From positions 1-37,531 of the forward strand of contig JAETSN010000044.1 of assembly GCA_021769625.1 (NCBI GenBank): 37,531 nucleotides of DNA. The letters are read 5' to 3'. Position numbers and translations under genes: made by a program. The notes below the pieces were generated by a model. That model did not search any database. It was not told the DNA's origin and saw only the letters and a list, made by a program, of their open reading frames with translations. Numbering within the stretch: position 1 is the stretch's first letter; every line of letters starts with the position of its first letter. Below, one piece after another: positions 1 through 37,531 of the stretch. The DNA comes from [Clostridium] symbiosum (lineage in GTDB: Bacteria > Bacillota > Clostridia > Lachnospirales > Lachnospiraceae).

Positions 1-1
1 G

Positions 2-91
2 AAAAGATTCTTGATGGCAAATGAACATGATCCAAAGAGGATTGAAAAGCTGCTTTTTAAAAATGTAGCACGGGAAGAAGACGAATTTTAA
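2..91 (+). CDS. C-terminal end of an unrecognised protein (partial)
   Basis: An open frame enters from the left edge and ends at TAA 89-91. It gives 29 residues of a charged tail ending in REEDEF. Nothing in this short piece identifies a family. The next gene is separated by about 150 nt carrying its own promoter, so this gene probably ends the preceding transcription unit. The codons look natural and the frame is uninterrupted, but without upstream sequence the call rests only on the open frame. Confidence 0.4.
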   Translation, partial: KRFLMANEHDPKRIEKLLFKNVAREEDEF

Positions 92-143
92 GAGAACGAC
101 TTTGCGATTGCCCTATCCTCCCACAAAAAAATTTGTAAAACCC

Positions 144-172
144 TTGATTTATAGAGACATCCGTGCTAAAAT
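144..172 (+). promoter_or_regulatory. Sigma-A promoter of the rpsF operon
   Basis: TTGATT (144-149) is followed after 17 nt by TAAAAT (167-172). A TG one base before the -10 box makes it an extended -10. It lies about 75 nt ahead of the S6 start, leaving a leader. Confidence 0.65.
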
Positions 173-194
173 ATTAGTCCGTGATATATATATT

Positions 195-212
195 CCTTGC
201 TCTCGCGCAAGG
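195..212 (+). promoter_or_regulatory. Leader hairpin upstream of rpsF
   Basis: CCTTGC (195-200) pairs with GCAAGG (207-212) around a 6-nt loop. The loop bases 202-205 can also pair with CGAG at 213-216, so two mutually exclusive folds are possible just before the ribosome binding site. S6:S18 autoregulatory leaders are known upstream of rpsF in other bacteria. I cannot confirm that consensus here. Confidence 0.35.
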
Positions 213-244
213 CGAGGGCCAGAGACCAAAAGGAGGTAACTAAC

Positions 245-535
245 ATGACAAAGTATGAATTAGCCGTTGTTGTTAGCGCAAAACTCGAAGAAGAGGACAG
301 AGCAGCCGTTGTGGAAAAAGCAAAAGCTCTGATCGAAAGATTCGGTGGCCAGATCACAAACGTGGACGACTGGGGCAAGAAGAGGCTTGCTTACGAGATC
401 CAGAAGATGAAAGAAGGCTTCTATTACTTCATTCAGTTTGACGCTGAAACGTCTGCGCCGGCGGAGATCGAAAGCCGTATGCGCATTATGGACGGAGTGA
501 TCAGATATTTGTGCGTGAAACAGGACGAGAAATAG
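245..535 (+). CDS. rpsF: 30S ribosomal protein S6
   Basis: The 96-residue product matches the usual S6 length and begins MTKYELAVVV. It carries the typical central segment VDDWGKKRLAYEI and the later SRMRIMDGVIRYLCV. S6 binds the 30S platform next to S18, whose gene lies two genes downstream. The frame is open back to 197, but AGGAGGT at 231-237 sits 7 nt before ATG 245, which fixes the start there. It is the first gene of the rpsF-ssb-rpsR operon, which is the common arrangement, and is transcribed from the extended -10 promoter at 144-172. Confidence 0.97.
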   Translation: MTKYELAVVVSAKLEEEDRAAVVEKAKALIERFGGQITNVDDWGKKRLAYEIQKMKEGFYYFIQFDAETSAPAEIESRMRIMDGVIRYLCVKQDEK

Positions 536-548
536 AATAGGAGAACGT

Positions 549-998
549 ATGAATAAAGTAATACTTATGGGACGTCTGACAAGGGACCCTGAAGTAAGAT
601 ATTCCCAGGGGGAGACACCTCTGGCAATTGCAAGATACACACTTGCGGTGGATCGCAGATTCAGCCGCAATAACGGCGGCGATAACCAGCAGACCGCAGA
701 TTTCATCAGCTGCGTGGCTTTTGGAAGAAGCGGGGAGTTCGCGGAGAAATACCTGCGCAAAGGAACGAAGATCGCCGTGACAGGAAGGATCCAGACCGGC
801 AGCTATACCAACAGGGATGGACAGACTGTCTACACTACGGAAGTTGTAGTGGAGGATCAGGAATTTGCAGAGAGCAAAAACAGCAATTCCGGATCAGAAG
901 GGGGCTATACAGGGAACAGCAGGCCTGCGCCTTCCGGAGCGGGGGACGGATTTATGAACATTCCCGACGGGATAGACGAGGAACTGCCGTTTAACTAG
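549..998 (+). CDS. ssb: Single-stranded DNA-binding protein
   Basis: The 149-residue protein starts MNKVILMGRLTRDPEVRY, the hallmark opening of the bacterial SSB OB fold, which spans about residues 1-105. A glycine/serine/asparagine-rich linker follows. The acidic tip ends DEELPFN, a variant of the DDDIPF partner-binding tail that recruits replication and repair proteins. The position between S6 and S18 genes is the conserved context for the housekeeping SSB. The start is preceded by GGAGA and lies 13 nt after the rpsF stop codon, so co-translation with rpsF is likely. Confidence 0.97.
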   Translation: MNKVILMGRLTRDPEVRYSQGETPLAIARYTLAVDRRFSRNNGGDNQQTADFISCVAFGRSGEFAEKYLRKGTKIAVTGRIQTGSYTNRDGQTVYTTEVVVEDQEFAESKNSNSGSEGGYTGNSRPAPSGAGDGFMNIPDGIDEELPFN

Positions 999-1035
999 CA
1001 TATCGCTATGATTATTTGAGATAGGAGGCATTCAA

Positions 1036-1299
1036 ATGGCTTATAATAAAACAGACAAAGCTGATTCTCCGATGAAAAGGAGAGGCGGCATTCGCAGAAG
1101 AAAAAAAGTATGTGTTTTTTGTGGAAAAGACAATGTGATCGATTATAAGGATACGGCAAAGTTAAAAAGATACGTATCCGAGAGAGGCAAGATCCTTCCG
1201 AGAAGGATCACCGGAAACTGTGCAAGACATCAGAGGGCGCTCACCACTGCTATTAAGAGAGCAAGACATCTGGCGCTCATGCCTTATGTACAGGACTAA
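1036..1299 (+). CDS. rpsR: 30S ribosomal protein S18
   Basis: The 87-residue basic protein contains the S18 core with [19 protein letters not shown] and a C-terminal [15 protein letters not shown]-like segment. It binds with S6 on the 30S platform. It keeps a CxxC pair (VCVFCGKD) and a later NCARHQR, so this looks like the cysteine-bearing, probably zinc-binding, form of S18. An AGGAGG box is 7 nt before ATG. It is the last gene of the operon and is followed by a strong terminator. Confidence 0.97.
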
Positions 1300-1316
1300 A
1301 GTCATGAAAAAAGTGG

Positions 1317-1350
1317 GCCAGCTGCCTTCAGGGGCGGTTGGCTTATTTTA
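1317..1350 (+). terminator. Rho-independent terminator after rpsR
   Basis: A 10-bp stem, 1317-1326 with 1333-1342 (two G.U pairs), loop 1327-1332, is followed by TTATTTTA. Confidence 0.85.
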
Positions 1351-1437
1351 ATGAATATTTTTCGCTTCTTTAGACAAAAAATGACTGTTTTGCACAAAAT
1401 ATGGTGTTTTCAGACAGAAACAGACTATAAAATGTGA

Positions 1438-1466
1438 TGGCATCTTTTGGGCAAAAATGGTATACT
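1438..1466 (+). promoter_or_regulatory. Probable promoter of gdpP-rplI-dnaB
   Basis: TATACT at 1461-1466 is preceded by TGG, an extended -10. The -35 candidate TGGCAT at 1438-1443, spaced by 17 nt, is weak. It lies between the rpsR terminator and gdpP. Confidence 0.5.
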
Positions 1467-1506
1467 AATCCTATATGAGTTTTAGGAATAATATGAAGGA
1501 CAGGCT

Positions 1507-3561
1507 ATGAAAAGTAAGGTTAAACTAAAAGGCAAACTGAAATTCCAATTTAGTTTCATGCTCTATATGGGGTTTCTGCTGCTGCTCGTCGATATCGGTG
1601 TGTTCACATTTGATGTGAAAGCGGGATTTTTGCTGACGGCATTTATCGTTATTTATTTTATATCCTATGCAATGCTGTACTTCCACATTAAACCCGTTAT
1701 CATGAATGAACTGGTCAGTTTTGCGACACAGTACGGACAGATACAGAGAAGGCTTCTGCGGGATCTGGATCTGCCGCACGCACTGCTGGATGATCAGGGA
1801 AAGGTGATATGGACCAACAAGGAATTTGAAAAGCTGGTACATAAGGAGAAAGGCTACAGAAAGTCGATCGTCACATTGTTTCCGGCTATGACGAAGGATA
1901 AACTGCCGGGGCGGGGCGGGGAGATCTTTACGGAGATGGACGTCGATTTTGAAGGGCGGGATTTTCATGTAAAGGCGCGCAAGATTTCCCTCAGGGAGAT
2001 GGCGATGAACAGCGATATCATCGAAGCGGAAGATTATGATGGATATCTGATCGCGGTTTATTTCTTCGACAATACCGCGCTGAAGATCGCCCTCAGGGAG
2101 ATCGACGACCAGAGCCTTGCGGTGGGGCTTATCTATTTGGATAACTATGATGAAGCGTTAGAGAGCGTGGAGGAGGTCAGACGTTCCCTCCTGATTGCCC
2201 TCATAGACAGAAAAGTCAATAAATATATTTCCGCTCTGGACGGCATCTCCAAGAAGATGGAGAAGGATAAATATCTGGTGATCATGCGGAAGAAGGCGGT
2301 GGCACAGCTCAGGGAAGATCGGTTTGATGTGTTGGAGGATGTGAAGACGGTCAATATCGGCAACGAGATGGCGGTCACGCTGAGTATCGGCATGGGGCTT
2401 GACGGGTTGACCTATGCGCAGAATTATGAGTTTGCGAGGAATGCGATCGATCTGGCGCTGGGGCGGGGCGGCGACCAGGCCGTTGTGAAGACGCCGGAGA
2501 ATGTTTCCTATTACGGCGGCAAGAGCCAGCAGGTGGAGAAAAATACCAGAGTAAAGGCCCGCGTGAAGGCACAGGCGCTGCGGGAGATCATCACGGGCAA
2601 AGACCGCGTCATCATCATGGGCCACCGGTTGGCGGACGTTGACAGTTTCGGCTCCGCGGTAGGCATTGCCAGGATCGCGCTGACACTGGAAAAGAAGGCG
2701 CATATTGTGATCGACGATGTGACGACATCGATCCAGCCTTTTGTCCACCTTTTTAAAGATAACCCGGATTATGAGCCTGATATCATCGTAAACAGTACGA
2801 CGGCTCTGGAACTGGCGGGCAGCAATTCCGTGCTGGTGGTGGTGGATGTGGACAAGCCGAGCATAACGGAATGCCCGGAGCTCCTCAAGTCCTGCAAGTC
2901 CATCGTGGTGCTCGATCACCACAGGCGCGGCTCCGAGACCATAGAGAACGCGACGCTGTCCTATGTGGAGGCCTACGCGTCCTCCGCCTGCGAGATGGTT
3001 TCCGAGATCCTGCAGTATATCGGGGACAACATCAAGATCAAGCCGGATGAAGCGGACTGTATGTATTCCGGCATTATGATAGATACCAATAACTTTATGA
3101 CAAAGACCGGCGTGCGGACTTTTGAGGCGGCGGCATTTTTGCGCAGGAACGGTGCGGATGTGACGAGGGTCCGGAAGCTGTTCAGGGAGGATGCAACGGA
3201 ATATAAGGCGAGAGCGGATACTGTCAGCCAGGCGGAGATCTACCGGAATGCCTATGCGATCTCCATCTGTACCAGCGAAGAACTTCAGAGTCCCACCATA
3301 GTAGGGGCACAGGCGGCAAACGAGCTGCTGAATATCAAAGGCGTGAAAGCAAGTTTTGTGCTGACGGATTACCAGAACCAGGTGTATGTCAGCGCGAGAT
3401 CCATAGATGAAGTGAACGTGCAGATCATCATGGAGAGGCTTGGCGGCGGCGGGCATATGAATATGGCAGGCTGCCAGATGGAAGATGTTTCGCTGATGGA
3501 AGCGATCTCCATTGTGAAAAATACACTGGATGCCATGATACAGGAAGGGGCAATTTCATGA
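1507..3561 (+). CDS. gdpP: GdpP-type cyclic-di-AMP phosphodiesterase (membrane DHH protein)
   Basis: The 684-residue protein has the GdpP layout. Two membrane segments lie at about 14-36 and 39-60, a PAS-like domain at about 85-180, and a degenerate GGDEF-like domain at about 200-335. A DHH phosphoesterase domain starts near 365 and a DHHA1 domain lies towards the end. The first metal motif reads GHRLADVDSFGSAVG (about 372-386), followed by VVVDVDKP and VLDHHRR (about 468-474). The GGGGHMNMAG motif of DHHA1 is near 646. The family hydrolyses c-di-AMP to pApA and so sets turgor and cell-wall homeostasis. The stop overlaps the rplI start by ATGA, so the two are translationally coupled. Confidence 0.93.
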   Translation: MKSKVKLKGKLKFQFSFMLYMGFLLLLVDIGVFTFDVKAGFLLTAFIVIYFISYAMLYFHIKPVIMNELVSFATQYGQIQRRLLRDLDLPHALLDDQGKVIWTNKEFEKLVHKEKGYRKSIVTLFPAMTKDKLPGRGGEIFTEMDVDFEGRDFHVKARKISLREMAMNSDIIEAEDYDGYLIAVYFFDNTALKIALREIDDQSLAVGLIYLDNYDEALESVEEVRRSLLIALIDRKVNKYISALDGISKKMEKDKYLVIMRKKAVAQLREDRFDVLEDVKTVNIGNEMAVTLSIGMGLDGLTYAQNYEFARNAIDLALGRGGDQAVVKTPENVSYYGGKSQQVEKNTRVKARVKAQALREIITGKDRVIIMGHRLADVDSFGSAVGIARIALTLEKKAHIVIDDVTTSIQPFVHLFKDNPDYEPDIIVNSTTALELAGSNSVLVVVDVDKPSITECPELLKSCKSIVVLDHHRRGSETIENATLSYVEAYASSACEMVSEILQYIGDNIKIKPDEADCMYSGIMIDTNNFMTKTGVRTFEAAAFLRRNGADVTRVRKLFREDATEYKARADTVSQAEIYRNAYAISICTSEELQSPTIVGAQAANELLNIKGVKASFVLTDYQNQVYVSARSIDEVNVQIIMERLGGGGHMNMAGCQMEDVSLMEAISIVKNTLDAMIQEGAIS

Positions 3562-4004
3562 AGATAATTTTGACACAGGATGTAAAGAAACTCGGGAAAA
3601 AGGGAGAGATCATCGAGGCGAGCGACGGTTACGCAAGGAACTATATACTGCCTCAGAAACTGGGGGTGGAAGCCAACAGCAAAAACCTGAATGATCTGAA
3701 ACTCCAGAAGAGCAATGAGGAAAAAACGGCACAGCGGCTGTTGGAGGAAGCGCAGGCACTGGCTGAGAAGATCGGGAAACAGACCGTTGTGGTCAGCATG
3801 AAAGCGGGAGAGGGAGGGAAAGTATTCGGCTCTGTCTCCTCAAAAGAGATAGCGGCGGCGATCAAGTCCCAGAGCGATCTGGAGATAGATAAAAAGAAGA
3901 TCCAGTTATCTGAGCCGATCAGGAGCTTCGGGGTGCATGAGGTGGGTATCAAACTTCATCCGCAGGTAACAGGTACACTAAGGGTAAAGGTAGAGGAAGC
4001 GTAA
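3558..4004 (+). CDS. rplI: 50S ribosomal protein L9
   Basis: The 148-residue protein begins MKIILTQDVKKLGKKGEI and contains DGYARNYILPQKL, the signature of the L9 N-terminal rRNA-binding domain. A long lysine/glutamate-rich connecting helix (about 45-75) leads to the C-terminal domain with GGKVFGSVSSKEI. The length is standard. The start overlaps the gdpP stop (ATGA), and dnaB starts on the base after the stop, giving the familiar gdpP-rplI-dnaB order of Firmicutes. Confidence 0.97.
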   Translation: MKIILTQDVKKLGKKGEIIEASDGYARNYILPQKLGVEANSKNLNDLKLQKSNEEKTAQRLLEEAQALAEKIGKQTVVVSMKAGEGGKVFGSVSSKEIAAAIKSQSDLEIDKKKIQLSEPIRSFGVHEVGIKLHPQVTGTLRVKVEEA

Positions 4005-5339
4005 ATGGCAGCAGAGGAAGCTCTCTTAAAAAGAGTATTGCCCCATAGCATTGAGGCGGAACAGTCCGTGATCGGCTGTATGATGCTGGCGAGGGATGCC
4101 ATTACGATAGCGGCGGATATGCTGCAGGAGGAAGATTTTTACAGCAGGCAGTATGCTCTGGTCTTTCAGTCCATCGTGGAACTGAACGATGCCGGGAGGT
4201 CCGTGGATATCGTGACGCTGCAGAATAAACTGCGGGAGAAGGATGCTCCGCCCGAGGTGAGCAGTCTGGAATTTGTAAAGGATCTGATGCTTTCCATACC
4301 GACCGCGGCGCATATCCGGGACTATGCGGAGATCGTTGCCGAGAAGGCTGTACTGCGCAGGCTGATCAGGGCCAGCGATGAGATCGCGAATGCCTGTTAT
4401 ACCGGAAAAGACAGCCTTGAGATTATTTTGGAGGATACGGAAAAAAGTATTTTCAATATCGTACAGCGCAGGAACACCGGAGACTTTGTCCCGATCCGTC
4501 AGGTCGTTTTAAGCGCAATGGAGCGGATCGAGAAGGCGTCCAAGACGAAGGGAAACGTCACCGGCGTGGCGACCGGCTTTCTGGATCTGGACTACAAAAC
4601 GGCCGGGATGCAGCCTGCGGATCTCATTTTGGTGGCGGCAAGGCCTTCCATGGGGAAGACAGCGCTGGTGCTCAATATAGCACAGTATGTGGCGTTTAAG
4701 AGCGATCTTCCGTTGGCGGTATTCAGTCTGGAGATGTCAAGGGAACAGCTGGTAAACAGACTGTTTTCCCTGGAATCGAGAGTGGATTCCCAGCACATCC
4801 GAACGGGAAATCTTTCTGACCGGGAGTGGGAGGATCTGATAGACGGGGCAGGGATCGTGGGAAGATCCAAGCTGATCATTGACGATACGCCGGGCATCAG
4901 CATACCGGAACTGCGTTCCAAGTGCAGAAAGTTTAAAATGGAACATGATATCCAGATGGTGATCATCGACTATCTGCAGCTTATGTCGGGCAGCGGGCGG
5001 TCGGATTCCAGACAGCAGGAGGTCTCGGAGATATCCAGAGCGCTGAAAGCGCTGGCAAGGGAACTGAATGTGCCGGTGATCGCCCTCTCGCAGCTCAGCC
5101 GTGCAGTAGAGCAGAGGCCGGACCACAGGCCGATGCTTTCGGATCTGCGTGAATCTGGTGCCATCGAGCAGGATGCGGATGTGGTGATGTTTATCTACAG
5201 GGATGATTACTATCATAAAGACAGCGAGAAAAAGGGCATCGCGGAGATCATCATAGCAAAACAGAGAAACGGCCCGATCGGCACGGTAGAGCTGGCGTGG
5301 CTGCCGGATTACACGAAATTTGCCAATATTCAGAGATAA
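4005..5339 (+). CDS. dnaB: Replicative DNA helicase DnaB
   Basis: The 444-residue protein has the DnaB N-terminal domain (about 10-110, starting RVLPHSIEAEQSVIGCMM) and a RecA-like motor domain. Walker A reads ARPSMGKTALVLN (about 212-224). Walker B is in MVIIDYLQLM, followed by REQLVNRL- and SDLRESGAIEQDADVV-type motifs. It unwinds the fork ahead of the polymerase. No intein is present and the length is normal. It begins directly after the rplI stop codon and ends the operon. A hairpin ending in a T run lies about 90 nt downstream. Confidence 0.97.
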   Translation: MAAEEALLKRVLPHSIEAEQSVIGCMMLARDAITIAADMLQEEDFYSRQYALVFQSIVELNDAGRSVDIVTLQNKLREKDAPPEVSSLEFVKDLMLSIPTAAHIRDYAEIVAEKAVLRRLIRASDEIANACYTGKDSLEIILEDTEKSIFNIVQRRNTGDFVPIRQVVLSAMERIEKASKTKGNVTGVATGFLDLDYKTAGMQPADLILVAARPSMGKTALVLNIAQYVAFKSDLPLAVFSLEMSREQLVNRLFSLESRVDSQHIRTGNLSDREWEDLIDGAGIVGRSKLIIDDTPGISIPELRSKCRKFKMEHDIQMVIIDYLQLMSGSGRSDSRQQEVSEISRALKALARELNVPVIALSQLSRAVEQRPDHRPMLSDLRESGAIEQDADVVMFIYRDDYYHKDSEKKGIAEIIIAKQRNGPIGTVELAWLPDYTKFANIQR

Positions 5340-5430
5340 CGGTGCAAGAGTAGCAGTGTTCTTTATGGACCGCGTGTATTGCCGGTGATGGCATGTCTGA
5401 AAATGGAAAATAAAAGAATATACATCATAC

Positions 5431-5466
5431 AAAAGAGGATTGGCTTGACTGGCTGACCCTCTTTTT
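5431..5466 (+). terminator. Possible terminator after dnaB
   Basis: AAAAGAGG (5431-5438) pairs with CCTCTTTT (5458-5465) and runs into a T stretch. The 19-nt loop is long and the stem is mostly A/T, so this is moderate evidence. Confidence 0.45.
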
Positions 5467-5538
5467 GCGCGCAGATTTTCAGGAAATTTGTATTGGGCAT
5501 ACAGAATAGCAAGAAAAATGAAAAAGCAGGAGGAATCT

Positions 5539-6231
5539 ATGGAAAAAGAAAAGATCTATCTTATTTCGGATGCTTCGAAAAAGGTTGAGGTGGAAAGCCA
5601 TGTGCTGCGTTACTGGGAGGACGAATTGAAACTTCCTGTAAAGAGGAATGAATTAGGACACAGGTACTATACGGAAGAGGACATCATGGAATTCAGGGAG
5701 ATCAAGAAATTAAAGGAGCAGGGACTGCAGTTGAAAGCGATCAGGATGATCCTGAAAAACGGAAAGCTGACAAGGATCCCGGATGCGGAAAGTTTTACGG
5801 GTGAGGATATGCAGCGCCTGGAACAGGGGACTTTTTTCCAGCCGTGGCAGAATGAAAAAGAAAATGGCCTGGGAGAGAGGATGATGCCGGCGATGCGGCC
5901 GGACGGGGTGACAGATATCTCGCCGGAAAGAGGGGCGGATGAAAAGGTAAAACGGCTGGAATATCTGATGAAACGTCTCATCTCAGAGGCAGTACAGGAA
6001 AATAATCAAAAATTTTATGAAGATCTTTCGGAAACGCTGACAAAGGAACTGGACTATCAGTTCAGGATGCAGGAAGAGAGGGAGGAGGCGCGGGAAAGCA
6101 GGCAGCTGCAGCTCGAGGAGGAACATTATAAAAAGCTGGATGAACTGCTTCGCGGCAGAAGCAATCAGAAAAAGCAGGGGAAGGCGAAAAAAGAAGGGAA
6201 AAGAAAGTTATTCGGAAAGAAGAAGGCGTAA
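5539..6231 (+). CDS. MerR-family helix-turn-helix protein with coiled-coil tail
   Basis: The 230-residue protein opens with a MerR-type winged helix (about 5-75). It contains SHVLRYWEDEL, NELGHRYYTEEDI and a LKEQGLQLKAIRMIL helix. There is no effector-binding domain with metal cysteines. The C-terminal half is a charged, glutamate- and lysine-rich stretch (about 145-230) that reads as coiled coil with a basic end. This MerR-head plus coiled-coil layout occurs in clostridial proteins and also resembles RacA-like chromosome-organising proteins, but its targets cannot be told. AGGAGG at 5528-5533, 5 nt before ATG 5539, decides this start over the open upstream frame from 5488. Confidence 0.75.
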   Translation: MEKEKIYLISDASKKVEVESHVLRYWEDELKLPVKRNELGHRYYTEEDIMEFREIKKLKEQGLQLKAIRMILKNGKLTRIPDAESFTGEDMQRLEQGTFFQPWQNEKENGLGERMMPAMRPDGVTDISPERGADEKVKRLEYLMKRLISEAVQENNQKFYEDLSETLTKELDYQFRMQEEREEARESRQLQLEEEHYKKLDELLRGRSNQKKQGKAKKEGKRKLFGKKKA

Positions 6232-6239
6232 ACGGCCGC

Positions 6240-6275
6240 AAAAAAGCAGATGCCGTACTCTTACGGCATCTGCTT
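6240..6275 (-). terminator. Strong terminator of the ferredoxin gene (possibly shared)
   Basis: A perfect 14-bp stem, 6244-6257 with 6262-6275, has a 4-nt loop. Read on the minus strand it runs into six T. On the plus strand it lies just after the MerR gene but has no T run, so it mainly serves the minus-strand ferredoxin. Confidence 0.85.
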
Positions 6276-6296
6276 GAACTTCTCAGGTATTCCGGT

Positions 6297-6467
6297 TTAA
6301 GCTTCGGCAATAGCGCCGACAGGACAGCCGCCTGCACACGCACCGCAGGAGATGCAGACATCTTCGTTGATCACGAATTTTCCGCCATCCTCAGAAATAG
6401 CGCCGACAGGGCAGGTGCCTGCACACGCACCGCAACCGATACAACCATCATTGATAACAAATGCCAT
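6297..6467 (-). CDS. Small 2[4Fe-4S] ferredoxin
   Basis: The 56-residue protein has two CxxCxxCxxxCP clusters: CIGCGACAGTCPVGAI and CISCGACAGGCPVGAI. This is the classic clostridial ferredoxin with an internal pseudo-repeat. It is a soluble one-electron carrier for pyruvate:ferredoxin oxidoreductase, hydrogenase and radical enzymes. Its place beside the PFL-activating enzyme suggests it may supply reductant for radical SAM chemistry, which is inference. The minus-strand start has an AGGAGG box, a TTGTAT-17-TAAAAT promoter upstream and a perfect terminator downstream, so it forms its own transcript. Confidence 0.95.
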   Translation of the reverse strand: MAFVINDGCIGCGACAGTCPVGAISEDGGKFVINEDVCISCGACAGGCPVGAIAEA

Positions 6468-6505
6468 GAGATAATTCCTCCTTATGTATAAATTTAACCT
6501 TTTTT

Positions 6506-6534
6506 ATTTTAATATAATCTTATGAGATATACAA
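6506..6534 (-). promoter_or_regulatory. Promoter of the ferredoxin gene
   Basis: Read on the minus strand, TTGTAT (6529-6534), a 17-nt spacer and TAAAAT (6506-6511), about 40 nt before the start codon. Confidence 0.65.
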
Positions 6535-6545
6535 GCCTGAAAGTA

Positions 6546-6589
6546 TGAAAAACAGCAGGAAAATTTATGAATTTAAGAATTTTCCTGCT
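6546..6589 (-). terminator. Terminator of pflA overlapping its stop codon
   Basis: A 12-bp stem, 6554-6565 with 6578-6589, has the pflA stop codon (6573-6575) in its 12-nt loop. On the minus strand it is followed by G then five T. Confidence 0.75.
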
Positions 6590-7334
6590 CTTTGCGGGCA
6601 GCTTTTATCCCATCCAAAATAACCTGCTTTTTCTCAAGAAGGGTTTTCTGATCCATTGCAGGAACGCCGTGAAGTTTATATTCCATGCCAAGACTCTCAT
6701 ACTTCTTCTCACCCATTGTGTGATAAGGGAGAGCGTCAAGAGCCTTTAAGTTGGAAAGATGGCCGATAAAGTAGCCGAGCTGATACAAGTATTTGTCATC
6801 ATCGGTCAGTCCGGGCACGATCACGTGGCGGATCCACACGGGAACCTGTTTTTTCTCCAGATATTTTGCAAAAGCGAGAATACCATCGTTCGGCTGGCTT
6901 GTCAGCTCTTTGTGTTTCTCAGGGTCGATATGCTTGATATCCAGCATAACAAGATCGGTCAGCGGCATAAGCTTATCCAGCTTCCGGATAAACGCGGTGT
7001 TGTTCTCCTTGTAGGCAATGCCGGAACTGTCGATACAGGTATGGATATCATGCTCTTTTGCAAGCGTGAACAGGTCGATCAGAAAATCCACCTGCATCAG
7101 GGGCTCGCCGCCGGTGACGGTGAGACCGCCGTCATTTTTGTAAAAGGGGCGGTTCTTTTCGAACTGCTCAATGATCTCGGCGGGTTCCATCATGGTGCCG
7201 CCCTCCATGGGCCAGGTGTCAGGGTTGTGGCAATAAGCGCATCTCATAGGACAGCCCTGTACAAAAACGACAAATCTGGTGCCGGGACCATCTACGGTGC
7301 CGAAACTTTCAAGTGAATGAATACGTCCTTTCAT
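6573..7334 (-). CDS. pflA: Pyruvate formate-lyase activating enzyme (radical SAM)
   Basis: The 253-residue protein carries the radical SAM motif C28xxxC32xxC35 (CPMRCAYCHNPDTW) after the opening SFGTVDGPGTRFVVFVQG. Other family features are LTVTGGEPLMQ, VMLDIKHI and the late LPYHTMGEKKYESLG. It uses SAM and a [4Fe-4S] cluster to place a glycyl radical on pyruvate formate-lyase. The length is normal. It is the last gene of the pfl cluster, separated from the glycyl-domain gene by a hairpin at 7377-7406 and preceded by AAGGAG. Its partner glycine lies in the separate protein encoded at 7448-7690. Confidence 0.96.
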   Translation of the reverse strand: MKGRIHSLESFGTVDGPGTRFVVFVQGCPMRCAYCHNPDTWPMEGGTMMEPAEIIEQFEKNRPFYKNDGGLTVTGGEPLMQVDFLIDLFTLAKEHDIHTCIDSSGIAYKENNTAFIRKLDKLMPLTDLVMLDIKHIDPEKHKELTSQPNDGILAFAKYLEKKQVPVWIRHVIVPGLTDDDKYLYQLGYFIGHLSNLKALDALPYHTMGEKKYESLGMEYKLHGVPAMDQKTLLEKKQVILDGIKAARKEQENS

Positions 7335-7376
7335 AGAGAGAAAACTCCTTTACAGACGGGATTTTATCCGCCTCTG

Positions 7377-7406
7377 AAAAGTCCCCTGAAGCAAAGCCTC
7401 AGGGGA
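7377..7406 (-). terminator. Terminator or attenuator between glycyl-domain gene and pflA
   Basis: TCCCCTGA (7382-7389) pairs with TCAGGGGA (7399-7406). Minus-strand T bases follow at 7377-7380. The run is short, so partial read-through into pflA is plausible. Confidence 0.65.
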
Positions 7407-7447
7407 TTGGTTTATACTGCAATACTTGTTTCCCGAAAACCCTTTGA

Positions 7448-7690
7448 TCAGATAGCTTCATGGAATGTACGGGAGATAACGTCAGCCTGCTGTTCCGGTG
7501 TAAGCTTAATGAAGTTTACGGCATATCCGGAAACACGGATCGTAAGCTGAGGATAATTCTCAGGATGTTTCTGAGCGTCCAGTAACATATCTCTGTTTAA
7601 TACATTTACATTTAAATGATGACCGCCCTTTGTTGCATAGCCATCCAGTAAGTTTACCAGGTTATCAACCTGCACTGTGTTTGCTGCCAT
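7448..7690 (-). CDS. Stand-alone glycyl-radical domain of pyruvate formate-lyase
   Basis: The 80-residue protein equals the C-terminal end of a normal PFL. It opens with [16 protein letters not shown], continues [17 protein letters not shown] and then HPENYPQLT. The radical loop is RVSGYAV with the radical glycine at about G55. The last part is [18 protein letters not shown]. The neighbouring large PFL gene stops just before this region, so this protein must supply the radical glycine in trans. It resembles the autonomous glycyl radical cofactor GrcA (YfiD), which repairs oxygen-cleaved PFL in enterobacteria. Here it seems to be the only glycyl domain at the locus. GGAGGT lies 6 nt before ATG 7690, favouring this start over ATG 7705. 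Confidence 0.9.
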
Positions 7691-7725
7691 TGTTTTTACC
7701 TCCATAGTATTTACATTATCTAAAA

Positions 7726-7941
7726 TTATATACCAGAACCCGAGTAATCATCCAGACCCTGCTCCAGAGTCGGAACGCTGCATGCCAGCGGGGTCCTGGA
7801 ACAATCAGTACAGCCCATGGTCTGAACGGACTTATCCTGCTTACTCTTTTCATCATAATCGATGTTTACATGTCCAACACCGCCTGCCATGCCGGAATCC
7901 AGCATTTTAACAAGATCGTCGATCAAAGCTTTATCATCCAT
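7726..7941 (-). CDS. Degenerate glycyl-domain-like small protein with cysteine tail
   Basis: The 71-residue product sits between the PFL body and the glycyl-radical gene. Its first 30 residues ([20 protein letters not shown] then VNIDYDE) align by eye with the start of the neighbouring glycyl-radical domain ([20 protein letters not shown] then LNVNVLN). The rest diverges: the glycine loop is absent and is replaced by a segment with C44, C47 and C54 ([13 protein letters not shown]) and an acidic end. It looks like a truncated paralogue that gained a redox- or metal-capable tail. A role in docking, protecting or regulating the split enzyme is inference. GGAG precedes the start by 7 nt, and the gene ends 35 nt before the next start. 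Confidence 0.75.
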
Positions 7942-7955
7942 TTTTTACTCCAGTT

Positions 7956-7994
7956 CTGCAGCCGCGCTGCCGGAGGACCGGCTGGCGGCTGCGG
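7956..7994 (-). promoter_or_regulatory. Strong intercistronic hairpin between PFL body and small genes
   Basis: An outer stem, 7956-7965 with 7985-7994 (8 perfect G/C-rich pairs plus 2), encloses an inner 5-bp stem, 7969-7973 with 7978-7982. No T run follows on the minus strand, so it looks like an mRNA processing or stabilising hairpin rather than a terminator. It lies just upstream of the ribosome binding site of the 71-residue gene. Confidence 0.6.
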
Positions 7995-8007
7995 TTTTAC
8001 TTGTTTT

Positions 8008-8096
8008 TTTATTTCAGCTCAAGCTCATATATCCAAGGTGATATCGAGCTATTCAGGCATTATCATGCTTTATTTCAGTTCAAGCTCGATATCACC
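8008..8096. repeat. Direct and inverted repeats duplicating the pflB 3' end
   Basis: A 19-nt segment at 8069-8087, which contains the pflB stop and last codons, recurs at 8008-8026 with one mismatch, 61 bp away. In the same stretch 8037-8050 is a perfect 14-bp inverted copy of 8083-8096. The second copy lies in non-coding sequence. This reads as a partial duplication or rearrangement at the point where the PFL gene was split. Confidence 0.8.
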
Positions 8097-10106
8097 TGAG
8101 AATACCTTATCCTCTTTGCCGAGAGCGCCGGGGATGATCGTGAAGGTATTGGAGATACCATCCTGAGCATCCTTGAACGGCAGTTTGGATACGGAAGAGA
8201 GGGAAGCAACCGCACCGTGGGTATCACGGCCGTGCATCGGGTTAGCACCGGGAGCAAACGGCTGACCTTTCTTACGTCCGTCAGGTGTGTTGCCTGTAGC
8301 CTTACCGTAAGTTACGTTGGAAGTAATGGTAAGGATGGAAGTGGTAGGGATACCGTTTCTGTAGGTGTGGTGTCTTCTGATCGCTGTCATAAATCTGTGA
8401 ACGACTTCCTGAGCGATCTCGTCAACACGGTCATCATCGTTGCCGTATTTCGGGAACTCGCCGGTTGTCTTGAAGTCTACGATCACGCCGTCCTCATCGC
8501 GGACAACTTCAACTTTCGCATACTTGATAGCGGACAGGGAGTCAGCCACGATGGAAAGGCCTGCAACACCTGTTGCGAAGTAACGTTTTACATCTCTGTC
8601 ATGCAGAGCCATCTCAGCTCTCTCATAGCAGTATTTGTCATGCATATAGTGGATGATGTTCAGCGTATTTACATATACATCCGCCTGCCATTCCATCATA
8701 TCCATGAATTTATCTACAACATCATCGTAATCCAGAACGTCGCCTGTCACAGGACGATACTTCGGACCAACCTGTTTCTTGGTAACTTCGTCAACACCGC
8801 CGTTCAAAGCGTACAGCAGACATTTAGCAAGGTTAGCACGAGCGCCGAAGAACTGCATTTCCTTACCGATCACCATGGAGGATACGCAGCATGCGATACC
8901 ATAGTCGTCACCGTGGGTAACTCTCATCAGATCGTCGTTCTCATACTGGATGGAAGAAGTCTGGATAGACATCTTAGCACAGTATCTCTTCCAGTTCTCA
9001 GGAAGCCTTGTGGACCACAGAACCGTCAGGTTGGGTTCCGGTGAAGCGCCCAGATTTTCCAGCGTGTGCAGGAAACGGAAGCTCATCTTTGTAACAAGGG
9101 AACGGCCGTCAACGCCCATACCGCCGAGGGACTCTGTTACCCATACCGGATCGCCGGCGAAGATCTGGTTGTATTCAGGAGTACGAGCGAATTTCACGCA
9201 GCGCAGCTTCATGATGAAGTGGTCAACGAATTCCTGAATCTGTTCCTCTGTGAATGTGCCGTTCTTTAAGTCTCTTTCAGCGTAGCAGTCAAGGAAGGTG
9301 GAAGTACGTCCGAGGGACATAGCAGCACCGTTCTGCTCCTTAACAGCACACAGATAACCGAAGTAAGTAGCCTGGATAGCTTCCTGTACGTTGGAAGCCG
9401 GTTTGGAAATATCGCAGCCGTAAGAAGCAGCCATTTCCTTCATCATCTTCAGAGCTGTGATCTGCTCGGAGATCTCTTCGCGAAGACGGATCACGTCGTC
9501 AGTCATCACGCGTCCTGTGGAGTTTTTCTGATCCTGCTTGTCTTCGATCAGCCTGTCGATACCGTACAGGGCAACACGCCTGTAGTCGCCGATGATACGG
9601 CCGCGGCCGTAAGCATCAGGAAGTCCTGTGATGATGTGGGAGGAACGGCAAGCTCTCATCTCCTGATTGTATGCGTCGAAACAGCCGGCATTATGTGTTT
9701 TCCTGTGTGTGGAGAAGAACTCGGAGATCTCGGGGTCAACTTCATAACCGTTGTCTGCGCAAGCTTTCTCTGCCATACGGATACCGCCGTAAGGCTGCAG
9801 GGATCTCTTGAAGGGAGCGTCTGTCTGGAAACCTACGATGGTCTCTTTGCTCTTGTCAAGGTAGCCCGGGCCGTGGGATGTGATGGTGGAAACAACTTTG
9901 GTGTCCATATCCAGTACACCGCCTGCCTCACGCTCTTTTCTGGAAAGTTCCAGTACCATCTCCCATAAGTCTTTTGTGTTCTGTGTAGGCCCCGCCAGGA
10001 AAGAATCATCGCCCTCGTAAGGGGTGTAGTTCTTCTGGATGAAATCGCGGGTGTTTACTTCGCGGTCCCATTTGTTGCCTACAAAACCTGTCCATTCTGG
10101 TCTCAT
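8070..10106 (-). CDS. pflB: Pyruvate formate-lyase catalytic body lacking the glycyl-radical domain
   Basis: The 678-residue protein has the PFL opening [20 protein letters not shown] and the adjacent catalytic cysteines C406-C407 in GIACCVSSM. It continues through the conserved [18 protein letters not shown] near the end. It then stops at GDIELELK, where a full-length PFL (about 740-760 residues) would go on with the glycyl-radical domain. That domain is encoded separately at 7448-7690. The enzyme converts pyruvate and CoA to acetyl-CoA and formate, in the cytoplasm and anaerobically. The transcript starts from TTGACT-18-TATAAT and the start has an AGGAGG box. This is a clean gene split, not a random truncation, since all pieces are present. 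Confidence 0.93.
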
Positions 10107-10172
10107 TTTGTGTGCCTCCTATTAAATAATATTTTGAATTGAAATTTTATAGATCAATGATTCTATATGGCT

Positions 10173-10202
10173 ATTATAGTGTACGAAACACAATTAAGTC
10201 AA
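10173..10202 (-). promoter_or_regulatory. Strong promoter of the pfl cluster
   Basis: On the minus strand TTGACT (10197-10202), an 18-nt spacer and a perfect TATAAT (10173-10178). The spacer contains a GTGT...ACAC inverted motif that could be a regulator site. Confidence 0.8.
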
Positions 10203-10288
10203 GGACGGCGATGTACTTTTTTCTATACAAAAGACGCATATTTACAGACTTTTTATGGAATTTTTACAAATTAAAAGAAGTGTGGGTA

Positions 10289-10318
10289 TTTACAGACAAA
10301 ACTGGAAAGTATTATACT
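10289..10318 (+). promoter_or_regulatory. Promoter of the DUF1858 gene
   Basis: TTTACA (10289-10294), an 18-nt spacer and TATACT (10313-10318), divergent from the pfl promoter. Confidence 0.6.
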
Positions 10319-10392
10319 GTATATGTTTTCGGATTTAAACTATAACTGCAGATGTCAGAACATCTGCGGAACTGGAACAGGAGGTTTTAAAT

Positions 10393-10584
10393 ATGAGTGG
10401 TATCACCAGAGAAATGACGATCGGAGAGATCCTGAGAACAAATCCCGATGTGGCGCCGATACTGATGGAGGCAGGCATGCATTGTCTGGGATGTCCTTCG
10501 GCACAGGGGGAATCTTTAGAGGAAGCAGCTATGGTACACGGCATCAACATCGATGAGCTGATGACAAGGATCGAACAGGCATAA
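10393..10584 (+). CDS. DUF1858 redox-disulfide domain protein
   Basis: The 63-residue protein matches the DUF1858 pattern: [30 protein letters not shown], shown here by its parts [24 protein letters not shown] and [11 protein letters not shown]. The CxxC pair (HCLGC) is the presumed redox disulfide. The family is often found next to or fused with hybrid-cluster and other iron-sulfur proteins, and its exact role is unknown. It is divergent from the PFL locus, so oxidative protection of glycyl-radical or iron-sulfur enzymes is a reasonable guess. An AGGAGG box is 10 nt upstream, and its own promoter and terminator make it monocistronic. Confidence 0.9.
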
Positions 10585-10609
10585 CAGAAAAAGTGATCAT
10601 AACAAAGTC

Positions 10610-10640
10610 AAAAAGAACCGCTATGAGGTGGTTCTTTTTA
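10610..10640 (+). terminator. Terminator of the DUF1858 gene
   Basis: A 10-bp stem, 10610-10619 with 10630-10639, ends in a T run. Confidence 0.8.
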
Positions 10641-10676
10641 TCTTTCAATAAAATTATATGGTAAATATGCACAAAT

Positions 10677-10692
10677 GAGTAAAGGTTTACCC
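10677..10692 (+). promoter_or_regulatory. Upstream LacI-type operator O1
   Basis: GAGTAAAGGTTTACCC is a near-palindrome. Its half-sites match the second site at 10751-10766 when that one is read on the other strand (GAGTAA....TTACCC). It lies upstream of the -35 box. Confidence 0.65.
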
Positions 10693-10721
10693 GTTGAAAT
10701 TGCTGAAAATAAAAAATTCTA

Positions 10722-10749
10722 TTGACAAATTTTTGTGTAATTATATAAT
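10722..10749 (+). promoter_or_regulatory. Promoter of the epimerase-importer-hydrolase operon
   Basis: Perfect TTGACA (10722-10727) and TATAAT (10744-10749) with a 16-nt spacer, enclosed by two matching palindromes. Confidence 0.85.
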
Positions 10750-10750
10750 T

Positions 10751-10766
10751 GGGTAAAGGATTACTC
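10751..10766 (+). promoter_or_regulatory. Downstream LacI-type operator O2
   Basis: GGGTAAAGGATTACTC covers the expected transcription start and shares its half-sites with O1 in the opposite orientation. The centre-to-centre distance to O1 is 74 bp, about seven helical turns, which suits DNA looping by a tetramer or bridged dimers. Confidence 0.65.
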
Positions 10767-10813
10767 AAACAGCTGGATGAAATCTTTAAATAAAAAGAAA
10801 GGAGGAACTGGTT

Positions 10814-11689
10814 ATGAAATACGGGATCTATGCCCCCTACTGGACGCATGAATGGACTTCTGATTATGAATATTTTATCCCCAAAGTGAAAAAGCTGGGA
10901 TTTGATATTATGGAAATTTCATGTGCGGCGCTTATTCAGAAATATGTGACGGACGCCCAGCTTTTGGAATTAAAAAAGGTTGCGGATGACAACGGCATCA
11001 TATTGACGGCGGGATATGGACCGACCAAAGAACAGAATGTTTGCTCGGAAGATCCGGCCATAGTGGAAAAAGCCATGAAATTTTTCCAGGGGCTATTGCC
11101 CAAGCTGCAGCTCATGGACATTAAGATTTTGGGAGGAGGTCTGTATTCCTACTGGCCTTTGGACCCGGGGATGAAAATGGATAAAGAAGCAGATCTGGAC
11201 AGGGCTGTTAAAAATATGAGGATTCTTTCGAAAACGGCGGAAGAATGTGATGTGACATTAGGTATGGAAGTATTGAACCGCTATGAGGGGTATATGCTGA
11301 ATACCTGTGAGGAAGCGCTGGACTTTGTCAGGGCTGTAGGCAGTACACATGTGAAAGTGATGCTGGATACATTCCACATGAATATTGAAGAGGACAATAT
11401 GGCGGCGGCGATCCGCAGGGCAGGGGATCAGCTGGGACATCTGCATGTAGGGGAACAGAACCGCAGAGTACCGGGAAAAGGGACTCTTCCGTGGGCGGAG
11501 ATCGGACAGGCGCTCAGGGATATCAATTATCAGGGCGCGGTCGTGATGGAACCTTTTGTCATGAGCGGCGGAACGATCGGAAGCGAGATAAGAGTATGGC
11601 ATGATCTGGTCCCGAATGCGACAGAGGAATTGCTGGATGCAGACGCAAAGGGCGCGGCAGCATTTCTTCGGCACGTATTTGGCGCCTGA
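10814..11689 (+). CDS. D-psicose/D-tagatose 3-epimerase-family protein
   Basis: The 291-residue TIM-barrel protein opens MKYGIYAPYWTHEWTSDYEY, like ketose 3-epimerases of the DTE/DPE family. The metal and catalytic residues fall in the expected places: E152 (LGMEVLNRYEG), D185 and H188 (MLDTFHMN), H211 (LHVGEQNRR) and E246 (VMEPFV). These enzymes interconvert free ketohexoses at C3, for example D-allulose (psicose) and D-fructose, in the cytoplasm. It is the first gene of the LacI-controlled operon and is followed by a sugar importer and a nucleoside hydrolase. The exact sugar is not fixed by sequence, and other xylose-isomerase-like epimerase activities are possible. Confidence 0.87.
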   Translation: MKYGIYAPYWTHEWTSDYEYFIPKVKKLGFDIMEISCAALIQKYVTDAQLLELKKVADDNGIILTAGYGPTKEQNVCSEDPAIVEKAMKFFQGLLPKLQLMDIKILGGGLYSYWPLDPGMKMDKEADLDRAVKNMRILSKTAEECDVTLGMEVLNRYEGYMLNTCEEALDFVRAVGSTHVKVMLDTFHMNIEEDNMAAAIRRAGDQLGHLHVGEQNRRVPGKGTLPWAEIGQALRDINYQGAVVMEPFVMSGGTIGSEIRVWHDLVPNATEELLDADAKGAAAFLRHVFGA

Positions 11690-11749
11690 AAATGACGGAA
11701 AACGGCAGTTATTAAATCAATGATTTTTAAACATCAGGAGGACAGGAAA

Positions 11750-12817
11750 ATGAAAAAGAAATGGATGAGTGTTGTATTATGTGCGGCAATGACAGGCATG
11801 CTGCTGGCGGGATGCGGAAACTCGGGTGAGACAGCCCAGACAGAGGAGCCTGCAGTGGAAGAAACAGAGGAACCTGCAGCGGAAGCGGAGGAAACAGAGG
11901 AAGCAGCACCGGAGGAGGCGGAAACTTCTGAGGGAAATGTGATCGCACCGAAAAACGGGGAGCATTATAAATTCGGATTCACAGAGATGAGTGCGGGCTC
12001 CTTCTTTGAAGCATGCTATAACGGTGCGGCAGAGATCATTGAGGCAAACGGTGATGAGATCATTCATTCCGAAGGAAAAGCAGACAGTGCATATCAGCTG
12101 AGCGTTGTAGAAGATTTTATCGCGCAGGGATGCGATATTGTATTTTACAATCCTTCCGACGCAGCGGCATCTGCAGCAGCAGTAAAGGCATTAAATGATG
12201 CGGGGATTCCGATCGTAAACTTTGATTCGGCAGTCAGCGATCTGTCCAAAGTAAACTGCTTTGTTGTCAGCGACAGCTATTCCTGCGGGCAGATCGCAGG
12301 AGAAGAACTGGTGAAAAATCATCCGGAAGGCGGAAAAGTGGCAGTTCTTGACTTTCCGGCATCCGCAGCGGCAGCAGACCGTGCCAACGGATTTGTCGAT
12401 ACTGTGACCGCGGCAGGATTTGAGATAGTGGCACAGATGGATGCGGGAGCTAAGCCGGAAAAGGGACTTACGGTTATGGAAGATTTAATGCAGGCGCATT
12501 CTGATCTGCTTGCGATCTTCTGCATCAACGATGAATGTGCACAGGGCGCATACTCTGCGATCACTGCGGCAGGAGAGGACATTGAGATCTACAGTGTCAA
12601 TGCAGGACCGGAAGCGAAAGCCGCAATGACAAAAGACGGCGTGGAAGGAATATGGAAATGTACGGCAGCGCAGAGTCCTATCGGAATTGGAAAACAGAGC
12701 GCTGAGGTTGCATACCAGATCCTGAATGGCGAGTCATATGAGAGCGAGATCCAGATCGCATCATTTGCAGTGACTCCGGAAAATATTGACCAGTATAACG
12801 GCTCTGACTGGCAGTAA
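11750..12817 (+). CDS. Sugar ABC transporter substrate-binding lipoprotein (RbsB-like)
   Basis: The 355-residue protein has a lipoprotein signal, MKKKWMSVVLCAAMTGMLLAGC, with lipobox LLAGC. A Glu/Ala/Pro-rich acidic linker of about 45 residues follows. The type I periplasmic-binding fold then carries YQLSVVEDFIAQGCDIVFYNP, AGIPIVNFDS and ICINDECAQGA-like segments seen in ribose/galactose binders. It would capture a sugar outside the membrane and hand it to the permease at 14412. AGGAGG 9 nt before ATG 11750 decides the start over ATG 11720. A hairpin with a T run follows the gene, which would raise its expression over the downstream ATPase. Confidence 0.93.
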   Translation: MKKKWMSVVLCAAMTGMLLAGCGNSGETAQTEEPAVEETEEPAAEAEETEEAAPEEAETSEGNVIAPKNGEHYKFGFTEMSAGSFFEACYNGAAEIIEANGDEIIHSEGKADSAYQLSVVEDFIAQGCDIVFYNPSDAAASAAAVKALNDAGIPIVNFDSAVSDLSKVNCFVVSDSYSCGQIAGEELVKNHPEGGKVAVLDFPASAAAADRANGFVDTVTAAGFEIVAQMDAGAKPEKGLTVMEDLMQAHSDLLAIFCINDECAQGAYSAITAAGEDIEIYSVNAGPEAKAAMTKDGVEGIWKCTAAQSPIGIGKQSAEVAYQILNGESYESEIQIASFAVTPENIDQYNGSDWQ

Positions 12818-12842
12818 ATCTAAGACGGGAAAAACATATGAG

Positions 12843-12873
12843 GTCAGGGGGGCGTAAGCTGCCCCTGGCTTTT
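12843..12873 (+). terminator. Intercistronic terminator/attenuator after the binding-protein gene
   Basis: An 11-bp stem with one bulge, 12843-12853 with 12858-12869, GTAA loop, then TTTT. It lies between the binding protein and ATPase genes, where partial termination gives excess binding protein. Confidence 0.75.
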
Positions 12874-12897
12874 CGGCAGGAAAGAGAGGTATTTTCA

Positions 12898-14388
12898 GTG
12901 AGTATACTGTTGGAAATGAAAGATATATCAAAAAGTTTCTCCGATAATAAGGTGCTGAATCAGGTGAATTTATCGGTGGAGGCCGGAGAAGTTCATGCCC
13001 TGTTGGGTGAGAACGGAGCCGGGAAATCCACATTGATGAAGATATTAGGCGGGATCTATTCAAAGGACAGCGGAGAGATCTATATTGAAGGACAGAAAGC
13101 TGATATACATAATGTAGTGAGTGCCAGGGAGTATGGAGTGAGCATCATCCATCAGGAATTGATGATGGCACAGCATCTGACCATAGCGGAAAACATTTTC
13201 ATGGGACGTGAGATCGTGAAAAAGGGTATGGTCGACCTGAAGGAACAGGAGAAAAGAACACAGGTATTTCTGGACAAATACGAGATGGGACTCAGGGCAG
13301 ATGCACAGCTGGGAAAGCTGACGATCGCGCAGCAGCAGATGATTGAGATCATCAAGGCTGTGTCTTTCGGGGCTAAGATCATTGTAATGGATGAGCCTAC
13401 TTCTTCCTTATCAGATGCGGAAGTAGAAATTCTGTATGATATGATACGTACCCTGAAAAAGGAAAATGTGGCGATCATATATATTTCCCATCGTTTGAAC
13501 GAGCTGTATGAGATCACTGACAGGACAACGATAATGCGCGACGGCGAATACATAGCGACCGTAGTAACGAAAGAAACGGAGCGTGACAGACTGATCGCGA
13601 TGATGGTAGGGCGTGATCTGGCGAGCTATTATACAAAAAATGACCATGTACAGGATGAAGTTGTGCTGGAGGTAAAGAATCTTTCCGACGGACATAAAGT
13701 AAAGAATGTCAGTTTCGATCTGAGAAAGGGGGAGATCCTCGGAATCGCCGGACTGGTAGGAGCGGGACGGAGTGAAGCGGTCGAATGCCTGTTTGGCATT
13801 ACAGCTAAAAAAAGCGGGAGCATCCGGTATAAAGGGAAGGAAACAGCCTTCCGGAGTCCGAAGGAGGCCATGGCGGCGGGATTCGGGCTGGTGCCGGAGG
13901 ATCGAAAAAAGGAAGGGCTTTTTCTGCAGTCGGCGGTGCGGTTCAATATGACGATCAACGTGATCCCTGAATTTCTGAAAAAACTTATCTGGAACGGGAA
14001 AAAAGAAAACGATATCGTGGCGGGAAAAATACATGATATGGACATTAAAGTGACAGGACCGGAACAGGTGGTCGGCAAACTGAGCGGCGGTAATCAACAA
14101 AAGGTACTGATCGGAAGATGGCTGTGTTCTACGAAAGAGGTATTGATTTTGGATGAGCCGACAAGAGGTGTTGACGTAAAAACCAAGGCAGAAATTTATG
14201 CGTTGATCGATAAACTGGCAGAACAGGGGCTTTCGATCATTATGGTATCTTCGGAATTACCGGAACTGATCAATATGAGCGACCGGGTCATGGTCATGTC
14301 AAACGGCTGCAGCACCGGTATGCTGTACAGGGATGATCTGAGCCAGGAGAGCATTATGAAGCTCGCTACGATGGAAATAACAGCGTGA
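12898..14388 (+). CDS. Sugar ABC transporter ATPase, two nucleotide-binding domains (RbsA-like)
   Basis: The 496-residue protein carries two ABC domains in tandem. The first has Walker A GENGAGKST (about 37-45) and MDEPTSSLSDAE. The second has the degenerate Walker A GLVGAGRSE usual for RbsA/MglA proteins, then LSGGNQQKV and LDEPTRGVDVKTKAE. It powers import with the permease encoded next. The frame is open from ATG 12838, but that stretch is the terminator hairpin. GTG 12898 with GAGAGG 8 nt upstream gives the normal N-terminus VSILLEMKDISKSF. The gene ends 23 nt before the permease start. Confidence 0.93.
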   Translation: MSILLEMKDISKSFSDNKVLNQVNLSVEAGEVHALLGENGAGKSTLMKILGGIYSKDSGEIYIEGQKADIHNVVSAREYGVSIIHQELMMAQHLTIAENIFMGREIVKKGMVDLKEQEKRTQVFLDKYEMGLRADAQLGKLTIAQQQMIEIIKAVSFGAKIIVMDEPTSSLSDAEVEILYDMIRTLKKENVAIIYISHRLNELYEITDRTTIMRDGEYIATVVTKETERDRLIAMMVGRDLASYYTKNDHVQDEVVLEVKNLSDGHKVKNVSFDLRKGEILGIAGLVGAGRSEAVECLFGITAKKSGSIRYKGKETAFRSPKEAMAAGFGLVPEDRKKEGLFLQSAVRFNMTINVIPEFLKKLIWNGKKENDIVAGKIHDMDIKVTGPEQVVGKLSGGNQQKVLIGRWLCSTKEVLILDEPTRGVDVKTKAEIYALIDKLAEQGLSIIMVSSELPELINMSDRVMVMSNGCSTGMLYRDDLSQESIMKLATMEITA

Positions 14389-14411
14389 GCATGTGACGAA
14401 GGAGGAATATT

Positions 14412-15392
14412 ATGGAAACAAAAAATGAAAGCAGGATACAATCCTGGGGAAAAGGACTGGCAGATGTGATAAAAAGAAACGGAGGGATCATTATCGGCCT
14501 TCTGGTGATCTGTATAATTCTGACAATAATGTCAGATTCCTTTTTGAAACTGCAGAATTTTTCCAATATCATGAGACAGATCACGGTAAATGTAATACTG
14601 GCATGTGGGATGACGATGGTGATCATCCTCGGAGGGATCGATCTGTCTGTCGGTTCCATTATTGCAGTTTCCGGATGTCTGTGCTGCGGCCTGATCACCA
14701 ATGTGGGAATGCCTTCCATCGCGGCGATTCCAATCTCTATTCTGGCAGGAACTCTGGTGGGCGTATTCAACGGCCTGGTAGTCTCAAGAACAACAATACC
14801 GCCTTTTATCGTAACGCTGGCGACCATGAACATCGGGCGCGGATTTGCACGTATTTACACAAAGGCTACTACCATTCTGGTGGATGATGAATTATTTACA
14901 TTTATAGGAAGCGGAAAGATATTTGGAGGGATTCCCATTCATTTTGTTTATATGCTGGCAGTGATCATAGTGTCAGGGCTGATCCTGAACAGGACAAGGC
15001 TTGGAAGGAATATTTATGCGGTGGGAGACAATAATCAGGCGGCATCCTATTCGGGGATAGATTCTAAGAAAGTGACGCTGACTGTGTTTATCATTATGGG
15101 ATTTTTCGCCGCGTGTGCCGGGATCTTAAGTTCTGCAAGGACATTTTCCGGACAGTTCAATGTGGGAGAAGGCGCGGAAATGGATGCAATCTCGGCAGTT
15201 GTGCTCGGAGGAACCAGCATGAGCGGAGGTGTTGGCTACTTGAGCGGCACGATCATTGGATGCGTTGTCATCGGTGTTTTGAACAATGGCATGAACATTT
15301 TGGGGATCGATTCGTCCTGGCAGTATGTCGTAAAAGGGGTAGTTGTACTGATCGCCGTATTTATTGACTATTTTAAGAAGATGAAAGAATAA
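14412..15392 (+). CDS. Sugar ABC transporter permease (RbsC-like)
   Basis: The 326-residue protein has about eight to ten hydrophobic segments and the RbsC-family motifs. These include GMTMVIILGGIDLSVGSI (about 64-81), FIVTLATMNIGRG, GRNIYAVGDNNQAASYSGI, and AVVLGGTSMSGGVGYLSGT near the end. It would form the membrane channel as a dimer with the ATPase encoded upstream. AGGAGG lies about 8 nt before the start. Family members move ribose, allose, xylose, galactose and related sugars, so the substrate has to be inferred from the neighbouring enzymes. Confidence 0.93.
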   Translation: METKNESRIQSWGKGLADVIKRNGGIIIGLLVICIILTIMSDSFLKLQNFSNIMRQITVNVILACGMTMVIILGGIDLSVGSIIAVSGCLCCGLITNVGMPSIAAIPISILAGTLVGVFNGLVVSRTTIPPFIVTLATMNIGRGFARIYTKATTILVDDELFTFIGSGKIFGGIPIHFVYMLAVIIVSGLILNRTRLGRNIYAVGDNNQAASYSGIDSKKVTLTVFIIMGFFAACAGILSSARTFSGQFNVGEGAEMDAISAVVLGGTSMSGGVGYLSGTIIGCVVIGVLNNGMNILGIDSSWQYVVKGVVVLIAVFIDYFKKMKE

Positions 15393-15411
15393 GCGGAAAG
15401 AGGAGATCATG

Positions 15412-16347
15412 ATGAAAGAGAAGATCATACTGGATACTGATATTGGGACGGAAGTGGATGATGCCATTACCCTGGCGTATCTTTTGGCTAATCCGGATGC
15501 CGAGATCCTTGGGATCACAACAGTGACCGGAGAAGCGCTGGAGAGAGCAAAACTGGCAAGTGTGCTCTGCAGGATCGCAAAGAAAGATATTCCCATTTAC
15601 CCGGGCTGTGAGAATCCGATACTGGTACCGCAGATCGAATTATATGCACCCCAAAAAGCGATTTTGCATAAATGGGAACATGATACGGAATTTATCAAAA
15701 ACAGAGCGGTGACGTTCATGCAGGAGATGATACACAGATATCCGGGAGAGATCACACTGGTCTGTATCGCACCGCTGACTAATATAGGACTTCTTTTTGC
15801 AATGGATCCGGAGATACCGCAATTATTGAAGCGGATCGTACTTATGTGCGGTTCACCGACCTATACCAGATACGATAATACTTCCGAAAAAATGAGCGCT
15901 ATGCAGGATAGTGATTATATTGTACTGGGAAGCAAAGGGGTGTTGGAAAACAATGCGCTGATCGATCCCCATGCAACAAAACTGGTGTATGAAGCGCCGG
16001 TGAAAGAACATATCACCTGCGGCCTGAATGTGACAAGCCGGTTGATCATGAAACCCGAGGAAGCGGAAAAAATATTTCATCATGCGCTGCTGGAACCGGT
16101 ATTGGATATTGCGAAAGAATGGTTTAAAGATGAAGAACGGGTGACTTTTCATGATCCATTGACAGCGGTCTCACTTTTTCATGAGGATGTCTGCGATTTT
16201 GAGCGGGGGAATCTCACGATCGACACGGAGAGCAGGCTTCTGTGCGGTTTCACATACTGGCGCCCGGACAAGGAGGGGAGGCATCAGGTAGCCATGAACG
16301 TTGACCGGGAACTGTTTTTTAAATATTTATTTGAAGTATTCCGATAA
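15412..16347 (+). CDS. Nucleoside hydrolase family protein (variant metal motif)
   Basis: The 311-residue protein opens KEKIILDTDIGTEVDDAITL. This is the calcium-binding aspartate cluster of nucleoside hydrolases, but with two extra residues between G and DD compared with the classic DTDPGxDDA. Other family features are ITTVTGEALERA, IAPLTNIGLL and the late FHDPLTAV with the catalytic-region histidine. Classic members split N-ribosyl bonds in nucleosides. The variant-motif branch has few characterised members. AGGAG at 15401-15405 is 6 nt from ATG 15412 and 3 nt from ATG 15409, so the second ATG is preferred. It follows the permease by 19 nt, so it should act on the imported compound. Confidence 0.87.
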   Translation: MKEKIILDTDIGTEVDDAITLAYLLANPDAEILGITTVTGEALERAKLASVLCRIAKKDIPIYPGCENPILVPQIELYAPQKAILHKWEHDTEFIKNRAVTFMQEMIHRYPGEITLVCIAPLTNIGLLFAMDPEIPQLLKRIVLMCGSPTYTRYDNTSEKMSAMQDSDYIVLGSKGVLENNALIDPHATKLVYEAPVKEHITCGLNVTSRLIMKPEEAEKIFHHALLEPVLDIAKEWFKDEERVTFHDPLTAVSLFHEDVCDFERGNLTIDTESRLLCGFTYWRPDKEGRHQVAMNVDRELFFKYLFEVFR

Positions 16348-16360
16348 ATGCCAGATTTTG

Positions 16361-16374
16361 TGATATAATTACTC
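16361..16374 (+). promoter_or_regulatory. Probable internal promoter of the lacI-family gene with operator half-site
   Basis: TGATATAAT (16361-16369) is an extended -10 without a clear -35. TTACTC at 16369-16374 matches one half of the operators at 10677 and 10751, so weak autoregulation is possible. Confidence 0.4.
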
Positions 16375-16401
16375 ATAAAAACAGTTTGATGAAGGTGTAA
16401 T

Positions 16402-17406
16402 ATGGTACAGAAAAAAATGTCGGTAAAAGAAATTGCGGAAATGGCGGGGACGTCTGTAGCAACTGTTTCGAGAGTAATTAATCAAAACGGAAGATTTTCC
16501 AAAGCGACAGAAAAGAGAGTCAGAGATATCATCGAAGAGTACGGATATCAGCCGAATCAGCTGGCGCGGGGGCTCAGGGTCAACCGGACGCAGGTGATCG
16601 GAATTCTGGTACCCGACATCACAAATGAGTTCTTTGCCAGCATTACGAAGGAGGTTCAGAGACATCTTCTGGAAAAAAATTACATAACATTGATCTGCAG
16701 TACAAATGAAAATGTAATGGAGGCTAAGGAGCAGCTGCGCATGCTATTGGCACAGAAGGTGAGCGGGATCATTTACATAGGCGGAGAAGATATAGCGGAG
16801 ACGATCACCATTCCCACAGTATATATTGACCGTGACCCGCATATTACAAAGACGGAAGCAAATGATAATTATGTTATGATCGAATGCGATAATATGCAGG
16901 GGGGCTATCTTGCGGGCCAGGAACTGGTAAAAAAGGGAGCCAGAAAGATTGCGTATGTGTGTTACGGAAAAGAGCTTTCCACGATCAAGAAACGTATTCA
17001 GGGATGCAATTTGGCGCTTCAGGAGGCAGGGATAGAACTGGATGCGGCGAATGGCGTATACGTGGAAGAAGTGTCGTTGGATGAAGGAATGCGGGCGACA
17101 GAATATATCATGGAAAAGATGGAAGGGGTAGACGGAATTTTTTACATGTCGGATCTGCTTGCGGTAGGCGGGGTAAGTTATTTGGCTGAAAAGCATATAC
17201 ATATTCCGGAACAGGTGAAACTGGTGGGCTTTGATGATATCAGTATCAGCAACAGCATCTATCCGAAACTCACCACGGTGCATCAGCCGGTAGATGAATT
17301 CGGGCGTTTGGCAGCCCTCTACATTACGGATATGATCAATGGAAAAGACGTCAAAAATCAAAGGCAGCATATCCCGGTGGAACTCATTGTCCGAAAGACA
17401 ACGTAG
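16402..17406 (+). CDS. LacI-family transcriptional repressor
   Basis: The 334-residue protein has the LacI helix-turn-helix (MSVKEIAEMAGTSVATVSRV, then INQNGRFSKATEKRVRDII) and the hinge region YQPNQLARGLR at about residues 5-60. A periplasmic-binding-type effector domain follows, starting VIGILVPDITNEFFA and ending with KLVGFDDISIS and LTTVHQPV. It most likely binds the paired GAGTAA....TTACCC palindromes around the operon promoter and is released by the imported sugar or its product. It is the last gene of the operon, 54 nt after the hydrolase gene, with its own extended -10, and is followed by the terminator at 17451-17480. Confidence 0.93.
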   Translation: MVQKKMSVKEIAEMAGTSVATVSRVINQNGRFSKATEKRVRDIIEEYGYQPNQLARGLRVNRTQVIGILVPDITNEFFASITKEVQRHLLEKNYITLICSTNENVMEAKEQLRMLLAQKVSGIIYIGGEDIAETITIPTVYIDRDPHITKTEANDNYVMIECDNMQGGYLAGQELVKKGARKIAYVCYGKELSTIKKRIQGCNLALQEAGIELDAANGVYVEEVSLDEGMRATEYIMEKMEGVDGIFYMSDLLAVGGVSYLAEKHIHIPEQVKLVGFDDISISNSIYPKLTTVHQPVDEFGRLAALYITDMINGKDVKNQRQHIPVELIVRKTT

Positions 17407-17450
17407 AGGACCGGAAAAAATGAAATAAAACGGACAGGATCCGTTACAGC

Positions 17451-17480
17451 AAATGCCGGAGAATATTCCCCGGCATTTAT
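17451..17480 (+). terminator. Terminator hairpin 1, target of group II intron fragment 1
   Basis: Positions 17451-17478 are a 28-nt near-perfect palindrome starting AAATGCCGG and ending CCGGCATTT, then ATT. It ends the lacI-family gene. Intron fragment 1 begins 6 nt after it. Position 17460 opposes 17469 as an A.C mismatch in plus-strand RNA. Confidence 0.7.
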
Positions 17481-17484
17481 TATG

Positions 17485-17800
17485 GTGTGCCCGATGGGCA
17501 CACGTTCTAACGGGTGAAAGCCGTGTGAGGGAGAACCTCATGCACGGTTTGGGGTGGCAGGTGATGGAGGTGAGAAAATTGTGCCATCACCTGACCCTGC
17601 CTCAATCCGCCTAGCAGTGGGAAGGATACAGCCGAAGCCAGGGGTGTCCATCGTGAGGTGGAATCTGAAGAAAGGAACAGGCAAAACTCTGGCTTACTAC
17701 ATTTGAGGCTAAATGCAGGGACAAGGTTGACATAAAGAGTAAAATATCTGTCGATTAAGGTCGGAATTGATTGACTATGCAGTACAGAGAAGGTACAATT
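17485..17800 (+). mobile_element. Group II intron fragment 1 (5' non-coding part only)
   Basis: The stretch starts GTGTG, the group II 5' consensus, with a terminal hairpin (GTGTGCCC with GGGCACAC). It is followed by the phrases GAAGCCAGGGGTGTCC, ATCGTGAGGTGGAATCTGAAG and GGTTGACATAAAGAGT, which I recognise as typical of domain I in clostridial introns. A long stem, CAGGTGATGG (17551-17560) with CCATCACCTG (17583-17592), is included. No reverse transcriptase, domain V or domain VI follows. The intron is cut off and an ORF6N-type gene comes next. The exact 3' limit is uncertain. Confidence 0.65.
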
Positions 17801-17801
17801 T

Positions 17802-17830
17802 ATTTGAGGTCGCAAATTGCGGCCTCAAAT
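17802..17830. repeat. Palindrome upstream of the ORF6N gene, copy A
   Basis: The stretch is a 12-bp inverted repeat, ATTTGAGGTCGC with GCGGCCTCAAAT around a 5-nt centre. The same 29-nt sequence recurs at 18075-18103 inside the gene with about three differences. Confidence 0.75.
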
Positions 17831-18808
17831 GAAAAACATAGGAGATATTGGTTTGTCTGATAATACATATGTAAATGTGCCAGTAATAGTTGATAGTATA
17901 GAAGAAAGAATTGAGAATCTGATTCACTTTGTGCGTGGACAGCAGGTTATGATAGATAGTGATTTGGCGATGCTTTATCATGTTGAAACGAAAAGATTGA
18001 ATGAAAGTGAAAAAGAAATGCGAGACGCTTTCCGGAAAGCTTTTGTTTCCAACTGACCGAGGATGAATATGCTGATTTGAGGTCGCAAATTGCGACCGCA
18101 AACGTAGAAACAGAAAATGCATCTTCAAAAGGAGGACGCAGATATTTACCATATGCCTTCACAGAGCAGGGAATAGCAATGTTGTCAGCAGTCTTAAGGA
18201 GTGACGAAGCTGTTCAAGTAAGTGTAAATATTATGAATACTTTTGTGAAAATGCGACGTTTTCTGGCTGAAAATGCTTTGATGTTTGATAAGCTAAACAA
18301 TCTGGAACTAAAGCAATTAGAATATCAGAAGGAGTCTGATAGGAAATTTGACCAGATTTTTGCTTACATTTCTGGACATGAAGAGGTGGGGCAGAAAATA
18401 TTCTTTGAAGGTCAGATATATGATGCATTCAGTTTTCTGGTAAGCCTTGTGGAAAAAGCGGAGAAATCAATAGTCTTAATTGACAATTATGTTGATGTGG
18501 GGACTTTGAACATTCTTGCAAAAAAGAAAGATGGTGTTGATGTGACAATTTATACTGTTCGCAGAACCCGTCTGGCAAGTCAGGACATTGCAAATTTTAA
18601 CAGCCAGTATCCAACATTAACTGTGAACTATACAGGGGGTTTTCATGACAGATTTCTGATTGTAGATGAAGAAACAGCATATCATATCGGTGCATCAATT
18701 AAAGATGCAGGTAAAAAATGTTTTGGAATAAGTCGGATAGAAGATATAAGAATTATTTCAGATATACTTCAGCGTTTAGAAATTGAAACAGAAGATGCAA
18801 ACAATTAA
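17829..18808 (+). pseudogene. Frameshifted ORF6N-domain protein with PLD-like C-terminus
   Basis: Two frames make up one gene. The first (17829-18056) encodes the ORF6N start, RGQQVMIDSDLAMLYHVETKRLNE, and runs into a stop. The second frame gives KRNARRFPESFCFQLTEDEY and then GGRRYLPYAFTEQGIAMLSAVL, the ORF6N core. Adding one base near 18008 would restore RLNESVKRNARRFPES, so a single-base deletion is the likely lesion. The C-terminal half contains FHDRFLIVDEETAYHIGASI, a phospholipase-D-like stretch often seen with ORF6N. Proteins of this kind are phage or mobile-element DNA-binding proteins. The gene is richer in A+T by eye than its neighbours and lies between two intron remnants, so it was probably acquired. 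The start could be ATG 17829 or TTG 17853, the latter with a better GGAGA spacing. Confidence 0.8.
18075..18103. repeat. Palindrome repeat copy B inside the ORF6N gene
   Basis: The segment encodes the residues LRSQIATAN and matches the upstream palindrome at 17802-17830 at about 26 of 29 positions. Its right arm is less symmetric because it is coding. Confidence 0.75.
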
Positions 18809-18837
18809 ATCACGATAATGACAGTATCTGTCACAGC

Positions 18838-18868
18838 AAATGCCGGGGAATATTCTCCGGCATTTATT
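18838..18868 (+). terminator. Terminator hairpin 2, target of group II intron fragment 2
   Basis: The 28-nt palindrome 18838-18865 is the exact reverse complement of hairpin 1 (17451-17478). The 18 nt before it match the 18 nt before hairpin 1 at 15 positions. It is followed by ATT and then, 6 nt after the stem, by the second intron start. Confidence 0.7.
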
Positions 18869-18930
18869 GCAGTGCGCCTGGCGGCGCACGTTTCCAACAG
18901 GTGCAAGTCCTGAATCCGCCTAACAAGGTG

Positions 18931-19245
18931 TACGCAAGAGGGTGGCTGAACTACTATGGAATAGCAAGCATGAAGAACAATATAGAAGCCATCAATGGCT
19001 GGCTCTATCACAGAATACGTATGTGTATATGGAAACAATGGAAGAAGCCAAAAACAAAGGTAAACAACCTAATGAAGATGGGAGTGCCAAAAGATTTGGC
19101 GTGGCAGGCAGGAAACAGCCGCCGAGGCTATTGGTTCACGACGCATACAGTTGCCGTAAATATGGCAATGACAAAAGAAAGACTGATAAACAATGGCTTT
19201 TACGATTTAGCCATAGCTTATCAGTCCGTGTACGTCAACTATTGA
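18931..19245 (+). pseudogene. C-terminal remnant of group II intron reverse transcriptase/maturase
   Basis: About 105 residues match the maturase end of intron-encoded proteins: ARGWLNYYGIASMK, INGWLYHRIRMCIWKQWKKP, MGVPKDLAWQAGNSRRGYW and a final FYDLAIAYQSVYVNY. The reverse-transcriptase domain, with its YADD box, is missing. The first codons of the frame come from the intron 5' end fused to the coding part, so a large internal deletion made this piece. It cannot support mobility by itself. Confidence 0.88.
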
Positions 19246-19246
19246 A

Positions 19247-19278
19247 AGCGCCGTATACCGAACGGTACGTACGGTGCT
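19247..19278 (+). ncRNA. Group II intron domain V
   Basis: The 32-nt hairpin has a 9-bp lower stem (AGCGCCGTA with TACGGTGCT) and a CG bulge on the 3' side. The upper stem has 4 bp (TACC with GGTA) and a GAAC loop. The catalytic AGC triad starts the stem. Domain VI, with its bulged A at 19310, follows at 19279-19316. Confidence 0.85.
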
Positions 19279-19327
19279 GTGAGAGGACGGGAGTTAGTCG
19301 CTCCCTCCTACTCGATCAATGAAAATA

Positions 19328-20065
19328 TTAAATCTTCGCGAGCTTCTGCAGCGCATTTTCGGGGATGATGCAGTCAAAGTGTTCATCCATATAGGCGATG
19401 CCGGCCTGCATTGCTTTTGTGGTGATGCCGTATTCGGAAATGGTGTTGCAGACTTTTCCGAAAGCTTCCGCAGAGAGAGTGCGCTGGTTTACGACCAGAA
19501 GATACTGATTCATCTGTCCGTTTTTATAGAGGCGGTTCTCACACACAAGCTCCGGACCGAAAATGTGCGCCAGACTGGTCAGCTCGTTCATGGAGGAGAA
19601 AGTAAAGATACGGTATACTTCTTCCTCTTTTTCGGATTTCGCATCTGCGGCAGAACTGGTCTCTTTGACGGCCGTTTTTTCGGAGGAGGCATTTTTGTGG
19701 ATCCGCTCAAACAGATCCATCACCTCGTCGGCGATCTCCGAATAATCTGCCTCCCCTTCTCCTGCGTCCTCATTCACGGAAGGCGCAAAACGTGCAAACC
19801 GGGTGTCGAGTTCCTCGGGATCTTCCACTTTCGTTACGATCAGCACGATGCATTCGGCGTTTAAGGGGATGGCCTCTATCATAAGAGGTATGTCCTCGGC
19901 TTCAAAACCGAATTCACAGGCAGCCTGCTGCATCATATCACGGAACAGGTCTTTGGCCTTATCCGTACCGTAGGCAAGTTCGCTTATTTTCAGTTCTCTG
20001 CTGAGCAGATCCTCGCGGGTCAGCGTACAGCGTATCTGATGGTCATTTACTTTTTCTATTTTCAT
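19328..20065 (-). CDS. mecA: MecA-family adaptor protein
   Basis: The 245-residue protein opens MKIEKVNDHQIRCTLTREDL, the MecA N-terminal substrate-binding domain. An acidic linker (about 100-150) leads to a C-terminal domain with YRIFTFSSMNELTSLAHIF, LYKNGQMNQYLLVV and a final CIIPENALQKLAKI. MecA hands substrates to the ClpC-ClpP protease and in Bacillus controls competence. In clostridia it is a general adaptor. AAGGA lies 10 nt before ATG 20065, so this is preferred over GTG 20074. It has a clear promoter, TTGACT-17-TAAAAT. No convincing terminator lies between it and the intron end 11 nt beyond its stop. Confidence 0.9.
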   Translation of the reverse strand: MKIEKVNDHQIRCTLTREDLLSRELKISELAYGTDKAKDLFRDMMQQAACEFGFEAEDIPLMIEAIPLNAECIVLIVTKVEDPEELDTRFARFAPSVNEDAGEGEADYSEIADEVMDLFERIHKNASSEKTAVKETSSAADAKSEKEEEVYRIFTFSSMNELTSLAHIFGPELVCENRLYKNGQMNQYLLVVNQRTLSAEAFGKVCNTISEYGITTKAMQAGIAYMDEHFDCIIPENALQKLAKI

Positions 20066-20086
20066 AATAATCACATCCTTTAGGCG

Positions 20087-20115
20087 ATTTTATACTTTGA
20101 CGGCGGACAAGTCAA
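20087..20115 (-). promoter_or_regulatory. Promoter of mecA
   Basis: On the minus strand TTGACT (20110-20115), a 17-nt spacer and TAAAAT (20087-20092), very close to the ribosome binding site. The transcript leader is therefore short. Confidence 0.75.
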
Positions 20116-20154
20116 TAGTTTGAGAAAACAGTTTAAAAAAAATTAATAAAATAG

Positions 20155-20183
20155 TTGAAATTTGCCAATTTTTTTGGTATTAT
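20155..20183 (+). promoter_or_regulatory. Promoter with no gene immediately downstream
   Basis: TTGAAA (20155-20160), a 17-nt spacer and TATTAT (20178-20183), divergent from mecA. The next credible start codon is 475 nt further on. Confidence 0.55.
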
Positions 20184-20658
20184 ATAACTCCGGAGTGCCT
20201 TTGGACAATCTGTAACGGAAGGAGGCAGAACGAATTTTATTTCATTCGGCAGAGTTTTATCTGGTCTGCCGAAAGTAATCCAGAATTTTCTAAACAATGA
20301 CTTCATCTCATGTTCTAAAGTTTAAAATTAGTATTGGAGATGTCTTATAGGCTTATGTGCCGATTCAGAGTTTAAAATTTTCCAAATGATTTCCTAAAAT
20401 AATAATCCAAAACGATAACAAGATATTCCCATTTTATGTTCAAAACATTTTTACGCGTTCAGGCATTCCGGAAACTGTTTCTGCAGTAAATATTATCTTA
20501 ACCTTTAAAGGAAAGGAATCTTTACTTAGTATCGTCAACTAAAAAAAATATAATCTGCAATTTCAAAATTTAAATTTCTATCAAAACATCTCTTTATATA
20601 TATCACGATATAGCAATACTCCTTTTGGAAAAGCAGAAATATACGGAAAGGAGGGACT
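20184..20658 (+). other. A+T-rich gap of about 475 nt without a recognisable gene
   Basis: No open frame with a ribosome binding site is visible. AAGGAGG at about 20218-20224 is not followed by a start codon at a useful distance. A 9-bp hairpin, 20245-20253 with 20265-20273, and a repeated GTTTAAAATT near 20320 and 20375 are the only structures seen. A leader or small RNA from the promoter at 20155 is possible. I recognise no riboswitch class. Confidence 0.4.
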
Positions 20659-20874
20659 ATGCTAAAAAATAAAAAAGAAATGATGACCATGAAAGACAGG
20701 CTGGAAGATATTCTGAACCAGGGGATCGAGCTGTATCTGGACGGCCTGCCCGCGTCACCTTCAAGGATCGCGGAACGGTTTGTCAGGGAAGATGCAGTGT
20801 ATATGCCGGATTTTGTGATCAACGAAGAAGGCATCCTGACACAGGTACGTTACGACAAAGTCAAAGAAGGTTAG
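20659..20874 (+). CDS. Small protein of unknown function
   Basis: The 71-residue product is charged and soluble, with MKDRLEDILNQGIELYLDGL followed by PASPSRIAERFVREDAVYMPDFV and a basic end. It has no membrane segment and no cysteine. The start has a strong GGAGG 5-6 nt upstream, and the codons look like those of the neighbours, so it is probably real. I do not recognise the family. It stands alone between a non-coding gap and the GH18 gene, which has its own promoter. Confidence 0.65.
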   Translation: MLKNKKEMMTMKDRLEDILNQGIELYLDGLPASPSRIAERFVREDAVYMPDFVINEEGILTQVRYDKVKEG

Positions 20875-20992
20875 TCATTTGAGGCGCCATTTGAATGCAA
20901 CAGTAACTGACAGAAAATATTGCGGAAGAGAAGCCCCTCATGGTGATATTATATGTCAGAAAAGAAAATTGGTTCTTTCACAGAAAATCATA

Positions 20993-21021
20993 ATGACGAT
21001 ACGGAAATAGTTTGGTATAAT
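20993..21021 (+). promoter_or_regulatory. Promoter of the GH18 gene
   Basis: TATAAT (21016-21021) is preceded by TGG, an extended -10. The -35 candidate ATGACG (20993-20998) is weak. Confidence 0.6.
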
Positions 21022-21046
21022 AGGGACGATTGAAAGGAGTACAGGC

Positions 21047-22747
21047 ATGAAAAAAATAATTCCGGTATTAATTGCGGTCGTCCTTATTATCATTATAGTG
21101 GGCGTCAGTTTCGGCAAGGGGATCGTGGAGAAATATTCCTATTCCAAAGATCAGGCTGATCTGAATGAATATTTCGGGGTCTCGGGAGATGAGGGGGCTA
21201 TTATCATGCAGGATGAGATCATAGAGGATAAAGCCCGTGTGGGATCGGACGGGACTTTTTACATCACCTATGATACGGTCAGCGATTATTTTATCTATAC
21301 AAGACTTTATGTAAATGAAACGGAAAATACGATACGTTATGTGCTGCCGGATCGTATCATTTCCTATAATATAGGCGAGAGCAGCTATATGGACGGGGAG
21401 AATGAAAACCTCTGCGACTACCAGATCGCTTTTTATGAAGGGGATACGCTGTATATCGCGATAGACTTTATCAGGCTGTTTACGGTGTTTGACTTCGAAA
21501 CGTTCAGGGAGCCGAACCGTATCCAGATCTATACGACCTACGGGGAAAGACAGTTTGCGGCGATAGAGAAAGACACGCAGGTCAGATACCAGGGCGGTGT
21601 AAAAAGCGAAATATTAAGAGAGGTTGCAGCGGGGGATCAGGTGATCGTGTTAGACCAGATGGAAACCTGGTCCAAAGTAAAGACAGCAGACGGATTTATC
21701 GGCTATGTGGAGAATAAGAAGCTCGGAGAGACGGAAATCCGGACACCGGCGTTTGTGAATAATTCCTCCATGTACGGGGATCTGGAATTTACGGGTATCT
21801 CAAAAGATTATAAGATCAATATGGGCTGGCATCAGGTGTCGGGTCCGGGCGGAAACGCGACGCTGGGGGAAGTGACGGCGAACACAAAGGGGCTGAACAC
21901 CATAGCTCCCACCTGGTTCCACCTGACGGGGAATGAAGGGAATATCGTGAGTTATGCTTCAGCCGATTATGTGAACAGCGCCCATGCCATGGGACTGGAA
22001 GTGTGGGCATTGGCGGATGATTTCACAGAGGAAGTGGACAGGTATGCCATCTTTTCTTCTTCCGCGGCAAGGGAGAACCTGATCCGGAACCTGATGCAGG
22101 AAGTGCAGAACTATGGCATTGACGGGCTGAATATAGACTTCGAAAAGATAGATGAGAAAACCGGAAAACATTTTGTGGAATTTATCCGGGAACTCTCCAT
22201 TGAGTGCAGAAAAAACGGTATTGTGCTCTCGGTGGACAACTATCCGGTCTCCGGCGGGGCGATCTGGTATAACCGCAGGGAGCAGGGCGTCTATGCGGAC
22301 TATGTGATCGTCATGGGCTATGACGAGCACTGGGGAACCGGAGGTACGGCGGGATCCGTGTCCAGCATCGATTATGTGGAGAGCGGAATTGCCGATACGC
22401 TGGAATACGTTCCTGCCGAAAAGCTGATCAACGGAATCCCGTTCTATACGAGGATCTGGAAGACGACAGGCACGGAAGTCATCGGGGATTCCGTGGGAAT
22501 GCAGGCTGCGGTGGATTTTGTGGCAGGCAACGGGATACAGACCCAGTGGCAGGATGCAGAATGCCAGCATTACGGCGAGATCCAGAAAGGGGACACGCTG
22601 TATCAGGTATGGCTGGAAGACTATGACTCCATCAAAGTAAAACTGGATGTGATGAAGACCTACGACCTGGCAGGCGTGGCGGAATGGAAACTCGGGCTGG
22701 AGACATCGGATGTCTGGGATCTGATCGCGGATTATTGTGCAAATTAA
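21047..22747 (+). CDS. Membrane-anchored GH18 glycosidase with SH3 domain
   Basis: The 566-residue protein starts with an uncleaved membrane anchor (about 4-22). A region resembling the copper-amine-oxidase-N/stalk type follows (about 60-165), then a bacterial SH3 domain (about 175-230: VRYQGGVKSEILREVAAGDQ and later WSKVKTADGFIGYV). The catalytic GH18 barrel comes last. The glycosidase motif DGLNIDFE has the acid E366 with D359 and D364. Such proteins resemble spore-cortex hydrolases of the YaaH type and cleave peptidoglycan or chitin-like chains outside the membrane. It is followed 73 nt later by a CwlD-like amidase, which supports a cell-wall or spore role. Its catalytic residues are intact. 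Confidence 0.88.
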   Translation: MKKIIPVLIAVVLIIIIVGVSFGKGIVEKYSYSKDQADLNEYFGVSGDEGAIIMQDEIIEDKARVGSDGTFYITYDTVSDYFIYTRLYVNETENTIRYVLPDRIISYNIGESSYMDGENENLCDYQIAFYEGDTLYIAIDFIRLFTVFDFETFREPNRIQIYTTYGERQFAAIEKDTQVRYQGGVKSEILREVAAGDQVIVLDQMETWSKVKTADGFIGYVENKKLGETEIRTPAFVNNSSMYGDLEFTGISKDYKINMGWHQVSGPGGNATLGEVTANTKGLNTIAPTWFHLTGNEGNIVSYASADYVNSAHAMGLEVWALADDFTEEVDRYAIFSSSAARENLIRNLMQEVQNYGIDGLNIDFEKIDEKTGKHFVEFIRELSIECRKNGIVLSVDNYPVSGGAIWYNRREQGVYADYVIVMGYDEHWGTGGTAGSVSSIDYVESGIADTLEYVPAEKLINGIPFYTRIWKTTGTEVIGDSVGMQAAVDFVAGNGIQTQWQDAECQHYGEIQKGDTLYQVWLEDYDSIKVKLDVMKTYDLAGVAEWKLGLETSDVWDLIADYCAN

Positions 22748-22768
22748 CAGGTTGTTTCCATAACATAA

Positions 22769-22814
22769 GCCTTGCCTGTTTCTCATAATATGTGTTAAAG
22801 AGGAACAGGCAGGC
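22769..22814 (+). promoter_or_regulatory. Stem-loop covering the cwlD ribosome binding region
   Basis: Positions 22769-22784 pair with 22800-22814 (about 14 bp with one bulge and one weak pair) around a 15-nt loop. The 3' arm ends 6 nt before the ATG and contains the purine-rich AGGAAC and AGGCAGG. Pairing could hide the ribosome binding site. A weak terminator is less likely because no T run follows. Confidence 0.5.
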
Positions 22815-22820
22815 AGGTTT

Positions 22821-23585
22821 ATGACAGAGGAACAGTTAAAAAAAATAAGGATAGGCATGGGGGCGGTGCTGGTCGGCGCGATGCTGCTTCTTTCCCGCCG
22901 GACAGCGGAATATATGGCAACAGGCAGCGGAGGTATCATCATACACCGCGATACGATTGGATTATCGGAAGATAAAGTGGACACTTCCGATGAAAAAGAG
23001 GAAAAGCTGGTGGTCGTGATCGATGCGGGGCACGGCGGGATCGATCCCGGAAAGGTGGGGATCAATCAGGCGCTGGAAAAGGATATCAATCTGGTGATCG
23101 CCGGAAAAGTAAAGAGGTATCTGGAACTTTCGGATGTGAAAGTGATCATGACACGGGAAGGGGAAGAGGGACTTTATCAGCCGGGAGATGCCAATAAAAA
23201 AGTACAGGATATGAAAAACAGGGTGGCGCTGATCGATTCTTCCGGGGCTGATCTGGCGGTGAGCATTCATCAGAATTCTTACTCGGAGGAGTATGTGAAG
23301 GGCGCCCAGGTATTTTATTATGCAACCAGCCTGCAAGGGAAGGCCATGGCGGAGACAATGCAAAAGACCATGGCGGAAGTGCTGGATAGGGAAAACAGGC
23401 GGGAAGCGAAAGCAAATGACAGTTATTACTTATTAAAAAAGACACAGACGCCGATCATTATTACGGAATGCGGCTTTTTATCAAACTCTGAGGAGGCAGG
23501 GCTGTTGACAAAAGAATCCTATCAGGACAGGGTTGCATGGGCGATCCATCTGGGGATCTTAAGGTATGCCGCAAGTCTGGAATAG
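22821..23585 (+). CDS. cwlD: N-acetylmuramoyl-L-alanine amidase, CwlD-like
   Basis: The 254-residue amidase_3 protein has an N-terminal membrane segment (about 10-25). The zinc site is H71 (DAGHGG), E86 (ALEKDIN) and H150 (AVSIHQN), and the catalytic E216 lies in TECGFLSN. CwlD removes peptide side chains from spore peptidoglycan as the first step to muramic-delta-lactam. The close match in size and order to CwlD and the GH18 neighbour support that reading, though vegetative amidases share the fold. The start has only a weak ribosome binding site, possibly inside the stem-loop just upstream. Confidence 0.85.
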   Translation: MTEEQLKKIRIGMGAVLVGAMLLLSRRTAEYMATGSGGIIIHRDTIGLSEDKVDTSDEKEEKLVVVIDAGHGGIDPGKVGINQALEKDINLVIAGKVKRYLELSDVKVIMTREGEEGLYQPGDANKKVQDMKNRVALIDSSGADLAVSIHQNSYSEEYVKGAQVFYYATSLQGKAMAETMQKTMAEVLDRENRREAKANDSYYLLKKTQTPIIITECGFLSNSEEAGLLTKESYQDRVAWAIHLGILRYAASLE

Positions 23586-23586
23586 A

Positions 23587-23615
23587 TTGCAAATCGGAAA
23601 AGATGATGTTATACT
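23587..23615 (+). promoter_or_regulatory. Promoter of the transglutaminase/pilus cluster
   Basis: TTGCAA (23587-23592), a 17-nt spacer and TATACT (23610-23615) preceded by TG, an extended -10. It begins at the cwlD stop codon. Confidence 0.75.
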
Positions 23616-23640
23616 ACAAAGGCATCAGGAGGTAAACAGA

Positions 23641-24564
23641 ATGTTGCATAAAATGAAAAAACACGGTGGGCGGTTTGCGGTGTTATGTGCAGGATTTCTG
23701 ATGGCATCCGGGATATGGGGAAGCGGTATGGCCAGGGTGGAAGCCAGAGATGCTGCGGCAAAGGTGCTTGCGCCTGCCGCGTCGGGAAAACAGGTTTATT
23801 CCTCAGGCAGCGCGGTTCTGGATATTTCCAATTGTTCCCAGGGATACGTGATGTTAAACTATACCGGCAGCAACCCCAAGGTGAAATTCAGGATCACGTC
23901 CCCCGGGGGCGTAACCTATACATATCTGGTGACGGGATACGGAAACTATACGGCTTATCCGCTTTCCGGCGGAAACGGAAATTATACGTTTGCCGTTTAC
24001 GAAGCGGTTTCGGCCAAGGACAACCTGTATTCGACGGCGCTTTCGCAGAGCGCCCCGGTGACGATCACCAACGGTTTTTCGCCGTTTTTATATCCGAATT
24101 ATTATGTGAGCTTTAACGCGGGCTCCGCCTGTGTGAAGAAGGCGCAGGAGCTGGCGGAAGGGTGTGATTCCGATCTGGATGTTGTCACGGCGGTATATCA
24201 TTACGCCACGGACAATATCACATACGATAATAATAAGGCAAGGACTGTGCAGTCGGGTTACGCGCCGTTTCCGGATTCCACGCTGGCTTCCGGGACGGGG
24301 ATCTGCTTTGATTATGCTTCTTTAATGTCCGCGATGCTGCGCTCGCAGGGAATCCCGACCAGGCTGGAAGTGGGATATGTGGGAAGTCTTTATCATGCGT
24401 GGATAAGCTGTTATATAAGCGATATCGGCTGGGTGGACGGTATCATACAGTTTAACGGCAGCAGCTGGACGATGATGGACCCGACGATGGCGGCGGGCCA
24501 GAGCCCGGCGAATTTTAAGAAATTTTTGGCAGGCAATACATATTCAGTGAAATATCTGTACTGA
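23641..24564 (+). CDS. Secreted transglutaminase-like protein (paralogue 1)
   Basis: The 307-residue protein has a cleavable signal peptide (about 1-36). An N-terminal beta-rich domain follows, with YVMLNYTGSNPKVKFRITSP. The C-terminal transglutaminase-like domain has the triad C222 (GTGICFDYASL), H252 (LYHAWISCY) and D280 (MMDPTM). Such domains act as cysteine proteases or peptide cross-linkers. The gene opens the pilus-like operon, 23 nt before pilC. A close paralogue lies at 27523-28545, so the two flank the small pilin-like genes. AGGAGG 7-8 nt before ATG 23641 sets the start. A role in processing or cross-linking surface proteins or wall peptides is inference. Confidence 0.87.
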   Translation: MLHKMKKHGGRFAVLCAGFLMASGIWGSGMARVEARDAAAKVLAPAASGKQVYSSGSAVLDISNCSQGYVMLNYTGSNPKVKFRITSPGGVTYTYLVTGYGNYTAYPLSGGNGNYTFAVYEAVSAKDNLYSTALSQSAPVTITNGFSPFLYPNYYVSFNAGSACVKKAQELAEGCDSDLDVVTAVYHYATDNITYDNNKARTVQSGYAPFPDSTLASGTGICFDYASLMSAMLRSQGIPTRLEVGYVGSLYHAWISCYISDIGWVDGIIQFNGSSWTMMDPTMAAGQSPANFKKFLAGNTYSVKYLY

Positions 24565-24587
24565 GTATCAACAGGAGGGAAGAGAAA

Positions 24588-25640
24588 ATGGGAAATAAGA
24601 CCAGACAGGATATGCTATCGAATCTGGAGCTCTCAGCTTTTTGCGAACAGATGGCGATGGTGCTGAAAGCGGGGATTTCGGTGATGGAAGGAATTTCCAT
24701 TATGAAGGAGGACGCGCAGACACCGGCAGAGAAAGAACTTCTTGGTATGATCTATGATAAAGTGCAGGAGACAGGGACGCTTGCGCCGGCCATTGCGGAG
24801 ACGGGGGTATTTCCGGAATATATCTGTAAAATGACCCAGATCGGCGAGGAGACAGGGACGCTGGATGATGTACTCGGTTCTCTTGAAAGATACTACGAAA
24901 GACAGGAAGCTATCTCGAGAAGCATCCGCAGCGCGCTCACTTATCCGCTTATCATGATCGGTATGATGGCGCTTGTGATCGCTGTCCTCCTGACAAGAGT
25001 CATGCCGGTGTTCCAGCAGGTATTCCGTCAGCTCGGCATGGAGATGAGCGGGTTTTCCAGAGGGGCGCTGCTTCTCGGAAATGCGCTTTCCAGATACGCG
25101 GTGGTCTTTGTGGGGATCATCGTTGTGCTGGCGGTGGTCTTTGTCTGGCTTGTGAAAACAAAGAGCGGAAGAGTAAAACTGGAAAGTCTCGGACAGCATT
25201 TTAAATTTTCCAGAGAGATATCGGATAAGATGGCGGTGTGCCGGTTTGCGGGCGGCCTGTCCCTCACTTTAAAGAGTGGACTTACGCCGGAGCGGGGACT
25301 GGAACTGGCGGATGAACTGAACGAAAACAGATTTTTCGGAGAAAAGATATCTTCCTGCAGAAAAATGCTGGAGGAAGGAAGCAGCCTGTCCGAGGCATTT
25401 CAGCAGACAAAGATATTCCCCGGCGTCTATGCAAGGATGGCTGAGATTGCGGGACGTACCGGTGTGATGGATGAAGTGATGGGAAAACTTTCGGATCAGA
25501 TAGAGGATGAGATAGATGAAAAGATCGGTTCCTTTATTTCGATGCTGGAACCCACGCTGGTCATCTTGCTTTCCGTGATCGTAGGCACCATCCTGCTCTC
25601 GGTGATGCTGCCGCTTCTGGGAATTCTGGCGGGACTGTGA
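24588..25640 (+). CDS. pilC: Type IV pilus/type II secretion inner-membrane platform protein (PilC/GspF)
   Basis: The 350-residue protein has the duplicated T2SSF domain. The first copy includes LSAFCEQMAMVLKAGISVMEG and CKMTQIGEETGTLDDVLGSL, the second FAGGLSLTLKSGLTPERGLEL and YARMAEIAGRTGVMDEVM. Membrane segments lie at about 122-142, 165-190 and 320-348. It is the platform that couples the ATPase to pilin assembly. It is shorter than many PilC proteins at the N-terminus. The neighbours are small pilin-like proteins and PilT. AGGAGG precedes the start. Confidence 0.93.
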   Translation: MGNKTRQDMLSNLELSAFCEQMAMVLKAGISVMEGISIMKEDAQTPAEKELLGMIYDKVQETGTLAPAIAETGVFPEYICKMTQIGEETGTLDDVLGSLERYYERQEAISRSIRSALTYPLIMIGMMALVIAVLLTRVMPVFQQVFRQLGMEMSGFSRGALLLGNALSRYAVVFVGIIVVLAVVFVWLVKTKSGRVKLESLGQHFKFSREISDKMAVCRFAGGLSLTLKSGLTPERGLELADELNENRFFGEKISSCRKMLEEGSSLSEAFQQTKIFPGVYARMAEIAGRTGVMDEVMGKLSDQIEDEIDEKIGSFISMLEPTLVILLSVIVGTILLSVMLPLLGILAGL

Positions 25641-25710
25641 TCCGTTTAGGCGGTTTTGGTACTTTTCTTTATGGTTGCTGTGAAAAATGGCGGCAGAAAC
25701 GAGGTTGAAC

Positions 25711-26037
25711 ATGAAGAGGTTTTATTATGGCAGGACACAGACGGGTATACGGGGCGCTATGGTGAGTCTGGTTATCTTCTTTGTCGTGCTGCTGCTGTTT
25801 CTGGCAGGGCTTGACGGGGCTTCGGAGAAGGCGAAAAGAGAACAGAAGGCTTCGCTGGAGACATCCGTATGGCGGAGTATCACCCAGTATTATGCGATAG
25901 AGGGCAGATATCCGGAGAGCCTTGATGTTTTGAGGGAAGAATACGGCCTGCAGACGGATTATGAAGAGTTTTTTGTGGATTATCAGGTGTTTGGGGCGAA
26001 TCTGATGCCGGATGTTACGGTACTTGAACGCACATGA
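25711..26037 (+). CDS. Small single-pass membrane protein, possible minor pseudopilin
   Basis: The 108-residue protein has a basic N-terminus (MKRFYYGRTQTGIRG), one long hydrophobic helix (AMVSLVIFFVVLLLFLAGL, about 16-34) and a soluble domain. That domain includes SVWRSITQYYAIEGRYPESL and YGLQTDYEEFFVDYQ. An ITQYYAIEGRYP-like stretch resembles pseudopilin heads that begin after the long helix. No clear prepilin peptidase site with a glutamate at +5 is visible, so it may not be processed as a pilin. GAGG 6 nt before ATG 25711 is better than the upstream ATG 25687. It lies 70 nt after pilC. Confidence 0.7.
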   Translation: MKRFYYGRTQTGIRGAMVSLVIFFVVLLLFLAGLDGASEKAKREQKASLETSVWRSITQYYAIEGRYPESLDVLREEYGLQTDYEEFFVDYQVFGANLMPDVTVLERT

Positions 26038-26054
26038 TCAGAAAGGAATGAGCC

Positions 26055-26567
26055 ATGGGAGAGGCGCGGAGAGATGCCCGCAGGGCGGAAAAAATAAAAA
26101 GAAGGCATGTGATAGATCTGCTGTTTCCGATCGCGCTGTTTCTGGTGCTTGCGGCGTCTTCGCTGTTTCTGGTGATCCTGGCGGCGAATGTCTATCAGAA
26201 GAGCGTGGCATGGGAAGAGAGCAATTATGAGAGCAGGACCTGTCTGTCCTATGTGACGGAGAAGATCCGCCAGAGCGATGAAAACGGCGGCATTACTGTC
26301 GGCACTTTTGACGGGGTGCCCTGCCTGATGTTGCATCAGACTTTCGGGGAACAGTCGTATATTACTTATCTCTATAGTTACGAAGGGCAGCTGCGGGAGC
26401 TTTTTGTGCAGGAAGGCGTTTCGATGAAGGCCTCCGACGGACAGGCGATCCTCGATGTGGATCATTTTGCCGTAGAGGAGCAGGAGGAAGGAATATTCAG
26501 GATTTCCTGTACAGATGAAAACGGAAAAGAGTCGGTCACATATGCGGCGGTGAAGAGTAAAGCATAG
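26055..26567 (+). CDS. Single-pass membrane protein of the pilus cluster (DUF4860-like)
   Basis: The 170-residue protein has a basic N-terminus, a hydrophobic helix (about 20-47: VIDLLFPIALFLVLAASSLF and on) and an exterior domain of about 120 residues. That domain contains YESRTCLSYVTEKIRQSDEN and a repeated beta-strand pattern. It resembles, from memory, the DUF4860 proteins of Lachnospiraceae that lie in pilus-like clusters. The function is unknown. It starts 17 nt after the preceding gene and ends 13 nt before the next, within one operon. Confidence 0.75.
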   Translation: MGEARRDARRAEKIKRRHVIDLLFPIALFLVLAASSLFLVILAANVYQKSVAWEESNYESRTCLSYVTEKIRQSDENGGITVGTFDGVPCLMLHQTFGEQSYITYLYSYEGQLRELFVQEGVSMKASDGQAILDVDHFAVEEQEEGIFRISCTDENGKESVTYAAVKSKA

Positions 26568-26580
26568 AAAGGTTGAAGAT

Positions 26581-27027
26581 ATGTACGGAAAATCAGCAAG
26601 GCGCTCCAGTCTTTTTCTGCTGGAGCTTATGATATCGATCCTGATGTTCAGTGTGGCGTCGGCCTGGTGCGTCCGCCTGTTTGTAACAGCCAGATCGGTG
26701 GTGGGGGAGACAGAGGAACAGAACAGGGCACAGAATCTGGCAGCCGGTTATGCGGAGCTGTTTCTGGCTTCTGAGGACTTTGATGCATTCCTTTTAGGGG
26801 AGGGCGCAAAGAAGGAGGAGACTGCGGGAGGGCGTCTCTATCAATTCTGGTATGACGGGGACTGGAATGTCTGTGAGGAGGAAGGCGCGGCCTACTACTT
26901 TGAGACAGTGGTCACAGGGCATGGAGATTTCGAGAAATGTTCTTTCAGCTTCAGGCGGGTGGAAGGAGAAGAAACGATCTATCTGCTGGATGTGGAGAAA
27001 TATACGGGCGGGGAGGCGGCTCTATGA
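26581..27027 (+). CDS. Pilin-like protein with variant prepilin motif
   Basis: The 148-residue protein starts with a short basic leader and then SSLFLLELMISILMFSVASA, which resembles the prepilin segment FTLIELMIVI with its conserved glutamate. The usual glycine before the cleavage site is replaced by serine, so normal cleavage is doubtful. The exterior domain has a YQFWYDGDWNV beta-rich core. It would be a minor pseudopilin of the pilus-like system. Its stop overlaps the next start as ATGA. Confidence 0.75.
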   Translation: MYGKSARRSSLFLLELMISILMFSVASAWCVRLFVTARSVVGETEEQNRAQNLAAGYAELFLASEDFDAFLLGEGAKKEETAGGRLYQFWYDGDWNVCEEEGAAYYFETVVTGHGDFEKCSFSFRRVEGEETIYLLDVEKYTGGEAAL

Positions 27028-27533
27028 GTACAATGAGTACAGGAAAAGAAAAAGGCTATCCCGGATTCCAGGTGGGAACCTCTTTTTTGCTGGTGATCTT
27101 TGTGATCATCTGTCTGGTCCTTCTGGGGGTGCTGTCTCTCTCCGGAGCGCTGCGGGATAAAGGATACAGTGATAAAGTGGCGGAGAAGACAGGACTTTAC
27201 TATACGGCTGTGTCTGAGGCCCAGCATAAACTGGGAGAGATCGACAAGGCTCTTTCGGGGATCGATAAGACCGGCGGTTACGGGATATATCTGGAAGATG
27301 TGGGTATGATAATTTCGGGGCTGGACGGTGTCGCGTATATGAGAGACGGAGAACGGGCTGTGCTGTCATATAAGATACCGGTTACGGAGAGCCAGTCTCT
27401 TTTTGTAGAAGTTGAGGTGCTGGATCCCGAAAAGGGAGAAGGGAATTATAAGATCATAAAATGGCAGGAGGATTCCGAAGTTGTCTGGGAAGAAGAAGGG
27501 ACATTGCCGGTTCTCCAGTTTGATGAGGAATAA
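27024..27533 (+). CDS. Single-pass membrane protein of the pilus cluster
   Basis: The 169-residue protein has a short polar start and then a hydrophobic helix (about 18-43: TSFLLVIFVIICLVLLGVLS). The exterior domain has AEKTGLYYTAVSEAQHKLGE and SYKIPVTESQSLFVEVEVL. It overlaps the preceding gene by 4 nt, indicating coupled translation. The frame is open back to 26937, but GGGAGG 8 nt before ATG 27024 fixes the start. I do not recognise the family. Its size and topology match the other small members of the cluster. Confidence 0.75.
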   Translation: MSTMSTGKEKGYPGFQVGTSFLLVIFVIICLVLLGVLSLSGALRDKGYSDKVAEKTGLYYTAVSEAQHKLGEIDKALSGIDKTGGYGIYLEDVGMIISGLDGVAYMRDGERAVLSYKIPVTESQSLFVEVEVLDPEKGEGNYKIIKWQEDSEVVWEEEGTLPVLQFDEE

Positions 27534-28545
27534 AGGGATCGTGAGAAAGCGGGTAGTCAGTTTTGGTGTGATCTGTCTTTTTCTGGTGCTGTGCACGGGG
27601 TGTTCACAGACAGCGGGGGAAAAACCGTCTTCCGCACAGCCCGGAATGGAGTCCACGGAAGAAAACGGCAAAACAGAGGATGATGTTTCCGAAAAGACGG
27701 AGACATCCGCAGATAAAGAGGGCAGCAGAGCCTGGGAAGCAAAGGTACTCGTGCCGGAAGCGGCAGGTACGGAGGTTTACGGAGAGGGGGAGATCCTGCT
27801 GGATGTCTCCAATGCCTCGGAAGGCTATGTTATGCTGAATTATAACGGCAGCAATTCAAAAGTAAAATTTCAGATCACAACACCGGAGGAAGTGACATAC
27901 ACTTACACGGTGGCGGAGTATGGCAGCTATAAAGCGTATCCGCTGCCCGGCGGTGACGGGAAGTACGGACTGACCGTCTATGAGGCGGCCTCCGAAGAAA
28001 AAAATCTGTATGCGGTGGCTCTGTCACAGGAGATCACGATAAGCATACCGGATAAACTTAAGACATTTTTGTATCCGAACTGTTACGTGGAGTTTGATGC
28101 CTCCTCTGCCTGTGTAAAAAAGGGGGAGGAGCTGGCAAAGGGCTGCGATACCGATCTGGATGTGGTGGCTTCGGTATATGGCTATGTGACGGAAAACATT
28201 ACTTATGATTACGACAAGGCGGAAACAGTGCAGGCGGGGTATTCGCCTTATCCGGATGATACGCTGGCCGCCGGGACGGGGATATGTTTTGACTATGCGT
28301 CCCTGATGTCCGCCATGCTGCGCTCCCAGCAGATACCGACAAGGCTGGAGGTAGGGTATGTGGGAGATCTTTACCATGCATGGCTCAGCTGCTATATAGA
28401 TGAAAGCGGCTGGGTGGACGATATCATTGAGTTTGACGGGAGCGGCTGGACGATGATGGATCCGACTATGGCATCCAGCGGCGGTTCCAAAGAAGTCTTA
28501 AGGCTGGAAGAAGAAAGCGGATATATCACAAAATACATGTATTAA
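27523..28545 (+). CDS. Transglutaminase-like lipoprotein (paralogue 2)
   Basis: The 340-residue protein has a lipoprotein signal ending LVLCTGC and a Ser/Glu-rich linker (about 35-75). The same two domains as paralogue 1 follow: YVMLNYNGSNSKVKFQIT and a transglutaminase-like core with C255 (GTGICFDYASL), H285 (LYHAWLSCY) and D313 (MMDPTM). It is very similar in sequence to 23641-24564, so one arose from the other by duplication. It differs in being lipid-anchored instead of freely secreted. The start may be ATG 27523, inside the end of the previous gene, or GTG 27541. Both give a good signal peptide. Confidence 0.87.
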   Translation: MRNKGIVRKRVVSFGVICLFLVLCTGCSQTAGEKPSSAQPGMESTEENGKTEDDVSEKTETSADKEGSRAWEAKVLVPEAAGTEVYGEGEILLDVSNASEGYVMLNYNGSNSKVKFQITTPEEVTYTYTVAEYGSYKAYPLPGGDGKYGLTVYEAASEEKNLYAVALSQEITISIPDKLKTFLYPNCYVEFDASSACVKKGEELAKGCDTDLDVVASVYGYVTENITYDYDKAETVQAGYSPYPDDTLAAGTGICFDYASLMSAMLRSQQIPTRLEVGYVGDLYHAWLSCYIDESGWVDDIIEFDGSGWTMMDPTMASSGGSKEVLRLEEESGYITKYMY

Positions 28546-28572
28546 ATAAGCGGGAAAGGTCTGGTTCGTGGA

Positions 28573-29643
28573 ATGGATATTTTGGGAAAAGATATTAGGG
28601 GAATACTGGAAGTGGCGGTGAAGGAAAGTGCTTCTGATATTTTTATCGTGGCAGGTCTGCCTGTCACATGGAGGGCTAATGGTAAGATCCATCATATAGA
28701 CGGTGATAAACTGATGCCGGCCCAGACGGAAAGCTATGTGCGGGAAATATATGCTCTGGCCGGGGAGCGCAGTATGGAAAGGCTGCAGAAATATGGCGAC
28801 GATGACTTTTCTTTTGCGGTAGGCGGTCTTTCGCGTTTTCGTGTAAATGCCTACAAGCAGAGGGGCTCTCTGTCGGCGGTGGTGCGTGTGATCACCTTCG
28901 ATCTGCCGGATCCGGAGGATATTGATATCCCTTCCCGGATTATTGAATTCGGAAAATTGTCGAAAGGTCTGGTGCTGGTAACGGGGCCTGCAGGTTCCGG
29001 CAAGTCTACAACGCTTGCCTGCGTTGTGAATGAGATCAATAACACACAGGAAAAACATATCATCACACTGGAAGATCCGATCGAATATCTGCACAGGCAC
29101 AACAGGAGCATCGTCAGCCAGCGTGAGATCAATCTGGATACGGAGAGTTATGTGACGGCGCTCAGGGCGTCCCTCAGGCAGAGCCCTGATGTGATACTTC
29201 TCGGGGAGATGAGGGATTATGAAACGATAGAAGTGGCGATGACGGCGGCGGAGACAGGGCATCTGGTGATCTCCACGCTGCATACGATAGGGGCGGCCAA
29301 TACCATCGACAGGATCATTGACGTATTTCCGGCGAATCAGCAGAGACAGATCGCAGTGCAGCTCTCCATGGTGCTGCAGGCGGTAGTGTCCCAGCAGCTC
29401 GTGCCGGACACGGATGGAAAACTTGTGCCGGCATTTGAGATCATGACGGTAAATCCGGCGATTAGAAATATGATCAGGGACAACAAGGTGCCCCAGATCG
29501 ACGGTATTTTGTATTCTTCCAGCAAGCCGGAGATGATTTCCATGGATTCGAGCCTTTTGCGGTTGTATCGGGAGAAGAGGATCACGGCGGAGACGGCAGT
29601 GGGGTATGCGACGAATCCGGATATGCTGTCGAAGAAGTTGTAG
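28573..29643 (+). CDS. pilT: PilT-family pilus retraction ATPase
   Basis: The 356-residue ATPase has an N-terminal PAS-like domain (DILGKDIRGILEVAVKESAS and on), Walker A GPAGSGKST (about 138-146) and the Asp box LEDPIEYLH. Walker B is VILLGEMRD and the His box GHLVISTLHT. It resembles PilT rather than PilB because of its size, its AIRNMIRDNK-type C-terminus and the lack of the extra N-terminal domain of PilB. It would drive retraction or assembly of the pilus-like fibre together with PilC. No assembly ATPase or prepilin peptidase is seen in this window. It is the last gene of the cluster. Confidence 0.92.
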   Translation: MDILGKDIRGILEVAVKESASDIFIVAGLPVTWRANGKIHHIDGDKLMPAQTESYVREIYALAGERSMERLQKYGDDDFSFAVGGLSRFRVNAYKQRGSLSAVVRVITFDLPDPEDIDIPSRIIEFGKLSKGLVLVTGPAGSGKSTTLACVVNEINNTQEKHIITLEDPIEYLHRHNRSIVSQREINLDTESYVTALRASLRQSPDVILLGEMRDYETIEVAMTAAETGHLVISTLHTIGAANTIDRIIDVFPANQQRQIAVQLSMVLQAVVSQQLVPDTDGKLVPAFEIMTVNPAIRNMIRDNKVPQIDGILYSSSKPEMISMDSSLLRLYREKRITAETAVGYATNPDMLSKKL

Positions 29644-29666
29644 GATGAGGTTAATTAGTACCGGAC

Positions 29667-29803
29667 GCCGGTAAGAACATAAAATACTTCGTCGCCACGC
29701 TTGCGCTCTGTGAAAAACGCAGCGGACACTAAGCTCGTGAAATACCTCGCTAAGTGCCGGCGTTTTTCAAAGGGCTCCTTAAGTATTTTATGTTCTTACC
29801 GGC
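29667..29803. repeat. Long palindromic element (MITE-like or large hairpin)
   Basis: A perfect 23-bp outer inverted repeat, 29667-29689 with 29781-29803, encloses a second, imperfect inverted repeat near 29711-29733 and 29748-29769. The 137-nt unit would fold into one long stem. No transposase is present. It could be a non-autonomous palindromic repeat and could also end the pilT transcript. Confidence 0.75.
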
Positions 29804-30269
29804 TGGCTGTGGTGTAAACTGGTCATTGGTGTGGGAACGGATGCGGATGATGAAAGCTTGGGACAGGGCATTATGCGGGGGTGTAATGTCTGGGAGGATA
29901 TGTATGTGATTTAATAGAAGATAGGAGCTGATGTTCTGGGACTCGCTGTGTGACAGGCTATGGGAAATTTGGGCGGATGCCTTGCAGTTTGCTGTGAGGA
30001 GGCTTGCTTTGAAGATACCGGTTTTCGGAGAAATTGTATGGAATTCTCCGGGGGCCGGTTATTTTTATATCTGGAGGGAAAGCGACGATTTGAATTGGGA
30101 CTTAATAAATGTATAAAAATTTAGATGAATATTTATTTAAAATTAAAGAGAAATAATGGAGAGAGGGGGAGTTGGCGGGGGAATATAAATGATTTTTATG
30201 CAATATGTATAAAAATAGGGAGTTTAAAATGTTAAAAATGACAAAATTAAATTTTTGAAGAAAAAAGTA
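29804..30269 (+). other. Gene-poor stretch with weak coding-like fragments
   Basis: A frame from the palindrome to TAA 29912-29914 reads KLVIGVGTDADDESLGQGI and then MRGCNVWEDMYVI. It has natural codons but no start or ribosome binding site, so it may be the tail of a lost gene. A small frame at 29931-30116 is listed separately. From about 30120 the sequence is A+T-rich and shows only the promoter at 30270. Confidence 0.4.
29931..30116 (+). CDS. Possible small protein
   Basis: The 61-residue frame starts after AGGAG with tight spacing and reads MFWDSLCDRLWEIWADALQF, then ALKIPVFGEIVWNSPGAGYFY. It is rich in tryptophan and hydrophobic residues, without a clear membrane helix. I do not recognise it. 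It could be real, but could also be a remnant like the coding-like piece just upstream. Confidence 0.3.
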   Translation: MFWDSLCDRLWEIWADALQFAVRRLALKIPVFGEIVWNSPGAGYFYIWRESDDLNWDLINV

Positions 30270-30297
30270 TTGAAATATATATATAAATATTTATAAT
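30270..30297 (+). promoter_or_regulatory. Promoter of the second sugar operon
   Basis: TTGAAA (30270-30275), a 16-nt A/T spacer and TATAAT (30292-30297). No LacI-type palindrome like those at 10677 and 10751 is visible near it. Confidence 0.65.
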
Positions 30298-30361
30298 GAT
30301 ATTTACAAACAAGCAGTCGGAAGACTGCACAAATTATTCTCATAAGGAGGAAAAGGGAATT

Positions 30362-31441
30362 ATGAAGAAGAAAGTTTTAGCAATGTTATTAAGTACGGCA
30401 ATGGTTGCTGCGGCACTTGTAGGCTGCGGTAGTGCGGCTGATGAGACGGCGGCTCCGGCAGAGACGGAAGCGCCTGCTGAAGAGGCACCCGCTGAGGAGG
30501 AGGCTCCTGCAGAGGAAGCGCCCGCTGAAGAGGAAGCACCTGCTGAAGAAGCATCAGGCGAATTACTGCCGGGCGGCGGAAGCAACATCATTTACTGTAT
30601 CACACCTTCCACATCCAATATTTATTTTAAGACTGTTCAGGATATCGCAACGGCAACGGGCGAAGAACTGGGCTACGAAGTAAAATGTTTCTCACATGAC
30701 GATGATGCGGCTACTCAGCTTGAGATGTTCGAAGCTGCAATTGCAGACGGCGCTGCAGCGATCATCTGTGACAATGCAGGCGCAGACGCTTCCATCGAAG
30801 CGGTTCAGAAAGCATACGATGCGGGTATCCCGACATTCCTGGTAGACCGTGAGATCAACCAGACAGGCCTTGCGGCAGCACAGCTCGTTGCAGACAACGC
30901 ACAGGGTGCGGCGGCAATCGCGGAAGCATGGGTGGAAGCAATGAATTACGAAGGCAAATATGCGGAGCTTCTTGGTCTGGAATCCGATACAAACTGTCAG
31001 GTCCGTTCCGAGAATTTCCACTCTGTGATCGATGAGTATCCCGACATGGAGATGGTGGCTCAGCAGTCCGCTAACTGGGATCAGACACAGGCTTATGAAA
31101 AAGCGGAAGCTATCCTGCAGTCCAACCCTGATATCACAGGCATCATCTGCGGCAACGACACAATGGCATGCGGCGCTGTTCAGGCTTGTCTCGATGCGGG
31201 ACGCGACGATATCAAGATCATCGGCGTTGACGGTTCTGACGATGCGGCAGCTTACATCAAAGACGGCCACATGGTAGGTACGGCTCTTCAGCAGATCGCT
31301 CTGATCACGGAAACGGCAGTGCGCCAGGCTGACGAATACTTAAAGGGAACAGCTCCCGAACAGGAAAAACAGCTCATCCCCTGCGTAGCTATCACATCTG
31401 ACAACGTTGATAAATTATCCGGTTTCGTATACAGCGAATAA
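30362..31441 (+). CDS. Sugar ABC transporter substrate-binding lipoprotein 2 (RbsB-like)
   Basis: The 359-residue protein has the signal MKKKVLAMLLSTAMVAAALV and lipobox LVGC. A low-complexity linker repeats APAEE units (about 30-70) before the type I binding fold. Fold features are IADGAAAIICDNAGADASIE, AGIPTFLVDREI, ICGNDTMACGAVQA and IIGVDGSDDAAAYI. Such proteins bind aldoses or ketoses outside the membrane. The start at ATG 30362 is preceded by AAGGAGG and a closer AGGG. It heads a seven- or eight-gene operon. A terminator-like hairpin follows, as in the first sugar operon. Confidence 0.93.
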   Translation: MKKKVLAMLLSTAMVAAALVGCGSAADETAAPAETEAPAEEAPAEEEAPAEEAPAEEEAPAEEASGELLPGGGSNIIYCITPSTSNIYFKTVQDIATATGEELGYEVKCFSHDDDAATQLEMFEAAIADGAAAIICDNAGADASIEAVQKAYDAGIPTFLVDREINQTGLAAAQLVADNAQGAAAIAEAWVEAMNYEGKYAELLGLESDTNCQVRSENFHSVIDEYPDMEMVAQQSANWDQTQAYEKAEAILQSNPDITGIICGNDTMACGAVQACLDAGRDDIKIIGVDGSDDAAAYIKDGHMVGTALQQIALITETAVRQADEYLKGTAPEQEKQLIPCVAITSDNVDKLSGFVYSE

Positions 31442-31477
31442 GCCGGAAAGGAAATAAAACACAAGGAAAGGGACGAT

Positions 31478-31508
31478 AAAGGACGATGAACGACTGCATC
31501 GTCCTTTT
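31478..31508 (+). terminator. Intercistronic hairpin after binding-protein gene 2
   Basis: An 11-bp stem, 31478-31488 with 31497-31507, has an 8-nt loop and ends in TTTT. It probably limits transcription of the genes after the binding protein. Confidence 0.7.
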
Positions 31509-31536
31509 CCATCAACAGAATATCAGGAGAAGGAAA

Positions 31537-32115
31537 ATGAAAAAAAGAGTATCTCTTATTATGGTGTCAATATTGCTGGCAGCGAGCCTTGCCGGGTGCG
31601 GCATTGTCACGGTGGTGCCGATCGGCCAGGAAGCTTCCTTTACGGGGAAAGAGGAATTTGATTCCGGCGCGCAGTCCAGTGACGACTGGGCGGCTGTGGT
31701 GGAGGATATCAGGGGAAAAGCGGCAGATGTCTCTGAAGTGCTGGCAAACGGAGCCGACGGAACGGCGGTTTCGGGATCTGCAAAGATCATAGAATTTAAT
31801 ACGGAAACACCCAAGCACTATCTTGTTGTGGAAGTGGAGGGGTATTCCGGCGGGGAAGTCCGCATTCAGGCGGGCGGCGTATATTCGGGGACGGCTATCC
31901 GCGATGCGCAGAGCATCAAAGGATTTGAAGACTTTGCAAACCAGACGGAATGGTCCCAGTACGCAAAAGCGTTGAATCAGGAGGCCGATGCCCAGGTTGT
32001 GGCGCCGCTCTCCATCGATGAGAGCGTTGCGGGAAAGACCGTGACATTTACAGGCGCGGCTGCAGAAGGCGGCGGGGCGGTGACGATCACACCGGTTGAG
32101 ATGACGATAGAATAA
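31537..32115 (+). CDS. DUF2291 lipoprotein of sugar-import operons
   Basis: The 192-residue protein has a lipoprotein signal ending LAASLAGC and then IVTVVPIGQEASFTGKEEFD and YLVVEVEGYSGGEVRIQAGG, which match the DUF2291 family as I know it. It closes with VAGKTVTFTGAAAEGGGA. Family members are small envelope lipoproteins encoded beside RbsABC-type importers, and their job is not settled. AGGAGAAGG before ATG 31537 sets the start. The ATPase gene follows after 11 nt. Confidence 0.8.
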   Translation: MKKRVSLIMVSILLAASLAGCGIVTVVPIGQEASFTGKEEFDSGAQSSDDWAAVVEDIRGKAADVSEVLANGADGTAVSGSAKIIEFNTETPKHYLVVEVEGYSGGEVRIQAGGVYSGTAIRDAQSIKGFEDFANQTEWSQYAKALNQEADAQVVAPLSIDESVAGKTVTFTGAAAEGGGAVTITPVEMTIE

Positions 32116-32126
32116 GGAGGGGCATA

Positions 32127-33665
32127 ATGTCTGATAAAGCAAATGTTGTTCTCCATTGTGAAAAGATCGATAAGATCTATCCGGGCACAAAGGCTCTTGA
32201 CGGTGTTTCCTTTGATCTGCTCAGAGGAAAAGTCAATGTGCTGATCGGGGAAAACGGCGCCGGTAAATCGACGCTGATGAAGATGATAGCCGGCATTGAG
32301 CAGCCCTCTGCCGGGAAGATGTATATGGATGGGGAAGAAGTATATTTCAAGGATACTACGGCTGCAAGGGCAAAGGGCATCGGCATCATCCATCAGGAGC
32401 TGAGCCTGTTTCCGAACCTTACGGTGTACCAGAATATTTTTATGGGACATGAACATAAAAAAGGACTGTTCCTGAATGACAAAGAGCACATCGCGGGGGC
32501 GGAGAAGATCCTGAAGAGGCTGGAGCACGAGATACCGCCCGATACGCTGGTGGGGGATCTGAGGGTCGGCCAGCAGCAGATGGTAGAGATCGCCAGAAAC
32601 CTGATCCAGGATGACCTGCGGGTGCTGATCATGGATGAGCCCACATCCTCCCTCTCCGCGGCGGAAGTGAAAGTTCTTTTCAAGATCATGCGGGAGCTTC
32701 TGGCGGAGGATATCTCCATCGTCTATATTTCTCACCGTCTGGAGGAGATCATGGAGATCGGGGATCATGTGACGATCCTGCGGGACGGCAAGTACGTGGC
32801 GGACGCCGATGTCAGGGATATCGAGCTGAGCTGGATCGTGGAAAACATGGTCGGAAAAAATACGCAGTACCATAGATTTGAGCGTTCCATCGATCTGAAT
32901 AAAGCGGAGAAGATCCTGGAAGTAAAGCATTTGAGCCTGCCGAAGAAGGGCGGCGGATATCTGCTGGACGACGTCAGCATGTATCTGAAAAAGGGCGAAG
33001 TGCTGGGGATCTACGGCCTGTTGGGGGCGGGCAGGAGCGAACTGTTCGAATGCCTCATGGGGATGCGCCCGGAACACACCGGCGAGGTGGTCTACAACGG
33101 GGAGAACCTGAAGATAAAGAGCATCTCCGACCAGATCAAAAACGGTTTTGCGATCGTGCCTGAAGACCGGCAGAGGCAGGGGCTGATCCAGACGCTGGAT
33201 ATCTGCAAAAACACATCGATCGCATCCATGCGCAACTATGTAAAGGGAATCTTCTTAAACAGCAGGGAAGAGGAGAACGCGGTGGATGAACAGATAAAAG
33301 ATATACATATTAAAGTGGCTGATAAAAAACTCCCTATCCTGTCATTGTCGGGCGGTAATCAGCAGAAAGTCGTTATCGGAAAAGGTATTTTAACCCATCC
33401 CGCGGTGCTTCTCCTGGATGAGCCGTCCAGGGGGATCGATATCGGCGCGAAGACGGAAGTGTTTGAGATCATCCATGACTATGCGGAGCGGGGGCTCTCC
33501 ATTATCGTGATCTCTTCCGAATTAAAAGAGATCATGGCGATCGCAGACAGGATTTATGTGTTGTCAAACGGGAAATGCACAGGGGAACTTTCGGGTGATG
33601 AGATCAATGAGGATACGCTTGTGCGTGCATCTTATGCCGGGCTGGGAACCGGAGCCGGTGCGTAG
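32127..33665 (+). CDS. Sugar ABC transporter ATPase 2 (RbsA-like)
   Basis: The 512-residue protein has two ABC domains. The first has Walker A GENGAGKST (about 41-49), the Q-loop and MDEPTSSLSAAE. The second has GLLGAGRSE, then LSGGNQQKV and LLDEPSRGIDIGAKTE. It is a paralogue of the ATPase at 12898 but clearly distinct. It serves the permease encoded next. The start has an AGGAGG box about 6 nt upstream. Confidence 0.93.
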   Translation: MSDKANVVLHCEKIDKIYPGTKALDGVSFDLLRGKVNVLIGENGAGKSTLMKMIAGIEQPSAGKMYMDGEEVYFKDTTAARAKGIGIIHQELSLFPNLTVYQNIFMGHEHKKGLFLNDKEHIAGAEKILKRLEHEIPPDTLVGDLRVGQQQMVEIARNLIQDDLRVLIMDEPTSSLSAAEVKVLFKIMRELLAEDISIVYISHRLEEIMEIGDHVTILRDGKYVADADVRDIELSWIVENMVGKNTQYHRFERSIDLNKAEKILEVKHLSLPKKGGGYLLDDVSMYLKKGEVLGIYGLLGAGRSELFECLMGMRPEHTGEVVYNGENLKIKSISDQIKNGFAIVPEDRQRQGLIQTLDICKNTSIASMRNYVKGIFLNSREEENAVDEQIKDIHIKVADKKLPILSLSGGNQQKVVIGKGILTHPAVLLLDEPSRGIDIGAKTEVFEIIHDYAERGLSIIVISSELKEIMAIADRIYVLSNGKCTGELSGDEINEDTLVRASYAGLGTGAGA

Positions 33666-33691
33666 GACAGGGGAAGGAGCAAAGAATAAAG

Positions 33692-34735
33692 ATGAAAACA
33701 AAGAAAACAAATTCAAATCAGTTATTAATGACACTGTTAAAGGGACGTACTTTTATCGTGCTGGTCATTCTGGTCGTGTTCTTCAGCATTGTAAAAGATA
33801 ATTTTCTGGATCCGACCACACTGACGATGATCGCGAAGCATGTGGCGCTCTATGGCATTCTGGCGCTGGGCATGACGTTTGTCATCATCACGGGCGGCAT
33901 CGACCTGTCGGTAGGTTCTGTGGTGGGCCTGATCGGTATGCTTGCCGGCGGCCTGATCCAGTACGGGCTGACACTGAAATTCGCGGGCGTAACGCTGTAT
34001 TTCAGCGTGCCGATGATCGTGCTGTTCATGCTGGTCGTAGGAGCGCTGATCGGCGCCATAAACGGCCTGATCATCACAAAATTAAATGTGGCGCCCTTTA
34101 TCGCCACACTGGGCACCATGTATATCTGCCGCGGTTTTGCGAACCTGCGTTCCGGCGGCGCGACATTCTCTGATATTGCGGGGTATGAAGGACTGGGCAA
34201 CACAGGTTTCAAGACACTGGGAAGCAATATCGCGGGCATCCCCGCGGGCGTATATGTTTTCGCGGTTCTGGCGATCATTTCCGTTGTTCTTTTGAAAAAG
34301 ATGCCTTTCGGCTGGTATGTGCTGGGCGTGGGCGGCAATGAAAAGTCGGCGCGCCTTTCCGGCATCAAGGCGGATCAGATCAAGATCCTTGTATACATTA
34401 TTTCCGGATTCTGCGCGGCATGGGTAGGCATGATCAACACAGCACAGCTTTCCGCGGCGCATCCGGCTTCCGGCGACGGCTGGGAGATGAACGCCATCGC
34501 GGCGACCGTCCTCGGCGGCACTTCCATGGCGGGCGGTTCCGGCACGATCCTCGGCACGGTGGTGGGAGCCTTCGTGATCGGCGTGATCAACGACGGTATG
34601 ACGATGTGCGGCGTTTCCGAGTTCTGGCAGAAGGTGATCAGAGGTCTTGTTATCATCCTTGCGGTTGTCATCGACCAGACACAGAGAAATCTGCAGGCAA
34701 AGATGGCGCTTCAGGCACGCAACGAAAATAAATAA
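33692..34735 (+). CDS. Sugar ABC transporter permease 2 (RbsC-like)
   Basis: The 347-residue protein has the RbsC-type pattern with GMTFVIITGGIDLSVGSV (about 67-84), FIATLGTMYICRG, YVLGVGGNEKSARLSGI and ATVLGGTSMAGGSGTILGT. It has about eight to ten membrane segments. It forms the channel of the second importer together with the ATPase encoded upstream. An AAGGAG box lies upstream, at slightly long spacing. The gene ends 21 nt before the RbsD-like gene. Confidence 0.93.
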   Translation: MKTKKTNSNQLLMTLLKGRTFIVLVILVVFFSIVKDNFLDPTTLTMIAKHVALYGILALGMTFVIITGGIDLSVGSVVGLIGMLAGGLIQYGLTLKFAGVTLYFSVPMIVLFMLVVGALIGAINGLIITKLNVAPFIATLGTMYICRGFANLRSGGATFSDIAGYEGLGNTGFKTLGSNIAGIPAGVYVFAVLAIISVVLLKKMPFGWYVLGVGGNEKSARLSGIKADQIKILVYIISGFCAAWVGMINTAQLSAAHPASGDGWEMNAIAATVLGGTSMAGGSGTILGTVVGAFVIGVINDGMTMCGVSEFWQKVIRGLVIILAVVIDQTQRNLQAKMALQARNENK

Positions 34736-34756
34736 GAGATCAGGCAGGAGGTAGAG

Positions 34757-35158
34757 ATGAAGAAAACAGGTATTTTAAACGCACAGCTGATCGGCCATAT
34801 AGCGGCCCTCGGCCACAAAGATACTTTTATGATCGGAGATGCCGGCATGCCGATCCCGAAGGGGATCCCCATCGTGGATCTGGTCCTCTGCGGCGGCGTA
34901 CCCACCTTTAAGCAGGTGATGGATGCGGTACTTGCGGAGACCGCGGTGGAAGGCTATACGATAGCGGAGGAGATCAAAGAATATAATCCGGAACTGCTCG
35001 GATATATCAGGGAAAAACTGGCGGGAACGGAGGAGGAGATGATCTCCCACACGGCATTAAAACAGATGTCCGCACAGGTGAAGTTTGCGGTGAGGACAGG
35101 GGAATTTACACCCTATCCCAATATTATCTTAAGGGCAGGCGTTGCCTTCCCGGTATAA
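34757..35158 (+). CDS. RbsD/FucU-family sugar mutarotase
   Basis: The 133-residue protein opens MKKTGILNAQLIGHIAALGH with the catalytic H20 and, further on, D28 (MIGDAGMPIP), as in RbsD. It ends ILRAGVAFPV. These proteins interconvert anomeric or pyranose/furanose forms of a free sugar so that a kinase or isomerase gets the right form. RbsD serves ribose and FucU serves fucose. Next to a fucose-isomerase-like gene it probably presents the imported sugar to that isomerase. No ribokinase gene is present. AGGAGG is 6 nt upstream. Confidence 0.9.
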   Translation: MKKTGILNAQLIGHIAALGHKDTFMIGDAGMPIPKGIPIVDLVLCGGVPTFKQVMDAVLAETAVEGYTIAEEIKEYNPELLGYIREKLAGTEEEMISHTALKQMSAQVKFAVRTGEFTPYPNIILRAGVAFPV

Positions 35159-35182
35159 AAATCATTCATTAGGAGGTTTATC

Positions 35183-36583
35183 ATGGCACACATTAAACTT
35201 GGTTATGCGCCCACGAGAAGAAGCATTTTCAGCGCACCGGACGCTATAAAATACAGGGGGCTGACAGCGGATAAGCTGCGGGAGATGGGAGTCGATTTCG
35301 TCGATATCACGGATATCAATGAAGAGGGGCTTCTCTATAATGACGATGACAGGATCAAAATAGCGGAGAAATTCAAGGCGGAAAAGATAGACGGACTGTT
35401 TCTGCCGCACTGCAACTTCGGCACGGAGTATGAGTGCGCGAGGTTGGCGAAGGAACTGAACGTGCCGGTACTGCTGTGGGGGCCGCTGGATGAACGGCCG
35501 GATGAGAACGGCGTGAGGCTTCGGGATACCCAGTGCGGGTTGTTTGCGACAGGCAAGGTGCTACGGAGATTCCGCGTGCCGTTCACCTATATGACTAACT
35601 GCCGCCTAAGCGACCCTGTGTTTGAACGGGGCGTGAGGGATTTTATGGCGGTCTGCAACGTGGTAAAGACGTTCCGCAGCATCCGTATTCTCCAGATTTC
35701 CACAAGGCCTTTCGATTTCTGGACGACCATGTGCAATGAGGGAGAGCTGCTTGAGAAATTCAATATTCAGCTTTCCCCGATTCCGATGCCGGAACTGACG
35801 GACGAGGTGAAAAAGGTAAAAGAAGAAAAGACGGAAGTGGAGAAGGTGATCGCCTACTGCCGTGAGAACATGGAGATCATGATCAAGGATAACGAGCTGG
35901 AGAATGTGGCTGCGCTGAAAGTGGCAATGAAAAATCTGGCGGAGAAGTACGGCTGCAAGGCTATCGCGATCCAGTGCTGGAACCAGCTGCAGTGCGAGCT
36001 GGGGATCATGCCCTGCGCGGCGAACTCCCTGCTGAACGAGGAAGGCATCCCGGTTGTCTGCGAGACGGATATCCACGGCGCGATCACGGCGCTTTTGGTG
36101 GAAGCTGCTGCGCTGGACGGCACAAGGGGCTTCTTTGCGGATTGGACCATCAGACATCCGGATATCGAGAACGGCGAACTGCTGCAGCACTGCGGCCCGT
36201 GGCCGATCTCCGTGGCACAGGAGAAGCCGAAACTGACCTATCCCCTTGCCTTTGATCATCCGGGCAGCATCACGGCGGAGGCAAAATACGGGGAAGTGAC
36301 GCTGGCAAGGTTCGACGGCGACAACGGGGAATACTCCATGCTGCTCGGAAATGCGAAGGGCGTGGAAGGACCGAAGGGCATGGGAACCTATCTCTGGGTG
36401 GAAGTGGATAACATCAAACGTCTGGAGGCGAAGATCGTGGAAGGGCCTTACATCCACCACTGTGTCGGCATCCACAAGAATGTAGTGCCGGTGCTGTATG
36501 AAGCATGTAAGTATATAGGCATCAAACCTGACTTGTATGATCCGATCGAGGAGGATGTGAAGGCTTACCTGCGCGGGGAGTGA
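35183..36583 (+). CDS. L-fucose/L-arabinose isomerase-family protein
   Basis: The 466-residue protein has the fold and motifs of the fucose/arabinose isomerase family: VDFVDITDINEEGLLYNDDD, FLPHCNFGTEYE and CWNQLQCELGIMPC with E272. CETDIHGAITALLVEAA follows with D296, and a late IHHCVGIHKN supplies a histidine. Metal-dependent members turn aldoses into ketoses. The protein is shorter than E. coli FucI (about 590 residues). Sulfoquinovose isomerases of Firmicutes sulfoglycolysis belong to this family too, as far as I recall. It lies between a mutarotase and a split transketolase, so its ketose product is probably the transketolase donor. Confidence 0.85.
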   Translation: MAHIKLGYAPTRRSIFSAPDAIKYRGLTADKLREMGVDFVDITDINEEGLLYNDDDRIKIAEKFKAEKIDGLFLPHCNFGTEYECARLAKELNVPVLLWGPLDERPDENGVRLRDTQCGLFATGKVLRRFRVPFTYMTNCRLSDPVFERGVRDFMAVCNVVKTFRSIRILQISTRPFDFWTTMCNEGELLEKFNIQLSPIPMPELTDEVKKVKEEKTEVEKVIAYCRENMEIMIKDNELENVAALKVAMKNLAEKYGCKAIAIQCWNQLQCELGIMPCAANSLLNEEGIPVVCETDIHGAITALLVEAAALDGTRGFFADWTIRHPDIENGELLQHCGPWPISVAQEKPKLTYPLAFDHPGSITAEAKYGEVTLARFDGDNGEYSMLLGNAKGVEGPKGMGTYLWVEVDNIKRLEAKIVEGPYIHHCVGIHKNVVPVLYEACKYIGIKPDLYDPIEEDVKAYLRGE

Positions 36584-36605
36584 AGATTATTTGGAGGAAA
36601 AGACA

Positions 36606-37433
36606 ATGGAAGATTTGAAAGCATTATCCTATGATCTGAGGAAAAATGTGGTTGATATGATCGTGGAGGGAAAGGGCGGACATATCGGGGGGGATATGAG
36701 CGTCATCGATGCGCTGATCGCCCTGTATTTTAAGGTGATGAACATCAGCCCGGAGAATCAGGACGATCCGGACAGGGACCTGTTCGTGATGAGCAAGGGG
36801 CACTGTGTGGAAGCGCTCTATGCGGTGCTGGCGGCGAAGGGCTTCTTCCCAATTGAGGAGGTCATTGAGAAATTCAGCAAGTTTGGCTCCCAGTATATCG
36901 GGCACCCGAACAACAAGCTGCCGGGCATCGAGATGAATTCGGGATCCCTGGGGCACGGGCTGCCGGTGAGCGTGGGAATGGCGCTGGCAGGAAAGATGGA
37001 TAAAAGAGACTACCGCGTCTATACGGTGATGGGCGACGGGGAGCTGGCGGAGGGCTCCGTGTGGGAAGGCGCTATGGCGGCGGCCCACTACAAGCTGGAT
37101 AACCTCTGCGCCACGGTGGACAGGAACCGCCTGCAGATCTCCGGGAATACGGAAGATGTGATGGCGCACGACGACCTGCACGAGAGGTTTCGGAGCTTTG
37201 GCTGGCATGTGATCGATGTGAAGGACGGCAACGACATCGGCCAGCTCGTGGCGGCCTACGAGGAGGCGAAGACGGTGAAGGGGAAACCCACCGTGGTGAT
37301 CGCCAACACGGTCAAGGGCTGCGGCTCCGCCGTGATGGAGGATAAGGCGGCATGGCACCACAAAGTGCCTACAGCGGAAGAGTATGAACAGATCATCAAA
37401 GACTTTGCTGAGAGAAAGGAGGCGCTGTCATGA
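36606..37433 (+). CDS. Transketolase N-terminal subunit
   Basis: The 275-residue protein is the thiamine-diphosphate-binding half of transketolase. It has GHIGGDMSVIDALIALYF, MSKGHCVEALYAVLAAKGFF, NSGSLGHGLPVSVGMALAGK, and GDGELAEGSVWEGAMAAAHY with the following N (LCATVDRN) for the metal. The pyrimidine-binding half is encoded separately downstream with an ATGA overlap. Split transketolases occur as housekeeping enzymes and also in special pathways (sulfo-transketolase, apulose-4-phosphate cleavage). GGAGG 8 nt before ATG 36606 sets the start over TTG 36591. Confidence 0.93.
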   Translation: MEDLKALSYDLRKNVVDMIVEGKGGHIGGDMSVIDALIALYFKVMNISPENQDDPDRDLFVMSKGHCVEALYAVLAAKGFFPIEEVIEKFSKFGSQYIGHPNNKLPGIEMNSGSLGHGLPVSVGMALAGKMDKRDYRVYTVMGDGELAEGSVWEGAMAAAHYKLDNLCATVDRNRLQISGNTEDVMAHDDLHERFRSFGWHVIDVKDGNDIGQLVAAYEEAKTVKGKPTVVIANTVKGCGSAVMEDKAAWHHKVPTAEEYEQIIKDFAERKEALS

Positions 37434-37531
37434 ACAAGATACCGAACAGGCAGGCGATCTGCGAAGTGTTAATGGAGCAGGCAAAAGAGGATAAGGATAT
37501 CGTGGTGCTGTGCAGCGACTCCAGGGGGAGC
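37430..37531 (+). CDS. Transketolase C-terminal subunit (partial, cut by window end)
   Basis: The first 34 residues, MNKIPNRQAICEVLMEQAKE then DKDIVVLCSDSRGS, match the start of the pyrimidine-binding half of transketolase. The start overlaps the stop of the N-terminal subunit (ATGA) and is preceded by AAGGAGG, so both halves are coupled. The rest lies beyond the window. Confidence 0.85.
   Translation, partial: MNKIPNRQAICEVLMEQAKEDKDIVVLCSDSRGS

Follow-up and report, generated by a model that had tools for sequence, protein, structure and literature searches.

In many anaerobes, acetyl-CoA and formate are produced by pyruvate formate-lyase (PFL), whose sensitivity to oxygen is usually accounted for by reference to the single-chain enzyme of E. 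coli. When that enzyme is damaged, the stand-alone glycyl radical domain GrcA repairs the product of the intact PFL gene. E. coli PflB carrying the G734A mutation gives intermediate formate with GrcA and none without it (PMC12338860, excerpts). An E. coli body truncated to residues 1–695 shows poor YfiD binding and activation and, once activated, reaches wild-type activity with YfiD (PMC8683613, excerpts). No description of a split PFL was found among the papers listed by searches of the open-licence PMC literature, and the excerpts of PMC9403272, PMC7478625, PMC11528403 and PMC13252398 mention none.

The window, by which we mean the whole 37,531-nucleotide stretch analysed here ([Clostridium] symbiosum, Lachnospiraceae; GCA_021769625.1, contig JAETSN010000044.1, positions 1 to 37,531, forward strand), contains a PFL locus of a different layout (Table 1). 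It shares with E. coli PflB the body family (TIGR01255), the cysteine pair, the RVSGYAV loop and a dedicated activase. Unlike the E. coli enzyme, the C. symbiosum chain is divided between two genes, the cut falling near residue 681, and a third gene separates them.

Table 1. Features of the split PFL locus in the window
Feature	Coordinates	Strand	Basis
PFL body without GRD, 678 aa	8070..10106	-	TIGR01255 1095.6 bits (curated cut-off 994.2), alignment to E. coli PFL
Middle protein, 71 aa	7726..7941	-	ORF, ribosome-binding-site-like stretch, dN/dS
Solo glycyl radical domain (GRD), 80 aa, G55 in RVSGYAV	7448..7690	-	NF038360 (GrcA3) 159.3 bits (cut-off 158)
PFL-activating radical SAM enzyme (activase), 253 aa	6573..7334	-	TIGR02493 295.9 bits, cut-off 231.75
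4Fe-4S ferredoxin, 56 aa, downstream of activase	6297..6467	-	NF058577 81.1 bits, cut-off 65
Stretch with two strong RNA hairpins, around the body stop and ahead of the middle gene	7930..8110	-	z -5.7

As an earlier, sequence-only reading of this DNA had claimed, the body stops where the GRD would begin. The body chain aligns to residues 10–681 of the E. coli PFL chain, exceeding the curated family cut-off despite the absent GRD, and the 80-residue GRD aligns to residues 680–758, so that no stretch of PFL is missing. This alignment, which the same reading had called for, finds both catalytic sites intact. The body retains both active-site cysteines, C406 and C407 (IACCVSSM), which align with E. 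coli C418 and C419, and its tail is free of cysteine. The complete RVSGYAV loop is absent from the body chain and is encoded by the separate GRD gene in the same cluster, where its glycine, G55, corresponds to chain residue 734 (G734). The GRD gene also adjoins the activating enzyme, as had been stated. The earlier gene list was correct for body, GRD and activase but missed the third ORF inside its own interval, and the account overlooked both the cysteine-pair body tails and how widely the arrangement is distributed among Clostridia, described below.

The body and GRD genes lie in different frames with 379 nt between them, and ribosome-binding-site-like stretches precede each gene. The GRD ORF spans 7448..7705(-), and the 80-residue protein starts at the ATG at 7690, which is preceded by such a stretch. 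The ferredoxin is a possible electron donor; among the 78 middle-gene loci with room for one, 59 have a ferredoxin-like ORF no more than 2.5 kb downstream of the GRD. The hairpins between body and middle gene were considered as a general feature and dropped, as z falls below -2 in only 13 of 54 relatives and not in the other 41.

The N-terminal half of the middle protein resembles the N-terminal half of the GRD, by alignment the region of a helix and strand β10 (hhalign E 1.5e-6 over 30 columns). A profile of the middle protein gives 13 short matches, none extending past position 34, at the starts of GRDs beside PFL bodies. Its C-terminal end bears a conserved cysteine pair, C47 and C54, the only two cysteines invariant among 12 diverse middle proteins; the commonest forms of the motif are C-x(4-6)-AC-x-[VI]P[TN], and the C. 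symbiosum protein has three cysteines, CxxC-x6-C. The middle-protein alignment comprises 27 of 30 fetched loci (omitting L018, a near copy, and L039 and L040, which the search pattern did not recognise), and the GRD alignment 11 hand-picked solo GRDs and one fused PFL end, from contig C94. The middle protein matches no Pfam or NCBIfam family. In the PDB it finds no match alone and, by profile, only unrelated chains (E 0.84 and 1.2). AlphaFold2 modelling of the L097 body with its middle protein gave a mean pLDDT of 34.9 (19 rows, 86–95% identical to the first), too low for a usable model.

The cysteine pair recurs on the body itself at other loci. The middle gene is present in 48 of 76 split genomes of the host family, and in 27 of the remaining 28 the body has a tail with two or three cysteines; at middle-gene loci, none of 106 readable bodies has a tail cysteine. 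The C-terminal end of the middle protein matches these tails over 20 columns (E 1.8e-8, from 18 of the 28 tails, omitting the cysteine-free L173, L169, L188 and the CACC/CAC forms L171, L176, L180, L184, L185, L186 and L191). Exactly two cysteines are found in 19 of the 28 tails and C-x4-C spacing in 10; a tight CACC or CAC occurs in 8 of 28, only CC in L169 and L239, and C-x2-C in L183 and L188. There are exceptions to this rule: L173 has no cysteine pair and its GRD follows the activase, L245 has neither tail cysteines nor a middle gene within the 6 kb read, the body of L247 has no tail, and the PDB chain 38la stops at the same place. Some bodies have been re-fused and lack the cysteines (L202, L203, L206), so the module is dispensable when the GRD is attached.

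The gene order is conserved beyond chance. At 110 middle-gene loci (108 recognised), the upstream gene is a split body in 105, a GRD comes next in 106 and a fused body occurs in none; an activase is found within 3 kb in 92 of the 110. Among the four exceptional loci three are contig ends, and the fourth, L044 (genome G006, 67% complete), has a middle gene with neither body nor GRD beside it. All three frames coincide in 5 loci and are still closed by stop codons. Across the host family, 76 genomes, from 75 genera, are split with a truncated body, 67 are fused-only and 2 are unclear among the matches listed (145 classified of 158 matching genomes, with at most five candidates scored in some and rows compiled by hand). 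Among the same listed matches, a solo GRD is found in 76/76 split and 0/67 fused-only genomes (rows to about E 4e-24). No second PFL match at E <= 1e-100 is seen in 72 of the 76 split genomes, the remainder being G000, G085, G119 and G132. These counts support the earlier proposal that the radical subunit is a constitutive part of the enzyme and not a spare.

The GRD has a median dN/dS of 0.031 (76 loci, 1898 pairs) and the middle gene one of 0.10 (80 loci, 745 pairs), taken over pairs of equal length with dS 0.1–1.5. Comparison of the window body with ten relatives gives dN of 0.013–0.073 against dS of 0.375–1.414. By these substitution rates, purifying selection acts on the GRD and middle genes, and the body is under strong constraint.

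In the body tree, the split bodies form one clade (79 loci entered, 62 rows kept; 11 lost to the end pattern, including 10 fused PFLs, and 6 without a full body). Two fused PFLs left out of the tree, L205 and L207, are 76% identical to the window body and may join the nested fused ones. Confinement of the split to the host family was considered and proved wrong once loci in other families were read: the arrangement is also present in seven other families (f142, f151, f155, f158, f159, f186, f199), and f189 has a split locus with an interrupted body frame (420 aa). Such confinement had been suggested by a survey of 299 genomes of the phylum, which found solo frames only in G000 and G180, plus short frames in G397 and G226. 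The wider locus set retains 90 of 123 loci; the 33 dropped include 23 middle-gene loci (contig ends or missed by the pattern), the tail forms L168, L172, L178, L238, L241, L243 and L244, L181 (no body), and L245 and L247 (neither middle gene nor cysteine tail).

Two PDB entries named "Formate acetyltransferase", 38la and 38lb, are likewise PFL chains without a GRD. The 38lb chain falls inside the split clade and has 43 residues beyond the aligned part. The 38la chain is the sister of the clade and ends at the body end without a tail, either naturally or by construct design. The matches of the GRD search in the PDB include no GRD chain of either entry, and the tail profile matches neither.

A full-length PFL elsewhere in the genome had been named as an observation that would change the view of the GRD as a constitutive part. 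Formally, one is present: contig C94 of the same assembly carries a full-length PFL preceded by an activase-like ORF. C94 also holds a second prfB (TIGR00020, 522.7 bits, cut-off 370), 76% identical to the copy on contig C106, and G184, a genome of the same genus, gives a 92.9% match with C106 and a 74.9% match with C94. Judged by this second prfB and by the far closer match of G184 to C106, C94 is probably a contaminant contig. Its composition is weak evidence, as a 5-kb stretch of contig C79 from the same assembly correlates still less with the window (0.59–0.83).

We consider it likely that these genes encode a PFL in two parts, whose GRD is obligate and to which the cysteine-pair module is functionally linked. 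The sequences show that the parts are present and conserved and that they usually make up the sole PFL found in the genome; docking, activation and replacement we infer from E. coli biochemistry. The body would hold the substrate and the thiyl-radical site, and the GRD would dock there to form the final portion of the barrel, the part that residues 680–758 play in E. coli. The neighbouring activase would put the radical on G55, which would pass it to C407, and when oxygen cuts the GRD, a fresh 80-residue piece would be made and docked instead of a 760-residue enzyme. Given how poorly the E. coli 1–695 body binds and activates YfiD, the natural split must have solved what E. coli has not.

The cysteine pair is carried on the body end or, in C. 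symbiosum, on a middle protein that copies the first half of the GRD. We tentatively suggest, by analogy, that through this GRD-like half the middle protein may dock where the GRD has left its site vacant and bring its dithiol to the empty active site, which it might cap or whose catalytic cysteines it might keep reduced; in the tail forms, the body itself would supply the dithiol in cis. PFL is not known to form a disulfide at each turnover, so any dithiol role would be protective or restorative. More doubtful is a fuller picture in which a large group of Clostridia has made PFL a serviceable machine, with a body that is kept, the GRD as a radical cartridge that is thrown away, and a dithiol cap that imitates the first half of this cartridge. 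The cap would occupy the socket of the missing cartridge, so that the catalytic cysteines stay usable until reloading, and the two would be competitors for a single site; in other lineages, all that is left of the cap would be the body's dithiol tail.

The resemblance of the middle protein to the GRD also fits an assembly or recognition element, present as middle protein or tail, that supplies the equivalent of residues 696–733 in trans and whose cysteines only stabilise it. Those residues of the cut E. coli enzyme are required for YfiD binding and activation (PMC8683613, excerpts). However, the tail forms lack a GRD-like half and still bear the cysteine motif, so it is the motif that all forms have conserved in common, and we regard this explanation as rather unlikely. 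We judge it improbable that the cysteines ligate a metal or an Fe-S cluster, which would make the protein a regulatory accessory subunit comparable to BSS beta/gamma and the small subunit of HPAD. Although other glycyl radical enzymes are known to have small Fe-S accessory subunits, with more suspected (PMC12590467, excerpts), and the C. symbiosum middle protein has a third cysteine, the two that are invariant in middle proteins, and the mere pair in most tails, are too few for a cluster unless it is shared. The cysteines could still bind metal instead of being redox active.

Two further alternatives concern the split itself. The 80-residue protein would be a GrcA-type spare if the full-length PFL on C94 did the work and the 678-residue body were a relic, and both the NCBIfam name GrcA3 and the activase-like ORF beside that PFL speak for it; with C94 probably a contaminant, most split genomes lacking a second PFL match and the body strongly constrained, this is very improbable. 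A frameshift, assembly error or decaying gene is scarcely conceivable: the same split recurs in 75 host-family genera and in other families, purifying selection and ribosome-binding-site-like stretches argue against it, and we found no point in its favour.

Relative to single-chain PFL and GrcA, the parts of PFL are here separate genes accompanied by a small cysteine-pair protein, an arrangement that recurs across several clostridial families. Should about half of the PFL-bearing sampled host-family genera (76 of 145 genomes, among the matches listed) use a two-part form whose radical piece is replaceable, oxygen recovery, PFL annotation and radical-enzyme engineering would all change. The split PFL would be a natural case of the artificial E. 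coli body-plus-YfiD reconstitution (PMC8683613, excerpts), and it makes testable the question in PMC12590467 (excerpts) of further unannotated accessory subunits of glycyl radical enzymes.

Like GrcA/YfiD and GrcA3, the C. symbiosum GRD is a stand-alone glycyl radical domain that would be able to complete a PFL body. It passes the cut-off for GrcA3, a stand-alone type of about 78 residues, and falls below those for GrcA (TIGR04365, 99.1 vs 170 bits) and GrcA2 (103.9 vs 145 bits). Since the C. symbiosum body gene encodes no GRD, the separate piece is obligate, unlike GrcA. GrcA/YfiD also stands beside a full-length PFL in the same cell, whereas nearly all split genomes yielded no second match and the copy in this assembly lies on the probable contaminant. 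YfiD has a disordered N-terminus of about 60 residues, for which the C. symbiosum GRD is too short. The middle protein shares with BSS beta/gamma and the HPAD small subunits the character of a small cysteine-bearing accessory subunit of a glycyl radical enzyme; those subunits bind [4Fe-4S] clusters (PMC12590467, excerpts), whereas in the middle protein two cysteines are invariant and the first half is GRD-like. Class Ia ribonucleotide reductase is an unrelated protein and offers an analogy only, as a radical enzyme with active-site cysteines and a C-terminal-tail cysteine pair, four apart (shuttle cysteines C754/C759 in E. coli; PMC11143221, excerpts), comparable to the C-x4-C tails. The middle-protein dithiol might act as that mobile C-terminal pair does on the active-site disulfide of the reductase.

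In the window, the pyruvate formate-lyase (PFL) body and the glycyl-radical domain (GRD) lie on separate genes, with ribosome-binding-site-like stretches 5′ of the body, middle ORF, GRD and activase. Alignment to E. coli PFL bears out the sequence-only reading that the body stops at the GRD start with both active-site cysteines kept, and that a separate GRD protein is encoded beside the activating enzyme. The body covers residues 10–681 of the E. coli chain and the GRD 680–758, and the enzyme is therefore complete, in two chains; body C406/C407 correspond to C418/C419 and GRD G55 to residue 734. Despite the absent GRD, the body scores above the curated cut-off for TIGR01255 (formate C-acetyltransferase; 1095.6 versus 994.2 bits), and the activase above that for TIGR02493 (295.9 versus 231.75 bits). 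The GRD barely passes that of NCBIfam GrcA3 (159.3 bits, cut-off 158), an existing NCBI family name for solo GRDs (GRDs on their own gene) worded as autonomous cofactor. Two strong hairpins (z −5.7), absent in most relatives, lie at 7930–8110 (minus strand) around the body stop codon, before the middle gene.

Genes at the split PFL locus of the window
Feature	Coordinates	Strand	Length (aa)	Placement
PFL body	10106–8070	minus	678	first of five genes
Middle ORF	7941–7726	minus	71	between body and GRD
GRD	7690–7448	minus	80	after middle ORF
PFL-activating enzyme	7334–6573	minus		after GRD
Ferredoxin	6467–6297	minus	56	last of five, after activase
Small DUF1858 protein	10393–10584	plus	63	divergent, adjoins PFL body

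A body search of 200 family genomes matched 158, of which 145 could be classified from the matches listed: 76 have a truncated body, 67 only a fused (single-chain) PFL and 2 are unclear, in rows transcribed by hand. In a GRD search, a solo GRD was found in 76/76 truncated-body genomes and, among the matches listed, in 0/67 fused-only ones. Only four split genomes (this assembly, G085, G119 and G132) give a further PFL match at E ≤ 1e-100; the split enzyme is therefore the only PFL found in 72/76, a count for which scoring stopped at 5 candidates in some genomes. This supports the earlier proposal that the GRD is a constitutive part of the enzyme. The frequency of the truncated body (76/145), its invariable solo GRD and a median GRD dN/dS of 0.031 (1898 pairs) show that the split arrangement is not an error.

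The sequence-only reading held that a full-length PFL elsewhere in the genome would change its view. One was found, a fused PFL on contig C94 (9.9 kb) with an activase-like ORF before it. C94 also carries prfB (TIGR00020, 522.7 bits), normally a single-copy gene, and a second prfB-like gene, 76% identical to the C94 copy, lies on contig C106, besides two weaker release-factor matches (36% and 46%). The prfB of G184, a same-genus genome whose one PFL match is of split type, shares 92.9% identity with the prfB on C106 and 74.9% with that on C94. From these prfB genes we infer that C94 probably comes from another bacterium. Tetranucleotide correlations with window segments are 0.77–0.85 for C94 and 0.86–0.93 for contig C63, and 0.83–0.92 among window segments themselves; composition is weak evidence on the origin of C94, because a 5-kb stretch of contig C79 gives 0.59–0.83.

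Two midpoint-rooted body trees, with some long branches, describe the history of the split. In the first (79 loci given, 62 rows kept), 55 rows on one side of a 100/99 branch comprise all split forms and four nested fused bodies, best read as re-fusions; rows with an adjacent middle gene form one group (100/99). The second (61 rows) adds other families and two PDB chains without a GRD, 38la and 38lb, named formate acetyltransferase: 38lb groups within the split clade (50 rows, 99/99), to which 38la is sister (51 rows, 100/98). Like 38la, the body at L247 (family f199) ends without a tail, and a solo GRD is present. Loci read from a class sample (134 of 291 genomes with a match) show the split in f142, f151, f155, f158, f159, f186 and f199, and also in f189, there with an interrupted body frame.

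The middle ORF has no match in Pfam or NCBIfam, nor, as a single sequence, in PDB. The gene occurs in 53/200 family genomes, 52 of them also with a solo GRD (hand-transcribed rows). Among the best 80 of 323 named relatives, most are titled Lachnospiraceae or members (Acetatifactor, Parablautia, Kineothrix); the remaining titles are less specific, plus one Muribaculaceae bin. The 110 loci examined include 108 recognised ones: 105 have a split body upstream, 106 are followed by the GRD, 92 have an activase no more than 3 kb away and none has a fused body; at L087, L100 and L151 a partner is missing at a contig end. One middle gene (L044, G006) has neither body nor GRD within ~1.3 kb on either side, in a 67% complete genome with no PFL match. 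Middle-type proteins occur in other families at L240 (f142), L246 and L248 (f159) and L242 (f151), the last placed after the GRD. The middle gene has a median dN/dS of 0.10 (745 pairs). Its product is a candidate new accessory subunit.

This protein and the GRD have similar first halves, which align over 30 columns in a profile comparison (probability 90, E 1.5e-6, a single-comparison value from shallow alignments). Independently, middle-protein profiles gave short matches in GRDs, both solo ones and those of fused PFLs: one search yielded 3 (positions 2–36) and another 13 (ending by position 34), all 13 adjoining a PFL body match of the class sample or a GRD found in the family search. The motif C-x(4-6)-AC-x-[VI]P[TN] lies in the last part of the protein, and C47 and C54 are the only invariant cysteines in 12 diverse middle proteins.

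A similar cysteine segment is found on body tails. In hand-transcribed rows, the middle gene is present in 48 of the family's 76 split genomes and missing from the other 28; all 28 were read, and 27 have a cysteine-bearing tail (two cysteines in 19, three in 8), the exception being G130. Spacing among the 28 is C-x4-C in 10, often followed by [IV]PN, and a tight CACC or CAC in 8. No tail cysteine occurs in the 106 readable bodies at the 110 middle-gene loci, and tails (18/28 used) match middle-protein ends with E 1.8e-8 over 20 columns. One pattern retained 90 loci that have both a full body and a solo GRD: 63 show the middle gene without a tail pair, 25 the tail without a middle gene, none both and 2 neither; the 76-genome count is fairer because 57 of the 63 came from a scan with the middle gene itself. 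One of the two exceptions, G002, has the middle gene on another contig, and the other, G130, has none. Outside the 90, L245 and L247 show neither in the stretch read. An either-or pattern of this kind is a common sign of two segments acting together. At the G130 locus (L173) the body is followed first by the activase and then by the GRD, with no cysteine pair. In a fused PFL that branches within the split forms (L204, G096), the stretch CGCEEVTC is retained between its body and GRD parts.

The assembly holds further glycyl radical genes. A second, different split enzyme of PFL2/dehydratase type (C79:198580–202182; L003, L014, L226) comprises a 751-aa body, a 78-aa solo GRD (RVAGYSAYF) and its own 345-aa activase, with no cysteine tail seen; its G+C is 0.42 versus 0.49 for the window. 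Similar bodies are followed by a solo GRD in G111 (L227) and G110 (L228); of two matched in G015, one has a solo GRD (L231) and nothing was recognised at the other (L229). Near another solo GRD (C63:13814–14053; L010, L199) no body was seen; this GRD matches the operon one at every position of the compared core and is 95% identical over the whole protein. Ten other genomes have a second solo GRD, with no body near in 8/8 such loci read; these may be true spare parts. A PFL-like protein on contig C109 (65169–67007, L005; 804-aa frame) lacks a Gly_radical family match and ends VYIVRIHGTFVNF, an unusual radical loop.

One report describes wild-type activity for E. coli body 1–695 with YfiD, once activated, with weak binding and activation (PMC8683613); another describes intermediate formate in a PflB G734A strain with GrcA and none without it (PMC12338860). 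Transfer of the radical to C419 by a GRD on another chain is therefore real chemistry. We infer that the body would be made without GRD, the 80-aa GRD loaded and activated, and that after oxygen cleavage the GRD alone would need replacement. More weakly, and by analogy, a dithiol of the cysteine module, which is located either at the point of the body from which the GRD would extend or on a protein whose first half is GRD-like, may cap or re-reduce exposed C406/C407. This would explain why the module goes with the split state, where it lies and why re-fused L202, L203 and L206 lack it. Alternatively, the module could serve recognition when the GRD is loaded, or bind a metal.

Among the results listed by searches of open-licence literature, neither a split PFL nor the middle protein was found described. 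One account describes most glycyl radical enzymes, PFL included, as one-polypeptide homodimers and allows that there may be other accessory subunits still to be identified (PMC12590467). The proposed capping or re-reduction by the cysteine module would liken it to the C-terminal cysteine pair of ribonucleotide reductase, reported to re-reduce that enzyme's active site (PMC11143221).
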